From an uncultured Thioclava sp. (lineage in GTDB: Bacteria > Pseudomonadota > Alphaproteobacteria > Rhodobacterales > Rhodobacteraceae), in assembly GCF_913064665.1 (NCBI RefSeq), contig NZ_CAJYBT010000015.1, forward strand, positions 1 to 64,000: DNA of 64,000 nt, written 5' to 3'. Below the pieces are notes generated by a model. That model saw only the letters and a list, made by a program, of their open reading frames with translations, made no database searches and was not told where the DNA came from. The position numbers and the translations under genes were made by a program. Positions 1 through 64,000 of this stretch are shown one piece after another (position 1 is the first letter of the stretch; every line of letters begins with the position of its first letter).

Positions 1-2
1 TG

Positions 3-134
3 CGCGCGATCACCGATCTGGGCGGTCGAATCACGTCACTTTCCGTCATGCCTCTGAAAGACGGAGAAATGAGCGCCAAGGCGCAAAGCGTTTTGATCAC
101 GCGCTTTGCCGAGGCCATTCGAAACGCGAATTGA
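3..134 (+). CDS. C-terminal end of an unidentified protein (truncated by window edge)
   Basis: An open frame runs from base 3 to a TGA at 132-134 and gives about 43 residues ending in RFAEAIRNAN. The upstream part lies outside the window. Codon choice (GCG, ATC, CTG, GGC) looks like the neighbouring real genes, which is why I treat it as the tail of a gene. The visible residues contain no motif I recognise, so no function is given. It is followed by a 143-base gap before the next gene. Confidence 0.5.
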   Translation, partial: RAITDLGGRITSLSVMPLKDGEMSAKAQSVLITRFAEAIRNAN

Positions 135-277
135 GGCTTGCAAGAGAACGCCACGCAAGGTGTTGAGGAATTTGTGATTTATTTCCCGAAAGGGACTTTC
201 GCGTAAAGAAACGATAAGAAATAACTGTTTCCATGTTGGAAATTGACGCGCCTGCGGGCGAGAGCATGTGGATTTAA

Positions 278-1054
278 GTGGTGAAATCGCGGCGAAGCTC
301 ATTTCTTGACCGGGTGGTTCAGCGCCGCGCCTTGGCGCGCTGGCGTGAAGCTGCAAGAACTGCAGGCAGTCTGGATCTGGCGCAATTGCCGCTTCTGCGT
401 TCAGATGCGCGTGCGCTACGCCGTGAAATCGACTCGGTGCTGCATCAGGTTGACGGGCGGCTACAAATGCCCCGGATCGGTGCCGATTCTGTGCCAGCTC
501 CGCCCACCAGCGATTGGGCTTGGCGCCCCGAGCTATGGCGTGGGCCGGTCTCTCCTTTCGGGGTGGCGGGCGCGCAGAATCGCGCCCAATTGGGGCGGGA
601 ACTGACCCTGTTTCACGACTGCGACGAGTCTGAAATCACCCTGCGCCAAATCCGCAACCGCCATGACAGTGATCTGGCTCCCTGCGCGCTGCGGATGGAT
701 GTGTTTCGTTTCAATGGCTCGTTTCTGTCTTTCGTGCTTGATCTGCCCGAAACGGCACTGCAGCGATTGCACCTCAATCATCTGGTGCGCCTTGATATGA
801 AACTGGAGCTAGAGCGCCCGCTGGAGATATTCTGTCGCCTCAACATCAAACATGGCCCGAATAGTGAGCAGTTGGTGCGCGAAATGCCATTGACGCAGGG
901 CGACAGCTTTGTGGAATTCGATCTCGCCTACACGCGGATGAACGAGAAGCGGCTGGAGAAGGCCTGGGTCGATATCATCTTTGAGCGCCCCGCTATGAAC
1001 CAGATTTTGCTGCGCGATTTGACGTTCTCGCGCTACCCACGCGCTGAGTTGTAA
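278..1054 (+). CDS. DUF6478-like conserved protein of Rhodobacteraceae
   Basis: This 258-residue soluble protein has no signal peptide or membrane segment. It has a basic, helical N-terminus (residues 1-25), a Trp-rich segment near residues 77-90 (DWAWRPELWRGP), and a beta-rich C-terminal half holding LFHDCDESEITLRQIRN and LNIKHGPNSEQLVRE. From memory it matches the Rhodobacteraceae family DUF6478, which has no known function. The start is one of two consecutive GTG codons (278 or 281); no clear ribosome binding site separates them. The next gene begins 10 bases downstream, so the two are probably co-transcribed. Confidence 0.8.
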   Translation: MVKSRRSSFLDRVVQRRALARWREAARTAGSLDLAQLPLLRSDARALRREIDSVLHQVDGRLQMPRIGADSVPAPPTSDWAWRPELWRGPVSPFGVAGAQNRAQLGRELTLFHDCDESEITLRQIRNRHDSDLAPCALRMDVFRFNGSFLSFVLDLPETALQRLHLNHLVRLDMKLELERPLEIFCRLNIKHGPNSEQLVREMPLTQGDSFVEFDLAYTRMNEKRLEKAWVDIIFERPAMNQILLRDLTFSRYPRAEL

Positions 1055-1064
1055 GGAACCTGCG

Positions 1065-1415
1065 ATGCTAGAGTTAACGCGCATTCATGCCGGACGCTGG
1101 GAGGCGGTTTGGCGCGCCCCCGAGGTCCCGGTGCTTGAAGTGTTGCATCTGGGTCAGGCGCTGGAGGGGCTCACGGTGAGCGGCGCGCCGATGGAATGGC
1201 ATATTTCACAACCGATCCCGGCAGAGCTGTTGTCAGATGGCGTTCTCAACTTTGTTGTGCGCGACTGCTCCAACGGCGCAGAGGTGGCGCATTTCGCGAT
1301 CATCGCCGGAGAGCCATTGGCCGATGATCTGCGCGCGGAGATCGACTTGCTGCGCGCCGAGTTGGACTTGTTGAAACAGGCGTTCCGCCGTCATTGCGCC
1401 GAGAGCGGCGCCTGA
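1065..1415 (+). CDS. Small hypothetical protein with C-terminal coiled coil
   Basis: This 116-residue protein follows the DUF6478-like gene by 10 bases, with an AAGGA motif before its ATG. I do not recognise the family. Residues 1-80 look like a compact beta domain. Residues about 84-108 form a strongly heptad-like acidic/leucine helix (LRAEIDLLRAELDLLKQAF) that suggests a coiled coil and therefore oligomerisation or binding to a partner, possibly the upstream product. No signal peptide, membrane segment or metal-binding motif is visible. Confidence 0.7.
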   Translation: MLELTRIHAGRWEAVWRAPEVPVLEVLHLGQALEGLTVSGAPMEWHISQPIPAELLSDGVLNFVVRDCSNGAEVAHFAIIAGEPLADDLRAEIDLLRAELDLLKQAFRRHCAESGA

Positions 1416-1545
1416 AAGTTGACAGGCGGGCGCGCGATCTGCGCCTCTCTTTCCCGCCGTTTAGTACCCAAAACACAATGTCGTTTTGACCTTGCGAGGG
1501 AGGCGGCGCACCCCTAGCCTTCGGCGCAAATATATGGAGGCGAAC

Positions 1546-2004
1546 ATGGCGAAAATTGACGCTCGACTGGACGAATTGGGACTCACTCTGCCCGCCGCAC
1601 CTGCACCTGCGGCGAATTATGTGCCCTTCGTGCGCAGTGGCAATTTGCTCTATGTCTCCGGGCAAATCTCGAACGGGCCGGACGGTCTGATCCTGGGTCG
1701 GCTTGGGGCGACGATGGATGTGGAAGAGGGCGCTGTCGCGGCGCGCTTTTGCGGGCTGGCGCTGATTGCGCAGGCCAAGGCGGCACTGGGCGATCTTGAT
1801 CGGGTGAAGCGGGTGGTGAAACTGACCGGTTTCGTGAATTGCACGCCCGATTTTACGGATCAACCGAAGGTCGTGAACGGCTGTTCTGATCTGATGGTCG
1901 AGGTGTTTGGCGATGCCGGGCGCCATGCGCGTGCCGCCGTCGGGGCGCCAAGCCTGCCACTTGGGGTCGGCGTGGAAATCGAAGCAATTTTCGAGGTCGA
2001 GTGA
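1546..2004 (+). CDS. RidA family protein (YjgF/L-PSP type)
   Basis: RidA proteins hydrolyse reactive enamine/imine intermediates released by PLP enzymes; this branch may have a different substrate. The 152-residue product has the family core YVPFVRSGNLLYVSGQIS near residues 24-41 and the C-terminal RAAVGAPSLPLGVGVEIEA with the conserved Arg that binds the substrate carboxylate. It is about 25 residues longer than classic RidA. ATG 1546 is chosen because GGAGG (1536-1540) sits five bases upstream; an upstream start at 1486 lacks this. Its stop overlaps the ATG of the next gene by one base. A second RidA lies at 42395. Confidence 0.88.
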   Translation: MAKIDARLDELGLTLPAAPAPAANYVPFVRSGNLLYVSGQISNGPDGLILGRLGATMDVEEGAVAARFCGLALIAQAKAALGDLDRVKRVVKLTGFVNCTPDFTDQPKVVNGCSDLMVEVFGDAGRHARAAVGAPSLPLGVGVEIEAIFEVE

Positions 2005-2768
2005 TGGCGCTACATCCTGCGTTTCTAAACCTGCCAATTGCGCATCGCGCGCTGCACGATACGGCCGCTGGCCGCCCCGAAAACAGTCTCGCGGCGATGC
2101 GCGCGGCGATTACAGCGGGCTACGGGATTGAACTTGACCTGCAGCCCTCGGCGGATGGCGAAGTGATGGTGTTCCACGATTACAGCCTGCATCGGCTGAC
2201 CGAGGAAACCGGCCCTGTGAAGGGCCGCACCGCGGCGGAGCTGTCCAACATTGCGCTGCGTGGCGGGGATGAGGGCATCCCCACGCTTGCCGAGGTGCTG
2301 GCGCTGGTCGATGGGCGCGCTCCGCTGCTGATCGAGATCAAGGATCAAGACGGCGCGATGGGGCCTAATGTCGGCCAGCTTGAGGCGGCGGCGGCGGAAC
2401 TGTTGCGCGATTACCCGGGGCCGCTGGCGGTGATGTCGTTCAACCCGCATTCCATCGCGGCGTTTTCCAAAGCCGCGCCCGCGATCTGTGTTGGGCTGAC
2501 CACATCCGCCTATGATGCGCAGGATTGGCAATTGTTGCCTGCAGCGCGACGTGATGCGCTGCGTTCGATTCCTGATTTTGACGCTGTGGGGGCGCAGTTC
2601 ATCTCGCATGAGGCGAAGGATCTAGACTCACCGCGCGTGGCAGATCTGAAAGCGCGCAACGTGCCGGTGTTGTGCTGGACGATCCGCTCGCTTGAGGCTG
2701 AGCTGCAGGCGCGCCGCATGGCGAATAACGTCACCTTTGAGGGCTATCTTTCGCCTCTGTCCGCTTGA
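2004..2768 (+). CDS. Glycerophosphodiester phosphodiesterase family protein
   Basis: The enzyme class hydrolyses glycerophosphodiesters to glycerol-3-phosphate and an alcohol. The 254-residue product carries the GDPD signature in order: AHRALHDTAAGRPENS near residues 13-28 (catalytic HR and metal-binding EN), GIELDLQPSADGEVMVFHD near 36-54 (metal-binding E-x-D and catalytic HD), LIEIKD near 112, and a late LCWTIRS. No signal peptide is seen, so a cytoplasmic UgpQ-like role is likely. ATG 2004 overlaps the RidA stop (TGATGG); a GTG one codon earlier is possible. Transport genes of a ugp operon are not nearby. Confidence 0.88.
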   Translation: MALHPAFLNLPIAHRALHDTAAGRPENSLAAMRAAITAGYGIELDLQPSADGEVMVFHDYSLHRLTEETGPVKGRTAAELSNIALRGGDEGIPTLAEVLALVDGRAPLLIEIKDQDGAMGPNVGQLEAAAAELLRDYPGPLAVMSFNPHSIAAFSKAAPAICVGLTTSAYDAQDWQLLPAARRDALRSIPDFDAVGAQFISHEAKDLDSPRVADLKARNVPVLCWTIRSLEAELQARRMANNVTFEGYLSPLSA

Positions 2769-2825
2769 CCAAAAGGTGGCTCGCCCCAAGTTCAGCGAAA
2801 GCCCCCGCAAACCTCGGCAGGTGCC

Positions 2826-3998
2826 ATGGATCAAAGCGTTGAAATCACGCTTCATTCGGATATTTCCGAAATAAGCGAAAGTGATTGGAATGCCTGTGCG
2901 TGCCCAGAGCTTGCGCAGGGCCTGCGGGCCTATGATCCGTTCACAACGCATCGGTTTCTGGCCGCCTTGGAGGCGTCTGGATCTGTCGGACCGGGCACTG
3001 GCTGGGACGCGCGCCATTTGGTGGCGAAGGTCGAGGGCCGGGTGATTGGCGTCGCTCCGCTTTATGTCAAAAGCCATTCTCAGGGCGAATATGTGTTCGA
3101 TCATGGCTGGGCGGATGCGTTCGAGCGCGCCGGTGGGCGCTATTACCCCAAGCTGCAATGCGCGGTGCCTTTTACGCCGGTGGCGGGACGCCGACTTTTG
3201 GTGCTGCCGGGGTTGGAAGAGACCGGGCGGCGCGCCTTACTGGCCGGCATGGCGCAAATTGCCGAGGGGGCGGGCGTCTCGTCGGTTCACATGACGTTTT
3301 GTACGCAACCCGAGATGGAGGCCGCCGCAGACGCGGGTTGGCTGCCCCGCATCGGCCAGCAGTTCCACTGGATCAATCGCGATTACACCAGCTTTGACGA
3401 TTTCCTCGCCGAGCTTTCGTCGCGCAAACGCAAAGCCTTGCGCAAAGAGCGCGCTCGGGCGCAGGCGTTTGGCGGGCAGATCATTTCACTGACAGGCGAT
3501 GACATTCGCCCCGAGCATTGGGATGCGTTCTGGACGTTTTACCAAGATACCGGCAGTCGGAAATGGGGCCGCCCCTATCTGACGCGCGCCTTTTTCGACG
3601 CGTTGCATGAGATGCGCGAGGATGTACTGTTGGTGCTGGCGCTGCGTGATGGCACGCCGATTGCAGGGGCTCTGAACCTGATCGGGCGTGAGGCGCTGTT
3701 CGGACGCTATTGGGGTTGCATCGAGGATCACCCCTATCTGCATTTCGAACTGTGCTATCATCAGGCCGTGGATTGGGCGATTGCACAGGGATTGAAACGG
3801 GTCGAGGCGGGCGCGCAAGGCGAGCACAAGCTGGCACGCGGCTATCTTCCGGTCGCCACATATTCGGCGCATTGGATCGCTCATCCGGGCCTGCGACGCG
3901 CGATTGCCGACTACCTTGAGGCCGAACGCACGGCCGTTGATGAAGATATCGAAATCCTGACCGAGATGGGGCCGTTTCGGAACCTCAAGGAACCGTGA
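2826..3998 (+). CDS. FemAB-like / COG3146-type N-acyltransferase
   Basis: This 390-residue protein belongs to the predicted acyltransferases with a double GNAT-like fold related to peptidoglycan FemAB enzymes. Supporting features are YVFDHGWADAFERAGGRYY near residues 90-108, YPKLQCAVPFTPVAGRRLL, a central FLAELSSRKRKALRKERAR near 195-213, FGRYWGC near 298, and the late LKRVEAGAQGEHKLARGYLP. The true acceptor is not known; peptidoglycan or another amine is possible. No membrane segment is visible. ATG 2826 has an upstream GGCAGG. It follows the GDPD gene by 57 bases and precedes an MscS channel in the same direction. Confidence 0.82.
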   Translation: MDQSVEITLHSDISEISESDWNACACPELAQGLRAYDPFTTHRFLAALEASGSVGPGTGWDARHLVAKVEGRVIGVAPLYVKSHSQGEYVFDHGWADAFERAGGRYYPKLQCAVPFTPVAGRRLLVLPGLEETGRRALLAGMAQIAEGAGVSSVHMTFCTQPEMEAAADAGWLPRIGQQFHWINRDYTSFDDFLAELSSRKRKALRKERARAQAFGGQIISLTGDDIRPEHWDAFWTFYQDTGSRKWGRPYLTRAFFDALHEMREDVLLVLALRDGTPIAGALNLIGREALFGRYWGCIEDHPYLHFELCYHQAVDWAIAQGLKRVEAGAQGEHKLARGYLPVATYSAHWIAHPGLRRAIADYLEAERTAVDEDIEILTEMGPFRNLKEP

Positions 3999-4041
3999 AG
4001 GGCATCGGGCGTTTGTCACAGGACATATTAAGGGGACTTGA

Positions 4042-4923
4042 ATGACTTTGGACGATCTTACGAATGTCAGCGGCTGGCTAACCCAGACACGCATCGACGC
4101 GGCAATCCTTGTGGCGGTGAATGTTCTGGCCGCACTGGTGATCCTGCTGCTGTCTATGTCCGTCTCGGCATGGGCCAAGCGCCGGATCGTGTCGCTATCA
4201 AACAGTCATCAAAAGCTAGACGATACTCTGTTCGGTTTCCTGGGAAATTTAGCGAAATACCTGATTCTCGGGATCGGGATCATCTTCATTCTCAATCGCT
4301 TTGGTATTCAAACGACATCGCTGGCCGCCTTGATCGGTGCCGCAGGTCTGGCCGTGGGTCTGGCGCTGCAAGGGGCGCTGAAGAACTTGGCCGCCGGTGT
4401 GATGATCATCATGTTTCGCCCGTTCCGGCAGGGTGATTTCATCGCAGCGGGCAGCGAAAGCGGAACGGTGACTGAGATCCAGCTGTTTTACACGGTTCTG
4501 ACGACCTATGACGGGTTGCAGATCATCGTTCCCAACAGCGATATCTGGTCGAGTTCGATCATCAATTACTCGGCCAATGCGACGCGGATGATGGATCTGA
4601 CGATTGGGGTCGCCTATAATGCGGATCTGAAAAAGACGCAGTCCATTCTTGAAACTATCTCGACCTCGGATGCCCGCGCTTTGGCCGATCCCGCCCCGAC
4701 GATCCGGGTGAAGGCGTTGGGGGATAGCTCGGTCGATTTCACCTTTCGGGTCTGGGCCAATTCAAGCGATTACTGGGCTTTGCAAGCCGAGATGCTGCGC
4801 AAGATCAAGGAAGAGTTCGACGCCAATGATATCGGCATTCCCTTCCCGACACGCACTTTGGAAGTCGTGCAGGTGCCCCGTATCGAAACTGCGCAGAAGC
4901 CTGCGCAAAGCGGTGCAGTCTGA
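4042..4923 (+). CDS. Small-conductance mechanosensitive channel (MscS family)
   Basis: This inner-membrane channel releases solutes on hypo-osmotic shock. Length is 293 residues, close to E. coli MscS. Three hydrophobic segments are visible, near residues 18-42, 62-85 and 89-110. The third is the pore helix (AALIGAAGLAVGLALQGALK, Gly/Ala packing pattern), followed by FRPFRQGDFI and the beta domain with VPNSDIWSSSIINYS. The ATG at 4042 is preceded by AGGGGA at 4031-4036. With trehalose synthesis genes at 9.5 kb, this is one of two osmotic-stress loci in the window. Confidence 0.93.
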   Translation: MTLDDLTNVSGWLTQTRIDAAILVAVNVLAALVILLLSMSVSAWAKRRIVSLSNSHQKLDDTLFGFLGNLAKYLILGIGIIFILNRFGIQTTSLAALIGAAGLAVGLALQGALKNLAAGVMIIMFRPFRQGDFIAAGSESGTVTEIQLFYTVLTTYDGLQIIVPNSDIWSSSIINYSANATRMMDLTIGVAYNADLKKTQSILETISTSDARALADPAPTIRVKALGDSSVDFTFRVWANSSDYWALQAEMLRKIKEEFDANDIGIPFPTRTLEVVQVPRIETAQKPAQSGAV

Positions 4924-4979
4924 GTTGCAGGGAGGCGCGGAAGCGCTAGGTTTCGTCAGATGCGTTATGGGAGAAAGAT

Positions 4980-5342
4980 ATGACCACAAAGCTAGACTCT
5001 GAGGAACGCAAAGCGCTGTTGCGCGGGCTGGAAGATACCGGCTGGCGCGCGGCAGAAGGCGCGGATGCGCTGGTCAAACGGCTGATGTTCAAGGATTTCT
5101 CTGCCGCTTGGGGGTTCATGTCACAGGCCGCGCTCTGCGCCGAAAAGATGGATCACCATCCCGATTGGCGCAACGTCTATAACAAGGTCGAGATCACGCT
5201 TTCGACGCATGATTGTGGCGGCGTCAGCGTTTTGGATATCGAGTTGGCGCGTGCACTCGATGCGCTGGCGGACGATGACTGCGAGGTTGATCGCGATATC
5301 GGGCGTCCGATCATGCGGCTTGCGGATGAGGTGCCGGAATAG
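4980..5342 (+). CDS. phhB: Pterin-4a-carbinolamine dehydratase
   Basis: The enzyme dehydrates 4a-hydroxytetrahydropterin to quinonoid dihydrobiopterin during aromatic amino acid hydroxylation. The family signature KMDHHPDWRNVYNKVEI appears near residues 56-72, followed by STHDCGGVSVLDIELA. The protein is 120 residues, against about 95-100 for the family, because of an acidic C-terminal tail of roughly 20 residues after ALADD. No aromatic amino acid hydroxylase is nearby, so the role may be general pterin repair or another job. The start has GGGAGAAAG at 4969-4977. Confidence 0.9.
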   Translation: MTTKLDSEERKALLRGLEDTGWRAAEGADALVKRLMFKDFSAAWGFMSQAALCAEKMDHHPDWRNVYNKVEITLSTHDCGGVSVLDIELARALDALADDDCEVDRDIGRPIMRLADEVPE

Positions 5343-5351
5343 GATTTGGTT

Positions 5352-5377
5352 CGGCGGAGAGCGCAAGCCCTCCGCCG
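5352..5377. terminator. GC-rich hairpin between convergent genes
   Basis: CGGCGGAG (5352-5359) pairs with CTCCGCCG (5370-5377) around a 10-base loop. It lies exactly between the ends of the pterin dehydratase gene and the peroxiredoxin gene, which converge. There is no T-run on either side, so it may instead protect 3' ends or act with Rho. Confidence 0.4.
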
Positions 5378-5384
5378 CGCAAAC

Positions 5385-5873
5385 TTAAATCGCGGCCAGC
5401 AAGCTTTCGCCCGCCGAGGCCTCGCAGGTGCCGGGGCTATCCTCGACATGCAGCACTTTGACAACGCCATCTTCGACCAGCATCGCATAGCGCTTTGAGC
5501 GGTTGATCAGGCCCGCGGGCGGGGCGTTGAAATCCATGCCGATGGCTTGGGTGAACGCGCCTTCCGCATCAGCGAGCATGCTCAGCCCCGCCGCAGTCGC
5601 GCCGGTTGACTCGCCCCAAGCCTGCATCACGAAGGGGTCGTTGACCGCGACGCAGATGATTTCATCCACGCCCTTTGCAGCAAACGCATCCTTAGTGCGC
5701 AGGAAGCTGGGCACATGGGCGGTTGTGCACACGCCGGTGAAAGCGCCCGGCACCGCGAAGATGACGATCTTGCGGCCCTTCATCTTCTCGCCAAGGCTAA
5801 CATCTTGCGGGCCTTCGCTGCCCATCGAAAGAAAGGTGGCGCCTGGAAGGACGTCGCCGGTGGTGAGTGTCAT
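5385..5873 (-). CDS. Peroxiredoxin (Prx5 type, glutaredoxin/glutathione-linked)
   Basis: This cytoplasmic enzyme reduces peroxides with thiols. The 162-residue product has the peroxidatic motif PGAFTGVCTTAHVP (Cys near residue 49) and a second Cys in EDSPGTCEASAGES near the C-terminus, in the position expected of an atypical 2-Cys Prx5 protein. Conserved Arg and the NDPFVMQAWG segment fit the same group. The gene stands alone and is divergent from the flavoprotein reductase gene at 5956, with an 82-base shared upstream region. A separate grxC lies at 13279. I cannot assign the reductant from sequence alone. Confidence 0.92.
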   Translation of the reverse strand: MTLTTGDVLPGATFLSMGSEGPQDVSLGEKMKGRKIVIFAVPGAFTGVCTTAHVPSFLRTKDAFAAKGVDEIICVAVNDPFVMQAWGESTGATAAGLSMLADAEGAFTQAIGMDFNAPPAGLINRSKRYAMLVEDGVVKVLHVEDSPGTCEASAGESLLAAI

Positions 5874-5955
5874 GGAATGCTCCGTTGCTGTCGCGTTGCG
5901 TTTGTCGCTTGGGACGATATAGGGTCAAGCGCGGGTCAGGCCAGTGGAGATTGAT

Positions 5956-7158
5956 ATGAGCGGCATCGTTATCGTTGGAGCGGGGCAAGCGGCGGCCTCG
6001 ATGGCGGCGAAATTGCGCGGTCTTGGCTATGACGGGGCGCTCAGTGTTGTCGGATCAGAACCGGTGCCACCCTATCAGCGTCCACCGCTATCCAAGGCCT
6101 ATTTGCTGGGCGAAATGGCAGTAGAGCGGCTGACCCTGCGCTCAGATACATGGTGGGCGGAGCATGATGTAAGTCTGCGTCTGGACACCACGGTGAGCGC
6201 GATTGACCCGGGCGCGCAAGTCTTCACCCTGTCGGATGGCGATACCCTTGAATATAGCGATTTGGCGCTGTGCACAGGCGCCACGCCCAAGCGGCTGCCT
6301 GCCGCGATCGGTGGCGCATTGGATCACGTTTTCACGGTGCGCAATCTGGCCGATGTCGATGCGATGCGCGCGCTGTTCGTAGCGGGCAAACGGCTGGTGG
6401 TGATCGGCGGGGGGTATATCGGCCTTGAGGCGGCAGCGGTGGCGCGCAAACTGGGGCTTGAGGTCACGTTGATCGAGGCCGCCCCACGCATTCTGGGCCG
6501 GGTGGCCTGCGAAGAGACGGCCGAAGCGATCCGCGCGCTGCACCACACGCATGGGGTCGAGATCATCGAGGGCGTCGGGCTAACGCGATTGACGGGCGAT
6601 GCGTGGGTCACCGGGGCCGAGTTGAGTGATGGCCGCATGATCGCCGCGGATTTCGTTGTGGTCGGCATTGGCGTCACCCCCGATGACGCGCTTGCGCGCG
6701 CGGCTGGGATCGCCTGTGACAATGGGATCGCGGTGGATGCGCGGGGCCGCAGTTCAGACCCGCATATCTGGGCGGCGGGCGATTGCGCGTCCTTTCCCTA
6801 CGCAGATGGCAGGCTGCGGCTGGAAAGCGTGGGCAACGCGATTGATATGGCCGAATTGGTGGCTGCGAACATGCTGGGGGCGGCCCAGGAGTATACGCCC
6901 AAGCCGTGGTTCTGGTCAGATCAGTTCGACGCCAAGTTGCAAATCGCCGGGTTAAATCTGGGTTATGACAAAGTGGTTGCGCGTGCAGGCGAAGGCCAGA
7001 GCTTCTGGTATTTCCGGGACGAGCGGTTGATTGCGGTCGATGCGCTTTCGGATGCGCGGGCCTATATGATCGGCAAGCGGCTGATCGAAGGGGGCAAGCC
7101 CGTCACATCAGCGCAGGTTGCTGACCCGACATGCGATTTGAAGGCTTTGCTGAAATGA
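5956..7158 (+). CDS. NAD(P)H:ferredoxin reductase, FAD-dependent (putidaredoxin/rhodocoxin reductase type)
   Basis: The product passes electrons from NAD(P)H through FAD to a [2Fe-2S] ferredoxin, often for a P450 or dioxygenase. It has 400 residues. An N-terminal FAD-binding IVIVGAGQAAASMAAKLR lies at residues 4-21, then PPYQRPPLSKAYL, a second dinucleotide fold VVIGGGYIGLEAAAVA near 149-164, and IWAAGDCASF near 273. The C-terminal third is the reductase dimerisation domain. ATG 5956 is preferred over an in-frame GTG at 5944 because GGAGA lies between them at ideal spacing. The stop overlaps rsmD by four bases (ATGA). No ferredoxin or oxygenase gene is nearby. Confidence 0.9.
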   Translation: MSGIVIVGAGQAAASMAAKLRGLGYDGALSVVGSEPVPPYQRPPLSKAYLLGEMAVERLTLRSDTWWAEHDVSLRLDTTVSAIDPGAQVFTLSDGDTLEYSDLALCTGATPKRLPAAIGGALDHVFTVRNLADVDAMRALFVAGKRLVVIGGGYIGLEAAAVARKLGLEVTLIEAAPRILGRVACEETAEAIRALHHTHGVEIIEGVGLTRLTGDAWVTGAELSDGRMIAADFVVVGIGVTPDDALARAAGIACDNGIAVDARGRSSDPHIWAAGDCASFPYADGRLRLESVGNAIDMAELVAANMLGAAQEYTPKPWFWSDQFDAKLQIAGLNLGYDKVVARAGEGQSFWYFRDERLIAVDALSDARAYMIGKRLIEGGKPVTSAQVADPTCDLKALLK

Positions 7159-7718
7159 GAATCATTGGTGGCGAGCGGCGCGGGTTGAAACTGGCCGACG
7201 TGGGGGCGGGCGATGCGCAGGCGCATCTGCGCCCGACCACCGACCGGGTCCGCGAGAGTATCTTCAACCTGCTGATCAATGGTGGTCATGGCAACCCGGT
7301 GGCGGGGGCGCGCGTGCTTGATCTATTTGCGGGCACCGGCGCGCTGGGCCTTGAGGCCTTGTCGCGCGGGGCCGCGCGGGTCGCCTTTGTCGATGACGGC
7401 ACAGTGGCGCGCGCGCTGATGCGCCAGAATATCGAGGCGATGCGCGCGATGGGCGTCAGCGATGTGTGGCGGCGCGATGCGACCAAGATGGGGCCGTGCC
7501 GGGGCGCGGGCTATGACCTGATCTTTCTGGACCCGCCTTATGGGATGGGGCTGGGCGAACGCGCGATTGCCTCTTGCCTTGAAGGTGGCTGGATTGCCCC
7601 CGGCGCGATGGTGGTCTGGGAGGAAAGCGCCGCGCCAATGGTGCCTGCACCTTTGGTTCAGATCGACCAGCGCCGTTACGGCGATACGCTGGTCACATTA
7701 GCAAGGAACCCAGAATGA
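7155..7718 (+). CDS. rsmD: 16S rRNA (guanine966-N2)-methyltransferase
   Basis: RsmD methylates G966 of 16S rRNA using SAM. The 187-residue protein starts MRIIGGERRGLKL, typical of the family. It carries SAM motif I VLDLFAGTGALGLEALSRGA near residues 54-73 and the N2-methylguanine catalytic motif FLDPPYG near residues 126-132. The ATG at 7155 overlaps the reductase stop (ATGA), and its own stop overlaps the next gene's ATG (7715) by four bases, so the three genes are translationally coupled. Confidence 0.94.
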   Translation: MRIIGGERRGLKLADVGAGDAQAHLRPTTDRVRESIFNLLINGGHGNPVAGARVLDLFAGTGALGLEALSRGAARVAFVDDGTVARALMRQNIEAMRAMGVSDVWRRDATKMGPCRGAGYDLIFLDPPYGMGLGERAIASCLEGGWIAPGAMVVWEESAAPMVPAPLVQIDQRRYGDTLVTLARNPE

Positions 7719-8364
7719 ACGTGCAAGCGGTTTTGTTTGATTGCGATGGTGTGCTGGTGGATAGCGAGCCTGCGACCTTCGATCTTCTGGGCGAGGATCT
7801 TGCCGCGCATGGGCTAGCGATGTCGCATGACGAGATGGAGCGTATGTTCATCGGCGGCACCATCGAAGGCGTGGCGCATCAGGCCCGCGAGATGGGGCGA
7901 CCCTGCCCGCCGATTGGGTCGAGAGCTATTACATCCGGCTTTATGCGCGGCTGCGCGAGGGGGTCGCACTGATGCCGGGGATTGCGGAACTGCTGGATCG
8001 GCTTGACCGTGCGGGCATTGCCTATGCGGTGGGCTCGAATGGGCGAATGGCCAAGATGGAGGCCACGCTGGGCCAGCATCCCGGCATCAAAGCGCGGCTC
8101 GAGGGGCGGCTGTTTTCGGGGCAGGATATGGGCTGTCCCAAGCCCGATCCGGCCCTGTATTTGCACGCAGCCCGCGCGGTTGGCGTGGACCCCGGCTACT
8201 GTGTGGTGATCGAGGATAGCGCGACCGGCGCGCGTGCGGCCAAGGCGGCCGGGATGCGCTGTCTGGGCTACGCGCCGCAGGGGCCGAATCCGCGCCTTGC
8301 TGCAGAAGGCGCGGAGCTGTTTACCGATATGGCGCAAGTTCCGGGGCTGATCGGGCTGGAATAG
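7715..8364 (+). pseudogene. HAD-superfamily phosphatase, interrupted by a -1 frameshift
   Basis: The N-terminal part (7715-7972) has the HAD nucleophile motif FDCDGVLVDSEP and the cap-domain start. The remainder (to 8364) has SNGRMAKM (motif II), CPKPDPALYLHAA (motif III) and VIEDSATGARAAKAAGM (motif IV). The two halves are in different frames. If one G is restored in the GGGG run at 7894-7897, the reading becomes MGATLPADWVESYYIRL and the two join into one 216-residue phosphoglucomutase/gluconate-phosphatase-like HAD protein. Without the base, translation ends at 7972 with no catalytic motif III or IV. A sequencing error in the G-run is as likely as real inactivation. Confidence 0.85.
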
Positions 8365-8367
8365 GGT

Positions 8368-9423
8368 CTATTTGATCCAGCCCGACAGGTTGTCCTCAAC
8401 CACATCCATCAGCGCCTTGATGTGCAGATCATCATCGTTGAGGCAGGGGATATAGGTGAACGTCTCACCGCCCGCATGCTCGAACGCTTCGCAGATTTCG
8501 CCGTTGATTTCCTCGAGCGTCTCGATGCAATCGGCGGAAAATGCGGGCGAGATCACCGCGATGTTCTTTTTCCCGGCCTTCGCGAGTTCCGCGACATGCT
8601 CGACCGTGTAGGGCTTGAGCCAGACTTCGCGACCAAAAACCGACTGGAAAGTGGTGTCGATCGCGTCTTTGTCCCAACCCAACCGCTCGCGCAGCAGACG
8701 TGAGGTTTTCTGACATTGGCAATGGTAGGGGTCCCCCTCCATCAGATAGCGCTGCGGCATCCCGTGATAGGAGGCCACCAGCACATCGGGCTTGCGATCC
8801 AGCGTGGCATAGACCCTCTCAACCGAAGCCGCGAGCGCCTCGATATAGCTGGGGCGGTCAAAATATTCAGGCGCGATGCGCGCGGCGGGCTGGCGGTTTT
8901 GCTTCATCAGGGCGCGGAAGAACTGATCATTCGCCGTAGCCGATGTCGGGCCCGCATATTGCGGATAAAGCGGCAAAAACAGGATCTTCTCGCAGCCCTG
9001 CTCGACCATGCGATCCACGACCGATTGCGTCGAGGGGTTGCCGTAGCGCATGCAGAAATCGACCACCACCTCAGCCCCGTAGCGCGCCGAAACCGCCGCG
9101 CGCAGCTTGGTAACCTGCTGTTTGGTGATCGTCATCAACGGGCTTTCATCGGCCTCGGTGTTCCAGATCGTCTTGTAATTCGCCCCGCTCGTGAACGGAC
9201 GGCGCGACAGGATGATCAGTTGCAGCAGCGGCTGCCATTTCCAGCGCGCGATATCGACGACCCGATGGTCGGACAAAAACTCGCTGAGATAGCGGCGCAT
9301 AGACCAATAATCCGTGCCGTCCGGCGTTCCCAGATTGGCAACCAGCAAACCAATTTTGGCCGCTTTTACGGGCGGGTGGTCGGCGGGCGCATGAGCAAGG
9401 CGCGCAGCGGCATCATTCGTCAT
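8368..9423 (-). CDS. hemH: Ferrochelatase
   Basis: HemH inserts Fe2+ into protoporphyrin IX, the last step of protohaem synthesis. The 351-residue product has NLGTPDGTDYWSMRRYLSEF near residues 30-49, PLYPQYAGPTSATANDQF near 150-167, the catalytic-His motif VASYHGMPQRY near 215, CQCQKTSRLL, and the C-terminal ISPAFSADCIETLEE with the conserved Glu. No membrane anchor is seen. It converges with the frameshifted HAD gene, only three bases separating their stops, and is divergent from otsB across about 110 bases. Confidence 0.96.
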   Translation of the reverse strand: MTNDAAARLAHAPADHPPVKAAKIGLLVANLGTPDGTDYWSMRRYLSEFLSDHRVVDIARWKWQPLLQLIILSRRPFTSGANYKTIWNTEADESPLMTITKQQVTKLRAAVSARYGAEVVVDFCMRYGNPSTQSVVDRMVEQGCEKILFLPLYPQYAGPTSATANDQFFRALMKQNRQPAARIAPEYFDRPSYIEALAASVERVYATLDRKPDVLVASYHGMPQRYLMEGDPYHCQCQKTSRLLRERLGWDKDAIDTTFQSVFGREVWLKPYTVEHVAELAKAGKKNIAVISPAFSADCIETLEEINGEICEAFEHAGGETFTYIPCLNDDDLHIKALMDVVEDNLSGWIK

Positions 9424-9533
9424 CTGTCACTGTCCTATTTCTTGTTCTTCGGAACCTTATCCCGACTTAACGGGTTTGCCTGTCAGGTCAATGCGGCCTA
9501 TTCAACCGACACTGGATCACTTACGTTCGCAAC

Positions 9534-10295
9534 ATGATATTGGATGACTCACCCCAGACGAAACCCGGACCACCGGCACTGAACCCGAACGGGGATGCGC
9601 TTTTTCTGGATTTTGATGGCTGCCTTGTCGAGATCGCACCCACACCGGATACCATCAAAGTGCCCGATGATCTCCCCCATGTCTTGCAGGAAGTAGCCGC
9701 GCGTCTGAATGGGGCGCTGGCAATCGTCTCAGGACGCTCTTTGCACGAGTTAGAGACTTTTTTGCAGGGGTTTGACGGACCAATGGTCGGCTCTCACGGG
9801 GCCGAGGCACGCGGCATGACTGCGCCGATGGCACAACAGCCTATGGGCCTGTCTGACTTGCAACAAGAGATGGCGGATTTTGCTAGCCAGTCGGGCCTGC
9901 TCTATGAGCATAAAAGCCATGGCGGGGCGGTGCATTTTCGCTCTGATCCCACCCGGCAAGCGCAGGTTGAGGGGTTCGCGCACGCGCTTGCAGAGCGCTA
10001 TCGCGATTTCACTGTCCAACCCGCAAAGATGGCGGTTGAGCTGCGCCCGACGGGATTTTCCAAAGATGGCGCGCTGGTTCTTTTGTCCGAGCTATCCGCC
10101 TTTGAAGGGCGTCGCCCAGTTTATGCGGGCGATGATACGACGGACGAGCCAGCGCTGGCCTGGGCCGAGGCGAATGGCGGTTTTGGTATCAAGATTGGCG
10201 CGGGCGAAAGTGTTGCGCGGTTTCGGCTGCCCGAGCCCCAGCAGCTGCGCGGCTGGCTTTCTGCAGCGCTGGAGGGCGAAGCATGGGACGTCTGA
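9534..10295 (+). CDS. otsB: Trehalose-6-phosphate phosphatase
   Basis: OtsB dephosphorylates trehalose-6-phosphate to trehalose, a compatible solute. The 253-residue HAD-type enzyme has LFLDFDGCLVEIAPTPD near residues 23-39 (the usual Thr after DFDG is Cys here), AIVSGRSLHEL near 63, GSHGAEAR near 86, and the late YAGDDTTDEPALAWA near 193 that binds Mg2+. The gene is first in an otsBA operon and overlaps otsA by 13 bases. The Shine-Dalgarno match upstream of ATG 9534 is weak. Confidence 0.94.
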   Translation: MILDDSPQTKPGPPALNPNGDALFLDFDGCLVEIAPTPDTIKVPDDLPHVLQEVAARLNGALAIVSGRSLHELETFLQGFDGPMVGSHGAEARGMTAPMAQQPMGLSDLQQEMADFASQSGLLYEHKSHGGAVHFRSDPTRQAQVEGFAHALAERYRDFTVQPAKMAVELRPTGFSKDGALVLLSELSAFEGRRPVYAGDDTTDEPALAWAEANGGFGIKIGAGESVARFRLPEPQQLRGWLSAALEGEAWDV

Positions 10296-11629
10296 TTTGC
10301 CTGTCAAACCGCATTCCCACCGGGGCGAACCCTTCGGGGGGGCTGGTCGTGGCGCTCGGCGATGTGCTGAGCGAAACCGGAGGTGTCTGGATTGGCACGT
10401 CGGGCGAGATCGCCGAGCAACCCGGCACCGAGCTGCGCGAGATCGAGGGCGGACCGTTCAAACGACTCTGCTTTGATCTGACCGAGGAAGAACACGCGCT
10501 CTATTACGACGGCTATTCAAATTCGGTGCTGTGGCCGCTGTTTCACGGCCGCACTGATCTGATGCAAATCCAGCAGGATTATCTTGATAGCTACAAGCAT
10601 GTGAACCGGCGTCTGGCGAAGATGCTTGCGCCGATCCTTCAGCCAGATGACCGGATCTGGGTGCATGATTTCCACTTCCTGCCGCTGGCCTATGAGCTGC
10701 GCGTCATGGGCGTGCAAAACCCGTTCGGGTTTTTCCTGCACACCCCGTTTCCCGGCCCGACCACGATGCGGGCGCTGCCCAACGGGCGCGAGATTTGCGA
10801 GTGGTTATCCAATTTCGATCTGATCGGCTTGCAAAGCGAGCGCGATGTGCGGGCCTGTCTTGCCTCGATGGTGGAAATTGGCGGCGGCTCGGATTTGGGG
10901 AGTGGCTTTGTGCATCTCTCACCGCGGCAATGCCGGATCGCGGCCTTTCCGATCTCGATCGACGCGGGCGAATTCAAGACCTTGGCCGAGCGCGAGATCG
11001 AAAAGCTGCCCGCTGGCATCGTCAAAGCCAATCGCAGCCTGATGATTGGCGTGGATCGGCTGGATTATTCCAAAGGGGTGCCGCAACGGTTTCGTGCCTT
11101 TGGCGAGTTTCTCGATCGCCACGAAGATTGGCACCGCCATGTCTCATTGATCCAGATTTCGCCCCCAACCCGTGAGGGCGTGCCGGCCTATGACGATATT
11201 CGCGAAGAGACCGAGCATCTGTCGGGGCGCATCAACGGGCAGTTTGCCGATATCCAATGGGCGCCGATCCGCTTTATCAACCGCCCCGTGCCGCGCGCGG
11301 TGTTGGCGGGGCTTTATCGGGCCTCGCAAGTGGGGCTGGTGACGCCGCTGATGGATGGGATGAACCTTGTCGCCAAGGAATATATCGCGGCGCAAAATCC
11401 CGAAAATCCCGGCGTATTGATCTTGTCGAAATTTGCCGGGGCCGCCGAGCAGATGGAGGAGGCGCTGATCGTCAACCCTCATGACACCGAGCAGATGGCG
11501 ACATCAATGCTTACCGCGCTGTTGATGTCGCTGTCAGAGCGGCGCGAGCGCTACCATGCCTTGATGAAGGGTCTGACCACGCATGACGTGCATTGGTGGT
11601 CCAAGGCATTTCTGACCGCCTTGGGGTAA
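10283..11629 (+). CDS. otsA: Trehalose-6-phosphate synthase (GT20)
   Basis: OtsA joins UDP-glucose and glucose-6-phosphate to trehalose-6-phosphate. The 448-residue product starts MGRLICLSNRIP and carries WVHDFHFLPLAYELR near residues 129-143, GFFLHTPFPGP, the catalytic VDRLDYSKGVPQRF near 254-267 and TPLMDGMNLVAKEYIAAQ near 354-371 (UDP-sugar binding). The N-terminal glycine loop is PSGGLVVAL. The ATG lies inside the 3' end of otsB, giving a 13-base overlap and probable translational coupling. The next gene converges 15 bases beyond the stop. Confidence 0.95.
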   Translation: MGRLICLSNRIPTGANPSGGLVVALGDVLSETGGVWIGTSGEIAEQPGTELREIEGGPFKRLCFDLTEEEHALYYDGYSNSVLWPLFHGRTDLMQIQQDYLDSYKHVNRRLAKMLAPILQPDDRIWVHDFHFLPLAYELRVMGVQNPFGFFLHTPFPGPTTMRALPNGREICEWLSNFDLIGLQSERDVRACLASMVEIGGGSDLGSGFVHLSPRQCRIAAFPISIDAGEFKTLAEREIEKLPAGIVKANRSLMIGVDRLDYSKGVPQRFRAFGEFLDRHEDWHRHVSLIQISPPTREGVPAYDDIREETEHLSGRINGQFADIQWAPIRFINRPVPRAVLAGLYRASQVGLVTPLMDGMNLVAKEYIAAQNPENPGVLILSKFAGAAEQMEEALIVNPHDTEQMATSMLTALLMSLSERRERYHALMKGLTTHDVHWWSKAFLTALG

Positions 11630-11644
11630 GCGGCGTTGGGCCAA

Positions 11645-12478
11645 TCAGTGACCCGGCTTGTCACCCGTCGGAATTTCCATCGTGCCCAGCGCATCAGCCA
11701 GACGTTTCGCGGCTGATCCGGGGCGCAAAGGTTTTTGCTGTTTCGGGTGGGGTTTCCAGCCCGTCAGCCAGACCATCTCAAATGTGGCGCGCATCCGGCC
11801 ATCAGGCTCGCGATAGCTCTCGGAATAGATCCTCAGAGACTCGGACATCACGTCACGGCGGGTGAAGTGGCGGCTGCGAGTGGTAAGCGCATTGGTCTCG
11901 CCCATGGCGCGCAGATCGCTGAGCAGGCGCAGCGGCGTTTCATAGGTCACTTTGCGCGTCACCGCATCTGCCACGGGCAGCGCAAACCCGGCCCGCCCCA
12001 GCAAGGCCCCGAGATCGCGAATTTCGCCCATCGGCAGCACGCGCGGGCTAAGACCGCCGGTGATCGACGCCTCGGCCTGCGCCAGCGCCGCGCGCAACTC
12101 ATTCAGGGTCTGACCGCCAAACATCACGGCCAGAAATAGCCCATCAGGTTCCAGCGCGCGGGCAGCCTGCACCATCTGGCCGACCGGATCATTGGCCCAA
12201 TGCAGGCACATCGCATGCACCACCAGATCATGCGCGCCCGCTTCCAGATCAAGCAGATCGCTATCGGCCACGAATTTGGCGTCGGGCAGGATTTTGCGCC
12301 ACGGTTCGGGAAAAGCGGTGATCACAGCGGGCGACGTAAAGGTTCTGTTAACCTCTTGGAGCCTTTCATACAGCTCATCAGCCGCGTCCTCGTGCAGGAA
12401 CAGCTCGGGGGCGCGCGCGGCGCGGGCACGTTGGCGCATCAAGGCGGCGCGGTCGGTCAAGAGGGGCGGTGTGTTCAT
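11645..12478 (-). CDS. Methyltransferase-like protein of the BioC/NDUFAF5 type, SAM motif I degenerate
   Basis: The 277-residue product aligns by eye with class I methyltransferases near BioC/NDUFAF5: AGAHDLVVHAMCLHWANDP near residues 98-116 (post-motif II), ARALEPDGLFLAVMFGGQTL near 125-144, and a C-terminal substrate region with SPRVLPMGEIRDLGALLGRAGF. Where motif I should be (Rossmann GxGxG), the sequence reads FTSPAVITAFPEPW and has no glycines, so SAM binding is doubtful. Start ATG 12478 gives NTPPLLTDRAAL; a much longer upstream frame crosses the comF gene and was rejected. Its start codon overlaps that of comF on the other strand. Confidence 0.8.
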   Translation of the reverse strand: MNTPPLLTDRAALMRQRARAARAPELFLHEDAADELYERLQEVNRTFTSPAVITAFPEPWRKILPDAKFVADSDLLDLEAGAHDLVVHAMCLHWANDPVGQMVQAARALEPDGLFLAVMFGGQTLNELRAALAQAEASITGGLSPRVLPMGEIRDLGALLGRAGFALPVADAVTRKVTYETPLRLLSDLRAMGETNALTTRSRHFTRRDVMSESLRIYSESYREPDGRMRATFEMVWLTGWKPHPKQQKPLRPGSAAKRLADALGTMEIPTGDKPGH

Positions 12479-13241
12479 GGCTAATTCAGGTCTTAGCGTG
12501 CTTCGCGCACGGATGCTAGCGGGAGGGATGCATGCGCTGCACGCCGTCTTCCCGCCGCGCTGTATTGCCTGTGGCGAAGAGGTCGGGTCTGATTTCGGCC
12601 TCTGCCTGAGCTGCTGGGAGCAAACGAGTTTCGCCACCGGAACGGTCTGTGATGCCTGCGGGGTGCCGCTGCCGGGCGATGACGGCGGCGAGGCCGTGCT
12701 GTGTGACGACTGCCTGACCCATCCGCGCCCCTGGACGCGCGGGCGCACGGCGATGATGTATTCCGGCGTCGGGCGCGATCTGGTGCTGGCGTTCAAACAT
12801 GCCGACCGGCTTGATCTGGTGCGGCCAATGGCAGGGTGGATGGCGCAGGCCGCGCGCGCCCTGATCACGCCTGACACGCTGATTGCGCCGATCCCTCTGC
12901 ATCGCTTGCGGTTGCTGAAGCGGCGTTACAACCAATCCGCGCTTTTGGCCAAGGCGATGGCGCGGATCACCGAACGCGAAGGCTGCGTCGATCTGTTTTT
13001 GCGCACCCGAAACACCCCCAGCCAGAAAGGGCATGACCGCGGCGCGCGGCTTGCCAATCTCTCTGATGCGATCACCCTGAACCCGGCGCGCGCCGATCTG
13101 ATCGCGGGGCGCAATGTGCTGATTGTGGATGATGTGATGACCTCAGGGGCGACGCTGGGGGCGGCCACACAGGCGGCCATGCACGCCGGTGCTGGCCGAG
13201 TTGACGTTGTGACACTGGCGCGCGTTGCGAAGGCGCCCTAA
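12477..13241 (+). CDS. comF: ComF family protein (phosphoribosyltransferase fold)
   Basis: ComF proteins have a zinc ribbon plus a PRTase domain and are linked to DNA uptake or repair at replication forks. The 254-residue product has two Cys clusters near residues 25-75 (CIACGEE, CLSCWE, CDACGVP, CDDC), an RRYNQSALLAKAMA segment near 150, and the PRTase loop VLIVDDVMTSGATLGAAT near 218-235. ATG 12477 is chosen because GAGGGG lies seven to ten bases upstream; in-frame ATGs at 12513 and 12528 have poorer spacing. It begins a rightward run to grxC and the amidase gene. Confidence 0.9.
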   Translation: MANSGLSVLRARMLAGGMHALHAVFPPRCIACGEEVGSDFGLCLSCWEQTSFATGTVCDACGVPLPGDDGGEAVLCDDCLTHPRPWTRGRTAMMYSGVGRDLVLAFKHADRLDLVRPMAGWMAQAARALITPDTLIAPIPLHRLRLLKRRYNQSALLAKAMARITEREGCVDLFLRTRNTPSQKGHDRGARLANLSDAITLNPARADLIAGRNVLIVDDVMTSGATLGAATQAAMHAGAGRVDVVTLARVAKAP

Positions 13242-13278
13242 ATCCCTATAGTCGAGCCGACTTAAGAAGGATTATCGC

Positions 13279-13536
13279 ATGAAGCGCGTCGAGATCTATA
13301 CGACCCGGACCTGCCCGTTCTGCATCATGGCCAAGCGCCTGTTGGATCAAAAGGGCGTTGCCTATGAAGAAACCGACGTGGGCCGTGACCCGCATCTGCG
13401 CGCACAGATGACGCAGCGCGCAAAGGGTAGGCGCACTGTGCCACAAATTTTCATCGGTGATCAGCCAATTGGCGGCTGCGATGAGCTGCATGCGCTTGAT
13501 CATTCGGGCAAGCTCGACACTTTGTTGGCGGGTTGA
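13279..13536 (+). CDS. grxC: Glutaredoxin 3
   Basis: This 85-residue dithiol glutaredoxin reduces disulfides with glutathione. The active site CPFC sits at residues 12-15 within TTRTCPFCIMAKRLLDQKG, and the glutathione-binding TVPQIFIGDQPIGGCDEL follows. AAGAAGGA precedes the ATG. It lies 37 bases after comF and four bases before a Nit1-type amidase gene whose likely substrate derives from glutathione. Confidence 0.95.
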   Translation: MKRVEIYTTRTCPFCIMAKRLLDQKGVAYEETDVGRDPHLRAQMTQRAKGRRTVPQIFIGDQPIGGCDELHALDHSGKLDTLLAG

Positions 13537-13540
13537 GCCG

Positions 13541-14371
13541 ATGAAAGCAGCTCTGGTTCAGCTTTCTGTCACCGATGACCCGGTCAAGAACCTGCCGATC
13601 ACGCTTGAGTTCATCCGGGAGGCTGCGGCCGGTGGCGCGCAGATGATCGCGACGCCCGAATGCACCAATCTGATTTCCTCGGATCGCGCCTATCAGCGCA
13701 CGGTGCTGCACCACGAGCACAATGACCCCACGCTGGCCGCAATCCGACAAGAGGCGGAACGGCTGGGCGTGTATGTGCTGATCGGCTCGCTCTGTCTGAA
13801 AACCGACGATGAGGATGGGCGTTTTGCCAACCGGTCGTTTCTGATCGGACGCAAAGGCACCATCAAGGCGAGCTATGACAAGATTCATATGTTCGACCTC
13901 GACGTATCCGAGACCGAACGCTACCGCGAATCAGAGGGCTATCGCCCCGGCAGACAGGCGGTGCTTGCGCCCTCGAAATACGGTTTGCTCGGGATGTCGG
14001 TGTGCTACGATCTGCGCTTTCCCCATTTGTATCGCCAACTCGCACAGGCAGGTGCGACTATTTTGACGATCCCGTCGGCCTTTACAGAGGGCACCGGGCG
14101 CGCCCATTGGGACATTCTGGTGCGTGCGCGCGCGATTGAAAACTCATGCTTCGTTCTGGCGCCGGCGCAATGTGGCACGCATGGCGCTCATGAGGGGGGA
14201 CCACGCAAGACCTGGGGGCACTCGCTGGCAGTGAACCCTTGGGGCGATGTGCTGGTCGATGGCGGCACCGAGCCGGGCGTCAGCCTTGTCGATATCAATC
14301 TAGATGAGGTCGAAACCACGCGATTGCGCCTGCGCTCGCTGTTTCATGACCGGAGCTATGAGGCACCGTGA
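13541..14371 (+). CDS. Nitrilase-superfamily amidase, Nit1 type (probable deaminated-glutathione amidase)
   Basis: Enzymes of this branch hydrolyse deaminated glutathione, a side product of transaminases. The 276-residue product has the C-E-K triad of the superfamily: Glu near ATPECTNL, Lys in SYDKIHMFDLDV, and Cys in MSVCYDLRFPHLYR. The residues around KIHMFD and RYRESEGYRPG match the Nit1/NitFhit branch. ATG 13541 lies four bases after the grxC stop and inside a longer frame starting at 13457 that overlaps grxC and was rejected. It overlaps the following MarR gene by four bases. The pairing with grxC supports a glutathione-linked role. Confidence 0.86.
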   Translation: MKAALVQLSVTDDPVKNLPITLEFIREAAAGGAQMIATPECTNLISSDRAYQRTVLHHEHNDPTLAAIRQEAERLGVYVLIGSLCLKTDDEDGRFANRSFLIGRKGTIKASYDKIHMFDLDVSETERYRESEGYRPGRQAVLAPSKYGLLGMSVCYDLRFPHLYRQLAQAGATILTIPSAFTEGTGRAHWDILVRARAIENSCFVLAPAQCGTHGAHEGGPRKTWGHSLAVNPWGDVLVDGGTEPGVSLVDINLDEVETTRLRLRSLFHDRSYEAP

Positions 14372-14808
14372 GCCAAGATCCCGATCCCCTTGCCGCAGCC
14401 CTATTCGCCGAGGTCTTCATGGCCGACCAGTTGGCGCGCAGCGTGGTCAGCCGCGCCCTGCCCAAGGGGATGGAAATTTCACATTTCTCGGTGCTCAACC
14501 TGTTGAGCCACATCAATGAGGAACGCACCCCTGCACAGTTGGCCGAGGCGCTGCACGTGACGCGCGGCGCGATGACCAATACGCTTGCCAAACTGGAATG
14601 GGCGGGACATGTGCATGTGCGTCCCGATTGGGATGATGCGCGGCGTAAATGGGTGTCTCTATCGCCCTCGGGTCGGCGCGCCCGCGATGGCGCACTCGCA
14701 TCGTTGATGCCGATCATCGGAGGGATCGTGCGCGATCTGGGTCCCGACAAAGTGCGCGCAACCTTGCCGGTCTTGCGCGAATTGCGCGCGCGGCTGGAAG
14801 AAAGCTGA
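14368..14808 (+). CDS. MarR family transcriptional regulator
   Basis: This is a 146-residue winged-helix repressor/activator of the MarR type. It has the helical dimerisation N-terminus, the helix-turn-helix TPAQLAEALHVTRGAMTNTL near residues 53-72, and a wing DDARRKWVSLSPSGR near 91-105. The GTG start overlaps the amidase stop (GTGA). The ligand is unknown. Its position at the end of the comF-grxC-nit run does not reveal a target. It is followed by a hairpin and the 28 bp inverted repeat. Confidence 0.92.
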   Translation: MSQDPDPLAAALFAEVFMADQLARSVVSRALPKGMEISHFSVLNLLSHINEERTPAQLAEALHVTRGAMTNTLAKLEWAGHVHVRPDWDDARRKWVSLSPSGRRARDGALASLMPIIGGIVRDLGPDKVRATLPVLRELRARLEES

Positions 14809-14815
14809 TCGGGTT

Positions 14816-14870
14816 GGGGGCGCTGCCCCCGGCCTGCGGCCTCCCCCGGGATATTTCGATCAAGAGGAAG
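14816..14870 (+). repeat. Gene-end repeat module, copy 1 (hairpin + left arm of 28 bp inverted repeat)
   Basis: A six-pair hairpin, GGGGGC-GCT-GCCCCC (14816-14830), is followed by a spacer and the 28-base arm at 14843-14870, whose core is CCGGGATATTTCGATCAAG. The arm is a perfect reverse complement of 14996-15023. The module starts 8 bases after the MarR stop. Confidence 0.85.
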
Positions 14871-14995
14871 AAAAAACGCCCGGCTCGGGCCCGTTTCTGG
14901 GCTGCAAGGCCGGACGCTTCCCCTTGAACGGTCATCGGCGTCCCCGCCTGTTCCGCAAAACCAAACTCACCTGATTCTGGTAAAGAAAAGCCTAA

Positions 14996-15054
14996 CTTCC
15001 TCTTGATCGAAATATCCCGGGGGTGAATGGCGCAGCCAGAGGGGGCAGAGCCCC
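14996..15054 (-). repeat. Gene-end repeat module, copy 2 (right arm + hairpin)
   Basis: Read on the minus strand this copy has the same order as copy 1: a hairpin (GGGGC-TCT-GCCCC at 15042-15054), a spacer, then the identical 28-base arm (15023-14996). It lies downstream of ccrM on that strand. The two arms are 125 bases apart. Confidence 0.85.
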
Positions 15055-15073
15055 TTTCTCCTGGACTCAAAAG

Positions 15074-15099
15074 GCCCCGTCGTTTTGACACGACGGGGC
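15074..15099 (-). terminator. Terminator of ccrM
   Basis: GCCCCGTCGT (15074-15083) pairs perfectly with ACGACGGGGC (15090-15099) around a six-base loop. On the minus strand it is followed by CCTTTTGA, a short T-run. It lies 65-90 bases past the ccrM stop. Confidence 0.75.
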
Positions 15100-15105
15100 A
15101 AGGCT

Positions 15106-15130
15106 GTGCCTGAGGACGAGCCTCAGGCAC
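15106..15130. terminator. Second hairpin past ccrM
   Basis: GTGCCTGAGG (15106-15115) pairs perfectly with CCTCAGGCAC (15121-15130) around a five-base loop. It sits between the ccrM stop and the terminator at 15074-15099. No T-run follows it, so it may be an mRNA-end stabiliser working in tandem with the terminator. Confidence 0.5.
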
Positions 15131-15163
15131 TGGCGGTAAACTTGTGTTGCTAGTGAAAGACGC

Positions 15164-16333
<1,170 letters not shown>

Positions 16334-16367
16334 TCAAAGGCGATTCCCCGTCAATTTCTTTTTTGAA

Positions 16368-17003
16368 TCAAGGGGTTATAAATTTCTCTTGGCACAAGAT
16401 ATTGTGGACGGGTTTGAATGAACGTCTATGAACAGGGGTTACCCCCAAATCTAGAAGCGCTTGCAGATGGTCCTTGGTCGGGTAGCCTGCGTTTCGTTCC
16501 CAACCATAACCCGGATACTGTTGCGCCAAATCCACCATCAGCAAATCGCGCGCTTCTTTCGCGAGAATTGAGGCCGCCGCGATCGACACGGAGCGGCCAT
16601 CGCCTTTCACCACAGCTTCGGCTGAGAGGGTAAGGTCGCGCGGCAGGCGGTTTCCATCGACCAAGACATGATCGGGGCGCTTGGGCAGTCCCGTAACCGC
16701 GCGGCACATCGCCAGATGCGAGGCTTGCAGGATGTTTATCGCGTCAATTTCTTCGACGCTGGCATGGGCAACGCAAAATTGCGCGGTTTGCATGATCTCA
16801 GCGGCAAGCTTGGCGCGTTTCGCCGCACTGAGCTTTTTCGAATCGTTCAACCCTGCGGGGATATGAGCCGGATCCAGCACCACTGCCGCCGCCGTTACAG
16901 GGCCACAAAGCGGGCCGCGCCCCACCTCGTCAACGCCAGCGATTACGGTGAAGCCGCGCAAAAGGGCGGCGCTTTCGAAGGAAAAATCGGGGGCTTGTGT
17001 CAT
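16368..17003 (-). CDS. rnhB: Ribonuclease HII
   Basis: RnhB cleaves RNA in RNA-DNA hybrids and starts removal of single ribonucleotides from DNA. The 211-residue protein has the acidic motif [16 protein letters not shown] near residues 21-36, LNDSKKLS near 52, [27 protein letters not shown] near 133-153, and GYPTKDH. Start ATG 17003 gives MTQAPDF; an upstream start would cover the terminator at 17041-17066 and was rejected. It lies about 100 bases ahead of ccrM in the same direction. Confidence 0.95.
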
Positions 17004-17040
17004 CGCACCGAGATGCCCCGGTTTAGCGTCGCGTTCAACG

Positions 17041-17066
17041 AAAAAGCGGGGGCACTTGGCCCCCGC
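17041..17066 (-). terminator. Terminator of the Arg/Asp/Asn-rich secreted protein gene
   Basis: GCGGGGGC (17046-17053) pairs with GCCCCCGC (17059-17066) around a five-base loop. On the minus strand the stem is followed by TTTTT (17041-17045). It lies 40 bases beyond the stop at 17106 and just upstream of rnhB, so it separates the two genes. Confidence 0.8.
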
Positions 17067-17105
17067 CCTGCTCGACGGTGCGTTCTGTGGCACCTGCCTG
17101 CTGAC

Positions 17106-17495
17106 TTAGCGACGTGAGTCGCGCCCGTAATAGGCGTTGCGATCCCAGTGATTGCGGTCCCAGCGATTGCGATCATAGGCATCGTTGCGACGCTCCACAC
17201 GGCGTTCAAAGCGGCGCTCGTCACGGCGATCCACACGGCGGTCGCCATGGTGGCCGTGACGATGCACTTCGCGATACACAACACGCGGCGGCGGCGGCGG
17301 CGCATGACGCACGCGGCGTTGGTTGTTGTTTGCGGAATCAAGGATCAGCGCCGCAGCCCCAATCCCCAAGATGACGGTCAACGCCTGACGGTCCTTCTGG
17401 CCCAGCGCCGCCGCAGGGCTCGCGGTGGCGGCAAAGGTGCCCAAAGCCAGCGCGGAGGCGGTGAACAAAGCGGTCATTTTGGTTTTGAGTGACAT
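17106..17495 (-). CDS. Secreted Arg/Asp/Asn-rich low-complexity protein
   Basis: This 129-residue protein begins with a basic stretch (MSLKTKM) and a hydrophobic Ala-rich segment ending ASPAAALG, a plausible Sec signal peptide. A second hydrophobic segment (LTVILGIGAAALIL) follows near residues 35-48. The rest is low complexity: a proline run APPPPPR, a His-rich HRHGHHGD, then R/D/N repeats such as RRVERRNDAYDRNRWDRN. The DNA shows matching short repeats near 17145-17200. It resembles RcnB-like periplasmic proteins in composition but lacks their C-terminal domain, so no function is given. AAGGAC precedes ATG 17495. Confidence 0.75.
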   Translation of the reverse strand: MSLKTKMTALFTASALALGTFAATASPAAALGQKDRQALTVILGIGAAALILDSANNNQRRVRHAPPPPPRVVYREVHRHGHHGDRRVDRRDERRFERRVERRNDAYDRNRWDRNHWDRNAYYGRDSRR

Positions 17496-17663
17496 GGTCA
17501 GTCCTTTCGGTAGGGCGACCCACCGGGGCCGCATCAAAGCGATAAGTCACCCTCATCCCAATCGGCTTGGACAGACAATAACGCCGCGATGTTATCGGAT
17601 AGCAGCCCCACCAACCCCCTTTGGCTATTGAATAACATTGCCGGTTTGCGCAACGTGGTCGGC

Positions 17664-17945
17664 ATGAAACAGCTTATCCTCATATGCGCCTTCATCGGCA
17701 TGGCAAGCACGGCACAGGCCGAGTGTTATGCCGATTACAAGGCCAAGCGCGACGACCCGTTGCAGCTGCAATATGGCGTGGCGAGAGTCTCGGATAAGGC
17801 GTGCTCGAAACAGGGGGCCGCGCGCGAATTAGCGCCGAGGCTCAAGTCTGCGGGCTGGACCTTGTTGACGGTTGTCTCCACATTCGGCCCCGAAGGCTTA
17901 GCGCAAAGGAAGGCCAGTGCCGGACCATTTTACCTCCGTTACTGA
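17664..17945 (+). CDS. Small secreted protein with two mature cysteines
   Basis: This 93-residue protein has a clear signal peptide (MKQLILICAFIGMASTAQA, cleavage before Glu20). The mature part is about 74 residues with Cys near positions 21 and 52, which could form a disulfide, and the sequence YADYKAKRDDPLQLQYGVA after the cleavage site. I do not recognise a named family. Start ATG 17664 is chosen because it begins the signal peptide; the frame opens earlier at 17589. Its last 29 bases overlap the following gene, which suggests translational coupling and a shared role with the membrane winged-helix protein. Confidence 0.75.
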   Translation: MKQLILICAFIGMASTAQAECYADYKAKRDDPLQLQYGVARVSDKACSKQGAARELAPRLKSAGWTLLTVVSTFGPEGLAQRKASAGPFYLRY

Positions 17946-18621
17946 CAGTTTGCGGCTGGGTTCGCGCGCGGTGATCGGCGGAATCGCGGCGGTGGTCGCG
18001 ATTCTGGCGATAGCGGCGGGGCTGTTATTTGCCGCACTGCCCGATGCCAACGCGTTCAACGCGCGGGTCGAGCAGATTTTCGTGCAAAACGACAACCTCA
18101 CCTCGCAGGCTGAGATCAAGCTGCTGGAAGTGCTCGCGCAATCGGGCACCGCGTTTTCCGATGTGCTCAGTTCTTATCGCGTGATCATTTTCATCCTGCT
18201 GATCTTTGCGGCGGCGCTTTTGATCGTCACACTGATCTTCTTGCTGCTGCTGATCGGTCTCAACCGTCGCATGATCGAGATTCGCCGCGCCGGGATCGAG
18301 GTGCAATCTTTGCACATCCTGCGCAGCGAAAACGCCGTGATGCTCAACGATATGGCGTTCTCGTTGACCCCCGCCGCGATTGAGACCCTTTCGGTGCTGG
18401 CCGAGGCACGGATGGATGACGATATCCTCACCGGGGTGCAGATCGAAGCGATGATATCGGGCCGATCCGAGGCCGATTGCGACGAAGCCGCAGGTGCCAC
18501 ACGCATCAAACGGCTGCGCGATGCGCTGGGAAATCAGCTGGTGACAGAGCTGCTGGTGCGCAATATCGCGCGCAAGGGCTATGCGCTGAGCGTCGCGAAA
18601 GAGGCGATCCGCGTCGATTGA
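17917..18621 (+). CDS. Membrane-anchored winged-helix protein (OmpR/PhoB-like C-terminal domain)
   Basis: This 234-residue protein has two hydrophobic helices, near residues 18-41 and 88-115, separated by a 45-residue loop. Arg13/Arg17 before the first helix and NRRMIEIRR after the second place both ends in the cytoplasm and the loop in the periplasm. Residues about 145-230 match the OmpR-type DNA-binding fold: FSLTPAAIETLSVLAEAR, TRIKRLRDALGNQLV, LVRNIARKGYALSV. No receiver domain is present. This is a CadC/ToxR-like idea with two helices. The GTG start at 17917 has AAGGAAGG upstream and lies inside the previous secreted-protein gene. Target genes are unknown. Confidence 0.75.
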   Translation: MPDHFTSVTDSLRLGSRAVIGGIAAVVAILAIAAGLLFAALPDANAFNARVEQIFVQNDNLTSQAEIKLLEVLAQSGTAFSDVLSSYRVIIFILLIFAAALLIVTLIFLLLLIGLNRRMIEIRRAGIEVQSLHILRSENAVMLNDMAFSLTPAAIETLSVLAEARMDDDILTGVQIEAMISGRSEADCDEAAGATRIKRLRDALGNQLVTELLVRNIARKGYALSVAKEAIRVD

Positions 18622-18684
18622 GTCCGGTTGCACCGCTGTCACATGCACCTTATATCCCGGGCCTGTCCTGCCGGGGGAAAAGCC

Positions 18685-19779
18685 ATGTCTGACACGCCCT
18701 TCTACCTGATCGACGAAATGCGCCTTCTTGAAAATATGCGCAAGATCGAACGCCTGCGCGAACGCTCGGGGGCGAAGGCGCTGCTGGCGCTGAAATGCTT
18801 TGCCACATGGTCGGCCTTTGACATCATGCGCCCCTATCTGGATGGCACGACGTCGAGCTCGCTGTTCGAGCTGCATCTGGGGCGCGAGAAATTCGGCAAG
18901 GAAACCCATGCCTATTCCGTGGCGTGGTCTGATGGCGAAATCGACGAAGCCATCGGGTATGCCGACAAGATCATCTTCAATTCGCTGAGCCAGCTTGACC
19001 GTTTCGGCGACAAGGCCGCGCATATCGAACGTGGGCTGCGGCTCAATCCACGGTTTTCGACCAGCGGCTTCGATCTGGCCGATCCGGCGCGGCCGTTCTC
19101 GCGTCTGGGCGAGTGGGATACCGAGCGGCTTGAGGCGGCTATGGGGCGGATCTCGGGCGTGATGATCCACTATAACTGCGAGAATAGTGACTTTGCGCTG
19201 TTCGATCACCAGCTTGGCCGGATCGAGGCAGAGTTCGGCGATATCCTCAAGCGGCTCGATTGGGTCAGCCTTGGCGGTGGCATCCATTTCACCGGCGAAG
19301 GCTATCCGCTGGATGATCTCGCGGATCGGCTGAAACGCTTCTCTGACGATTTCGGCGTGCAGGTCTATCTCGAGCCCGGCGAAGCGGCGATCACGCAGAC
19401 CGCCAGCCTTGAAGTGACGGTGCTGGATATTCTCGACAACGGCAAAAAGATCGCCATCGTCGACAGCTCGATCGAAGCGCATATGCTGGACCTGCTGATC
19501 TATCGCGAAACGGCCAAGCTGCCCCAGAACGGCACGCATGAATATCAGATCGCGGGCAAGACCTGTCTGGCGGGCGATATCTTTGGCGATGGCAAATTCG
19601 ATGCGCCCTTGCAGATTGGCGACCGGATTTCGATTGCCGATGCAGCCGGTTACACGATGGTCAAAAAGAACTGGTTTAACGGCGTGAACATGCCCGCAAT
19701 CGCAATTCGCCGTGCCGATGGCACGATCGAGCGGATTCGAGATTTCACCTATGAGGACTACCTGTCCTCATTGTCCTGA
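18685..19779 (+). CDS. nspC: Carboxynorspermidine/carboxyspermidine decarboxylase
   Basis: This PLP enzyme decarboxylates carboxynorspermidine or carboxyspermidine, the last step of the alternative (non-SAM) spermidine route. The 364-residue product has the alanine-racemase-like fold: LLALKCFATWSAFDIMRPYL near residues 33-52 with the PLP Lys, VMIHYNCENSDFALF near 161, the glycine motif WVSLGGGIHFTGEGYPLDDL near 193-212, YLEPGEAAI near 231, and the C-terminal TCLAGDIFGDGKFD with catalytic Cys and Asp. GGGGGA precedes ATG 18685. The partner dehydrogenase gene follows by 49 bases. Confidence 0.94.
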   Translation: MSDTPFYLIDEMRLLENMRKIERLRERSGAKALLALKCFATWSAFDIMRPYLDGTTSSSLFELHLGREKFGKETHAYSVAWSDGEIDEAIGYADKIIFNSLSQLDRFGDKAAHIERGLRLNPRFSTSGFDLADPARPFSRLGEWDTERLEAAMGRISGVMIHYNCENSDFALFDHQLGRIEAEFGDILKRLDWVSLGGGIHFTGEGYPLDDLADRLKRFSDDFGVQVYLEPGEAAITQTASLEVTVLDILDNGKKIAIVDSSIEAHMLDLLIYRETAKLPQNGTHEYQIAGKTCLAGDIFGDGKFDAPLQIGDRISIADAAGYTMVKKNWFNGVNMPAIAIRRADGTIERIRDFTYEDYLSSLS

Positions 19780-19828
19780 AGGGCGCTCGCGCCCCCTTCC
19801 CCTGTCCAATCAAAAGGAGACAGCCGAA

Positions 19829-21076
19829 GTGAAAAAGAACGTGCTCATCATCGGAGCGGGCGGTGTCGCGCAAGTCGTGGCCCATAAATGCGCGCAGAAT
19901 AACGATATTTTCGGCGATCTTCACATCGCCTCGCGCACCAAAGCGAAATGCGACGCGATTCTTGACAGCGTGCGCGAAAAGGGTGCGATGAAGATCGAGG
20001 GCACGTTTGAGGCCCATGCGCTGGACGCGATGGATGTCGCCGCGACCGCCGAACTGATCCGCAAGACGGGCGCGCAGATCGTGATAAATGTTGGCTCGGC
20101 TTTCGTGAACAAATACGTGCTCGATGCCTGTATCGAGACCGGTGCGGCCTATATCGACACCGCAATTCACGAAGAGCCCGACAAAATTTGCGAGGCTCCG
20201 CCGTGGTATGCCAATTACGAGTGGAAGAAACGCGATCTCTGCGCGCAAAAGGGCGTAACGGCAATTTTGGGTGCCGGGTTTGATCCGGGCGTGGTCAACG
20301 CCTATGCCCGCTTTGCCGCCGATCAGATGGACACGGTCAAATCTATCGACATCGTCGATATTAACGCAGGCTCGCACGGCAAGTATTTTGCGACCAATTT
20401 CGACCCTGAAATCAATTTCCGCGAGTTCACCGGCACGGTCTATTCTTGGCAGCAAGGTGCGTGGCAGGAAAACGCGATGTTCGAAGTGGGCCACGAATGG
20501 GATTTGCCCGTCGTGGGCAAGCAGAAAGCCTATATGTCGGGCCATGATGAGGTGCACTCGCTGGCCGCGAATTACCCCGATGCCGATGTGCGCTTCTGGA
20601 TGGGCTTTGGCGATCACTACATCAACGTTTTCACCGTGCTGAAAAATATCGGCCTGCTGTCGGAAAAACCGGTGATGACGGCAGAGGGGCAAGAGGTCAT
20701 CCCGCTCAAGGTGGTCAAGGCCTGCCTGCCTGATCCGTCCTCGCTGGCTCCGAATTATACCGGCAAGACCTGCATCGGCGATGTAGTCAAAGGCGTGAAA
20801 GACGGCGTCGAGACCGAGCTGTTTGTCTATAACGTCGCCGATCACAAAGAGGCCTATGAAGAGGTCGGCTCGCAGGGCATTTCCTACACCGCGGGCGTGC
20901 CCCCGGTCGCCGCCGCGATCTTGGTCGCGCAAGGCGATTGGGACGCCAAGACGATGAAAAACGTCGAAGAACTGGACCCGAAGCCGTTCTTTACCGTACT
21001 CGACCGGATCGGCCTGCCCACGCGGGTGCAAATCGGCGGATTGGGTGGTGCGGACAAAGCCTGGACCGAGATCTGA
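19829..21076 (+). CDS. Carboxynorspermidine dehydrogenase (saccharopine dehydrogenase family)
   Basis: The enzyme condenses aspartate semialdehyde with putrescine or diaminopropane and reduces the imine with NADPH to carboxyspermidine or carboxynorspermidine. The 415-residue product begins with the nucleotide-binding VLIIGAGGVAQVVAHKCAQN at residues 5-24 and has YIDTAIHEEPDKICE near 108, ILGAGFDPGVVNAYARFA near 145-162 and SGHDEVHSL near 238, all typical of this branch. GTG 19829 is chosen because AAAAGGAGA lies eight bases upstream; longer frames overlap nspC. Together with nspC it forms a complete two-gene polyamine operon closed by a strong terminator. Confidence 0.93.
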   Translation: MKKNVLIIGAGGVAQVVAHKCAQNNDIFGDLHIASRTKAKCDAILDSVREKGAMKIEGTFEAHALDAMDVAATAELIRKTGAQIVINVGSAFVNKYVLDACIETGAAYIDTAIHEEPDKICEAPPWYANYEWKKRDLCAQKGVTAILGAGFDPGVVNAYARFAADQMDTVKSIDIVDINAGSHGKYFATNFDPEINFREFTGTVYSWQQGAWQENAMFEVGHEWDLPVVGKQKAYMSGHDEVHSLAANYPDADVRFWMGFGDHYINVFTVLKNIGLLSEKPVMTAEGQEVIPLKVVKACLPDPSSLAPNYTGKTCIGDVVKGVKDGVETELFVYNVADHKEAYEEVGSQGISYTAGVPPVAAAILVAQGDWDAKTMKNVEELDPKPFFTVLDRIGLPTRVQIGGLGGADKAWTEI

Positions 21077-21117
21077 ACCGCGACCAGATTAAAGCCAAAA
21101 AGGCGGGAATAGAGACA

Positions 21118-21161
21118 AATTCAGGGGCGCACCGATCAGCAATGGTGCGCCCCTGAATTTT
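21118..21161 (+). terminator. Terminator of the polyamine operon
   Basis: A perfect 16-base-pair stem (21118-21133 with 21144-21159; core CAGGGGCGCACC) surrounds a 10-base loop and runs into TTTT at 21158-21161. It lies 42 bases after the dehydrogenase stop. Confidence 0.9.
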
Positions 21162-21308
21162 GAGTCATCTGTGGCGATCTACGAGATCCTGTCCCCTTGG
21201 AAAGGGCTAAGAACTTGGCCGCTTTCCCAGGAAAACTCCGTTTGCACGTCGCAACTAGACCCCCATCTACCTGAGGCCCGCAAACAGGAAATGACCGCAA
21301 GAATTACC

Positions 21309-22790
21309 TTAGCTTGCTGCTGGCTTTTCGTCCTCGGCGCTCATCTGCTCGCTCGCCTCGACCACCTCGGCATCCACGATGGACTCCTCAGGATCTGACG
21401 CAGGCGCAGATGCAGGTTTGCCCACGATCAGCGGCAACATCTCGGCCCCATTGGGCAACGGCGCGGCATGCTGTGTCGTTTCGCGCCAGCTCAAAGTGTC
21501 GAAACCACCGCAATTGTCACAAATCGGCGTCCATTCGGACTGGATATTCTGACAATTATCGCAGCACCATTGCGGGCCACGCGGAGCCGTCAGCGCACAG
21601 GTCAACCAACCGCGCACAACGGCATCATCCGCGCCCTCGCCACGCTCTACCGCCGCCATGATCGCAAGCACGCGCGCGGTGGGATGTGTCTCGGGCAGAT
21701 CGCCCAGCGCCCGACGGGCTGCCGGGAAATCTTCGGCGGAAATGTTCAACTCGGCTTTCAAAAGCCGTGTCTCTTCGTGCTCGGGTCGCGTCACCAACAG
21801 TTTGTCAAACCGCTTGAGCCGCTTGGCAGGCGCTTCATCAGGCGCGATCGCGGCATAGGCCGCCGCCAAGTCCGGATGCGGTTGCACCCCCCAGGCTTTG
21901 CGCAAAATACGCTCTGCCGCGCGGGGCTTGTCTTTCTCGATGTAAGACCGTGCCGCCATCACCACCGCCGGTATCAGATCGGGCGAGGACTTCGCCGCAG
22001 CAATCGCTGCTTCACGCGCCTCAACGCTCGCACCTTCAGCCATGACATCCTTGGCCTCTTGCAGAGCCATCACTGCATCGCGCCGCTTATGCACGTCGCG
22101 CGGCAACTCGCCTTGGCGCAGCTTGGATTGAAGTACGCCACGCGCGCCCTTCCAATCGCCTTTTTCCGTCTGTAATTTCAGCAGCGTATCTTGAACCTCG
22201 CGGTGACGCGGTTTGAGCGCATAGGCCTTTTTGGCCAATTCCAGCGCGGTGGTCGTGTCACCCTCTTCCAGCTTTTGGCGCATCAAGCCGCGCACGCCCA
22301 CAAACCGCGTGCGATCATCGCCCAGAAGGCGCTTGTAAACTTCGCTGGCCTTCTTCGTATCGCCGATCTGTTCAGCCGCCTGCGCGGTGAGCAGATTGGT
22401 CAACTCAGGGCGCTGCAAATAACGCTCGGCCTTGGCCGCTTTGGACAGTGCCAACCGCCCTTCGCCTGCCGCCGCAGCCATCATGCCTTCGGCGAGTGCC
22501 TCATAGCCTTTGCGTTCCCGGTTGCGATCAAAATAGCGGCTGATCGCGGTTTCATCCCCCGAGATAAAGCGCAGAAACGCCACCAAGAACCCCACGATCC
22601 GGATCACCAACCAAATCGCCACAAACAACAAGATCGCCGCGATCACCGCCTGCAACGGACCAAGCGTGAACTCCATTCCCAGCGTCGAAATCCGCAATCC
22701 GCCTGACATATCCGCCAGATGTGACGCCCCCAGCGTGGCTGCAGCCACGACGACAAGGAACAGGGCAACTTTTATAAAGGTCCAGATCAT
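21309..22790 (-). CDS. hemY: HemY-like tetratricopeptide membrane protein
   Basis: HemY proteins are inner-membrane proteins next to haem genes; their exact role is unsettled. The 493-residue product has two N-terminal hydrophobic helices (residues about 2-24 and 43-72) followed by ISRYFDRNRERKGYEALAEGM and tetratricopeptide-like helices to about residue 400. Near residues 406-440 it has a C-terminal zinc ribbon (WCCDNCQ ... CDNCGG), then an acidic tail. Start ATG 22790 (MIWTFIKVALFLV) follows GAGGAACC. The upstream mic60 stop is 10 bases away, so hemD, mic60 and hemY form one leftward unit. Confidence 0.88.
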   Translation of the reverse strand: MIWTFIKVALFLVVVAAATLGASHLADMSGGLRISTLGMEFTLGPLQAVIAAILLFVAIWLVIRIVGFLVAFLRFISGDETAISRYFDRNRERKGYEALAEGMMAAAAGEGRLALSKAAKAERYLQRPELTNLLTAQAAEQIGDTKKASEVYKRLLGDDRTRFVGVRGLMRQKLEEGDTTTALELAKKAYALKPRHREVQDTLLKLQTEKGDWKGARGVLQSKLRQGELPRDVHKRRDAVMALQEAKDVMAEGASVEAREAAIAAAKSSPDLIPAVVMAARSYIEKDKPRAAERILRKAWGVQPHPDLAAAYAAIAPDEAPAKRLKRFDKLLVTRPEHEETRLLKAELNISAEDFPAARRALGDLPETHPTARVLAIMAAVERGEGADDAVVRGWLTCALTAPRGPQWCCDNCQNIQSEWTPICDNCGGFDTLSWRETTQHAAPLPNGAEMLPLIVGKPASAPASDPEESIVDAEVVEASEQMSAEDEKPAAS

Positions 22791-22800
22791 CTGCGGTTCC

Positions 22801-24078
22801 TCATTGATTCTGGCCAAGCTGGCCGGCCGCATCCAGCGCGGCGACCCGCGCCTGCGCCTGTGTGGACCAATCGGACAGTGCAGGTCGCGCCGCCTCGGGC
22901 AGTTTTGCGATCTCGGTCAGGGCCGCTGTCAGATCGCCCGTATTCACATCCGCTTGCGCGCGCGACAAAACCGCATCTGGGCCATCGCCCGCTTGTGGGG
23001 TCAAAGACCGCGCGCCCGTTTGCGTCAACAAAAACGCCCCCAGCTTATCGCCCAAACTCGCCCCGCTACCCGCCTTGCGTGCCGCAGCGAGCGCCAAGCG
23101 CGCCGCCTCGGGGAAACTGGCCTGTAGCGATTGCAATGTAGGCACGTCCCCGCTCAATGCAGCAGGAATAGAGACACCCGCCGCCTGCAAATCAGCCCGC
23201 GCCGGATCAAGCGGAGCGCCGGCATCAAGAGCGGCCTTCATCCGCGCACTCGCCGCTTGCGCCATCGCCGCCTTTGCAGCCGCCTGCGATTGGTCTTGCA
23301 ACGTCTTTGCCTGCTGCTCGGCCTGATCAATGCGATCTTGCGCGGCTTTTGCGACCGCCTCGATTTGCGCCTTGGTCGTTGCATCCACCGCGGCACCCGA
23401 CGCCTCAAACCCGGACATCTGCTTTTTCAGATCATCGAGCGTCGATTTATTCGCCCGCACCTCAGACCCGATCTGGTCCAGCGCGCCTTGCACGCCCGAC
23501 AGATCCGGCGCGGGAGGCTGGGCTGATTTCAATGCGGCCAACTGGCTGCTGAGCGCGTCAATCTTACTCGATAGCGCATTCTGTTTTGCGTCGATGTCGG
23601 CAATGGCGCTGCTCTCGGGGGCAGCTGGGAACCACGCGGCAAATTGCGGCGGCAGCTTGGGGAGCGTGTAAATTGCGGCTCCTGCTCCCACGATCGCAGC
23701 AATCACACCGCCCAGAAAAAGCGGCATGAAACCGCCGCGCTTCACCGGAGCGGCAGCGGGCGGCGGCAAGATTGCGGGTTCGGGGTCTGGCGCCTCTGGC
23801 GCAGTCTCTTCCGTGGCAGTTGTGATCGCATCCTCAGCGGGCGCATCTTCAGTTGTCTGGGCTAGATCAACACTTTCATCCGCCTCAACAACGGCTTCGG
23901 ACGGCGCATCACTGGTGTCTTGGGAAACATCGGACGCCAGCTCTGTCTCATCGACGCCAGCGGGCTGCGTGTCTTGCGCGATATCCGATGATGGATCAAC
24001 GCTCTCAGCTGAAGTGTTTTCGACACCATCTACTGGCTGCTCCTCGGATTTTGGTTTCCGAGTTCTTGGTTTTGCCAT
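22801..24078 (-). CDS. Alphaproteobacterial Mic60 (mitofilin) homologue
   Basis: Bacterial Mic60 bends the cytoplasmic membrane and is related to the mitochondrial cristae-junction protein. The 425-residue product has an acidic, Ser/Thr/Ala-rich N-terminal region to about residue 112, one membrane helix (GGFMPLFLGGVIAAIVGAGA, near 115-134), a long coiled-coil segment (IDAKQNALSSKIDALSSQLA to about residue 260), and a C-terminal mitofilin-like helical domain containing LQASFPEAARLALAAARKAG. Gene order hemD-mic60-hemY is the neighbourhood described for this family in Rhodobacterales. ATG 24078 has GGAGGG eight bases upstream; a longer frame overlaps hemD. Confidence 0.85.
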   Translation of the reverse strand: MAKPRTRKPKSEEQPVDGVENTSAESVDPSSDIAQDTQPAGVDETELASDVSQDTSDAPSEAVVEADESVDLAQTTEDAPAEDAITTATEETAPEAPDPEPAILPPPAAAPVKRGGFMPLFLGGVIAAIVGAGAAIYTLPKLPPQFAAWFPAAPESSAIADIDAKQNALSSKIDALSSQLAALKSAQPPAPDLSGVQGALDQIGSEVRANKSTLDDLKKQMSGFEASGAAVDATTKAQIEAVAKAAQDRIDQAEQQAKTLQDQSQAAAKAAMAQAASARMKAALDAGAPLDPARADLQAAGVSIPAALSGDVPTLQSLQASFPEAARLALAAARKAGSGASLGDKLGAFLLTQTGARSLTPQAGDGPDAVLSRAQADVNTGDLTAALTEIAKLPEAARPALSDWSTQAQARVAALDAAGQLGQNQ

Positions 24079-24149
24079 TGGCCACGCCCTCCAGATTCGC
24101 GCCGAAATTTCGCGGTATATAGTCAATCTAGAGAGGTGCTGCCCCCGGC

Positions 24150-24872
24150 TCAACCCGCCATCTGCGCGCGCAGCAAACGGTTTAGGGCCTCCAACACCCC
24201 AACCGCATCCGCTGTCGGCGCAACTTCAATCAGATCATATATAGAGGGCTGACAGATATCAGCTACTGCCGCGCTGATCGCTGCGACAAATAGCGGCGCA
24301 TGATGATCAGGCAGTGCCTTGGTGAGGGCCCGCGCACTATTTGGTGAAAAAATCGGTATCAATAGCGGCGTCTCTCCGCGCAATGCAGCGCGCGCATCCG
24401 GCGATAGCGGGACTGACACTTGTCGGTATAAAACGATCTCATTCGTCTCTATTCCGGCGTAATCGAGCGCTTTTGCGAGATCAAACGCGATCTCTTCACC
24501 ACGTGCGTGAAGCAGTCTTTCCCCGGAATACGTTGCCTTGATCACCGGTATCAGCGCCTCGGCACCACCCTCACCTGCGATCGCATGAAACCCCGCTTTG
24601 CGCGCCGCCTGCGCCGTGCGCGTGCCAACGCAATAAGCGACGCGCCCCATCGCATCTTCCCGCTCGGCAAAGACACGCACCGCATGTTGGGACGTAAAAA
24701 TCAGCGCTTCGGCTGGCGGGATTGCCCCATCCAAAGGGTCGATCTCGATCAAAGGAGAGATGAGCACGGGCCAATCGGCGCCAAACCGCGCGTGAAATTG
24801 CCGGGCAAACGCCTCGGAACTGGCACGCGGCCGCGTCAGCAGCAGAATCGGCTTCTCGATACGCTTACCCAT
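24150..24872 (-). CDS. hemD: Uroporphyrinogen-III synthase
   Basis: HemD closes hydroxymethylbilane with inversion of ring D to give uroporphyrinogen III. The family is poorly conserved, so the call rests on the 240-residue length, the N-terminal ILLLTRPRASSEAFARQF, the central LIFTSQHAVRVFAE near residues 56-69 and YCVGTRTAQAARKAGF near 79-94, and the second-domain IFSPNSARALTKAL near 169. It heads the hemD-mic60-hemY run and is divergent from tsaD across 79 bases. Confidence 0.9.
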   Translation of the reverse strand: MGKRIEKPILLLTRPRASSEAFARQFHARFGADWPVLISPLIEIDPLDGAIPPAEALIFTSQHAVRVFAEREDAMGRVAYCVGTRTAQAARKAGFHAIAGEGGAEALIPVIKATYSGERLLHARGEEIAFDLAKALDYAGIETNEIVLYRQVSVPLSPDARAALRGETPLLIPIFSPNSARALTKALPDHHAPLFVAAISAAVADICQPSIYDLIEVAPTADAVGVLEALNRLLRAQMAG

Positions 24873-24951
24873 CTGCCAAATGCGCCTCGGGATTGTGTGA
24901 ACCCTTCCCCGGTGTTACCTGCGAAGCAACGCACACGCAACATCGGCCCCG

Positions 24952-26046
24952 ATGACACAGACGCTTACATTCCTCGGCCTCGAATCCAGCTGCGACGACA
25001 CAGCCGCCGCTGTGGTGCGCAGCACGCCCGATGGAAATGAAATCCTATCCTCCGTCGTCGCAGGCCAGACCGAGCTGCACGCCCCGTTCGGAGGCGTCGT
25101 TCCCGAAATCGCCGCGCGCGCCCACGCTGAAAAGCTTGATCTTTGCGTCGAAGAGGCACTGGAACAGGCCGGAATTGATCTGGATGGTCTGGATGGGATC
25201 GCAGTTACCGCCGGGCCGGGCCTGATTGGTGGGGTGATGTCGGGCGTGATGTGCGCCAAGGGTCTTGCCGCCGGGTCCGGCTTGCCGCTGATTGGCGTGA
25301 ACCATCTTGCTGGCCACGCGCTGACGCCGCGTCTCACGGATAATCTGCCGTTTCCGTATCTGATGCTGTTGGTGTCAGGTGGGCATTGCCAGTTTCTGAT
25401 CGCGAAGGGCCCCGAAGAGTTCACACGTCTGGGCGGCACCATTGACGATGCCCCTGGCGAGGCCTTTGACAAAGTCGCCAAGCTGCTGGCCCTGCCCCAA
25501 CCCGGTGGCCCTGCGGTCGAGGCCGAAGCAGCCAAAGGTGATCCCAAAGCGATCTCGTTACCGCGCCCGCTTTTGGACCGGCCGGGGTGTGATATGTCCT
25601 TTTCCGGTCTCAAGACCGCCGTTTTGCGCGCACGCGATCAAATCATCGCCCAATATGGTGGCCTGCCGCGCACGAAACGTGCCGATCTCTGCGCCTCGTT
25701 TCAGGCGGCCGTGGCGGATGTCTTGGCCGAGAAATCCCGCCGGGCCTTGCGCGAATATCTGACGAGCGCACCCCAGCATCCTGCCTTGGCGGTCGCAGGG
25801 GGCGTGGCGGCCAACACGGCTATTCGCGCCAGTTTAGAGACAGTTTGCGGTGAATTCGGCGCACAATTCCTCGCCCCACCCTTGCGGCTTTGCACCGATA
25901 ATGCGGCGATGATCGCCTATGCTGGAATTGAGCGTTTTCGCGCAGGTGCGCGCGATGGGATGGACTTGGCGGCGCGCCCGCGTTGGCCGCTTGATAAAAC
26001 TGCACCAGCGTTGTTGGGATCGGGAAAGAAAGGGGCCAAGGCATGA
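24952..26046 (+). CDS. tsaD: tRNA N6-adenosine threonylcarbamoyltransferase
   Basis: TsaD transfers the threonylcarbamoyl group to A37 of ANN-decoding tRNAs. The 364-residue protein has [15 protein letters not shown] near residues 7-21, [12 protein letters not shown] with the first metal ligand His, [13 protein letters not shown] (second His pair) near 116, [11 protein letters not shown] near 139, and the late [15 protein letters not shown] and [12 protein letters not shown]. The usual partners tsaB/tsaE are not here. Its stop overlaps the gpsA start by four bases. Confidence 0.96.
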
Positions 26047-26999
26047 GCATCTCAGTTCTTGGAGCGGGCGCTTTTGGTACCGCGCTCGCCATCAGCCTTG
26101 CCCAAAACGGCCCCGTCACGCTTTGGGCGCGCGATGGCGAGCATGCCCGCCAAATGCAGGCGACGCGAACCAACGCCCGGAGATTGCCGGGGGTGGATTT
26201 GCCCGAAAACGTTTCGATAGATGCAGACCTTTCGCTATGTCTTGCCGCTGACACGCTGCTGTTAGCGATGCCGATGCAGCAAATGGGAGATTTCCTAAAG
26301 ACCCATGCCGAAAAGCTTGGCGGCAAAACGCTGGTGTCGTGTTCGAAGGGCATTGATATCGCGACGGGCCAAGGCCCGACTGGCCTGATCCGCGCTCATT
26401 GCCCCGGCGCTCGCGCCGCCGTTCTGACAGGTCCAAGCTTTGCCGCCGATATCGCGCGTGGCCTGCCAACGGCGTTGACGCTTGCCTGCACCGATCATTC
26501 GCAGAGCTTGCAGACCGCACTTTCAACGCCAAATTTGCGCCTCTATCGCACAACGGACACGACCGGCGCAGAGCTGGGTGGAGCGTTGAAAAATGTCTAT
26601 GCCATCGCGGCGGGCACCGTGATTGGTGCAGGCCTTGGCGATTCCGCGCGCGCCGCGTTGATGACCCGCGGATTTGCCGAAATGTTGCGCTTTGCGTTGA
26701 TGTTGGGCGCGCGGGCCGAAACGCTTTCGGGCCTTTCGGGTTTCGGAGATCTGGTATTGACCTGCACCTCAAGCCAATCGCGCAATTTTAAGCTAGGCCA
26801 TGCGCTTGGTGCGAACGAACCCTTCGATCAAACGATCACGGTGGAAGGGGTAGCCACGGCCAAAGCAGTCTCTAAACTGGCGCAAAGCCGCGATATCGAG
26901 ATGCCGATCGCTGCCATGGTGACGGCCCTGACAGAACAGAAAATCAGCGTAAACGACGCGGTTCAAGCGCTGCTTGCGCGCCCTTTGAAAGAGGAATGA
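26043..26999 (+). CDS. gpsA: Glycerol-3-phosphate dehydrogenase [NAD(P)+]
   Basis: GpsA reduces dihydroxyacetone phosphate to sn-glycerol-3-phosphate for phospholipid synthesis. The 318-residue enzyme has [18 protein letters not shown] near residues 4-21 (NAD fold), LVSCSKGID near 97, [18 protein letters not shown] near 128-145 and [23 protein letters not shown] near 182-204 with the catalytic Lys. It overlaps tsaD (ATGA) and is one base from the YciI gene, so four genes to 27692 appear to be one operon. Confidence 0.96.
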
Positions 27000-27000
27000 A

Positions 27001-27270
27001 ATGTATTTTGCCCTGATCTGCCGCGACAAACCCGGCGCACTCGATATTCGCAAGGAAAACCGCGACGCCCACCTCGCCTATATCGCTGAAACAGGCGTGG
27101 TGTTCATGGCCGGACCGTTCATCGAGGCGGGCGCGATGTGTGGCTCTCTCGTGATTCTCGCGCTCGACAGTCTTGAAGCCGCGCAAGACTGGGCTGCGAA
27201 TGACCCCTACGCCAAGGCCGGGCTTTTCGCCGATGTCAGCATTCAGGAATGGAAAAAGGTGGTGGGCTGA
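27001..27270 (+). CDS. YciI-like protein
   Basis: This 89-residue protein has the ferredoxin-like YciI fold: ALICRDKPGALDIRKENRDA at residues 4-23, HLAYIAETGVVFMAGPF with the conserved His, and the C-terminal NDPYAKAGLFADVSIQEW that carries the conserved Asp. The family has a His-Asp pair suggesting an enzymatic role, but none is established for this branch. It sits one base after gpsA and overlaps the EVE-domain gene by one base. Confidence 0.9.
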   Translation: MYFALICRDKPGALDIRKENRDAHLAYIAETGVVFMAGPFIEAGAMCGSLVILALDSLEAAQDWAANDPYAKAGLFADVSIQEWKKVVG

Positions 27271-27692
27271 TGCGCTACTGGCTGTTCAAATCCGAACCCA
27301 ACAAATGGTCATGGGATCAACAAGTCGCCAAGGGCGACGCGGGCGAAGAATGGGACGGAATCCGCAATTATCTGGCGCGCAACAACATGCGCGAGATGGA
27401 AATCGGCGATCGCGCCTTTTTCTATCATTCCAATATCGGCAAAGAGGTTGTCGGCATTGTCGAGGTTTGCGCCCTCAGCCATCCCGACAGCACAACGGAT
27501 GACCCGCGCTGGGACTGCGTTGATATCAAGGCGGTAAAACCGTTCAAACGCCCGGTGACGCTCGCCGAAGTCAAAGGCGATCCGCGCCTATCAGAAATGT
27601 CGCTCGTTACTTCGATGAGGCTTTCGGTGCAGCCAGTGACCGAAGAAGAGTGGAAGATCGTCTGCGATCTAGGTGGCGTGGATCCCGAATAG
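27270..27692 (+). CDS. EVE domain protein
   Basis: EVE domains are PUA-like folds thought to bind modified bases in DNA or RNA. The 140-residue product is a single EVE domain: YWLFKSEPNKWSWDQQ at residues 3-18, EWDGIRNYLARNNMREM near 32-48, GDRAFFYHSN near 52, and the C-terminal VKPFKRPVTLAEVK. ATG 27270 shares one base with the YciI stop (TGATG); a start seven codons earlier lies inside that gene. Given the CcrM methylase in the same genome, binding of methylated DNA is possible but not shown. Confidence 0.9.
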   Translation: MRYWLFKSEPNKWSWDQQVAKGDAGEEWDGIRNYLARNNMREMEIGDRAFFYHSNIGKEVVGIVEVCALSHPDSTTDDPRWDCVDIKAVKPFKRPVTLAEVKGDPRLSEMSLVTSMRLSVQPVTEEEWKIVCDLGGVDPE

Positions 27693-27704
27693 GAATCACT
27701 GACG

Positions 27705-27728
27705 CCCTCTTTGAAAAGACAAAGAGGG
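27705..27728 (+). terminator. Probable terminator of the tsaD-gpsA-yciI-EVE operon
   Basis: CCCTCTTT (27705-27712) pairs with AAAGAGGG (27721-27728) around an eight-base loop, followed by only TT. It starts 13 bases after the EVE gene stop. Confidence 0.6.
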
Positions 27729-28044
27729 TTCCGGCACCCCTACCAGAACCCTCCGTCACCCACGTGCTCCCCTAACGCACCACACGTGAAACTGTATCTC
27801 GGGTCTGGCCATCCTGGCCGGTGAGATAGGTTTACGGACAAATCCGCCTCAAGGCAAGCTTACTATCATGAAAATACAAGCAATTACAATGCGTTAACGT
27901 CAATACTTCATTAACCCTTGTGCTGCGACATCACACCACTTGTGTCGTGAAAAAGATTTTACCCCCATCAAATAGCTGGAATCGCTCGCGAATTCGTGAG
28001 CAAGTCGGCCCCGCCCTTTGCGTCACGCTCACATTCGCGTGTAA

Positions 28045-28065
28045 TGTCACATGACTGTTACATTT
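28045..28065 (+). promoter_or_regulatory. Pho box of the pst operon
   Basis: Two PhoB half-sites, TGTCAC (28045-28050) and TGTTAC (28056-28061), lie 11 bases apart, the spacing of tandem PhoB repeats. Further GTCAC copies occur at 28022-28026 and 28079-28083. A CATAAG at 28072-28077 is at the right distance to act as the -10. PhoB itself is encoded at the end of the same operon. Confidence 0.8.
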
Positions 28066-28145
28066 CCTTCGCATAAGCGTCACGCAAGCCCAATAGGACG
28101 CCAACAAGGCCGCAAAGGCCCGCAACTGAACTCTGGGAGTAACAA

Positions 28146-29177
28146 ATGAAATCCGTGACCCTCACCGCTTCCGCCCTAGCGATCCTCGCCGCTTCAGGCA
28201 GCGCAGCGCTTGCGCGCGACAACATCCAAATCGCTGGTTCGTCGACCGTACTGCCCTACGCGTCGATCGTGGCCGAGGCCTTTGGCGAAAACTTCGACTT
28301 TCCGACCCCGGTCGTAGAATCCGGTGGGTCTTCGGCCGGCCTTAAGCGCTTCTGCGAAGGCGTAGGCGAAAACACGATCGACATCGCCAACGCATCGCGC
28401 AAAATCAAAGACAAAGAGATTGCGACCTGCGCTGAAAACGGCGTGAAAGACATCATGGAAGTCCGCATCGGCTATGATGGCATCGTCTTTGCCAGCCAAA
28501 AAGATGGCCCGGACTTCACCACATTCGTGCCCGCTGACCTGTATAACGCGCTTGGCGCCAAGGTGATGAAAGACGGCAAGCTCGTCGACAACACCTACGG
28601 CAAATGGAACGAATTCAACGCGAACCTCCCCGATGCCGACATCATGGCCTTCATCCCCGGAACCAAGCACGGCACCCGTGAAGTCTTTGAAGAAAAAGTT
28701 CTCGAAGCTGGCTGCGAAGCCACCGGCGCGTTCGAAGCCTACAAGGCCGAGGGCATGGACGACAAAGCCGCCTCGAAAGCCTGCATGAAAGTGCGCGCCG
28801 ACGGCAAGGCTGTGGATATCGACGGCGACTACACCGAAACCCTCGCGCGGATCGCTTCGAATCCCAATGGGGTTGGTGTGTTCGGTCTCGCTTTCTACGA
28901 GAACAATACCGACAAGCTGAAAGTGGCAACCATGTCGGGTATCGCGCCCTCCACGGCGACCATCGCCGACGGCAGCTACCCGGTGTCGCGCCCGCTCTAC
29001 TTCTACGTCAAGAAAGCGCATATCAGCGAGATCCCCGGTCTCAAGGACTATGCTGAATTCTTCGTCTCTGACGACATGGCTGGCCCCGATGGCCCGCTGG
29101 CGCAATACGGTTTGGTGTCCGACCCGGAACTCACCAAGGTTCAAGACGCTGTCGCCAACGAAGTGACCATGAAGTAA
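28146..29177 (+). CDS. pstS: Phosphate ABC transporter substrate-binding protein
   Basis: PstS binds periplasmic phosphate for the PstCAB transporter. The 343-residue precursor has a signal peptide (residues 1-23, ending GSAALA) and then IQIAGSSTVLPYASIVAEAF, the phosphate-binding loop, with VESGGSSAGLKRFCEG near 58-73 and IPGTKHGTREVFEEKVLEA near 170-188. It is longer than short PstS proteins and has four Cys in the mature part. GGGAG precedes ATG 28146. A hairpin between pstS and pstC probably raises pstS mRNA over the membrane genes. Confidence 0.95.
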   Translation: MKSVTLTASALAILAASGSAALARDNIQIAGSSTVLPYASIVAEAFGENFDFPTPVVESGGSSAGLKRFCEGVGENTIDIANASRKIKDKEIATCAENGVKDIMEVRIGYDGIVFASQKDGPDFTTFVPADLYNALGAKVMKDGKLVDNTYGKWNEFNANLPDADIMAFIPGTKHGTREVFEEKVLEAGCEATGAFEAYKAEGMDDKAASKACMKVRADGKAVDIDGDYTETLARIASNPNGVGVFGLAFYENNTDKLKVATMSGIAPSTATIADGSYPVSRPLYFYVKKAHISEIPGLKDYAEFFVSDDMAGPDGPLAQYGLVSDPELTKVQDAVANEVTMK

Positions 29178-29206
29178 TCAAGCACTGCATCTTATGATGC
29201 GGCTCT

Positions 29207-29233
29207 GGGGGCGGCATATTTCGTCGCCCCCAC
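29207..29233 (+). terminator. Intercistronic hairpin between pstS and pstC
   Basis: TGGGGGCG (29207-29214) pairs with CGCCCCCA (29226-29233) around an 11-base loop, followed by a pyrimidine-rich CCTTCCTTTT. It may be a partial terminator or a 3' stabiliser that favours pstS expression. Confidence 0.6.
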
Positions 29234-29272
29234 CTTCCTTTTAGGACATTTTCCAAAACAAAGGCGAGGCTC

Positions 29273-30481
29273 ATGCCTGTTTTCTGGATCATCGCGATCA
29301 TGCTGGCGCTGGCTGTGACAGGCTTTGCGATGGGGCGCGCGAAAGCCCTGAGATCCGTTGGCGGGGATCGGCGCCTTTTGCATTCGCTCCCATTTTACGC
29401 AGGCGCGCTGATTGCAATGGCGAGCTTTATACCGGCCTTGATCATGTTGGTTTTACTTTTGGCTTTGCAAGCCTCAAGCCTCCTCTTGGCTGGCGCGACG
29501 ATCCTTGCGGCACTGGTCGGCTTTGCCATAAGCCTGCGCCTGATCAGCCAAGACTTTCGCGCGCGAAATGCTGTCGAAGCCGGGGTGCGCGCCCTGCTGA
29601 TTGCTGCAGCAAGCGTTGCGATTCTCACCACCGTTGGCATTGTGTTGTCGCTTATTTTCAACACGATAGAGTTTTTCGGCCTCTATCCCGCCTCAAACTT
29701 CTTCCTTGGGATGAACTGGACGCCCAGCTTTGGTGGGGGCTCTGATCTGGGCATTCTGCCGCTGATTTGGGGCACTCTTTACATCTCGTTTATCGCGCTC
29801 TTGGTCGCCGTGCCGATTGGGCTCTATGCCGCTGTTTACCTCTCGGAATATGCTTCACATCCGGTGCGCAGCATCGTCAAGCCGCTGCTCGAGGTGCTCG
29901 CGGGGATCCCGACCATCGTGTATGGTCTGTTCGCGCTGCTTACCGTTGGCCCCTTCCTGATGTCGATTTTCGGCCCCAATGGCCCGACGGCGGCGATTGC
30001 CGAAAACGGCTGGATGCATGCCGGCACCGCGGTGATGACCGCTGGCCTCGTGATGGGCATCATGTTGATCCCCTTCGTATCGTCGCTGTCTGATGACATC
30101 ATCAACGCCGTGCCGCAAAGCCTGCGCGACGGTTCATATGGCCTGGGTGCGACGAAATCTGAGACGATCAAACAAGTGATCCTGCCTGCGGCCCTTCCCG
30201 GCATCGTGGGCGCTATCCTGCTTGCCGCCTCGCGCGCCATTGGCGAGACGATGATCGTGGTGCTGGGGGCCGGGGCTGCGGCGCGTCTGTCGCTCAACCC
30301 GTTTGACGCGATGACCACCGTCACCGCCAAGATCGTCAGCCAGTTGACCGGCGACGCCGATTTCGCCTCACCCGAGGCGTTGGTGGCCTTTGCTTTGGCA
30401 ATGACCCTCTTTGTGATCACGCTTTGCCTCAACATCTTCGCGCTCTGGATCGTGCGCAAATATCGGGAGCAATACGAATGA
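29273..30481 (+). CDS. pstC: Phosphate ABC transporter permease PstC
   Basis: PstC is one of the two membrane subunits of the phosphate importer. The 402-residue product has about eight hydrophobic segments, two or three more at the N-terminus than the short E. coli-type protein. The permease core includes PLIWGTLYISFIALLVAVPI near residues 163-182, LLEVLAGIPTIVYGLFAL near 206-223, and the EAA-like loop YGLGATKSETIKQVILPAALPGI near 289-311. GGCGAGG precedes the ATG. Its stop overlaps the pstA start by four bases (ATGA). Confidence 0.94.
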   Translation: MPVFWIIAIMLALAVTGFAMGRAKALRSVGGDRRLLHSLPFYAGALIAMASFIPALIMLVLLLALQASSLLLAGATILAALVGFAISLRLISQDFRARNAVEAGVRALLIAAASVAILTTVGIVLSLIFNTIEFFGLYPASNFFLGMNWTPSFGGGSDLGILPLIWGTLYISFIALLVAVPIGLYAAVYLSEYASHPVRSIVKPLLEVLAGIPTIVYGLFALLTVGPFLMSIFGPNGPTAAIAENGWMHAGTAVMTAGLVMGIMLIPFVSSLSDDIINAVPQSLRDGSYGLGATKSETIKQVILPAALPGIVGAILLAASRAIGETMIVVLGAGAAARLSLNPFDAMTTVTAKIVSQLTGDADFASPEALVAFALAMTLFVITLCLNIFALWIVRKYREQYE

Positions 30482-31829
30482 GTGACGCGACCCATTCCGC
30501 ACCGCAGAAACCGGCCGCCCGTTCGCTGCATCAGCTAGATACGCGCACCAAACGCCGTAACGCCTCTGAGACCCGATTCAAGGTGATGGGTATCGCAGCG
30601 ATCAGTGTTGGACTGGCCTTTCTGGTGTTGCTGCTCACCACAATCATTCTCAACGGTGCGTCGGCCTTTCAACAGACTTTTATCAACGTGCCAGTCTATC
30701 TTGATCCCGCCAAGATCGACAAAAAGGGCAATCGTGACCCCGCAGATCTGAAAAAGGCGACCACGTTCACCTATGCCCCGCTGATCCAGAAGGGCTTGCT
30801 GGAAGTTGTGGAAAAGGCTGGATTAGAGACTGATCTGAGCAAAGCTAAAGAGCTCAAGAACCTGATATCGGCCTCAGCAGCGGCTCAGGTGCGTGACCAG
30901 GTGCTCGCCGATCCTGCGCTGATTGGACAAACGGTCGATTTCAAAATCCTCGCGTCCTCACGCGTCGATGGCTATCTCAAGGGCCGCGTGCATCGCGATG
31001 AAATCGCCAAGGACAAGAACATCAATGTCGCGCAGCTTGATCTGACCGACGCGCTTCTCAAAGCGGGCGTAGTTCACAAAGGCTTCAACTGGAATTTCAT
31101 ATTCGGCTCTGACGCCTCGGATTCGCGCGCCGAACAGGCGGGGCTTGGCGTGTCGATGCTGGGTTCGTTCTACATGATGCTGGTGGTTCTGGTGCTGGCT
31201 CTGCCCATTGGGGTGGCCGCTTCGATCTATCTTGAGGAATTCGCTGCGAAAAACCGCTTCACCGACTTGATCGAGGTAAATATCTCCAATCTCGCTGCAG
31301 TGCCCTCCATCGTGTTCGGTATCCTCGGCCTTGCCGTCTTCATCAGTTCGCCCATCTGCCGCAATCCGCCCCACTGGTCGGTGGTCTGGTGCTGACGCTG
31401 ATGACGTTGCCCACGATCATCATCTCGACCCGCGCTGCCCTCAAGGCGGTGCCGCCCTCGATCCGCGATGCGGCCCTGGGCGTTGGCGCGTCCAAAATGC
31501 AGTCGGTGTTCCACCACGTCCTGCCGCTCGCGATGCCCGGCGTTCTTACCGGCACGATCATTGGCTTGGCCCAGGCGCTTGGGGAAACCGCGCCGCTTTT
31601 GCTGATCGGGATGGTGGGCTATGTCGCGACAAACACCCCCGATGGCTTTATCGACGGCTTCGTATCGCCCAACTCAGCGATGCCCGCGCAGATCTATGAA
31701 TGGGCCAAGCGCGCAGACCCGGCATTTTACGAACGCGCTTGGGGCGGTATCATCATCTTGCTGGTCTTTCTGCTGAGCATGAACATCATCGCGATCATTT
31801 TGCGCCGCAAGTTTGAGCGCCGCTGGTAA
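30478..31829 (+). pseudogene. pstA: Phosphate ABC transporter permease PstA, interrupted by a -1 frameshift
   Basis: The first frame (30478-31395) gives an N-terminal membrane helix, a large periplasmic insertion (about residues 60-215, the DUF3333 type of alphaproteobacterial PstA), then permease helices to GILGLAVFI near residue 289. It then goes out of frame and stops. The second frame gives FAHLPQSAPLVGGLVLTLMT and the rest, including LGVGASKMQSVFHHVLPLAMPG, to 31829. One base is missing at about 31341-31347 (ATCAGTTCG; ATCCAGTTCG would give IQFAH). The restored protein would be about 450 residues. No slippery sequence is visible. Loss of pstA would disable uptake, so sequence error must be considered. 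Confidence 0.9.
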
Positions 31830-31841
31830 GGAGACGCAGCC

Positions 31842-32639
31842 ATGAACGACATGACATTGACGGAGAGAGCTGTGAACGCCACCGAAAACAAGATCACCGC
31901 GCGCAACGTGCAGGTCTACTATGGCGAAAACCACGCCATCAAAGATGTCGATGTCGATATTCTCGACAAGACCGTGACCGCGTTTATCGGCCCTTCAGGC
32001 TGCGGAAAATCGACCTTTCTGCGCTGCCTTAACCGGATGAACGACACGATCGACATCTGCCGGGTCACCGGGGAGATCCTGCTGGATAACGAGGATATTT
32101 ACGACCGCCGCGTCGATCCGGTGCAGTTGCGCGCCAAGGTTGGGATGGTGTTTCAAAAACCCAACCCCTTCCCGAAATCGATTTATGACAACGTGGCCTA
32201 TGGCCCCAAGATCCACGGCTTGACGCGGAACCGCGCCGAACTGGACGAGACCGTCGAGGCCTCGTTGCGCAAGGCCGCCCTTTGGAACGAGGTGAAAGAC
32301 CGCCTGACCGCGCCGGGCACCGGGCTTTCGGGCGGACAGCAGCAACGCCTGTGCATCGCGCGCGCAATTGCCACCTCACCCGAGGTGTTGCTGATGGATG
32401 AGCCCTGTTCGGCGCTTGATCCGATCGCCACGGCGCAAGTTGAAGAATTGATTGACGAGTTACGGACCAATTATTCGGTCGTCATCGTGACCCATTCGAT
32501 GCAGCAAGCTGCCCGGGTGAGTCAGAAAACCGCCTTCTTCCACCTCGGACATTTGGTGGAATACGGCGATACAGACAAAATTTTCACAAATCCCACCGAC
32601 CCCCGGACCGAAAGTTATATCACCGGCCGGATCGGCTAA
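31842..32639 (+). CDS. pstB: Phosphate ABC transporter ATP-binding protein
   Basis: PstB powers phosphate import. The 265-residue ATPase has Walker [20 protein letters not shown] near residues 49-67, Q-loop [19 protein letters not shown] near 103-121, the signature [16 protein letters not shown] near 163-178, Walker [14 protein letters not shown] near 184-196, and the H-loop His in [18 protein letters not shown]. It lies 12 bases past pstA with AAGGAG in the gap. Confidence 0.97.
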
Positions 32640-32649
32640 GGAGGCAGGC

Positions 32650-33351
32650 ATGAGCGACCATATCCTTTCCGCATTTGACCGCGACCTAGAGGCTGTTCAG
32701 GCCCTCGTCGTGAAGATGGGCGGAATCGTCGAAGAGCAGATCCTTAACAGCGCGCGCGCACTTGAGACCCGCGATGCTGATCTGGCCAAAACTGTGCGCG
32801 AACGTGATCGCGCCGTCGACCAGCTTGAAGAGAAAATCAACGAAGAGGCCGCGCGCCTGATCGCCCTGCGCGCCCCCGCCGCCCGCGATCTGCGGGTTGC
32901 GCTTTCGGTGATCAAGATTTCGGCCAGCCTTGAGCGGGTCGGCGATTACGCCAAGAATATCGCCAAGCGCTCCAAGGTTCTGCTCGACAGCCCGCCGATC
33001 AATGGCACGCCCGCCGCGATCCGGCGCATGGCACAAGCGACCGAAGCGATGCTCAAAGACGCGCTCGACAGCTATATTCAACGCGATGTCGATCTGGCCC
33101 GCGACGTGCGCACGCGCGATCTTGAAGTGGACCAGATGTATAATGCGCTGTTTCGCGAATTCCTGACCTATATGCTGGAAGACCCGCGCAACATCACACC
33201 CTGCATGCACCTGCATTTTATCGCCAAGAACATCGAGCGGATGGGTGACCATGCGACCTCGATCGCCGAGCAGGTGATTTATCTCGTCACTGGAGAGTTG
33301 CCCGATGATACTCGCCCGAAATCTTCCAGCGTGATCGAAACGGAGGTCTGA
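32650..33351 (+). CDS. phoU: Phosphate signalling protein PhoU
   Basis: PhoU links the Pst transporter to PhoR and suppresses the Pho response when phosphate is plentiful. The 233-residue all-helical protein has the two-fold repeated PhoU motif: ALRAPAARDLRVALSVIKIS and ERVGDYAKNIAKRS near residues 75-112, then HFIAKNIERMGDHATSIAEQVI near 192-213. AAGGAGG precedes the ATG 10 bases after pstB. Confidence 0.96.
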   Translation: MSDHILSAFDRDLEAVQALVVKMGGIVEEQILNSARALETRDADLAKTVRERDRAVDQLEEKINEEAARLIALRAPAARDLRVALSVIKISASLERVGDYAKNIAKRSKVLLDSPPINGTPAAIRRMAQATEAMLKDALDSYIQRDVDLARDVRTRDLEVDQMYNALFREFLTYMLEDPRNITPCMHLHFIAKNIERMGDHATSIAEQVIYLVTGELPDDTRPKSSSVIETEV

Positions 33352-33352
33352 C

Positions 33353-34045
33353 ATGGCGCCCGCCCAGCAGCCCTGTGTATTGGTGGTCGAGGACGAGTCC
33401 GCCCAGCGTGAAGTCCTGTTCTACAATCTCGATGCCGAAGGCTTTCGCGTTGTGATGGCGGAAAACGGCGACGAGGCCCTTCTGATGGTCGCCGAGGAAA
33501 AGCCCGATCTCATCGTGCTCGACTGGATGCTGCCGAATGTTTCGGGCATCGAGATTTGTCGGCGCGTCAAAGCCAATACCGAGACGCGCCACATCCCCGT
33601 CATCATGTTGTCAGCGCGCTCGGAAGAGGTGGACCGGGTGCGCGGGCTTGAAACCGGCGCGGATGATTATGTAGTAAAACCGTACTCTGTGGTCGAGCTG
33701 ATGGCCCGCGTGCGTACCCAGTTGCGTCGAACGCGCCCTGCGACGATGGGAGAGCGGCTAACTTACGACGATATCTTGCTGGATTCCGAAGAACATCGCG
33801 TCTTCAGAGACGGTAAGCCATTGAAATTAGGGCCAACTGAGTTCCGCTTGCTCTCGACCCTGATGGAGAAACCGGGTCGAGTCTGGACTCGCGATCAATT
33901 GCTGGATCGGGTCTGGGGGCGCGATATTTATGTCGATACGCGCACCATCGACGTGCATGTAGGGCGTTTGCGCAAGGCTTTGATGACTCATGGCGGCGCC
34001 GATCCTGTGCGCACTGTGCGCGGGACGGGCTATTCGCTGGGCTGA
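33353..34045 (+). CDS. phoB: Phosphate regulon response regulator
   Basis: PhoB activates the Pho regulon after phosphorylation. The 230-residue product has a receiver domain (VLVVEDESAQREVLFYNL at residues 9-26, phospho-Asp in LIVLDWMLPNVSG near 55, Thr/Ser in VIMLSAR, Lys in DYVVKPYS) and an OmpR-type DNA-binding domain (LGPTEFRLLSTLMEKPGRVW, RTIDVHVGRLRKALM, RTVRGTGYSLG). It starts two bases after phoU. The sensor gene phoR is not upstream of pstS or downstream, unlike many alphaproteobacterial pst loci. Its last 16 bases overlap a small minus-strand frame. Confidence 0.96.
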   Translation: MAPAQQPCVLVVEDESAQREVLFYNLDAEGFRVVMAENGDEALLMVAEEKPDLIVLDWMLPNVSGIEICRRVKANTETRHIPVIMLSARSEEVDRVRGLETGADDYVVKPYSVVELMARVRTQLRRTRPATMGERLTYDDILLDSEEHRVFRDGKPLKLGPTEFRLLSTLMEKPGRVWTRDQLLDRVWGRDIYVDTRTIDVHVGRLRKALMTHGGADPVRTVRGTGYSLG

Positions 34046-34206
34046 TTGGCGATAAAATCATCAACCTCGGCGCGTGTCGGTATGACATCGGCAGCGCCGG
34101 GGCGTATCACCTTGAGCACTGCCGCCGCCCCGGCCAACCCTTCCGCGAGTCCGGCGATCAGATACGCCGCATCCACCTGAAAACCAGCTTCATTTTGCAG
34201 GATCAT
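34030..34206 (-). CDS. Possible small protein between maeB and phoB
   Basis: A 58-residue minus-strand frame starts at ATG 34206 (MILQNEAGFQV) and ends at TAG 34030. A TTG at 34275 would extend it to 81 residues into the end of maeB. Codon choice looks genuine (GTG GAT GCG GCG TAT CTG ATC GCC) and the sequence LIAGLAEGLAGAAAVLKVI suggests a helix, but I know no family. It overlaps the end of phoB by 16 bases on the opposite strand. The start is uncertain and it could be the remains of a longer gene. Confidence 0.35.
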   Translation of the reverse strand: MILQNEAGFQVDAAYLIAGLAEGLAGAAAVLKVIRPGAADVIPTRAEVDDFIANQPSE

Positions 34207-34250
34207 CGCGTCGCCCGATCCCGCGCAATCGCTACGGATTGGTTCGCGCC

Positions 34251-36518
34251 CTATTTCGCTTGCCCCAACCGACAAGACGCCAAGGCTGCCATATTGAGGA
34301 TGTCGTTCACCGTCGATGACGTTGGGCAGAGCTGCACCGCCTGCGAGATCCCGGTCAGGATCGGCCCGATCACGGTGGCGCCTGCCATTTCTTGCATCAG
34401 CTTGACCGAGATCGACGCGGAATGCCGCGCTGGAACCACCAGAATGTTGGCTGGACCGGTCAGGCGGCAGAACGGGTAATTCGCCATTTGGTCCATATTC
34501 AACGCGACATCGACAGTCATTTCGCCATCATATTCGAAATCGACGCCACGCTGATCCAGGACTTTCGCCGCCCGGTGCATTTTGGTCGCGCGCTCGGACA
34601 CCGGATAGCCGAAGGTCGAGAAGGAACAAAACGCCGCGCGCGGTTCTAGCCCAAGGCCACGCGCCACTTGCGCCCCCGAGGTCGCAATATCGGCCAGATC
34701 GTTCTCATCAGGCCATTCATGCACCAGCGTATCGCCGATCAGCACCACGCGCCCTTTATTTAGGACCGCCGTGATCCCCACCGCCCCATCCGAAGGCTTG
34801 GCATCAATCACCTTGTTGATCAGCTCAAGCACATGCGCCGATTTCCGAGTCGCCCCCGTCACCAGCCCATCGCCATGCCCATGCACCAGCATGAGTGCAG
34901 CGAACACATGACGATCGCGCGTGGCGAGCTTGTGGGCATCCTCACGATCCACGCCTTGGCGCTGCAACCGCTCGTAGAGATAGTCTTTATAGGCGGCGAT
35001 ATGTTTGGAATTGGCCGCGTTTACGATGCTCAACTCGCGATAGGCATCGCCCAGACCCGCGGCCTCCAGCCGCTCTTTGACGTCTTGTTCGCGCCCGACA
35101 ACAAGCGCCTGCCCCATGCCCGCGCGCTGATAGGCGACGGCTGCGCGCAAAACGCGGGTATCATCGCCCTCGGCAAAGATCATGTTGGCCTGCGCCTGAC
35201 GCGCACGCGCGTGAATGCCCTGCAAGATCGAGGCCGTCGGATCCATCCGCGCCTTGAGGCTTTGGGCATAGCCCTCCATGTCGATGATCGGACGCCGCGC
35301 CACGCCGGTATCCATTCCCGCCTGCGCGACGGCGGGCGGAATCACATAAATCAGACGCGGATCGAACGGCGTCGGAATGATGTAGTCGCGCCCAAAGCTG
35401 AGCTTGCGCCCATAGGCCATCGCAACTTCGTCGGGCACATCCTCGCGTGCAAGTTCGGCCAATGCGCGCGCACAGGCGATTTTCATCTCGTCATTGATCG
35501 CGCGGGCGTGGATATCAAGCGCACCCCGGAACAGATAGGGGAACCCAAGCACGTTATTAACCTGATTGGGATAATCGCTACGCCCGGTCGCTACGATGGC
35601 ATCGGGGCGCACAGCATGAGCTTCCTCGGGTGTAATCTCGGGATCGGGGTTCGCCATTGCAAAGATCACTGGATTGTCGGCCATTACCGCAACCATCTCG
35701 GGCGTCACGGCCCCCTTGGCCGACACGCCAAGAAACACATCCGCACCCTCCATCGCTTCTTCCAGCGTGCGCGCCTCAGTTACTGCGGCATGGGCAGATT
35801 TCCATTGATTCATGCCCTCGGTGCGGCCCTGAAAAATCACACCCTTCGTGTCGCACATGATGCAATTATCGTGTTGCGCGCCCATCGACTTGATCAATTC
35901 CAGACACGCGATCCCTGCAGCGCCGGCTCCGTTGAGCACAATCTTGCAATCTTCTATCTTCTTGCCCGACAGCTCCAGCGCGTTGATCAATCCCGCCGCA
36001 CAGATTACCGCAGTGCCATGCTGATCATCGTGGAAGACGGGAATATCCATCAACTCCTTGAGCCGCTGCTCAATGATGAAACACTCCGGCGCCTTGATAT
36101 CCTCAAGGTTGATGCCACCAAAGGTCGGCCCCATCAGCTTGACCGCATTGATGATTTCGTCGGCGTCCTCGGTATCGAGCTCAATATCAATCGCGTTGAC
36201 GTCAGCAAAGCGTTTGAACAGAACCGCCTTGCCCTCCATCACCGGCTTTGACGCCAGCGCCCCAAGATTGCCCAACCCCAAAATCGCCGAACCATTCGTG
36301 ATCACCGCAACCATGTTGCCCTTGACCGTATAGTCATAAGCCAGCTCTGGATTGGCCGCAATCGCCTCAACCGGCACCGCAACACCGGGCGAATAGGCCA
36401 GCGACAGATCGCGCTGCGACGTCATCGGCGTCGAGGGCACAATGTCATATTTCCCCGGACGCGGCTCCAGATGATAGGCAAGCGCCTCTTCTGGCGTGAT
36501 ACGAGTCTTGCTGGGCAT
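34251..36518 (-). CDS. maeB: NADP-dependent malic enzyme (MaeB, with phosphotransacetylase-like domain)
   Basis: MaeB decarboxylates malate to pyruvate with NADP+. The 755-residue protein has the malic domain (SLAYSPGVAVPVEAI near residues 39-53, IPVFHDDQHGTAVICAAGL near 156-174), NAD-binding fold (KIVLNGAGAAGIACLELI near 187-204), and a C-terminal PTA-like domain from about residue 435 (MIFAEGDDTRVLRAA, LVTGATRKSAHVLELI), which in this family is regulatory. ATG 36518 (MPSKTRI) is preferred over 36551 because AGGAGGAG lies just upstream. Divergent from mutS with about 115 bases between. Confidence 0.96.
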   Translation of the reverse strand: MPSKTRITPEEALAYHLEPRPGKYDIVPSTPMTSQRDLSLAYSPGVAVPVEAIAANPELAYDYTVKGNMVAVITNGSAILGLGNLGALASKPVMEGKAVLFKRFADVNAIDIELDTEDADEIINAVKLMGPTFGGINLEDIKAPECFIIEQRLKELMDIPVFHDDQHGTAVICAAGLINALELSGKKIEDCKIVLNGAGAAGIACLELIKSMGAQHDNCIMCDTKGVIFQGRTEGMNQWKSAHAAVTEARTLEEAMEGADVFLGVSAKGAVTPEMVAVMADNPVIFAMANPDPEITPEEAHAVRPDAIVATGRSDYPNQVNNVLGFPYLFRGALDIHARAINDEMKIACARALAELAREDVPDEVAMAYGRKLSFGRDYIIPTPFDPRLIYVIPPAVAQAGMDTGVARRPIIDMEGYAQSLKARMDPTASILQGIHARARQAQANMIFAEGDDTRVLRAAVAYQRAGMGQALVVGREQDVKERLEAAGLGDAYRELSIVNAANSKHIAAYKDYLYERLQRQGVDREDAHKLATRDRHVFAALMLVHGHGDGLVTGATRKSAHVLELINKVIDAKPSDGAVGITAVLNKGRVVLIGDTLVHEWPDENDLADIATSGAQVARGLGLEPRAAFCSFSTFGYPVSERATKMHRAAKVLDQRGVDFEYDGEMTVDVALNMDQMANYPFCRLTGPANILVVPARHSASISVKLMQEMAGATVIGPILTGISQAVQLCPTSSTVNDILNMAALASCRLGQAK

Positions 36519-36633
36519 GGTCCGGGCTCCTCCTACAGGTTCTTTCGTCATAACGCCCGGTTATCTCACGCTCAATGGAATTGCGCCCGAATCCGGGGTT
36601 TTGTAGGGTCACGCGACTGGAAATGGGGGCGAC

Positions 36634-39279
36634 ATGAACAAGCCAACCGTCACGCCGATGATGGAGCAATATCTTGGGATCAAGGCGGCCAATCCGGGCG
36701 CACTCTTGTTTTATCGCATGGGTGATTTCTACGAGATGTTCTTTGACGACGCCGTCGATGCGGCTGCGGCGCTTGATATTGCGCTGACCAAGCGCGGCAA
36801 ACACAACGACGAAGACATCCCGATGTGTGGCGTGCCCGTTCATGCCGCTGAAGGCTATCTGCTGACGCTGATCCGCAAAGGCTTTCGCGTCGCCATCGCC
36901 GAGCAACTGGAAGACCCCGCCGAGGCGAAAAAGCGCGGAGCAAAATCGGTTGTGAAACGTGACGTGGTGCGTCTTGTCACCCCCGGAACGCTGACCGAAG
37001 AAAGCCTGCTAGAGGCTCGCCGTCATAACTTCCTTGCCGCGTGGGCCGAAGTTCGCGATGCGGGCGCGCTGGCTTGGGTAGATATCTCGACGGGCGAGTT
37101 TCGCGTCATGACCTGCCCGCTGACACGCTTGGGGCCCGAATTGGCCCGCCTCGCCCCGCGCGAAGTGCTGGTCAGCGAAGTAAAAGAGCAGGATTGCGCC
37201 GATATTGTCTCTGATATGCGCGCCGCTCTCACGCCTTTGTCGCGGGCAAGTTTTGACAGTCAGGCCGCAGAAAAGCGCCTGCTTGACCTCTATGAAATTG
37301 GCTCACTCGAGGCGTTTGGCAGCTTCAGCCGCGCCGAAATGGCCGCGATGGGGGCGATTGTCGATTATCTCGACATCACCCAGAAGGGCAAACTCCCGCT
37401 CCTGCGTCGTCCCGTGCTAGAAGATGGCGGCGCCGCCATGCAGATTGACGCCGCGACCCGGCGCAATCTGGAACTCACGCAGGCACTGTCTGGTGGCCGC
37501 GAAGGCTCGCTGCTGCACGCCATCGACCGTAGCGTGACCGCAGGGGGCGCGCGCCTTTTGGAGCGTCGCCTGTCCGCGCCCTCGCGCAACTTGCCTGAAA
37601 TCCACGCACGCCACGACTCCGTGCGGTTTCTGCTAGAACAGGCTCGATTCAGCGATGATCTGCGCGCTGATCTCAAACGCTGCCCTGATATGGATCGCGC
37701 GCTTTCACGCCTTGCGCTTGATCGCGGCGGTCCGCGCGATATGGCGGCAATCCGCAATGGCCTTGAACAAGCGGGACGCATCGCCGAAGCCCTGCAACAG
37801 ACCGACGCCCCGGATCTTTTGAAAACGGCTGCCCGCGCGTTGATCGGCCACGAAGACTTGGTCGCGCTCCTTGATGCGGCCCTCATCGCAGAGCCGCCGC
37901 TTCTGGCGCGCGATGGCGGCTTTATCGCCACGGGCTATGACGCCGAACTCGATCAAACCCGCAAGTTGCGCGACGAAGGGCGCAGCGTGATCGCAGAATT
38001 GCAGGCGGAATATATTGCGGCGTCAGGCATCACCGGCCTCAAAATCAAACACAACAATGTCTTGGGCTATTTCATTGAAACCACGGCGACCCATGCAGAA
38101 AAGATGCTTGCGCCGCCTCTTTCGGAACGCTTCATCCACCGCCAAACCACCGCCAATCAAGTGCGCTTCACGACGATTGAACTAAGCGAGCTGGAAACCC
38201 GCATTCTGAACGCGGGAAATCACGCGCTTGAAATTGAAAAACGTCTCTATAACAGCCTGAAAGGCGCAATTTTAGGCCAATCCGGCCCGATTGGTGAAGC
38301 CTCGCGTGCCCTTGCCGAAATTGATCTTTCCACCGCGTTCGCAACCCTCGCCAGAGGTGAAAACTGGGCCGAACCCAAGATCGATGATAGCCGCGCCTTT
38401 GAGATTTCCGGGGGGCGCCATCCGGTCGTCGAAGCCGCACTCAAAAGAACGGGCGAGCCCTTTATCGCCAATGACTGCGGCCTCACAAATGGGCCGACTC
38501 CAGCCATCTGGCTGCTCACCGGCCCGAACATGGCGGGTAAATCGACCTTCCTGCGCCAAAACGCACTTATTGCGCTGCTTGCGCAAGCCGGAAGCTTCGT
38601 TCCCGCAAAAAGCGCCCATATCGGGATTGTTTCACAGCTATTTTCGCGCGTGGGCGCTGCTGATGATCTCGCGCGAGGGCGTTCGACCTTCATGGTCGAG
38701 ATGGTCGAAACGGCGGCGATCCTCAATCAAGCCGATGACCGCGCTTTGGTGATCCTTGATGAAATCGGACGAGGCACAGCCACCTACGATGGGCTTTCGA
38801 TTGCCTGGGCGGTGATGGAGCATCTACACGCCACGAACCGCTGCCGCGCGCTGTTTGCAACCCATTACCACGAGATGACCGCGCTTTCCGCCAAGCTTGA
38901 GGGCGTGGAAAATGCGACCGTTACTGTCAAGGAATGGGACGGCGAGGTGATCTTTCTGCACGAGGTCCGCAGGGGCGCGGCAGATCGTTCTTATGGGGTG
39001 CAAGTGGCGCGTCTTGCCGGACTGCCGAGTTCGGTCGTTGAACGCGCCCGCCTCGTCCTTGACGCTTTGGAAAAAGGCGAGCGGGAATCTGGCACCAAAA
39101 AGCAGGCGATGATTGATGACCTACCCTTGTTTTCAGTCTCTAACACACCCCAAACCAGCCCAAAGCCTGCGGGAAATCCGGAACTCGAGGCGGCTTTGAA
39201 ATCCTACATCCCGGATGAGATGTCGCCGAAAGACGCGCTCAACGCGCTTTACGCATTGCGCGCCCTGCTCAAGGATTGA
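36634..39279 (+). CDS. mutS: DNA mismatch repair protein MutS
   Basis: MutS recognises mismatches and recruits MutL. The 881-residue protein has the mismatch-binding domain with GDFYEMFFDDA near residues 30-40 (the FxE wedge), the connector, lever and clamp helices, and the ATPase: Walker A LTGPNMAGKSTFLRQNALIA near 628-647, DDLARGRSTFMVEMVETAAIL near 676-696, Walker B LVILDEIGRGTATYDGLSIAW near 705-725, then FATHYHEMTAL. The C-terminal tail (EMSPKDALNALYALRALLK) forms the tetramerisation helix. No mutL is nearby. Confidence 0.97.
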   Translation: MNKPTVTPMMEQYLGIKAANPGALLFYRMGDFYEMFFDDAVDAAAALDIALTKRGKHNDEDIPMCGVPVHAAEGYLLTLIRKGFRVAIAEQLEDPAEAKKRGAKSVVKRDVVRLVTPGTLTEESLLEARRHNFLAAWAEVRDAGALAWVDISTGEFRVMTCPLTRLGPELARLAPREVLVSEVKEQDCADIVSDMRAALTPLSRASFDSQAAEKRLLDLYEIGSLEAFGSFSRAEMAAMGAIVDYLDITQKGKLPLLRRPVLEDGGAAMQIDAATRRNLELTQALSGGREGSLLHAIDRSVTAGGARLLERRLSAPSRNLPEIHARHDSVRFLLEQARFSDDLRADLKRCPDMDRALSRLALDRGGPRDMAAIRNGLEQAGRIAEALQQTDAPDLLKTAARALIGHEDLVALLDAALIAEPPLLARDGGFIATGYDAELDQTRKLRDEGRSVIAELQAEYIAASGITGLKIKHNNVLGYFIETTATHAEKMLAPPLSERFIHRQTTANQVRFTTIELSELETRILNAGNHALEIEKRLYNSLKGAILGQSGPIGEASRALAEIDLSTAFATLARGENWAEPKIDDSRAFEISGGRHPVVEAALKRTGEPFIANDCGLTNGPTPAIWLLTGPNMAGKSTFLRQNALIALLAQAGSFVPAKSAHIGIVSQLFSRVGAADDLARGRSTFMVEMVETAAILNQADDRALVILDEIGRGTATYDGLSIAWAVMEHLHATNRCRALFATHYHEMTALSAKLEGVENATVTVKEWDGEVIFLHEVRRGAADRSYGVQVARLAGLPSSVVERARLVLDALEKGERESGTKKQAMIDDLPLFSVSNTPQTSPKPAGNPELEAALKSYIPDEMSPKDALNALYALRALLKD

Positions 39280-39308
39280 TCTTCGTATTTGGAAAATATC
39301 CGACGAGG

Positions 39309-39333
39309 GTCTGGGGGCATGACACCCCCAGAC
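39309..39333. terminator. Hairpin between mutS and grpE, with a related GGATATTT module
   Basis: GTCTGGGGG (39309-39317) pairs with CCCCCAGAC (39325-39333) around a seven-base loop. It separates the ends of mutS and grpE. Read on the minus strand it is followed by CGGATATTTTCCAAATACGA, similar in plan to the repeat modules at 14816-15054. Confidence 0.7.
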
Positions 39334-39339
39334 TTACGA

Positions 39340-39888
39340 TCAGGATTTCGGCGTTGAACTCACGCCAACTTTAGCAGGCCGCAACAGCCGGTCGTGGATC
39401 ATGAAGCCGTGCTCCATGACCTGAATGATGTCACCCGCTTTCGTGCCAGGCACAGGGGCTTCAAACATCGCTTCATGTTGCTGGGGATCAAAGCGATCAC
39501 CAATCTGGGGCGCCATCGATGTAATCCCGTGCCGCGCGAAGACATTGATCAGCTCGCGCTGTGTCAACTCGATCCCTTGGATCACCGGACCCGCTTGGGC
39601 ACGCTGCTCTTCGGTTACGGCCTCCAAGGCGCGCTGCAAAGCGTCAAAGACCGGCAGCATGTCACGCGCCAAACGCGAACCGCCGTAATTTGAGGCCTCT
39701 TGCCGCTCTTTATCAGCCCGCTTGCGCGCATTCTCGGCATCGGCCAAAGCGCGCATGAAGCGTTCACGGAACTCATCACGTTCGGCACGCAACTGCTCGA
39801 TCTCATCGGCCTCTGCGGCCATGATATCTTCAAAAGCCTCATCCACATGGGCCTGATCTTCGGCAATTTCGTCTTTCTTCTCGCTCAT
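39340..39888 (-). CDS. grpE: Nucleotide exchange factor GrpE
   Basis: GrpE releases ADP from DnaK. The 182-residue product has the acidic coiled-coil N-terminus (EIEQLRAERDEFRERFMRAL near residues 30-49), RKRADKERQEASNYG, ALQRALEAVTEEQ, and the C-terminal beta domain (HGITSMAPQIGDRFDPQQHEAM, then VMEHGFMIHDRLLRPAKVGV). ATG 39888 is preferred because AAGGG is nine bases upstream; ATG 39897, three codons earlier, overlaps the hrcA stop (ATGA) but touches the ribosome site. No dnaK follows. Confidence 0.95.
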   Translation of the reverse strand: MSEKKDEIAEDQAHVDEAFEDIMAAEADEIEQLRAERDEFRERFMRALADAENARKRADKERQEASNYGGSRLARDMLPVFDALQRALEAVTEEQRAQAGPVIQGIELTQRELINVFARHGITSMAPQIGDRFDPQQHEAMFEAPVPGTKAGDIIQVMEHGFMIHDRLLRPAKVGVSSTPKS

Positions 39889-39893
39889 GCCCT

Positions 39894-40955
39894 TCATCCC
39901 TTGCTCTGGCCGGAAATCAATCGCCCGACCAGCTGCGCTGTATAATCCACAATCGGAACGATCCGCCCATAGTTGAGCCGCGTCGGCCCGATTACACCAA
40001 CCGCGCCGATGATCTTCCGGTCAGCGTTCATATAAGGAGAGACCACCAAAGAGGAACCCGAAAGCGAGAAAAGTTTGTTCTCAGAGCCAATAAAAATGCG
40101 AACACCTTCGCCATCCTCGGCCAGATTCAGGAATTCCGCGATATCGCGCTTGCGCTCCAGATCGTCAAAAAGGGTGCGGATGCGGTCGAGATCAACCTCT
40201 TCGCCCAGCAAATTCGCCCGGCCACGCACGATCAAACGCTCAGATCGCTCGCCCTTGTCTTCCCAAGCGGCCAAACCATTGTCGATCAACTCGGCCGCCA
40301 GCGAATCAATTTCCTGCCGACGGTTGGCGATTTGATGCAGAATATGGGAGCGCAGCTCTGAGAGTGTTCGCCCCTCTGCCATCGCGTTCAGGAAATTCGC
40401 AGCCTCGCGCATGGATGACGGCGTCTGCCCGATTGGCGGCGTGAATACCCTATTTTCTACCTGACCGTCGGCAAAGACCAAGACAACCAAAGCGCGGTCC
40501 AGAGCAAGTGAAACAAACTCGATATGTCGGATCGGTGCCTCTTGTTTGGGCGCCAAAACAAGGCTCGCGCCCTGGGTCATCCCCGACAGAGCGCTTGAAA
40601 CACGCCCTAAAATAGACCCTACATCACCCGAATTTGCCCCCATCGTCGCTTCTAACGCGGCGCGGTCATCCTCACCGAGATGGCTCAACTCCATCACACC
40701 ATCGACAAACATCCGCAGGCCCAACTGCGTAGGGATACGCCCGGCCGACACATGCGGGCTGTCCAACAGCCCCAGATATTCGAGGTCTTGCATGACGTTT
40801 CGGATGGTGGCCGCTGACAGTTTTTCCGTCATTTGACGGGTCAACGTGCGCGACCCCACCGGATCTCCCGAAGACAAATACCCCTCAACCACCCGGCGAA
40901 ACACCTCGCGGGAGCGGTCATTCATCTCGGTCAGAATATCGGTCTTAACTGTCAT
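39894..40955 (-). CDS. hrcA: Heat-inducible transcription repressor HrcA
   Basis: HrcA represses chaperone operons by binding the CIRCE element. The 353-residue product has the N-terminal winged helix (SREVFRRVVEGYLSSGDPVG, SAATIRNVMQDLEYLGLLDS near residues 47-66, HVSAGRIPTQLGLRMFVD) and the C-terminal GAF-like domain ending GAVGVIGPTRLNYGRIVPIVDY. It is the first gene of the hrcA-grpE operon. No CIRCE inverted repeat is visible upstream, so this operon may not be autoregulated by it. Confidence 0.95.
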   Translation of the reverse strand: MTVKTDILTEMNDRSREVFRRVVEGYLSSGDPVGSRTLTRQMTEKLSAATIRNVMQDLEYLGLLDSPHVSAGRIPTQLGLRMFVDGVMELSHLGEDDRAALEATMGANSGDVGSILGRVSSALSGMTQGASLVLAPKQEAPIRHIEFVSLALDRALVVLVFADGQVENRVFTPPIGQTPSSMREAANFLNAMAEGRTLSELRSHILHQIANRRQEIDSLAAELIDNGLAAWEDKGERSERLIVRGRANLLGEEVDLDRIRTLFDDLERKRDIAEFLNLAEDGEGVRIFIGSENKLFSLSGSSLVVSPYMNADRKIIGAVGVIGPTRLNYGRIVPIVDYTAQLVGRLISGQSKG

Positions 40956-40974
40956 CTCAGCGCGCCTCCGAGTG

Positions 40975-41003
40975 AATTAAAGCTGCGTGAGGCCGGTCGT
41001 CAA
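40975..41003 (-). promoter_or_regulatory. Predicted sigma-70 type promoter for hrcA-grpE
   Basis: On the minus strand TTGACG (41003-40998) is followed after 17 bases by TTAATT (40980-40975), 20 bases before the hrcA ATG. Both hexamers are close to the consensus and the spacing is ideal. No alternative heat-shock pattern was seen here. Confidence 0.5.
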
Positions 41004-41075
41004 TCTCGGCTTTCGGGGTTGCATCGCGGCCACGCGGGGATCAAATGGGATCAAACCAGTTGAGAGGATCCAAAG

Positions 41076-41789
41076 ATGCGCCCTTCCGGCAGAGAGTTAA
41101 GCGACCTTCGCACGATTTCAATCGAAACGGGCGTAACAAAACACGCCGAGGGCTCTTGCCTGATCAAAATGGGCGACACGCACGTTCTGTGCACCGCCTC
41201 GATCGAAGATCGCGCACCGTCTTTCCTCAAAGGCTCAGGCCTCGGCTGGGTCACCGCAGAATACGGGATGCTACCCCGTGCAACCAATACCCGCAACCGG
41301 CGCGAGGCTGCGGCTGGCAAACAAGGCGGTCGCACCGTTGAAATCCAACGCCTGATCGGACGGGCACTGCGCGCGGGCGTGGACCGCTCTGCACTGGGCG
41401 AACGTCAGATCGTCGTGGATTGCGATGTCATTCAGGCCGATGGCGGCACGCGCTGTGCTTCGATCACCGGGGGCTGGGTTGCGCTGCGTTTGGCTGCGAA
41501 TAAACTTCTTAAAACGGGCGCCTGCACCTCCGATCCGCTACTGGACCATGTCGCTGCAATCAGCTGCGGGATCTATGCAGGCCAGCCGGTCGCTGACCTC
41601 GATTATGCCGAGGATAGCGAAGCAGGCACAGATGGTAATTTCATCATGACCGGCGCTGGCAAGCTGATCGAAGTGCAGATGTCTGCCGAGGGCGCTACCT
41701 TTTCGCGCGATCAGATGAACAAGCTGCTCGACATGGCCGAGTCGGGCGTGACGCAGCTCGTCGCAGCGCAGAAAGCTGCCGTCGGATGA
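41076..41789 (+). CDS. rph: Ribonuclease PH
   Basis: RNase PH trims tRNA 3' ends by phosphorolysis. The 237-residue protein has [20 protein letters not shown] at its start, [19 protein letters not shown] near residues 36-54, [20 protein letters not shown] near 56-75 with the phosphate-binding Arg, and [19 protein letters not shown] near 114-132. It is divergent from hrcA with 120 bases between. The rdgB gene overlaps its stop by four bases. Confidence 0.97.
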
Positions 41790-42394
41790 GAAAATTCACG
41801 GACAAAAAGCTATTGGTTGCCACGCATAATGCGGGGAAACTTGAGGAAATCATCTCTATCCTTGCGCCTTTCGGCATCGAAGTCGTTGGCGCCAAAGCCC
41901 TGAACCTTCCCGAGCCAGAGGAAACCGAAGACACCTTTGTCGGCAATGCGCGCATCAAAGCCCATGCCGCCGCCAAGGCCACCGGACTGCCCGCACTCGC
42001 CGACGATTCCGGGATTGAGGTGGATTGCCTGAACGGTGCGCCAGGCGTCTTTACCGCCGATTGGGCAACCACACCCACCGGTCGTGATTTCACGATGGCT
42101 ATGGAGAAAACCTGGAAGGCCTGCGACGACATTGCGGCCCCCGCCCCACGCATTGCGCGGTTTCGTTCGACCCTCGTACTTGCGTGGCCCGATGGTCATG
42201 ACGAGGTCTTCGCTGGCAAGGTTGAGGGACAATTGGTTTGGCCAATGCGCGGCAAGCTTGGTCATGGTTATGATCCAATGTTTCAACCCGACGGCTACGA
42301 CATTACCTTTGCCGAGATGGATGCAGATGAGAAAAACCAAATCTCTCACCGCGCCGATGCGTTTCGTCAATTTGTAAAAGTGTTCGAGGGATAG
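41786..42394 (+). CDS. rdgB: XTP/dITP pyrophosphatase (house-cleaning NTPase)
   Basis: RdgB hydrolyses dITP, XTP and dHAPTP and keeps them out of DNA. The 202-residue enzyme has [18 protein letters not shown] near residues 9-26, [20 protein letters not shown] near 46-65 (catalytic Glu), [22 protein letters not shown] near 71-92, and [23 protein letters not shown] near 156-178. It overlaps rph by four bases and ends one base before the RidA gene. Confidence 0.96.
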
Positions 42395-42775
42395 ATGACC
42401 GAGCGACGCCTTATATCTGGCACCTCCCCCTACGAGCCGAAACTCGGCTATTCGCGCGCTGTAGTTCAGGGCGATTGGTGCTTTGTCGCGGGAACGACGG
42501 GCGCGGATTTCAATGGTCAGTTTCCCCATGATCCGCTGGAACAGGCTCGAAATGCGCTCAAAACCATCCGCGCGACTTTGGAGCAGGCTGGGTTCACGAT
42601 GAAAGACGTTGTGCGGGCGAATTACATCATCACCGACGCAAGCCTCGTAGAGGCGATCGCACCGGCGCTAGGCGACACATTCGGCAATATCCGACCCGCG
42701 GCAACGATGATCGTCGCCGGCCTCGTAAACCCTGCGATGAAGGTCGAAATCGAAGTCACGGCCTTTCGGGGATGA
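42395..42775 (+). CDS. RidA family protein
   Basis: This 126-residue protein is the second RidA homologue of the window and close to the classic length. It has YSRAVVQGDWCFVAGTTGAD near residues 19-38, RNALKTIRATLEQAGFTMKD near 51-70, VVRANYIITD, and NIRPAATMIVAGLVNPAMKVEIEV with the key Arg near residue 100. It starts directly after the rdgB stop and overlaps hemW by four bases. Co-operonic position with rdgB fits a metabolite damage-control role, which I infer from context. Confidence 0.9.
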   Translation: MTERRLISGTSPYEPKLGYSRAVVQGDWCFVAGTTGADFNGQFPHDPLEQARNALKTIRATLEQAGFTMKDVVRANYIITDASLVEAIAPALGDTFGNIRPAATMIVAGLVNPAMKVEIEVTAFRG

Positions 42776-43929
42776 GTGACGACTGGCGGAATGGCGGCTT
42801 TGGCCTCTACCTTCACTGGCCCTTCTGCGCCGCCAAATGCCCCTATTGCGACTTCAATTCCCATGTTTCGTCCAAAATTGATCAATCTCAATGGGCCAAA
42901 GCCTATCTGTCAGAGATTGACCGTGTGGGCCGCGAAACTCAGGGCCGCACCCTCAACACTGTCTTTTTCGGTGGCGGCACGCCCTCGTTGATGGACCCCG
43001 AACTTGTCGGCGCGATCCTGGAGCGTGTCCGCGCGACTTGGCCAATGGTCAACGATCCTGAGATCACCCTCGAAGCGAACCCCACAAGCATTGAATCGGG
43101 GCGGTTTAGAGCCTTTTTTGACGCGGGTGTGAATCGCGTTTCGATGGGGATGCAGGCGCTGAATGACGATGATTTACGCCGCCTTGGGCGGATGCATAGC
43201 GCCGCTGAAGGGCGTCGCGCCTTTGATATTGCGCGCAATACGTTCGACCGCGTCAGCTTTGATCTGATCTACGCGCGCCAACACCAGAGCACGGAGCAAT
43301 GGCGCGCTGAGTTGAACGAAGCGCTCAGTATGGCCGCAGATCACCTCTCCCTCTATCAACTCACGATCGAGCCCGGCACAGTTTTCGGGGCCCGTCACGA
43401 TCTGGGCAAGCTTCACGGCCTTCCGATCGACGACACCTCGGCCGATATGTATCTGATCACACAAGACATCTGTAATCAGCACGGCCTGCCCGCCTATGAG
43501 GTGTCAAACCACGCGATACCGGGTTCGGAGAGCCGCCATAACCTGATCTACTGGCGCTATGGAGATTATCTTGGGATTGGTCCCGGCGCGCATGGGCGCC
43601 TCACGCTCAACGGGACGCGCTATGCAACTGATACGCCAAAGTCCCCCACTCTATGGCTTGACCAAGTAAACGAACGCGGCACCGGTGAAGGTGCGCGTGA
43701 AAGTCTCAGCGACAGCGACCAAGCAATCGAGTATCTTCTCTTTTCGATGCGATTGACGGAAGGGCTCGACATGAACAGATATGCCAAACTTGCTGGCAGA
43801 GAGATCGAGCCCGCTGCCATTCGTCATTTAGAGGAAATTGGCATGATTATGCTGGATCAGGGTCGAATTTGCACGACTGAACAGGGCCGCCCTGTTCTAA
43901 ACGCGATTATTCGAGAGCTCATGCCGTGA
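42772..43929 (+). CDS. hemW: Radical SAM haem chaperone HemW
   Basis: HemW binds haem and a [4Fe-4S] cluster and helps load haem into respiratory proteins; it was formerly annotated as an oxygen-independent coproporphyrinogen oxidase. The 385-residue protein has YLHWPFCAAKCPYCDFNSH near residues 13-31 with the CxxxCxxC triad, FFGGGTPSLM near 64, EITLEANPTSIE near 96, RVSMGMQALNDDDLRRLGR near 122-140, and LIYARQHQSTEQW. Distinguishing HemW from a true HemN rests on the compact N-terminus. Confidence 0.93.
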   Translation: MSDDWRNGGFGLYLHWPFCAAKCPYCDFNSHVSSKIDQSQWAKAYLSEIDRVGRETQGRTLNTVFFGGGTPSLMDPELVGAILERVRATWPMVNDPEITLEANPTSIESGRFRAFFDAGVNRVSMGMQALNDDDLRRLGRMHSAAEGRRAFDIARNTFDRVSFDLIYARQHQSTEQWRAELNEALSMAADHLSLYQLTIEPGTVFGARHDLGKLHGLPIDDTSADMYLITQDICNQHGLPAYEVSNHAIPGSESRHNLIYWRYGDYLGIGPGAHGRLTLNGTRYATDTPKSPTLWLDQVNERGTGEGARESLSDSDQAIEYLLFSMRLTEGLDMNRYAKLAGREIEPAAIRHLEEIGMIMLDQGRICTTEQGRPVLNAIIRELMP

Positions 43930-44282
43930 TCCGGTTTCTTTGGCTCACCCTGGGGCTGATTTCGCTAGTGATCGGACTGATTGGCGCGATCGTTCCCCTT
44001 GTTCCGACCGTCCCACTCATGCTGCTCGCGGCGTTTTTCTTCGCGAAATCCTCGGAGCGCCTGCATAACTGGCTCATCACCCATCCCCGGTTCGGCACCG
44101 CGATTCAGGACTGGCAAGAGCACCGCGCGATCTCAAAACGCGCAAAGATCGCGGCTTCGATCTCTATCCTCATGGCTTTCGCGTTCTCGGTGATTATCAG
44201 CTTGCCGGTCAAGCTTTTGGCGATTCAAGCAGCAACGCTCATCGCTGTCTCAATCTTCATTTGGACACGACCAAATAGCTAA
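43926..44282 (+). CDS. YbaN-family (DUF454) inner-membrane protein
   Basis: This 118-residue protein has three hydrophobic segments, near residues 5-40 and 78-112, and the family motif GAIVPLVPTVPLMLLAAFFFAKSS near 20-43 with HNWLITHPRFGTAIQDW near 47-63. Function is unknown. The GTG start overlaps hemW by four bases. The stop (44280-44282) is directly next to the parB stop on the other strand, with no bases between. Confidence 0.9.
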   Translation: MIRFLWLTLGLISLVIGLIGAIVPLVPTVPLMLLAAFFFAKSSERLHNWLITHPRFGTAIQDWQEHRAISKRAKIAASISILMAFAFSVIISLPVKLLAIQAATLIAVSIFIWTRPNS

Positions 44283-45167
44283 TCAGCGCCCACTGCTCAG
44301 CAACTGGCACAAACGATCAAGGTCATCAAGATCGCTATAGCTGATCACCAGCTTGCCTGACCCCACATCATTGTGGTCGATATTGACCTTCATACCAATT
44401 GTAGCAGAGAGATCTCCCTCCAAAGCCCGGGTATCTGCATCTTTCTGGGGCTTCGGTCGCGGGGCCTTCGCCCCTTTTTCGGGTTTTTTCGCCAAACGCT
44501 CGACGTCGCGAACCGACAGCGACTTTGCAACCGCTTGGCGCGCCAATGCCACTGGGTCATCTGCCGTAATCATCGCGCGTGCGTGCCCTGCCGACAACTT
44601 ACCCTCTCGCAGCATGTCGCGGACCTCTTCAGGCAGCTGCAAAAGCCGCATCAGGTTTGCGATATGGCTTCGACTTTTCGACAGCGCTTCAGCCAGCTTT
44701 TCCTGCGTATGCCCAAAGCGATCCATCAATTGACGATAGGCTTGCGCCTCCTCAAGCGGATTGAGCTCTGCGCGTTGAATGTTTTCGATGATCGCAACTT
44801 CAAGCACTTCGGTGTCGTCGAAATTGCGAACAATCACTGGCAATTCGTGCAAGCGTGCCATCTGCGCCGCGCGCCAGCGCCGCTCACCCGCGACAATCTC
44901 AAAATGATCAGGTTTCTTGGGGTGTGGGCGCACGATCAGCGGCTGAATGACGCCTTTTTCTCGGATAGAGGCTGACAATTCCTCCAACGCGCCCGGCTCA
45001 AAGTCTCGCCGTGGCTGATCGGGATTGGGCTCCAGCCGCTCAATCGGAATATATTGCTCGGCGCGTCGCGGCGCATCCTCGGACACAGCCGGGTTCAGAT
45101 CGACATCCGCCATCAAGGCAGACAAACCCCGGCCCAATCCCCGACGCTCATTTCGCTTCTCGGCCAT
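44283..45167 (-). CDS. parB: Chromosome partitioning protein ParB
   Basis: ParB binds parS, slides as a CTP-dependent clamp, and segregates origins. The 294-residue product has the N-terminal RRGLGRGLSALMAD, the ParB/Srx CTP-binding motif VIQPLIVRPHPKKPDHFEIV near residues 74-93 and AGERRWRAAQMA near 94-105, the HTH region LAEALSKSRSHIANLMRLLQLP, and a C-terminal dimerisation domain with Lys-rich KPEKGAKAPRPKPQKD before it. Two parS sites are in the upstream genes. The parA gene lies three bases upstream. Confidence 0.97.
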   Translation of the reverse strand: MAEKRNERRGLGRGLSALMADVDLNPAVSEDAPRRAEQYIPIERLEPNPDQPRRDFEPGALEELSASIREKGVIQPLIVRPHPKKPDHFEIVAGERRWRAAQMARLHELPVIVRNFDDTEVLEVAIIENIQRAELNPLEEAQAYRQLMDRFGHTQEKLAEALSKSRSHIANLMRLLQLPEEVRDMLREGKLSAGHARAMITADDPVALARQAVAKSLSVRDVERLAKKPEKGAKAPRPKPQKDADTRALEGDLSATIGMKVNIDHNDVGSGKLVISYSDLDDLDRLCQLLSSGR

Positions 45168-45170
45168 GTC

Positions 45171-45986
45171 TCAACCCCCTCGTTTCGTCGCCTGATGGCG
45201 CGCAACCAATTCCTGACCCAGCGCACGATACGCCACTGCCCCGCGCGAACTGCTATCATAGCTTAGCACTGGCATAGCGTAAGAGGGCGCCTCGGATACG
45301 CGGACGTTTCGCGGGATCATCGTACGAAAAACCAGCTCACCCAGAGTGGCGCGCGCATCCGCCTCAACTTGTTGCGACAGATTGTTGCGCACATCATACA
45401 TTGTCAGCACAACACCCTCGATCCGAAGAAAGCGGTTGGCGCTTTGACGTATCTCACGGATCGTCAGCATCAGCTGGGAAAGGCCCTCTAGCGCAAAGAA
45501 TTCTGCCTGTAAGGGAACAAGAACGGAATGCGCCGCAACCATTGCATTCACCGTTAATAGGCTGAGCGAAGGTGGGCAATCAATCAAGATATAGGCGAAT
45601 TCAAAGGGATCTATGTCTGTATGTCGTAGGGCATCATGCAAAAGAAAGCTGCGCTTTTCCGTTGAAACGAGCTCCATATCGGCGGACGAAAGATCTGTCG
45701 TCGCGGGACAAAGAAAGAGGTTCTCAATATCTGTCTTGCGAATGACGGACGCAATCGGCGCATCTTCGAGCAGCAACTCATAGGTGCTCGCATCGCGATC
45801 ATCGGCCTCAACGCCCAGCCCGGTCGAGGCATTCCCCTGCGGGTCCAGATCGATCAGAAGCACCTTTTCACCAGCCTCAGCCAATGCGGCCGCCAGATTG
45901 ATTGCGGTGGTCGTTTTACCCACCCCTCCCTTCTGGTTTGCGATTGCAATTATTCGAGGATCGCTTGCGCGAATTGGATCAGACAC
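45171..45986 (-). CDS. parA: Chromosome partitioning ATPase ParA
   Basis: ParA is the DNA-binding ATPase that drives origin movement with ParB. The 271-residue product has the deviant Walker [22 protein letters not shown] near residues 12-32, switch [17 protein letters not shown] near 44-59, switch [18 protein letters not shown] near 127-142, and no N-terminal HTH, as in chromosomal (type Ib) ParA. It is eight bases into the 3' end of rsmG. Confidence 0.97.
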
Positions 45987-46605
45987 GCTTTGCTCCGGTA
46001 ATTTTCAGAATGACGCCGTTAGGATCGGTCTGGCTCGACCAAGTCTCAAGATCAAAGGACCAGCTTTCCCGTGCGCTCGCAACCTCTTCTTCCCAGCGCG
46101 CCCCTTTTGGAAATAGCGCAACGCCCCCTTTTGCGAGGTGAAGCGCAGAAAATCCCAGCAATTTCGGGAGAGGCGCTAAGGCGCGTGCGCTCAGAACATC
46201 ACAGTCAAGCCCGCTCATTTCTTCGATTCTCTCGGCCTCGACGCGCGCAGAAAGCCCTAACTCGCGGATCGCTGTCATCAGAAACGCCGCTTTCCGGTGA
46301 TCCGATTCGACGAGGGTCACGGACAGATTTGGCCGCTTTTCCTCAGCCAATATTGCGATTATGAGCCCGGGAAACCCTGCGCCCGAGCCCAAATCCGCCC
46401 ATGACCGCCCCGTTTCCGATGCCAGAGCAAATATCTGCGCCGAATCGACAAAGTGGCGGCTCCAAATTTCCGATAGCGTTGTTGCGGAAACCAGATTGAT
46501 CGCCTTGTTCCATTTTACGAGCAGCGTTTCTAGCTTCTGCAGGCGCTCCAATGTTTCACGTGAAACATCGAATTTCGCTTGAAATTGCGCCGACGCGCCG
46601 CTCAT
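45979..46605 (-). CDS. rsmG: 16S rRNA (guanine527-N7)-methyltransferase
   Basis: RsmG (GidB) methylates G527 of 16S rRNA. The 208-residue enzyme has SAM motif [20 protein letters not shown] near residues 69-88, [20 protein letters not shown] near 99-118, and [21 protein letters not shown] perfect parS site is embedded in codons 13-18 (DVSRET). It overlaps mnmG by four bases and parA by eight. Confidence 0.95.
46552..46567. promoter_or_regulatory. parS site 1
   Basis: TGTTTCACGTGAAACA is a perfect 16 bp palindrome equal to the conserved ParB-binding sequence. It lies inside the rsmG coding start, about 5.3 kb from the origin. Confidence 0.95.
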
Positions 46606-48473
46606 GCAATTTTGTCCTTCTTTGTCTGACGGAGCTTTGCCAGCAACAGCGTCAACGCAGCGGGCGTCACCCCATCAACGCGCCCCGCTTGCCCAAGCGT
46701 TTGCGGGCGCGCTGCTTCAAGCTTTAGCTTGAGCTCATTCGAGAGGCCCGTAAGCCCGTCATAGTCGAAATCCGCTGGAATCGCCCAATTCTCATCACGC
46801 TTAATTGACGCGGCATCACGTTCTTGGCGCGCTGTATAATTAGCGTAAAGCGCATCCTTCGCAAGCTGATCGCAGATTTCCGGTGGGATGTCTGCCAAGC
46901 TTGGAAGAGCGTCTTGGAGCTGATCCATCGAAATGTCCGGGAACGATAATAGCTGCAGCGCACTACGTCGCGTCCCATCCTGAGTGACACGAAACCCCTT
47001 CGCCTGCGCCTCTGTTGGACTCAACGAGATCGCCTCCATCAGCAACCGCCCCGCCTCCAGCGCCTCAACCTTACGTTCAAACATCTCCTGCCGCCCCGCC
47101 CCGACGCAGCCAAGAGCGATCCCAAATGGGGTCAGCCGCTGATCGGCATTATCCGCGCGCAGCGAAAGACGGAACTCAGCGCGAGAGGTAAACATCCGAT
47201 AAGGCTCACTCACCCCACGCGTCACCAAGTCGTCGATCATCACGCCGATATAGCTATTTGTGCGGCTGAAATGTGCCGGCTCCTGATCGCGCACGGCTAG
47301 TGCGGCATTCAAGCCCGCAGCCAGCCCCTGCGCGGCGGCTTCCTCATATCCGGTTGTGCCGTTGATTTGTCCCGCAAGGTACAGCCCGGGAAGCTCACGC
47401 AACTGTAGTGTCAAATCAAGCGCGCGGGGATCGACGTAATCATATTCAATCGCATATCCCGGTTGCAGAATTCGCGCCTGCTCCAACCCATAAATTGAAT
47501 GAACATAGGCTTCCTGCACATCGCGCGGCAACGAGGTCGAGATCCCATTCGGGTATACTGTATCGTCTTCAAGCCCTTCTGGCTCAAGGAAAATTTGGTG
47601 CGACGTCTTATCTGCAAACCGCACGATCTTGTCTTCGATTGAGGGGCAATATCGCGGGCCAACACCTTCAATATGACCGCCATACATCGCCGATTTATCC
47701 AAGTTTTCCCGAATAATATCATGCGTTTGCTCGTTCGTATGGGTAATCCCACATGATATTTGCCGAACAAAAGGCCGTCGATTTTGAAACGAAAACATCG
47801 TTGGGTCATCATCGCCCGGCTGGCTTTCCAGACGGTCCCAGGCAATCGTTTTACCGTCGATCCGCGGCGGCGTTCCTGTCTTCAGCCGACCAAGCGGCAA
47901 GCCCAATGCCTTCAAACGCTCTGCCAATGCGCGCGACGGCTTATCGCCAATGCGCCCACCCGGCTGCCTTTGATCACCGATATGGATCACGCCGTTCAAA
48001 AAGGTGCCCGAGGTCAATATAGCGGCCGCGCCCCGAAGGACGGACCCATCCGCCAGAACGACTCCGGCCACACGACCACTCTCGATAACAAGGTCCACAA
48101 CCTCGCCTTCGATCACATCCAAATTTCTCTGCGCTGCCGTCAGTTCCGTGATTGCACGACGATAAAGCGTGCGGTCCGCTTGGGCACGTGGCCCCTGCAC
48201 CGCAGGCCCCTTACGTCGATTGAGCAGCCGAAACTGAATTCCCGCGCGATCTGCGGCTTGTCCCATGACTCCATCAAGCGCATCAATCTCGCGCACCAAA
48301 TGGCCTTTTCCAAGCCCGCCAATCGCCGGATTGCACGACATCACCCCAAGCGAATCCGCGCGCAAAGTCACCAGTGCCGTCACAGCACCGACGCGTGCCG
48401 CCGCATGCGCTGCCTCTGTGCCGGCATGCCCGCCACCAATAACAATGACATCGTAATGTTTCACGTGAAACAC
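46602..48473 (-). CDS. mnmG: tRNA U34 carboxymethylaminomethyl modification enzyme MnmG
   Basis: MnmG (GidA) works with MnmE to add the cmnm group to U34 of tRNAs. The 623-residue flavoprotein has the FAD motif [20 protein letters not shown] near residues 9-28, [21 protein letters not shown] near 46-66, [21 protein letters not shown] near 153-173, and [19 protein letters not shown] near 243-261. Its first six codons (MFHVKH) are formed by a parS site, a pattern known in other bacteria. Confidence 0.97.
48457..48472. promoter_or_regulatory. parS site 2
   Basis: A second perfect TGTTTCACGTGAAACA palindrome covers the mnmG start codon region, about 3.3 kb from the origin. It is the same sequence as site 1, 1.9 kb away. 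Confidence 0.95.
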
Positions 48474-48475
48474 TC

Positions 48476-49759
48476 CTACTTTCCGATACAGAAACTGGAG
48501 AATATCTCATCCAGAAGATGCTCAACATCGACGCGGCCAAGCAAAGATTCCAAAGACCACACAGCTTGTCGCAGTGATTCCGCCGCCAACTCGCTTCGTT
48601 CAGACCCGCGCAATACCTCATCTCGCGCCGATTCCAAAGCCTCAAATGCCGCGCGGATCGCATGACGGTGACGTTCGCGCGTCATCACGCCTGCGCCTGC
48701 AGCACATTCAGACAGCCGCGAAGCAATTTCAGCAATCAAACGGTCCAGACCAAGCCCGGTTTTCCCCGACACCGCAAACCCCGCAGCGACTCCAAGATCT
48801 GCCTTGCCGTGGACGATGATATCATCGGGCTCAGGGGAAATCAGCGGCACCTCGCCACCGTCCAGCAGGAACACCCTTAAATCGGATTGACCAGCACGCT
48901 GCAAAGCCCGCTCGACGCCGATCGCTTCGATGGCATCCTCTGTTTCTCGCAATCCGGCGGTATCCAGCAATGTCACCGCCAAACCAGCGATATCCATCCG
49001 AAGCTCAATCACATCCCGAGTTGTGCCCGCAAACTCCGAGGTGATCGCCGCTTCTCGCCCGGCAAGAGCATTCAAAAGTGTGGATTTACCAGCGTTCGGG
49101 CGACCGACAATCGCGACTTCAAACCCCTCGCGCACCCGCTCGGCGGCATCGATTCGACGGAGTTCATCGCTCAATCCAGCACGAACCCGATCAATCAACG
49201 CTGTAACCTCGGGCGACACGTCAACTGGCACCTCTTCATCGGCGAAATCGATCGTCGCCTCGATCAAGGCCGCAGCGCGCACCAGATCGGCGCGCCACCC
49301 CTCGACGCAATCCCCTACCGCTCCAGACAGAACCTTTAACGCTTGCTTGCGTTGCGCTTCCGTCTCAGCCTCGATCAAATCCGATAGGCCCTCGACTTGC
49401 GATAGATCGAGCCGCTCATTTTCCAAGGCACGCCGGGTAAACTCGCCCGGCTCCGCCAAACGCAGACCTTCTTGCTGACCCAATGCACCCAAAACAGCAC
49501 TGACCGTGGCAACAGCCCCATGGATATGCAGCTCTGCCACATCCTCGCCGGTAAAACTTGCGCCGCTTGCAAAACACAGCACGAGTGCCTCATCCAGCTC
49601 CTCAGAACCCAGCCGCAATTTGCGCAAGCCTGCAACCCGCGGTGGCGGCAATGGGCCGGATAACGCAGTCGCAGCATCCCAAGCTTGCGGCCCCGAAATT
49701 CGGATCACCGCAACACCTGCCTTGCCACGCGCGGTCGCCAAAGCAAAGATCGTGTCCAT
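48476..49759 (-). CDS. mnmE: tRNA modification GTPase MnmE
   Basis: MnmE (TrmE) partners MnmG. The 427-residue protein has the formyl-THF binding N-terminal domain ([20 protein letters not shown]), the G domain with G1 [19 protein letters not shown] near residues 216-234, G3 [18 protein letters not shown] near 262-279, and the conserved C-terminal CIGK that supplies the catalytic Cys. It is two bases upstream of mnmG, between rho and mnmG. Confidence 0.97.
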
Positions 49760-49792
49760 CGTAACCCCCTGAGGGAAAACGATAAATCAGCG

Positions 49793-51064
49793 TCAGCCGT
49801 TCATCGAGTCAAAGAATTCGGAATTTGTTTTGGTTTGTTTGAGCTTGGAAATTAAGAACTCTACCGCGTCAGTCGTGCCCATCGGATTCAGGATGCGCCG
49901 CAGCAGATAGGTCTTTTGCAGATCTTTCTGATCAACCAACAGCTCTTCTTTCCGGGTGCCGGATTTCAAGATATCCATCGCCGGGAAGACGCGCTTGTCA
50001 GACACTTTGCGATCCAGAACGATTTCCGAGTTACCCGTGCCTTTGAATTCCTCAAAGATCACTTCGTCCATCCGCGAGCCGGTATCGATCAGGGCCGTCG
50101 CGATGATCGTCAACGAGCCGCCCTCTTCGATATTACGTGCGGCACCAAAGAAGCGTTTCGGGCGTTGCAAGGCGTTCGCATCCACACCACCGGTCAAGAC
50201 CTTACCCGAGCTTGGCACAACGGTGTTAAACGCGCGCCCCAGACGGGTAATCGAATCGAGCAGGATCACGACATCGCGCTTGTGTTCAACCAAACGCTTG
50301 GCCTTTTCGATCACCATCTCGGACACCGCAACGTGGCGTGTCGCCGGTTCATCAAAGGTCGAGGACACAACCTCTCCCTTCACCGACCGCTGCATGTCCG
50401 TCACCTCTTCAGGACGCTCATCGATCAGAAGCACGATCAAATAGCATTCCGGGTGATTGGTTTCGATCGAATTGGCGATATTTTGCAGCAGCACAGTCTT
50501 ACCCGTGCGCGGCGGCGCTACGATCAACGCACGTTGACCTTTGCCGATCGGCGCGACCAAATCGATGATACGGGCCGAACGGTCCTTGATCGTCGGATCT
50601 TCGATTTCCAGTTTGAAACGCTCATCAGGGTAAAGCGGCGTGAGGTTATCAAACGCCACCTTATGACGGGCTTTTTCCGGCTCTTCGAAGTTGATTTTCT
50701 CAACTGTGGTCAGTGCGAAGTAACGTTCGTTTTCGCCGGGCGCGCGGATCACACCTTCAACGGTGTCCCCCGTACGCAAGCTGTATTGGCGGATCATCTC
50801 GGGCGAGACATAAATGTCATCGGGACCCGGCAGATAGTTCGCCTCGGTCGAGCGCAGGAACCCGAACCCGTCTTGCAGAACTTCCAAAACACCGTCACCG
50901 CCGATATCCCAATCATCTTCGGCATGCTCTTTAAGAATCGAGAACATCATCTCGCCCTTGCGCATGGTCGAAGCGTTTTCGACATCCCATTCTTCCGCCA
51001 AAGCCAACAGCTCTTTCGGGCTTTTCGCTTTGAGATCAAAGAGATTGAGGCGGGTTTCGCTCAT
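49793..51064 (-). CDS. rho: Transcription termination factor Rho
   Basis: Rho is a hexameric helicase that ends transcription of untranslated RNA. The 423-residue product has the N-terminal [20 protein letters not shown], the RNA-binding cold-shock fold ([19 protein letters not shown] near residues 66-84), Walker [21 protein letters not shown] near 179-198, Walker [17 protein letters not shown] near 263-278 and the Q-loop/secondary site [21 protein letters not shown]. No long insertion is seen. The 136-base upstream region holds a small hairpin, CACGGG (51088-51093) with CCCGTG (51100-51105), possibly part of autoregulation. Confidence 0.98.
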
Positions 51065-51200
51065 ATGTCACCTGTCGTGCCAACCCACACGGGATGCAAC
51101 CCGTGCGGCGTCATATCATTATCTACAGAAAAACCAATCAGCCAGAACGGCCGGGGCTTATCTGCCAGATACGCCTCACGCCGTGCGAAGTCAATAAAAC

Positions 51201-51665
51201 TTAGAATTTCACGATCACCGACAGAACGATCACGATCATAAACACCGTCGGCACCTCGTTCATCATCCGATATTGCCGCCCGGTTTTAGCACTATTGCCA
51301 CTGGCAAGCGCTTTGCGCTCTTTGGCGCACCACATGTGAAACCATGTCATCCCCAGCACTGAAACCGCCTTGGTCCAGGGCCAGATGCTTGACCAATCCA
51401 CAATCCCCGGTGTGAAAACCAACATCAGACCAAACAGCCAGCTCGCGATCATCGACGGGTTCATGATCGCCTTGAGTAACAAGCGCTCTTGATGCTGAAA
51501 CAGCTTATCCATGTCAGAGCCATGCACCACGCCCTGCTTTTTAAGCCCCTCAACGTGATAGACATACAGCCTTGGCAAGTAAAACAGCCCAGCCATCCAA
51601 GTGATGATGGACATCACATGCAAAGCCTTGATCCACGGATACCAGTCGCTCAGGAAATTGGTCAT
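51201..51665 (-). CDS. hemJ: Protoporphyrinogen IX oxidase HemJ
   Basis: HemJ oxidises protoporphyrinogen IX to protoporphyrin IX in the inner membrane. The 154-residue protein has four predicted helices and the conserved features WIKALHVMSIITWMAGLFYLPRL at the N-terminus (His near residue 16), HGSDMDKLFQHQERLLLKAI near 48-67, and the last segment RMMNEVPTVFMIVIVLSVIV. It is the gene immediately left of the origin. HemJ and hemH together supply the last two steps of protohaem synthesis. Confidence 0.95.
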   Translation of the reverse strand: MTNFLSDWYPWIKALHVMSIITWMAGLFYLPRLYVYHVEGLKKQGVVHGSDMDKLFQHQERLLLKAIMNPSMIASWLFGLMLVFTPGIVDWSSIWPWTKAVSVLGMTWFHMWCAKERKALASGNSAKTGRQYRMMNEVPTVFMIVIVLSVIVKF

Positions 51666-51689
51666 GTCGCCTCCAGGTCACAGGCCTCT

Positions 51690-51719
51690 TCTTAATAAAT
51701 AAATATAGATATTGAAAAG
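51690..51719. other. AT-rich candidate DNA unwinding element
   Basis: The stretch is nearly all A and T and lies next to the hemJ start, at the left edge of the box cluster. A second, weaker AT-rich stretch lies at 51811-51872. Confidence 0.5.
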
Positions 51720-51747
51720 ATGATGATGATGTAGGCCCTGTGGACTA

Positions 51748-51756
51748 TGTGGATTA
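51748..51756 (-). promoter_or_regulatory. DnaA box, one mismatch
   Basis: TGTGGATTA on the plus strand, that is TAATCCACA on the minus strand, against the consensus TTATCCACA. Confidence 0.7.
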
Positions 51757-51772
51757 ACAGTTTGTTCAGGGC

Positions 51773-51781
51773 TTTTCCACA
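51773..51781 (+). promoter_or_regulatory. DnaA box, one mismatch
   Basis: TTTTCCACA, one change from TTATCCACA, 16 bases after the first box and in the opposite orientation. Confidence 0.7.
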
Positions 51782-51879
51782 GGAACGTGGATCGGGATAA
51801 GTGCTGGACTGACTTTTTTCGAGAAGACAATAACCTATTGATGATAAAAGACATTTAACGTGTTTTTGAGATCTATTCC

Positions 51880-51888
51880 TGTGGATAA
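51880..51888 (-). promoter_or_regulatory. DnaA box, perfect
   Basis: TGTGGATAA, the exact reverse complement of TTATCCACA, directly right of the second AT-rich stretch. Confidence 0.9.
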
Positions 51889-51949
51889 CTCTTGGGATGG
51901 ATTGTGGAACGCGGCGTTTTCACACATCCTCGCGATCCTGAGTTCCACA

Positions 51950-51958
51950 GGTGGATAA
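51950..51958 (-). promoter_or_regulatory. DnaA box, one mismatch
   Basis: GGTGGATAA, one change from TGTGGATAA. It abuts TTCCACA (51943-51949), giving a small inverted pair. Confidence 0.65.
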
Positions 51959-52051
51959 TCTGCGTGGATCGTCCGTGGAACACGACGAGATGGTGGAGAA
52001 CTTCGTCAAACCCAGTTATGCCCAATTCCATCCCTAGGGTTTCACATCGGG

Positions 52052-52060
52052 TTATCCACA
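52052..52060 (+). promoter_or_regulatory. DnaA box, perfect
   Basis: TTATCCACA lies five bases before the maf start codon at 52066, so DnaA binding here could also affect maf expression. Confidence 0.9.
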
Positions 52061-52065
52061 TAGTC

Positions 52066-52659
52066 ATGAACATCCTGCTTGCCTCTGCATCCGAGATCCG
52101 CGCGCAACTTTTACGCAATGCCGGGCTGATCGTTCAGGTCCTGCCCGCCCGCATCGACGAAGATGCGATCCGCCAAGGCCTTGAGGCTGAAGCGGCGCGT
52201 CCACGTGACGTTGCCGATCTGTTGGCAGAAATGAAAGCCGCCAAAATTTCGGCCAAAGCACCCGGTCAACTTGTACTGGGGGCGGATCAAGTGCTTGAGT
52301 TGAAGGGTGAAATCTTTACAAAGCCCGTAACTCCTGATGACGCCCGTGCCCAATTGCGCGCGCTTAGCGGTCAGACCCATAAATTGCTATCTGCGCTTGT
52401 CGCGATCCGCGATGGCGAACCGCTTTGGCGCCATGTCGCAGAGGTGCGCCTTACTATGCGCCCGCTTTCCGATGGCTTCATTGACGCCTATGTTGAACGC
52501 AACTGGGAGAGCATCCGTCACGCCGTTGGCTGCTATAAGCTTGAAGAAGAAGGCGTGCTGCTTTTCTCTCGCATCGAAGGCGACTATTTTGCGGTTCTGG
52601 GCCTGCCCCTGATTGAGTTTCTCAACTGGCTAAGCGCACGAGGAGAGCTGAGCACATGA
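52066..52659 (+). CDS. Maf-family nucleoside triphosphate pyrophosphatase
   Basis: Maf proteins hydrolyse non-canonical or modified NTPs. The 197-residue product has [18 protein letters not shown] near residues 4-21, [21 protein letters not shown] near 67-87 (metal-binding Asp), [16 protein letters not shown] near 98-113, and [18 protein letters not shown] near 146-163, where family members usually have GxAG. ATG 52066 follows a DnaA box. The stop overlaps aroE by four bases. It is the first gene of the right arm. Confidence 0.92.
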
Positions 52660-53495
52660 GCGATCACCCCCGAATACCGATTGCCGGCGTTATCGGCTCG
52701 CCCATCGCGCATTCGCGCTCGCCGGCGCTGTTTCGCCATTGGTTTCAGCAATACGGCGTTGCGGGGCATTATGTGCCGCTCGATGTCGCAGCAGGTGATC
52801 TTGAAACGGTCCTGCGTACCTTGCCCAAAGCCGGTTTCGTTGGTGTGAACGTAACGATCCCGCATAAGATTCGTGCATTGGAAATCGCCGACGTGATTTC
52901 AGATCGAGCGGCGCTGATCGGGGCGGCCAACACTTTGATCTTTCGCTCTGATGGAAAGATTCATGCCGATAATACAGATGGTTACGGATTTATCGCCAAT
53001 CTCAAGCAATACGCGCCGGGCTGGACCGCTAACGCGGGTTCGGCGGCCGTCTTGGGTGCGGGCGGGGCTGCGCGGGCGATTGTTGCCTCGCTATTGGAAA
53101 CCGGGGCGCCTGAAATTCGCATCTCCAACCGCACCCGCGCACGCGCCGACGCGCTGCGCGCAGAGTTCGGCGCGCGCATTGTCGTTTATGACTGGGTGCA
53201 GGCAGGCAATATGATCGAAGGCGCAACGACGGTTGTGAACACCACCTCTCTGGGCATGACCGGAAAACAAGAGTTTCGTGTGCCCCTTGACGCGCTAAGC
53301 CCCGGAACGACGTGCTGCGATCTTGTCTATTCGCCGCTGCGCACGAAATTCCTGATCGCCGCCGAAGAGGCCGGATGCGTCGCCGTCGATGGCTTGGGCA
53401 TGTTGCTTCATCAGGCGGTCCCCGGCTTTGAGCGGTGGTTCGGCCAGCGCCCCGAGGTCACCGATTCCTTGCGCGATGCGGTTCTGAACGCATGA
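52656..53495 (+). CDS. aroE: Shikimate dehydrogenase
   Basis: AroE reduces 3-dehydroshikimate with NADPH in aromatic amino acid synthesis. The 279-residue enzyme has [21 protein letters not shown] near residues 9-29 (shikimate binding), [19 protein letters not shown] near 63-81 with the catalytic Lys, DNTDGYGF near 105, and NADP-binding [19 protein letters not shown] near 130-148. It overlaps maf (ATGA) and coaE by four bases. Confidence 0.96.
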
Positions 53496-54091
53496 AACGC
53501 CCGTTTCTGCTAGGCTTGACCGGCTCTATCGGCATGGGAAAATCCACGACGGCAGCGATGTTTGCTGACGCGGGCGTGCCGGTATGGGATGCCGATGCCT
53601 GCGTGCAGGATCTTTATGCCAAAGGCGGGGCCGCTGTGGCGCCAATTGCAGCCGCCTTTCCCGAGGCGGTCCAAGATGGCGCAGTAAGTCGCGACGCGTT
53701 GAAGGCGCGCTTATCGCAAGATAAACAGTTTCTAGCCCGCCTTGAATCGATCGTTCACCCGCTCACCACCCAATCGCGCAAGGCGTTCATCGCAGCGCAT
53801 GGCGACGCCGATCTGATCTTGCTTGATATCCCGCTCTTGTTTGAAACTGGCGCGGATCAGGGCTGCGATGCGACGCTTGTCGTGTCGGCCTCACCTGAAA
53901 TTCAGCGTGCCCGCGTGCTGGACCGACCCGGCATGACGCAGGCGCAGCTTGAACTGATCCTCGCGCGTCAGATGCCTGATGCGCAAAAACGCGCCCGCGC
54001 AACCTATGTGATCGAAACCCGAACGCTTGAGCAGACCCGTGAAGATGTGCGACACCTGATTGCGCAGATCAAGGAGGCTCGCGATGCGTGA
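53492..54091 (+). CDS. coaE: Dephospho-CoA kinase
   Basis: CoaE phosphorylates dephospho-CoA, the last step of CoA synthesis. The 199-residue kinase starts [21 protein letters not shown] with its P-loop at residues 10-18, followed by VWDADACVQDLYAKGGAAV, LDIPLLFETGADQGCDATLV near 110-129, and RQMPDAQKRARATYVI. ATG 53492 overlaps the aroE stop by four bases; a longer frame inside aroE was rejected. It overlaps dnaQ by eight bases. Confidence 0.96.
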   Translation: MKRPFLLGLTGSIGMGKSTTAAMFADAGVPVWDADACVQDLYAKGGAAVAPIAAAFPEAVQDGAVSRDALKARLSQDKQFLARLESIVHPLTTQSRKAFIAAHGDADLILLDIPLLFETGADQGCDATLVVSASPEIQRARVLDRPGMTQAQLELILARQMPDAQKRARATYVIETRTLEQTREDVRHLIAQIKEARDA

Positions 54092-54779
54092 AATCGTGCT
54101 GGATACCGAGACCACCGGCTTTGAGCCCGGCGAAGGTGACCGCATCGTCGAGATCGGCGCGATTGAGCTGTTCAATCACATGCCGACCGGACGCACCTAT
54201 CACCAATACATCAACCCCGAACGCAAAATGCCGTCATCGGCGTTCGAAGTGCACGGGCTCGGTGACGACTTCCTCGCTGACAAACCGAAATTCGCCGAGA
54301 TCGGATTGGATTTTCTTGAATTCATCGGCCCGGATTCAAGATTGGTTATTCACAACGCCAAATTCGACATGAAATTTCTCAATGCCGAGCTAAGTTGGGC
54401 CAAGATGGAGCTGATCGCGAACGAACGCGCGCTGGATACGCTTGCGATTGCGCGGCGCAAATTTCCGGGCTCTCCTGCCTCGCTTGACGCGCTGTGTCGG
54501 CGCTTCAGCATCGACAATTCGTCGCGCACGCTGCATGGCGCGCTTCTCGACAGCGAAATCCTAGCCGAGGTTTATCTAGAGCTGATCGGCGGCCGTCAGC
54601 CCGGCTTTGGCCTGCAACTTGTCAATGATACCAAGGGCAAAGGCGCTCAATCTGATACCTGGCGTCCCTCGCCGCGCCCCACCCCCCTGCCACCTCGACT
54701 AACTGCGCAGGAAAATGAGGCGCACGTCGCCTTTGTCGCCAAAATCGGCGAAGCCGCGATCTGGAAGCGGTATGACTAG
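54084..54779 (+). CDS. dnaQ: DNA polymerase III epsilon subunit (3'-5' proofreading exonuclease)
   Basis: DnaQ proofreads replication errors. The 231-residue product has ExoI VLDTETTGFEPGEGDRIVEIG near residues 5-25, ExoII VIHNAKFDMKFLN near 88-100, and ExoIIIe LHGALLDSEILAEVYLELIG near 149-168 with catalytic His and Asp. The C-terminal proline-rich tail links to the polymerase alpha subunit. It ends the maf-aroE-coaE-dnaQ operon. About 100 bases then separate it from nadA. Confidence 0.96.
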   Translation: MREIVLDTETTGFEPGEGDRIVEIGAIELFNHMPTGRTYHQYINPERKMPSSAFEVHGLGDDFLADKPKFAEIGLDFLEFIGPDSRLVIHNAKFDMKFLNAELSWAKMELIANERALDTLAIARRKFPGSPASLDALCRRFSIDNSSRTLHGALLDSEILAEVYLELIGGRQPGFGLQLVNDTKGKGAQSDTWRPSPRPTPLPPRLTAQENEAHVAFVAKIGEAAIWKRYD

Positions 54780-54883
54780 CCAAACCTGTAGGTTTTGCGC
54801 AGATTTCGCGAAGTTTCCCATTTCACCCTGCGTCAACTACCCTTACATCCAAGACCTGTTCCGGGCTTGAGGGAGGATAACCC

Positions 54884-55936
54884 ATGCTGGACCTGACCAC
54901 GATGCGCGCCACCTTGGCCGAGATCTACGATCTCGCGCCGTCTCTAGAACTCGCGCAAGAGATGCGCGACATTCACGCCAAGATGGATCGGGTCGTTCCG
55001 CTTCCTGACTTCGCTCGCTACGCGCCCTATATTCGCGCGATCAACAAGCTGAAGCGCGAAAAGAATGCCGTTATTCTGGCGCATAACTATATGACGCCGG
55101 AAATTTACCACGGCGTAGCAGATGTTGTGGGTGACAGCCTGCAACTTGCGATCGAGGCTACCAAGGTTGAGGCCGATACGATCGTGCAATGCGGCGTGCA
55201 TTTCATGGCCGAGACCTCGAAAATCCTGAACCCTGCCAAGACCGTGCTGATCCCCGATGTCAAAGCGGGCTGCTCGCTGGCGGAATCGATCACCGCCGAG
55301 GGGATCGCCGAGATGCGCGCGAAATATCCCGGCGCGCCGGTGGTGAGCTACGTCAACACTACCGCCGAGGTGAAAGCCGCATCCGATATCTGCTGCACTT
55401 CGTCCAATGCCGCCCAGATCGTCGCTGCGATGGATAGCGATGTAGTGATTATGACGCCAGATCAATATCTTGCGCAGAACGTCGCCAATGAGGTGCCGCA
55501 GAAGAAAGTCGTCTGGTGGGAAGGCTCTTGCATCGTGCATGAACAATATACCAAGGACGACATCAACGCCTTTCGCGCGCTCCACCCCGATACCCGCATC
55601 ATCGCCCATCCCGAATGCCCGCCCGATGTGGTCGCGGCGTCGGATTTCTCGGGCTCGACCTCGGGGATCATTGACTATGTCACCCGCGAAAAGCCGAGCA
55701 GCGCGATGCTGGTCACGGAATGCTCGATGGCCTCGAATATTGCTGATGCCTTGCCCGAGGTCGATTTCACCGGGCCGTGCAACATGTGCCCCTATATGAA
55801 GAAAATCACGCTCGAGAAAATCCTGTGGTCGCTGCATACCGGCACGCACGCAGTAGAGGTTGATCCTGAAATTTCCGCCAAGGCCAAGATCGCCGTTGAG
55901 CGGATGATTGATCTCTCGCGGGCGCTTACCAAGTGA
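54884..55936 (+). CDS. nadA: Quinolinate synthase
   Basis: NadA condenses iminoaspartate and dihydroxyacetone phosphate to quinolinate with a [4Fe-4S] cluster. The 350-residue protein has AVILAHNYMTPEIYHGVADVV near residues 63-83, VQCGVHFMAETSKILNP near 101-117, MTPDQYLAQNV and HPECPPDVV near 238-246. Candidate cluster Cys are in VQCGVH, ICCTSSNAA and PCNMCPYMKK. GGGAGGAT precedes ATG 54884. It is first of nadA-nadB-nadC, complete for NAD synthesis from aspartate. Confidence 0.97.
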   Translation: MLDLTTMRATLAEIYDLAPSLELAQEMRDIHAKMDRVVPLPDFARYAPYIRAINKLKREKNAVILAHNYMTPEIYHGVADVVGDSLQLAIEATKVEADTIVQCGVHFMAETSKILNPAKTVLIPDVKAGCSLAESITAEGIAEMRAKYPGAPVVSYVNTTAEVKAASDICCTSSNAAQIVAAMDSDVVIMTPDQYLAQNVANEVPQKKVVWWEGSCIVHEQYTKDDINAFRALHPDTRIIAHPECPPDVVAASDFSGSTSGIIDYVTREKPSSAMLVTECSMASNIADALPEVDFTGPCNMCPYMKKITLEKILWSLHTGTHAVEVDPEISAKAKIAVERMIDLSRALTK

Positions 55937-57483
55937 TTGAAACAAAACGCACAATAATTGTCGGCGCAGGTCTTGGTGCGCTCTATGCCGCCTTGAAACT
56001 GGCCCCGCGCCCGGTTTTGGTGATCTCACCTGAAACGCTGGGCGAAGGGGCGTCTTCGGCTTGGGCACAGGGCGGTGTGGCGGCGGCAATGGCTGCGGGT
56101 GACACGGCCGAAGCGCATGCGCGCGATACGGTTACCGCAGGTGCAGGCACGGCCTCGCCCGAGATCGCGCAACTGGTCACGGATGAGGCGCGCCAGCATA
56201 TTCTGGAACTGACCAATCTTGGCACGCCCTTTGATCGCGATGCGGAGGGTGGCTATGTGATGTCGCGCGAGGCAGCGCATTCTCAGGCCCGCGTGGTGCG
56301 CGTCAAAGGCGATCAAGCCGGTCGGGAAATCATGCAAACGCTAATCGGGGCGGTGCGAAAATCTCCGTCAATTCAGGTGCTTGAGGGGGTTCTGGCCCAA
56401 GGGCTTGAGGTCAAGAATGGCACGGTCACCGGCGTCTGGATCGAGCGCGCGTATGCGCCCTCGGGTGCCACGTTGATCCGCAGCCCTGCTGTGTTGCTGG
56501 CGGGCGGCGGCTCTGGCGGGTTGTTTGCCGTGACGACGAATCCCCCGCGCATTCGCGGTCAGGTGATTGGTATGGCGGCCCGCGCGGGTGCGCGCATCGC
56601 GGACCCCGAATTCGTACAATTTCACCCGACAGCAATCGCAAGCGGAGATGATCCCGCCCCACTGGCAACCGAAGCCTTGCGCGGCGAAGGTGCGACCCTG
56701 ATCAACGCCGCGGGCGAGCGGTTCATGCTCGCGGTGCACCCCGATGCCGAATTGGCCCCGCGCGACATCGTGGCCCGCGCTGTGTATCTGGAACGTCAGG
56801 CGGGTCGCGAACCTGCGCTTGATACGCGCGCGGCGTTGGGCGCAGAAGTTCTGACCCGGTTTCCGGCCGTCGCGGAATCGTGCAAACGCGCGGGAATAGA
56901 CCCTGTTTCACAGCCCATCCCTGTTGCGCCCGCAGCGCATTATCACATGGGCGGAATTGATACCGATGCGTTGGGTCAAAGCTCGCTAGCGCGACTTTGG
57001 GTCTGTGGTGAGGCATCTTCAACCGGGCTTCATGGTGCTAACCGCTTGGCATCGAACGGGTTGTTGGAGGCGCTGGTTTATGCTCGCATCTGCGCGCTGG
57101 GGATCGAGGCCGCCTTGGGCGATATCGTTGTCGCGGATGAGATCGCACCCGAATTCCCCGATGGCGATATTGCGGTGAACGAGGCACAATTGATGCGCCT
57201 GCGTCACGCGATGACTGACGGGGTTGGTGTTGTGCGCGATGCGACCGGGCTGAAATCGGCGCTACGTGTGATTGCGGATGTCGAGGCGCATGCCTGCACC
57301 GAAACGATGCGCAATATGACGGCAACCGCGACCCTGATTGCTGCCGCAGCGCTCGCGCGTGAGGAAAGTCGGGGTGGTCACTACCGGTCCGATTTCCCAG
57401 AACCAGACCCTGATATGGCTCATAGAACCAAAATCACGCTGCAAGAGGCGCTGAAAATTCGCGCCCGTGCCTTGGAGGACTGA
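55933..57483 (+). CDS. nadB: L-aspartate oxidase
   Basis: NadB oxidises L-aspartate to iminoaspartate with FAD. The 516-residue enzyme has the FAD fold IIVGAGLGALYAALKLAPR near residues 8-26, GASSAWAQGGVAAAMAAGDT near 39-58, the active-site REAAHSQARVVRVKGDQAG near 113-131, VLLAGGGSGGLFAVTTNPP near 187-205, HYHMGGIDTDALG and CGEASSTGLHGANRLASNGLLE. The GTG start overlaps nadA by four bases, and nadC starts one base past the stop. Confidence 0.96.
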   Translation: MIETKRTIIVGAGLGALYAALKLAPRPVLVISPETLGEGASSAWAQGGVAAAMAAGDTAEAHARDTVTAGAGTASPEIAQLVTDEARQHILELTNLGTPFDRDAEGGYVMSREAAHSQARVVRVKGDQAGREIMQTLIGAVRKSPSIQVLEGVLAQGLEVKNGTVTGVWIERAYAPSGATLIRSPAVLLAGGGSGGLFAVTTNPPRIRGQVIGMAARAGARIADPEFVQFHPTAIASGDDPAPLATEALRGEGATLINAAGERFMLAVHPDAELAPRDIVARAVYLERQAGREPALDTRAALGAEVLTRFPAVAESCKRAGIDPVSQPIPVAPAAHYHMGGIDTDALGQSSLARLWVCGEASSTGLHGANRLASNGLLEALVYARICALGIEAALGDIVVADEIAPEFPDGDIAVNEAQLMRLRHAMTDGVGVVRDATGLKSALRVIADVEAHACTETMRNMTATATLIAAAALAREESRGGHYRSDFPEPDPDMAHRTKITLQEALKIRARALED

Positions 57484-57484
57484 C

Positions 57485-58321
57485 ATGCTGCCCGAGTTGC
57501 TGATCGAACCGATTGTACGTGCCGCGTTGATCGAGGATCTGTCCCCGATGGGCGACGCGACCACCAAGGCGGTGATCCCGGCGGGTAAGACCTATGCCGC
57601 GCGTCTGAATGCGCGCGAAGAAGGTGTGGTGTCAGGCATGCAGGTCGCCGCACTGGCCTTTCGTCTGGTCGATCCGGCGCTGCGGGTGCAGGTGCTCGTG
57701 GCGGATGGTGCCGCGTGCAAACCGGGTGATACGCTGATGACGATCGAAGGGCTCGCGTCCTCGATCCTGATGGGCGAGCGGGTGGCGCTGAACTTCGCGG
57801 GCCGGCTGAGTGGGATCGCCACGAAAACAGCCGGTTTCGTCGCGCAAACCAAGGGCACTAAGGCGCGCGTCACTTGCACGCGCAAAACGACGCCGGGGCT
57901 TCGGGTATTGGAAAAGGCGGCTGTCGTGCATGGTGGCGGCTTCAACCACCGCTACGGCTTGTCGGATGCAATCCTGATCAAGGACAACCACATCGCTGCC
58001 GCTGGAGGCGTGCGCCAGGTGCTTGAGGCGGCGAAGGCGGCGCGCAGTCACATGATGCGGATTGAGCTGGAGGTGGACACGCTGCGCCAGATGGAAGAGG
58101 CGCTGCGCGTGGGCGGTGCGGATGTGATCTTGCTCGATAATATGACCAGTGATGAACTGCGCGCGGCCGTGGCGCTGAATGCAGGGCGTGTGACGCTGGA
58201 AGCCTCGGGGAATATGAAGCTGGAGCGGATCGCAGAGGTCGCGGCGACCGGTGTCGACTACATTTCGGCAGGTGCGCTGACGCATTCCGCGCAGACGCTC
58301 GATTTGGGGCTCGATTTCTAG
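57485..58321 (+). CDS. nadC: Nicotinate-nucleotide pyrophosphorylase (carboxylating)
   Basis: NadC converts quinolinate and PRPP to nicotinate mononucleotide. The 278-residue enzyme has ALIEDLSPMGDATTKAVIP near residues 13-31, NFAGRLSGIATKTAGFV near 102-118, TRKTTPGLRVLEKAAVVHGGG near 137-157, AILIKDNHIAAAGGV near 166-180, and VILLDNMTSDELRAAV near 217-232. It completes the nad operon and converges with rppH, three bases from its stop. Confidence 0.97.
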   Translation: MLPELLIEPIVRAALIEDLSPMGDATTKAVIPAGKTYAARLNAREEGVVSGMQVAALAFRLVDPALRVQVLVADGAACKPGDTLMTIEGLASSILMGERVALNFAGRLSGIATKTAGFVAQTKGTKARVTCTRKTTPGLRVLEKAAVVHGGGFNHRYGLSDAILIKDNHIAAAGGVRQVLEAAKAARSHMMRIELEVDTLRQMEEALRVGGADVILLDNMTSDELRAAVALNAGRVTLEASGNMKLERIAEVAATGVDYISAGALTHSAQTLDLGLDF

Positions 58322-58324
58322 AGT

Positions 58325-58810
58325 TTAGCCAAGATAGTCCCTGAATTCGGCGCGCACGGCCTCATAAACGTGGCGCTTGAAGGGCACGATCTTGTCGATC
58401 AGCTCGTCAAATTCCATCCATTGCCAGACCGAAAATTCGGGATGCTGCGTGTCGATTTTTACCTGATCATCACGGCCGTTGAAGCGATAGAGAAACCACT
58501 TCTGTTCCTGCCCGCGCCAACGCCCGTTCCAAATTTTGGGCACCAGATCATGGGGCAGTTCGTAGCTGATCCATTCGGCAGATTTCGCGATCAGGTCGAC
58601 CAGATCAGGCGTTACACCGGTCTCTTCCTCTAGTTCGCGCAGCGCGGCCTCACGAGGCTTTTCGCCCTTGTCGATCCCGCCTTGCGGCATCTGCCAGGCC
58701 GGCCCGGGATTGTCGATGCGCTGACCGGCAAAGACCCGGCCCTGCGCATTGAGCAACACAACGCCAACATTGCGCCGATAGGGAAGTTTGGAAATTTGCT
58801 CTGGGGTCAT
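58325..58810 (-). CDS. rppH: RNA pyrophosphohydrolase
   Basis: RppH removes pyrophosphate from RNA 5' ends and triggers decay. The 161-residue Nudix protein has [21 protein letters not shown] near residues 11-31 and the Nudix box [20 protein letters not shown] near 47-66. The C-terminal [22 protein letters not shown] matches RppH of alphaproteobacteria. It lies 30 bases downstream of ctpA, beyond a strong terminator. Confidence 0.95.
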
Positions 58811-58835
58811 GCAAAAAAGGGGCCCGTAGGCCCCT
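58811..58835 (-). terminator. Terminator of the ctpA operon
   Basis: AGGGGCC (58818-58824) pairs with GGCCCCT (58829-58835) around a four-base loop. On the minus strand it runs into TTTTTT (58818-58813), so it is a classical terminator six bases past the ctpA stop. Confidence 0.9.
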
Positions 58836-58840
58836 CTCCT

Positions 58841-60247
58841 TTAGTTCTTTTTGGTGGCGTCAGGTTTCGCAGGCGCAGCTTCAGCCTTCTGCGTTGGCTG
58901 CTCTGCCTTGATGTCTGTGGACAGCGCCGAAAGCCCCTGGATCAGGTCAACCGCATAAGACATCTGGAAATCATCAAGCCGACGCTTGGCGGCCTCTGCG
59001 GCCTTTGTGCGCTCATCAAGGGCTTGTTTCTTTTCGTCTGCGGTCATCGAGTCATTGGTGATCGCGCCTTTCAGATCGGCTTCCGAAGGCATCTTGCGTT
59101 CGGGAGTGTCTTTCTTGGCGGTCTCATCCGCAGGGGGTGGAGCGGGCTGAGGCACCACAACATCGGGTGAAATCCCAAGGCTTTGGATCGAGCGACCCGA
59201 AGGCGTATAATAGCGCGCCGTCGTTAGGCGCATCGCCCCTTCGCCTTGGATCTGCATCACCGTTTGGACAGAGCCTTTCCCAAAGCTTTTCGTGCCCACA
59301 ACGATGGCGCGATGATGGTCTTGCAGCGCACCGGTCACGATTTCCGATGCTGACGCCGAGCCGCCATTGATCAGCACGACGATCGGTTTGCCATCTGCAA
59401 GATCGCCGGGCGTCGCATTGAAGCGCTCGCTATCTTGCGGGTTGCGCCCGCGTGTCGAGACGATTTCCCCTTTGTCGAGGAAGGCATCCGATACTTTGAT
59501 TGCTTGGTTCAGCAAGCCACCGGGGTTGTTGCGCAAATCGACGATAAAGCCATCAACCTTGTTCATTCCGCCAATCTCAGCGACCTGTTTCTTGATCGAC
59601 TCCTGCAGGTTCGGGAAGGTTTGTTCGTTGAACGTAGTGATCCGCAAGATCACCGTATCGCCATCGTGACGGCCCTTCACAGCGGTCAGCTTGATTGTGT
59701 CGCGGGTGAGCGTGACGTCAAAGGGCTCTTTCTCGCCGTCGCGCACGATTGTGATCTTGATCTCAGAGCCGACCGGGCCGCGCATCTTGTCGACGGCCTC
59801 ATCCAGCGGCATTCCCATCAGCGATTCACCATCGACAGCCGTGATGAAATCCCCCGATTTGATCCCGGCTTCGGCGGCGGGTGTGCCATCCATCGGTGAG
59901 ACGACTTTGACGAAACCGTCTTCTTGCGTCACCTCGATCCCGAGACCGCCAAACGAGCCACGCGTTTGTACACGCATATCGGCGTAATCATTGGGCGGCA
60001 AATAGCTGGAATGCGGATCAAGCGAGCTGAGCATTCCGTTGATGGCCGCTTCGATCAGCTTTTTAGAGTCGATCGGTTCGACATAATCCTCACGGATTTT
60101 TTCGAAGATATCGCCAAACAGATCCAGCTGTTGATAAACTGTATCTGGCTTTTTCGCTTCTTGTGCCATCAGCGGCGCGGCCACCTGTGTCGAAAGAACG
60201 GCACCTGCCAACGTCCCGCCAAGCGCGGCCATCATGAACTTTTTCAT
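58841..60247 (-). CDS. ctpA: Carboxyl-terminal processing protease (S41 family)
   Basis: CtpA-type proteases trim periplasmic proteins, often those acting on peptidoglycan. The 468-residue precursor has a signal segment (MKKFMMAALGGTLAGAVLST), a PDZ domain near residues 95-170 (GGLGIEVTQEDGFVKVVSPM), then the S41 domain with VDLRNNPGGLLNQAIKVSDA near 235, and the catalytic Ser-Lys in VVGTKSFGKGSVQTVMQIQ near 313. The C-terminal tail is Lys/Ala-rich. ATG 60247 follows AAAGG; the gene is two bases from envC, which suggests co-regulation of wall hydrolysis. Confidence 0.94.
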   Translation of the reverse strand: MKKFMMAALGGTLAGAVLSTQVAAPLMAQEAKKPDTVYQQLDLFGDIFEKIREDYVEPIDSKKLIEAAINGMLSSLDPHSSYLPPNDYADMRVQTRGSFGGLGIEVTQEDGFVKVVSPMDGTPAAEAGIKSGDFITAVDGESLMGMPLDEAVDKMRGPVGSEIKITIVRDGEKEPFDVTLTRDTIKLTAVKGRHDGDTVILRITTFNEQTFPNLQESIKKQVAEIGGMNKVDGFIVDLRNNPGGLLNQAIKVSDAFLDKGEIVSTRGRNPQDSERFNATPGDLADGKPIVVLINGGSASASEIVTGALQDHHRAIVVGTKSFGKGSVQTVMQIQGEGAMRLTTARYYTPSGRSIQSLGISPDVVVPQPAPPPADETAKKDTPERKMPSEADLKGAITNDSMTADEKKQALDERTKAAEAAKRRLDDFQMSYAVDLIQGLSALSTDIKAEQPTQKAEAAPAKPDATKKN

Positions 60248-60249
60248 AC

Positions 60250-61395
60250 TCAACCTTTGTCGCCTCTCGTCTGGGTGAACCACGGGGCCGGGTCCACGGG
60301 CGCATCGCCCTTTCTCAGCTCCAAATAAAGCGTTTCGCTTTGTCCTGCGCTACCGCCGTCTTGCGCCTCTTGCACGAATTCTTTGCCGAATTCCCGTGCT
60401 CCCGGCGTTATTCCGCCCATCAAACCGATCGGCGCTCCTTTTTGAAGCACATCTCCAGTCTCACCATAGACTGTTCCGAGCCCTGCTAGAACCAGAAGAT
60501 ATCCGTCTGCTGGCTCCAACACCATCACATTTCCGTAGTCGAGCAGCGGTCCACGATAGCGAATTGTCGCAGGCCAAGGCGTGGTCACCAGCGCTGCGGG
60601 TGCTGTGGCGATCACAAGTCCGGGACGTTTGATGCCCGCCGCATCGGTTTCATCGAAATGACGCAGCACCGACCCGATCACTGGCAGTCGCAGCGACCCT
60701 TTGGCCCCAGCGAAGTCATCCATCGGTGGGCCGATATCATTTTCCATGCCGCTCAGACCGGTGGCGAACCCTTCCAGCGTATCCGCGCTTTCGACCAGTT
60801 TGCGCAGTTCTTCAGGTTCCTCAAGATAGCGCTGGGGCAGTTTTTCGCGCTCGGAAATTGCTTCGGAGAGGGCGGTGCGCGCTTGCGTGACCGAGGTCAT
60901 GCCCTGCTCAAGAACGCCGCGCGCATTTTCCTGCAGCTTGCGCAACGTCGCGATCTCATCAAGCTGTTTGCGCAGCCCCTCGGCCTCTTGTTGCAAGGCG
61001 GGGGCGACCGATGACAGCACCATGCCCGAACGCGCCGACCCTTCAGGGCCAGACGGGTGCAGCAACAAAAGCGGGCCGTCGGTTTGCTGCATCGTGGACA
61101 TCACGGCGAGCAGCCCCCCCAATTCCTCGCGCTTGGCGTCAAAGCCTTGCTTGATCTCGCCCTCGCGGATCGCGGCGCGACGCAACCCATCGCGCAGCGC
61201 GCCCAAGCCCATCTCATAGGCCGAGATCGTTTTCGTAAGCGCGGCCACGCGATCAGATTTGGTTTGCGCATCATTAAGCGCGGTAATCGCCTTGCGTAAA
61301 TCACTGGCGGCAGACATGGCAATATCGGCCGCAGGTTCTGCCTGCGCAGCCGCCCCGAAAAGCAAAAAGCAAACAAGGAGGGCGCCGCGTTTCAC
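60250..61395 (-). CDS. envC: EnvC-like murein hydrolase activator (degenerate LytM domain)
   Basis: EnvC proteins activate amidases at the division site. The 381-residue protein has a signal peptide (residues 1-19, ending AAAQA), a long coiled coil (residues about 28-210), and a C-terminal LytM/M23 fold from about residue 235. The metal-binding residues of active LytM enzymes are missing: the second-site motif reads LYLELRKGDAPVDPAPWF with no HxH, and the region after SVLRHF lacks the usual HxGxD pattern. This fits an activator, not an enzyme. It overlaps gpmI by four bases. Confidence 0.88.
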   Translation of the reverse strand: MKRGALLVCFLLFGAAAQAEPAADIAMSAASDLRKAITALNDAQTKSDRVAALTKTISAYEMGLGALRDGLRRAAIREGEIKQGFDAKREELGGLLAVMSTMQQTDGPLLLLHPSGPEGSARSGMVLSSVAPALQQEAEGLRKQLDEIATLRKLQENARGVLEQGMTSVTQARTALSEAISEREKLPQRYLEEPEELRKLVESADTLEGFATGLSGMENDIGPPMDDFAGAKGSLRLPVIGSVLRHFDETDAAGIKRPGLVIATAPAALVTTPWPATIRYRGPLLDYGNVMVLEPADGYLLVLAGLGTVYGETGDVLQKGAPIGLMGGITPGAREFGKEFVQEAQDGGSAGQSETLYLELRKGDAPVDPAPWFTQTRGDKG

Positions 61396-62912
61396 GTTTC
61401 GATCAGGCTCTTTCCGGTCATTTCGGGCGGAATAGGCAGCCCCATCAATTGCAACAGGCTTGGCGCCAGATCGGCCAAGCGTCCCTTGTGCAGCTTGGCG
61501 CCTTTTGGCCCGCCCACCAGCGCCACAGGTACAAGATTGGTCGTGTGCGCCGTGTGCGGCCCGCCAGTTACGGGATCAATCATGGTTTCGCAATTGCCGT
61601 GATCGGCGGTGATGATCATCGCACCGCCCGCCTTTTCCAGCGCCTCAACGACGCGGCCAATGTCACGATCCACCTCTTCGCAGGCCGCCATCGCGGCTTC
61701 GAGTGAGCCGGTATGACCCACCATATCGCCATTGGCATAGTTGACGATAATCAGATCATAGCCCGCCTCAATCGCGCCGATGAGATGCTCGGTTACTTCG
61801 GGCGCGCTCATTTCCGGTTGGAGATCATAGGTCGCGACTTTTGGCGATTTTGGCATGAAGCGATCCTCGCCCTGCCAAGGCGCTTCGCGCCCGCCATTCA
61901 GGAAGAACGTGACATGAGGGTATTTTTCCGTCTCAGCGATGTGAAACTGGGTTTTACCCTGCTTGGCGACCCATTCACCCAGCGTGTTGATCAGTTCGCG
62001 CTTGGGATAGGCAACGCTCATATAGGCGGTATGGGCCTCGGAATATTGAACCATGCCTAGCATCGCCGCCAATTTCGGGCGTGCGCCAGTGTCAAACCCG
62101 TCAAACTCCGGCGCGCCAATGGCCGCCAGAATTTCGCGCGCGCGATCCGCCCGGAAGTTGAGACAGAACAGCCCGTCGCCATCCACAGCCCCTGCGTAAT
62201 CGCCGATCACCGTGGGTTGGATGAATTCGTCCATTTCCTTGCGCGCATAGCTTTGCGCTACGGCCTCGGCGGGGGTGGCGGCGTGCTCCCCTTCGCCTTT
62301 GATCATCGCATCATAGGCGCGCTGCACCCGATCCCAGCGATTGTCACGATCCATCGCGAAATAGCGCCCGATCACCGTGGCGATGGTGCAGTTTTCCGGC
62401 AGGCGCGCGACCAGATCATCGATGAACCGCCTGGCGCTGTCGGGGGCCACATCGCGACCATCGGTGATCGCGTGAACGACAACGGGCACCCCTGCCCCGG
62501 CGATCATTTTGCACGCGGCAAGCAAATGTTCGATATGACCATGCACGCCCCCGTCCGAGACGACGCCCATCAGATGCGCCCGCCCACCTTTGGCTTTCAG
62601 CGTCTCGATAAAGCCAAGGATCGCCTCGTTCTTGAAAAACGAGCCATCCTCGATCGCCAGATCAATTTGGCCCAGATCCATCGCTACCACCCGACCCGCG
62701 CCGATATTGGTGTGACCGACCTCGGAATTGCCCATCTGCCCTGTCGGCAAGCCGACATCGGGACCAAAGGTGATCAGCGTGGATTTCGTGCCATTGCCCC
62801 AGATCGCGTCGATATTGGGGGTCTTGGCCAGCGCGGGGGCGTTGCCCTCGGTTTCGGGGCGTTCGCCCCAACCGTCAAGAATGCACAAGATCACCGGTTT
62901 CGGATTGCTCAT
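61392..62912 (-). CDS. gpmI: 2,3-bisphosphoglycerate-independent phosphoglycerate mutase
   Basis: GpmI interconverts 3- and 2-phosphoglycerate using two Mn2+ ions and a phosphoserine. The 506-residue enzyme has ILCILDGWGERPETEGNAPAL near residues 8-28, GLPTGQMGNSEVGHTNIGAGR near 52-72 with the catalytic Ser, VHAITDGRDVAPDSA near 119-133, and the C-terminal metal site MIITADHGNCETMID. ATG 62912 is preferred over a GTG at 62918 because AGGAGG lies at ideal distance. Confidence 0.97.
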   Translation of the reverse strand: MSNPKPVILCILDGWGERPETEGNAPALAKTPNIDAIWGNGTKSTLITFGPDVGLPTGQMGNSEVGHTNIGAGRVVAMDLGQIDLAIEDGSFFKNEAILGFIETLKAKGGRAHLMGVVSDGGVHGHIEHLLAACKMIAGAGVPVVVHAITDGRDVAPDSARRFIDDLVARLPENCTIATVIGRYFAMDRDNRWDRVQRAYDAMIKGEGEHAATPAEAVAQSYARKEMDEFIQPTVIGDYAGAVDGDGLFCLNFRADRAREILAAIGAPEFDGFDTGARPKLAAMLGMVQYSEAHTAYMSVAYPKRELINTLGEWVAKQGKTQFHIAETEKYPHVTFFLNGGREAPWQGEDRFMPKSPKVATYDLQPEMSAPEVTEHLIGAIEAGYDLIIVNYANGDMVGHTGSLEAAMAACEEVDRDIGRVVEALEKAGGAMIITADHGNCETMIDPVTGGPHTAHTTNLVPVALVGGPKGAKLHKGRLADLAPSLLQLMGLPIPPEMTGKSLIET

Positions 62913-62979
62913 CGCCACCTCCTGCTAGCTGTTGGTGTTGTTTACGCGCCTCGCCTGATACGAGCAACCGCCTCGCCCA

Positions 62980-63447
62980 TCAAACGCGATGATAGGGCGT
63001 GCCCGCAATGATCTGTCCGGCCCGATAAATCTGCTCTGCCAACATGACGCGTGCCAGCATATGCGGCCAGACCATCTTGCCAAAAGAGATCGAAAAATCG
63101 GCTTTGGCGCGCAGGTCTGGCGCGATGCCATCCGCGCCACCGATCACAAAGGTCACATCGCGCGCTGCATCTCGCCATGTTTCCAGCTTTTGGGCAAATT
63201 CGGGCGAAGAGATCAGGCTTCCGCGCTCATCCAGGCTCACGATCACAGAGCCATCGGGGATCGCGCGGGATAAAAGCTGCGCCTCGGCCTCTTGGCCCAG
63301 ACCCTTTTTATCCTCAACCTCGATCAGTTGCGCGGGGCCCAGACCCATCCCCCGCCCGGATTTCTCAAACCGGGAGAGGTAGTCGTCGATCAACTCGCGC
63401 TCGGGGGATTTGCGCAGGCGACCGACCGCGCAGATCGTGATTTTCAT
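62980..63447 (-). CDS. rlmH: 23S rRNA (pseudouridine1915-N3)-methyltransferase
   Basis: RlmH is a SPOUT enzyme modifying helix 69 of 23S rRNA. The 155-residue protein has MKITICAVGRLRKSPERELI at the start, SLDERGSLISSPEFAQKL near residues 73-90, and the knot VTFVIGGADGIAPDLRAKAD near 98-117, then SFGKMVWPHMLARVMLAEQIYRA with the C-terminal YHRV. It is 13 bases past rsfS in the common rsfS-rlmH pair. Confidence 0.96.
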   Translation of the reverse strand: MKITICAVGRLRKSPERELIDDYLSRFEKSGRGMGLGPAQLIEVEDKKGLGQEAEAQLLSRAIPDGSVIVSLDERGSLISSPEFAQKLETWRDAARDVTFVIGGADGIAPDLRAKADFSISFGKMVWPHMLARVMLAEQIYRAGQIIAGTPYHRV

Positions 63448-63460
63448 CGGTCAGCCGCGA

Positions 63461-63844
63461 TCAGACGTCATCGTCCAGCAAAACGCTATCCACGCTTGGC
63501 GACATCCACATCTTCTCAAGCTGATAAAAATCGCGCACTTCGGGGCGGAAGACGTGAACAATCACATCGGCACTGTCGAGCAGAACCCAATCCCCTTGAT
63601 CCTTGCCTTCGACTTTGCAGATGCGGCCAAATTCTTGCTTGAGCCGTTCGGACAGGTTTTCAGCGATCGCGCCGACCTGACGAGAGCTACGCCCCGAGCA
63701 GATAACCATGTAATCACCGATGGAAGAGCGGCCGCGCAGATCGATTGTGACGACATCTTCGGCCTTATCATCTTCGAGAGATGAAATGACACGCGCGAGA
63801 ATTTCTTCGCTCGTGGCGTCAGCACCGAGGGTGTGGGCTGTCAT
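63461..63844 (-). CDS. rsfS: Ribosomal silencing factor RsfS
   Basis: RsfS binds L14 and blocks joining of ribosomal subunits when nutrients are short. The 127-residue product has VISSLEDDKAEDVVTIDLRG near residues 20-39, SSIGDYMVICSGRSSRQVGAIA near 41-62, and the C-terminal WVLLDSADVIVHVFRPEVRDFYQLEKMW near 85-112. ATG 63844 with AAAGG upstream is chosen. A GTG at 63919 would add 25 residues not expected for the family. Confidence 0.93.
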   Translation of the reverse strand: MTAHTLGADATSEEILARVISSLEDDKAEDVVTIDLRGRSSIGDYMVICSGRSSRQVGAIAENLSERLKQEFGRICKVEGKDQGDWVLLDSADVIVHVFRPEVRDFYQLEKMWMSPSVDSVLLDDDV

Positions 63845-64000
63845 GACGACCGCCTTTGTGCCGCTGTCGCCCGACACGAGTGAGAGATGAGACAGGACAT
63901 AGTCCTCCAGAGGTTGCACGCCAGTCCGGCCCCGGCGCAGGCCATACTATTAAGGTAACATCGCTTCTGCACGATTTCAATTTTCGCTCTGCGATTTTTG

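Follow-up and report, generated by a model that had tools for sequence, protein, structure and literature searches.

A predicted chromosomal replication origin between hemJ and maf in Thioclava, with a variant of the unwinding motif

The hemJ–maf gap and the Caulobacter-type origin

In the text available from PMC1914354, the origin of Caulobacter crescentus (Cori) is placed between hemE and COG1806, and five CtrA sites are reported within it. For the Rhodobacteraceae, the available excerpts describe origins predicted by Ori-Finder in 101 strains (PMC6699656) and OriC1 of R. sphaeroides (PMC6315104). At the level of single elements, the basal unwinding system (BUS) is presented in the accessible part of PMC8287927 as paired DnaA boxes, a GC-rich region of about 4 bp and trios of consensus 3'-GAT-5', minimally NAN, and the accompanying rule places tandem boxes (with up to two and up to four mismatches) within 16 bp of the trios (PMC8287927).

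The locus described here is the 400-bp intergenic gap between hemJ and maf in the window, the whole 64,000-nucleotide stretch of contig C15 that was analysed, from a 94-contig draft assembly of 3.72 Mb (Table 1). We predict with high confidence that this gap serves as oriC, the origin of chromosome replication, in this Thioclava species because it combines a cluster of DnaA boxes, low-GC stretches, conservation among relatives, adjacent parS and parAB, a change of fourfold-site skew and a Caulobacter-type gene order. The assignment is a prediction that very probably holds, its position and layout being kept in most relatives, and for a draft genome it would pin the origin down to 400 bases. 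We treat the organism as a Thioclava, since its HemJ shares 96% identity with the Thioclava indica protein and the named matches that follow come from other Thioclava. The two perfect parS sites lie 5.1 kb (46552) and 3.2 kb (48457) from the gap on the hemJ side, with parAB within 8 kb, and a parS pair occurs at similar distances in the relatives G013, G004 and G001, all three complete or nearly so. The dnaA and hemE genes of the same draft genome are carried on separate contigs, C62 and C5, respectively.

Table 1. Coordinates of the predicted origin, its elements and its neighbours in the window
Feature	Position	Strand	Remarks
parB and parA	44283..45986	-	Named from translations by reading
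parS, perfect (TGTTTCACGTGAAACA)	46552..46567	.
parS, perfect	48457..48472	.
rho, syntenic marker	49793..51064	-	Pfam Rho domains
hemJ (UPF0093), left flank	51201..51665	-	Pfam PF03653
Predicted oriC, hemJ–maf intergenic gap, 400 bp	51666..52065	.
AT-rich stretch 1, proposed duplex-unwinding element	51684..51733	.	24% GC; lowest-GC sampled 50-mer in window
DnaA-trio-like tract, GATGATGATGATG + TAG	51719..51734	+	3'->5' from boxes: GAT GTA GTA GTA GTA G
GC spacer, 4 bp, GCCC (CCCG from boxes)	51735..51738	.	Sequence
DnaA box, 2 mismatches (TAGTCCACA)	51739..51747	-	First of head-to-tail pair
DnaA box, 1 mismatch (TAATCCACA)	51748..51756	-	Second of pair
DnaA box, 1 mismatch (TTTTCCACA)	51773..51781	+
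AT-rich stretch 2	51816..51880	.	28% GC 50-mers from 51816-51831; poorly conserved in near-relative alignment
DnaA box, perfect	51880..51888	-
Palindrome TCCACAGGTGGA	51944..51958	.	Conserved block in near-relative alignment
DnaA box, 1 mismatch	51950..51958	-	Overlapped by palindrome
DnaA box, perfect	52052..52060	+	Ends 5 bases before maf ATG (52066)
maf, right flank	52066..52659	+	Pfam PF02545

The gap shares with Cori and the hemE-COG1806 origins, as far as the available descriptions go, the placement of rho and hemJ on one side and of maf, aroE and dnaQ on the other, a boxed gap of about 400 bp and parAB nearby. Unlike Cori as described there, it is flanked by hemJ and maf, with hemE on C5 and the COG1806-like gene not at the gap, and it contains neither an exact CtrA site nor an exact IHF consensus. 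Box count, a local GC minimum and parAB nearby, which are the criteria given for the Ori-Finder predictions in the accessible text, are all found here. In the parts of the literature searched, hemJ–maf was not found named as an origin site.

The region upstream of rho was read in 20 outgroup genomes from 17 other alphaproteobacterial families. Both hemJ and hemE were found in all 20, and the order rho-hemJ-hemE-maf-aroE in 19. Between hemE and maf, 12 of the 20 carry three or more boxes clustered within 500 bp, and in three of the four outgroups whose ORFs were read, a protein that we take to be COG1806-like stands between the boxes and maf. The module of the gap, tandem boxes followed by a CTAC-type tract and an AT-rich run, recurs beside hemE in several outgroups. 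The outgroup order hemJ...hemE...maf-aroE thus brackets the position of the Caulobacter-type origin, so that the Rhodobacterales gap is most simply read as a Caulobacter-type origin from whose surroundings hemH, hemE and the COG1806-like gene have gone. It would be a case of an origin that stayed put while its classic marker genes departed.

DnaA boxes, AT-rich stretches and their conservation

DnaA boxes were scored by their mismatches to TTATCCACA. Within 313 bp of the gap there are five boxes, in both orientations, that deviate by one base at most (two being perfect), which agrees with the two perfect and at least three near-perfect boxes of the original prediction. The weaker match listed there (51739–51747) is also present, with two mismatches on the reverse strand, and abuts the box at 51748, while the maf-proximal box ends where it was said to, 5 bases ahead of the maf ATG. 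Against the five boxes in 313 bp, order-1 simulation of 64-kb sequences (200 runs) gave a maximum of three, and three was likewise the maximum among 20,000 simulated 400-mers with the composition of the gap. The window as a whole contains 16 boxes with at most one mismatch versus 5.68 expected, a total reached in 0 of 100 shuffles, and its densest 400 bp elsewhere hold two.

Perfect boxes number 21 genome-wide, versus 14 for a reversed control pattern, indicating that a lone box is nothing special. Perfect boxes less than 400 bp apart form just two pairs in the genome, one in the gap and the other at C19:60454/60533. The latter pair (C19:60454–60541, 79 bases apart) was rejected as an origin, with only three boxes of at most one mismatch in 4 kb; it comes directly after an ORF that resembles carB by eye. 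No rival cluster was found near dnaA, where the surrounding 4 kb of C62 contain one box with one mismatch.

The two AT-rich stretches were also borne out, as the six lowest-GC 50-mers of the window (sampled every 5 bases) all fall in the gap, with starts at 51681–51691 and 51816–51831 and a GC content of 24–28%. The gap as a whole has a GC content of 44.8% versus 58.9% for the window. It had further been described as free of genes, and the sole overlapping ORF of at least 90 aa (51892–52659, TTG start) is indeed maf read upstream of its ATG.

Conservation was assessed by a HemJ scan of a genome collection, in which the best 80 of 311 loci were considered and gap lengths were taken from BLAST matches extended to the start codon. 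Among these best 80 of 311, the divergent hemJ–maf gap is complete in 78, the other two ending at a contig edge before maf; together with the window, this gives 79 gaps of 385–506 bp (median 409). At least two boxes are present in 75 and at least three in 60 of these 79 gaps (best 80 of 311), with tandem reverse boxes in 64, a mid-gap reverse box of at most one mismatch in 36, and CCACANGTGG, from the palindrome at 51944–51958, in 17. In the same set (best 80 of 311), the GAT-repeat pattern occurs in 49 of the 79 gaps versus 0.08 expected after shuffling. Close to the maf start, 65 of the 79 gaps (best 80 of 311) carry a forward box of at most one mismatch; a slightly wider span gives 66, with a distance of exactly 5 bases in 35, and shuffled sequences led us to expect 0.5.

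An alignment of 14 near relatives resolved the conserved blocks as the AT tract, the GAT repeat, the tandem boxes, the TCCACAGGTGGA palindrome and the maf-side box, with a variable intervening stretch. In this alignment TGTGGATTA, at the box of 51748–51756, is kept in 14 of 14 relatives except for its last two bases. At the genus level, a DNA search matched the region in 15 of 16 Thioclava genomes, with one gap per genome; G006 gave no match.

The original prediction had also reported no CtrA-like TTAA-N7-TTAA site. This stands for exact sites, none of which occurs in the 400-bp gap, but one-mismatch forms exist at 51754, 51844 and 51855. Neither GANTC nor the exact IHF consensus was found in the 400 bp. 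Over the 79 gaps (best 80 of 311), exact CtrA sites occur in seven (0.8 expected) and the IHF consensus in 15 (1.9 expected), while GANTC was counted 116 times versus 143.7 expected (sd 10.9). As judged from these sequences, any CtrA control of the origin would be the exception among the 79 gaps (best 80 of 311). A CcrM-like adenine methylase gene (N6_N4_Mtase + RAMA; 15164–16327, reverse strand) lies 35 kb from the predicted origin, yet the gap is without GANTC; its position agrees with the location of ccrM near ori in Rhodobacterales given in the available text of PMC8116508.

Strand asymmetry and alternative readings

Along the chromosome, GC skew was sampled in the three relatives and KOPS-like octamers (GGGNAGGG) were counted in G013 and G004. 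In G013, a complete Thioclava genome of one contig (4,019,144 bp) with the gap at about 3.1–3.6 kb, skew is positive in eight of nine 20-kb samples from 0.2 to 1.8 Mb and negative in nine of ten from 2.0 to 3.8 Mb, and the forward/reverse KOPS-like counts in the same samples are 42/5 and then 4/41. Skew in G004, whose gap lies at 4.245 of 4.268 Mb, is positive in seven of nine samples and negative in eight of nine (KOPS 41/7 and 8/45), and for G001 (CP023454.1), with its gap near 50 kb, the corresponding figures are 10 of 10 and eight of nine. From these samples the origin can be placed only within a few hundred kb around the gap.

For local positioning, raw GC skew was discarded as a locator, being too shallow and pulled by gene direction, and fourfold sites were used instead, with gene direction fitted as a second term and 10 kb on the left compared with 10 kb on the right. 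The fitted skew changes across the gap from -0.167 to +0.080 in G013, from -0.170 to +0.053 in G004 and from -0.215 to +0.004 in the window's own contig; in G013 it is negative again in some bins past +20 kb. In G001 it is negative on both sides (-0.062 to -0.111), with no switch, and the origin of this genome may have moved or the region may have been rearranged. The G001 gap contains no perfect box.

The skew step was then pooled over 20 genomes from 20 other genera, chosen for large contigs from 125 with a HemJ match among 150 searched, on fourfold sites uncorrected for gene direction. The gap in these genera measures 364–423 bp in 16 and 1.3–1.4 kb in two, and is absent in two (G070 and G108). 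Among nine offsets, 5-kb windows place the greatest step at the gap (mean 0.106, p 0.003, positive in 16 of 20). Windows of 10 kb likewise put the greatest mean step at 0 (0.097, 15 of 20), but p is lower at +2.5 kb. No rise of skew at the gap was seen in four of the 20 genera with 5-kb windows and in five with 10-kb windows, and G069 shows the skew change at the gap, yet has no box of at most one mismatch there. Of the results that bear on the GC-skew check proposed with the original prediction, the samples from complete relatives and the fitted and pooled steps at the gap agree with it, but raw cumulative skew has its local minimum off the gap (G013 and G004, +45 kb; own contig, +15 kb) and is still falling at +50 kb in G001.

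The KOPS-like sites suggest the most serious alternative, that the origin lies 12–18 kb to the maf side, where the polarity of KOPS flips (contig position about 64–69 kb), and that the gap is a DnaA-binding region only. In G013 and G004 these sites hold the left-arm polarity to +12.5 kb (5/5) and first turn at +17.7 kb; the sites of the two genomes are nearly identical and count once. The same tendency is seen in the own contig, with a turn between +10.8 and +16.9 kb (C15 62490–68523), and in G001, at about +33 kb. Against this placement, no other box cluster appears in the stretches read, the densest other 400 bp holding at most two boxes in the own contig and one, among those listed, in G013, G004 and G001. 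The fitted fourfold-site skew switches at the gap in G013 and G004, gene direction likewise turns there, and the pooled step is greatest at 0, a lesser step of 0.075 (13 of 20) being seen at +7.5 kb. KOPS are required by FtsK near the terminus, so origin-proximal sites may drift, and the offset may reflect how weakly such sites are constrained so close to the origin. KOPS polarity was rejected as a fine locator, being reliable to a few hundred kb yet displaced by 11–33 kb near the gap, and we consider an origin at the flip improbable.

DnaA is also a transcription factor, and the gap could instead be a DnaA-controlled divergent promoter region for hemJ and maf without any origin. Origin or not, it is a region of divergent promoters, with one perfect box placed where maf expression could be blocked. 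This reading would leave unexplained why parS and parAB are nearby, why the skew changes, why tandem boxes adjoin an AT-rich tract and why the gap coincides with the position of the hemE-COG1806 origin of other alphaproteobacteria, as far as that position is given in the available text, and it is very unlikely. The box at 52052–52060 occupies the position of the maf ribosome-binding site; judging by its placement, it might damp maf expression. That the gap is the origin of a secondary replicon is hardly credible, for although a 94-contig draft does not directly give the replicon of C15, the gap of G013 is carried on a single-contig whole genome of 4.02 Mb, the flanks contain core genes (rho, mnmE/trmE, gidA/B and parAB), the Thioclava DNA search returned one gap per genome, and no repABC-type gene was noticed beside it. 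The reading of the gap as oriC, the original claim of a likely chromosomal origin, is thus upheld, the independent tests favouring it or being neutral except for the KOPS and skew offsets.

A trio-like tract in an unusual register

The original prediction had overlooked that the tandem boxes, the CCCG spacer and GATGATGATGATGTAG together resemble a BUS, with an unusual trio register. Leftward from the boxes, the upper strand reads 3'-CCCG GAT GTA GTA GTA GTA G-5'. A 13-mer of the tract has a single occurrence in the window, as has the full series of tract, TAGG and box in the 3.72-Mb genome. The purine-rich AT tract of stretch 1 is retained in most aligned relatives.

Compared with the BUS of Bacillus subtilis and others, as described in the accessible parts of PMC8287927 and PMC6669920, the locus has the same box pair, 4-bp GC spacer, trinucleotide repeat and AT-rich neighbour, and the strand bearing the repeat has its 5' end directed away from the boxes. 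The two boxes have one and two mismatches and stand behind a 4-bp spacer, inside the limits given for tandem boxes in that text. Unlike the BUS described there, only the first trio is 3'-GAT-5' and the next four are GTA in that register, so that GAT-like trios do not continue in one register; if one base is skipped, the next four become TAG, with A in the middle. Counted in this way, TAG ×4 after the first trio and one base supplies the at least three 3'-NAN-5' trios of the published description, NAN being a weak rule. It is conceivable, though we regard it as rather doubtful, that Rhodobacterales origins use a deviant but functional trio tract, in which a canonical 3'-GAT-5' and an expanded GTA/TAG repeat arose from a shorter, CTACATC-like alphaproteobacterial form.

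Based on the arrangement of these elements, DnaA would load on the tandem boxes at 51739–51756 and, passing over the CCCG spacer, extend along the GAT-repeat tract on its upper strand, and the AT-rich stretch at 51684–51733, to the left of the tract, would then be opened, presumably in that direction. The other boxes, chiefly the maf-proximal one and that at 51880, both perfect, may raise the local DnaA concentration or loop to the core. Helicase loading would come next, and the forks would exit both ways, passing parS and parAB on the hemJ side.

For the Rhodobacteraceae, a practical rule is to seek the origin between hemJ and maf. Finding an origin is ordinary, and the most interesting feature is the conserved variant of the unwinding motif. 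If DnaA tracks the deviant tract, the single-strand code would be looser, or a one-base slip would be allowed, as the BUS authors suspect, in the text available, for origins without standard trios. Because the tract of these origins is conserved yet out of register, it lends itself readily to testing how strict DnaA is in reading its single-strand motif.
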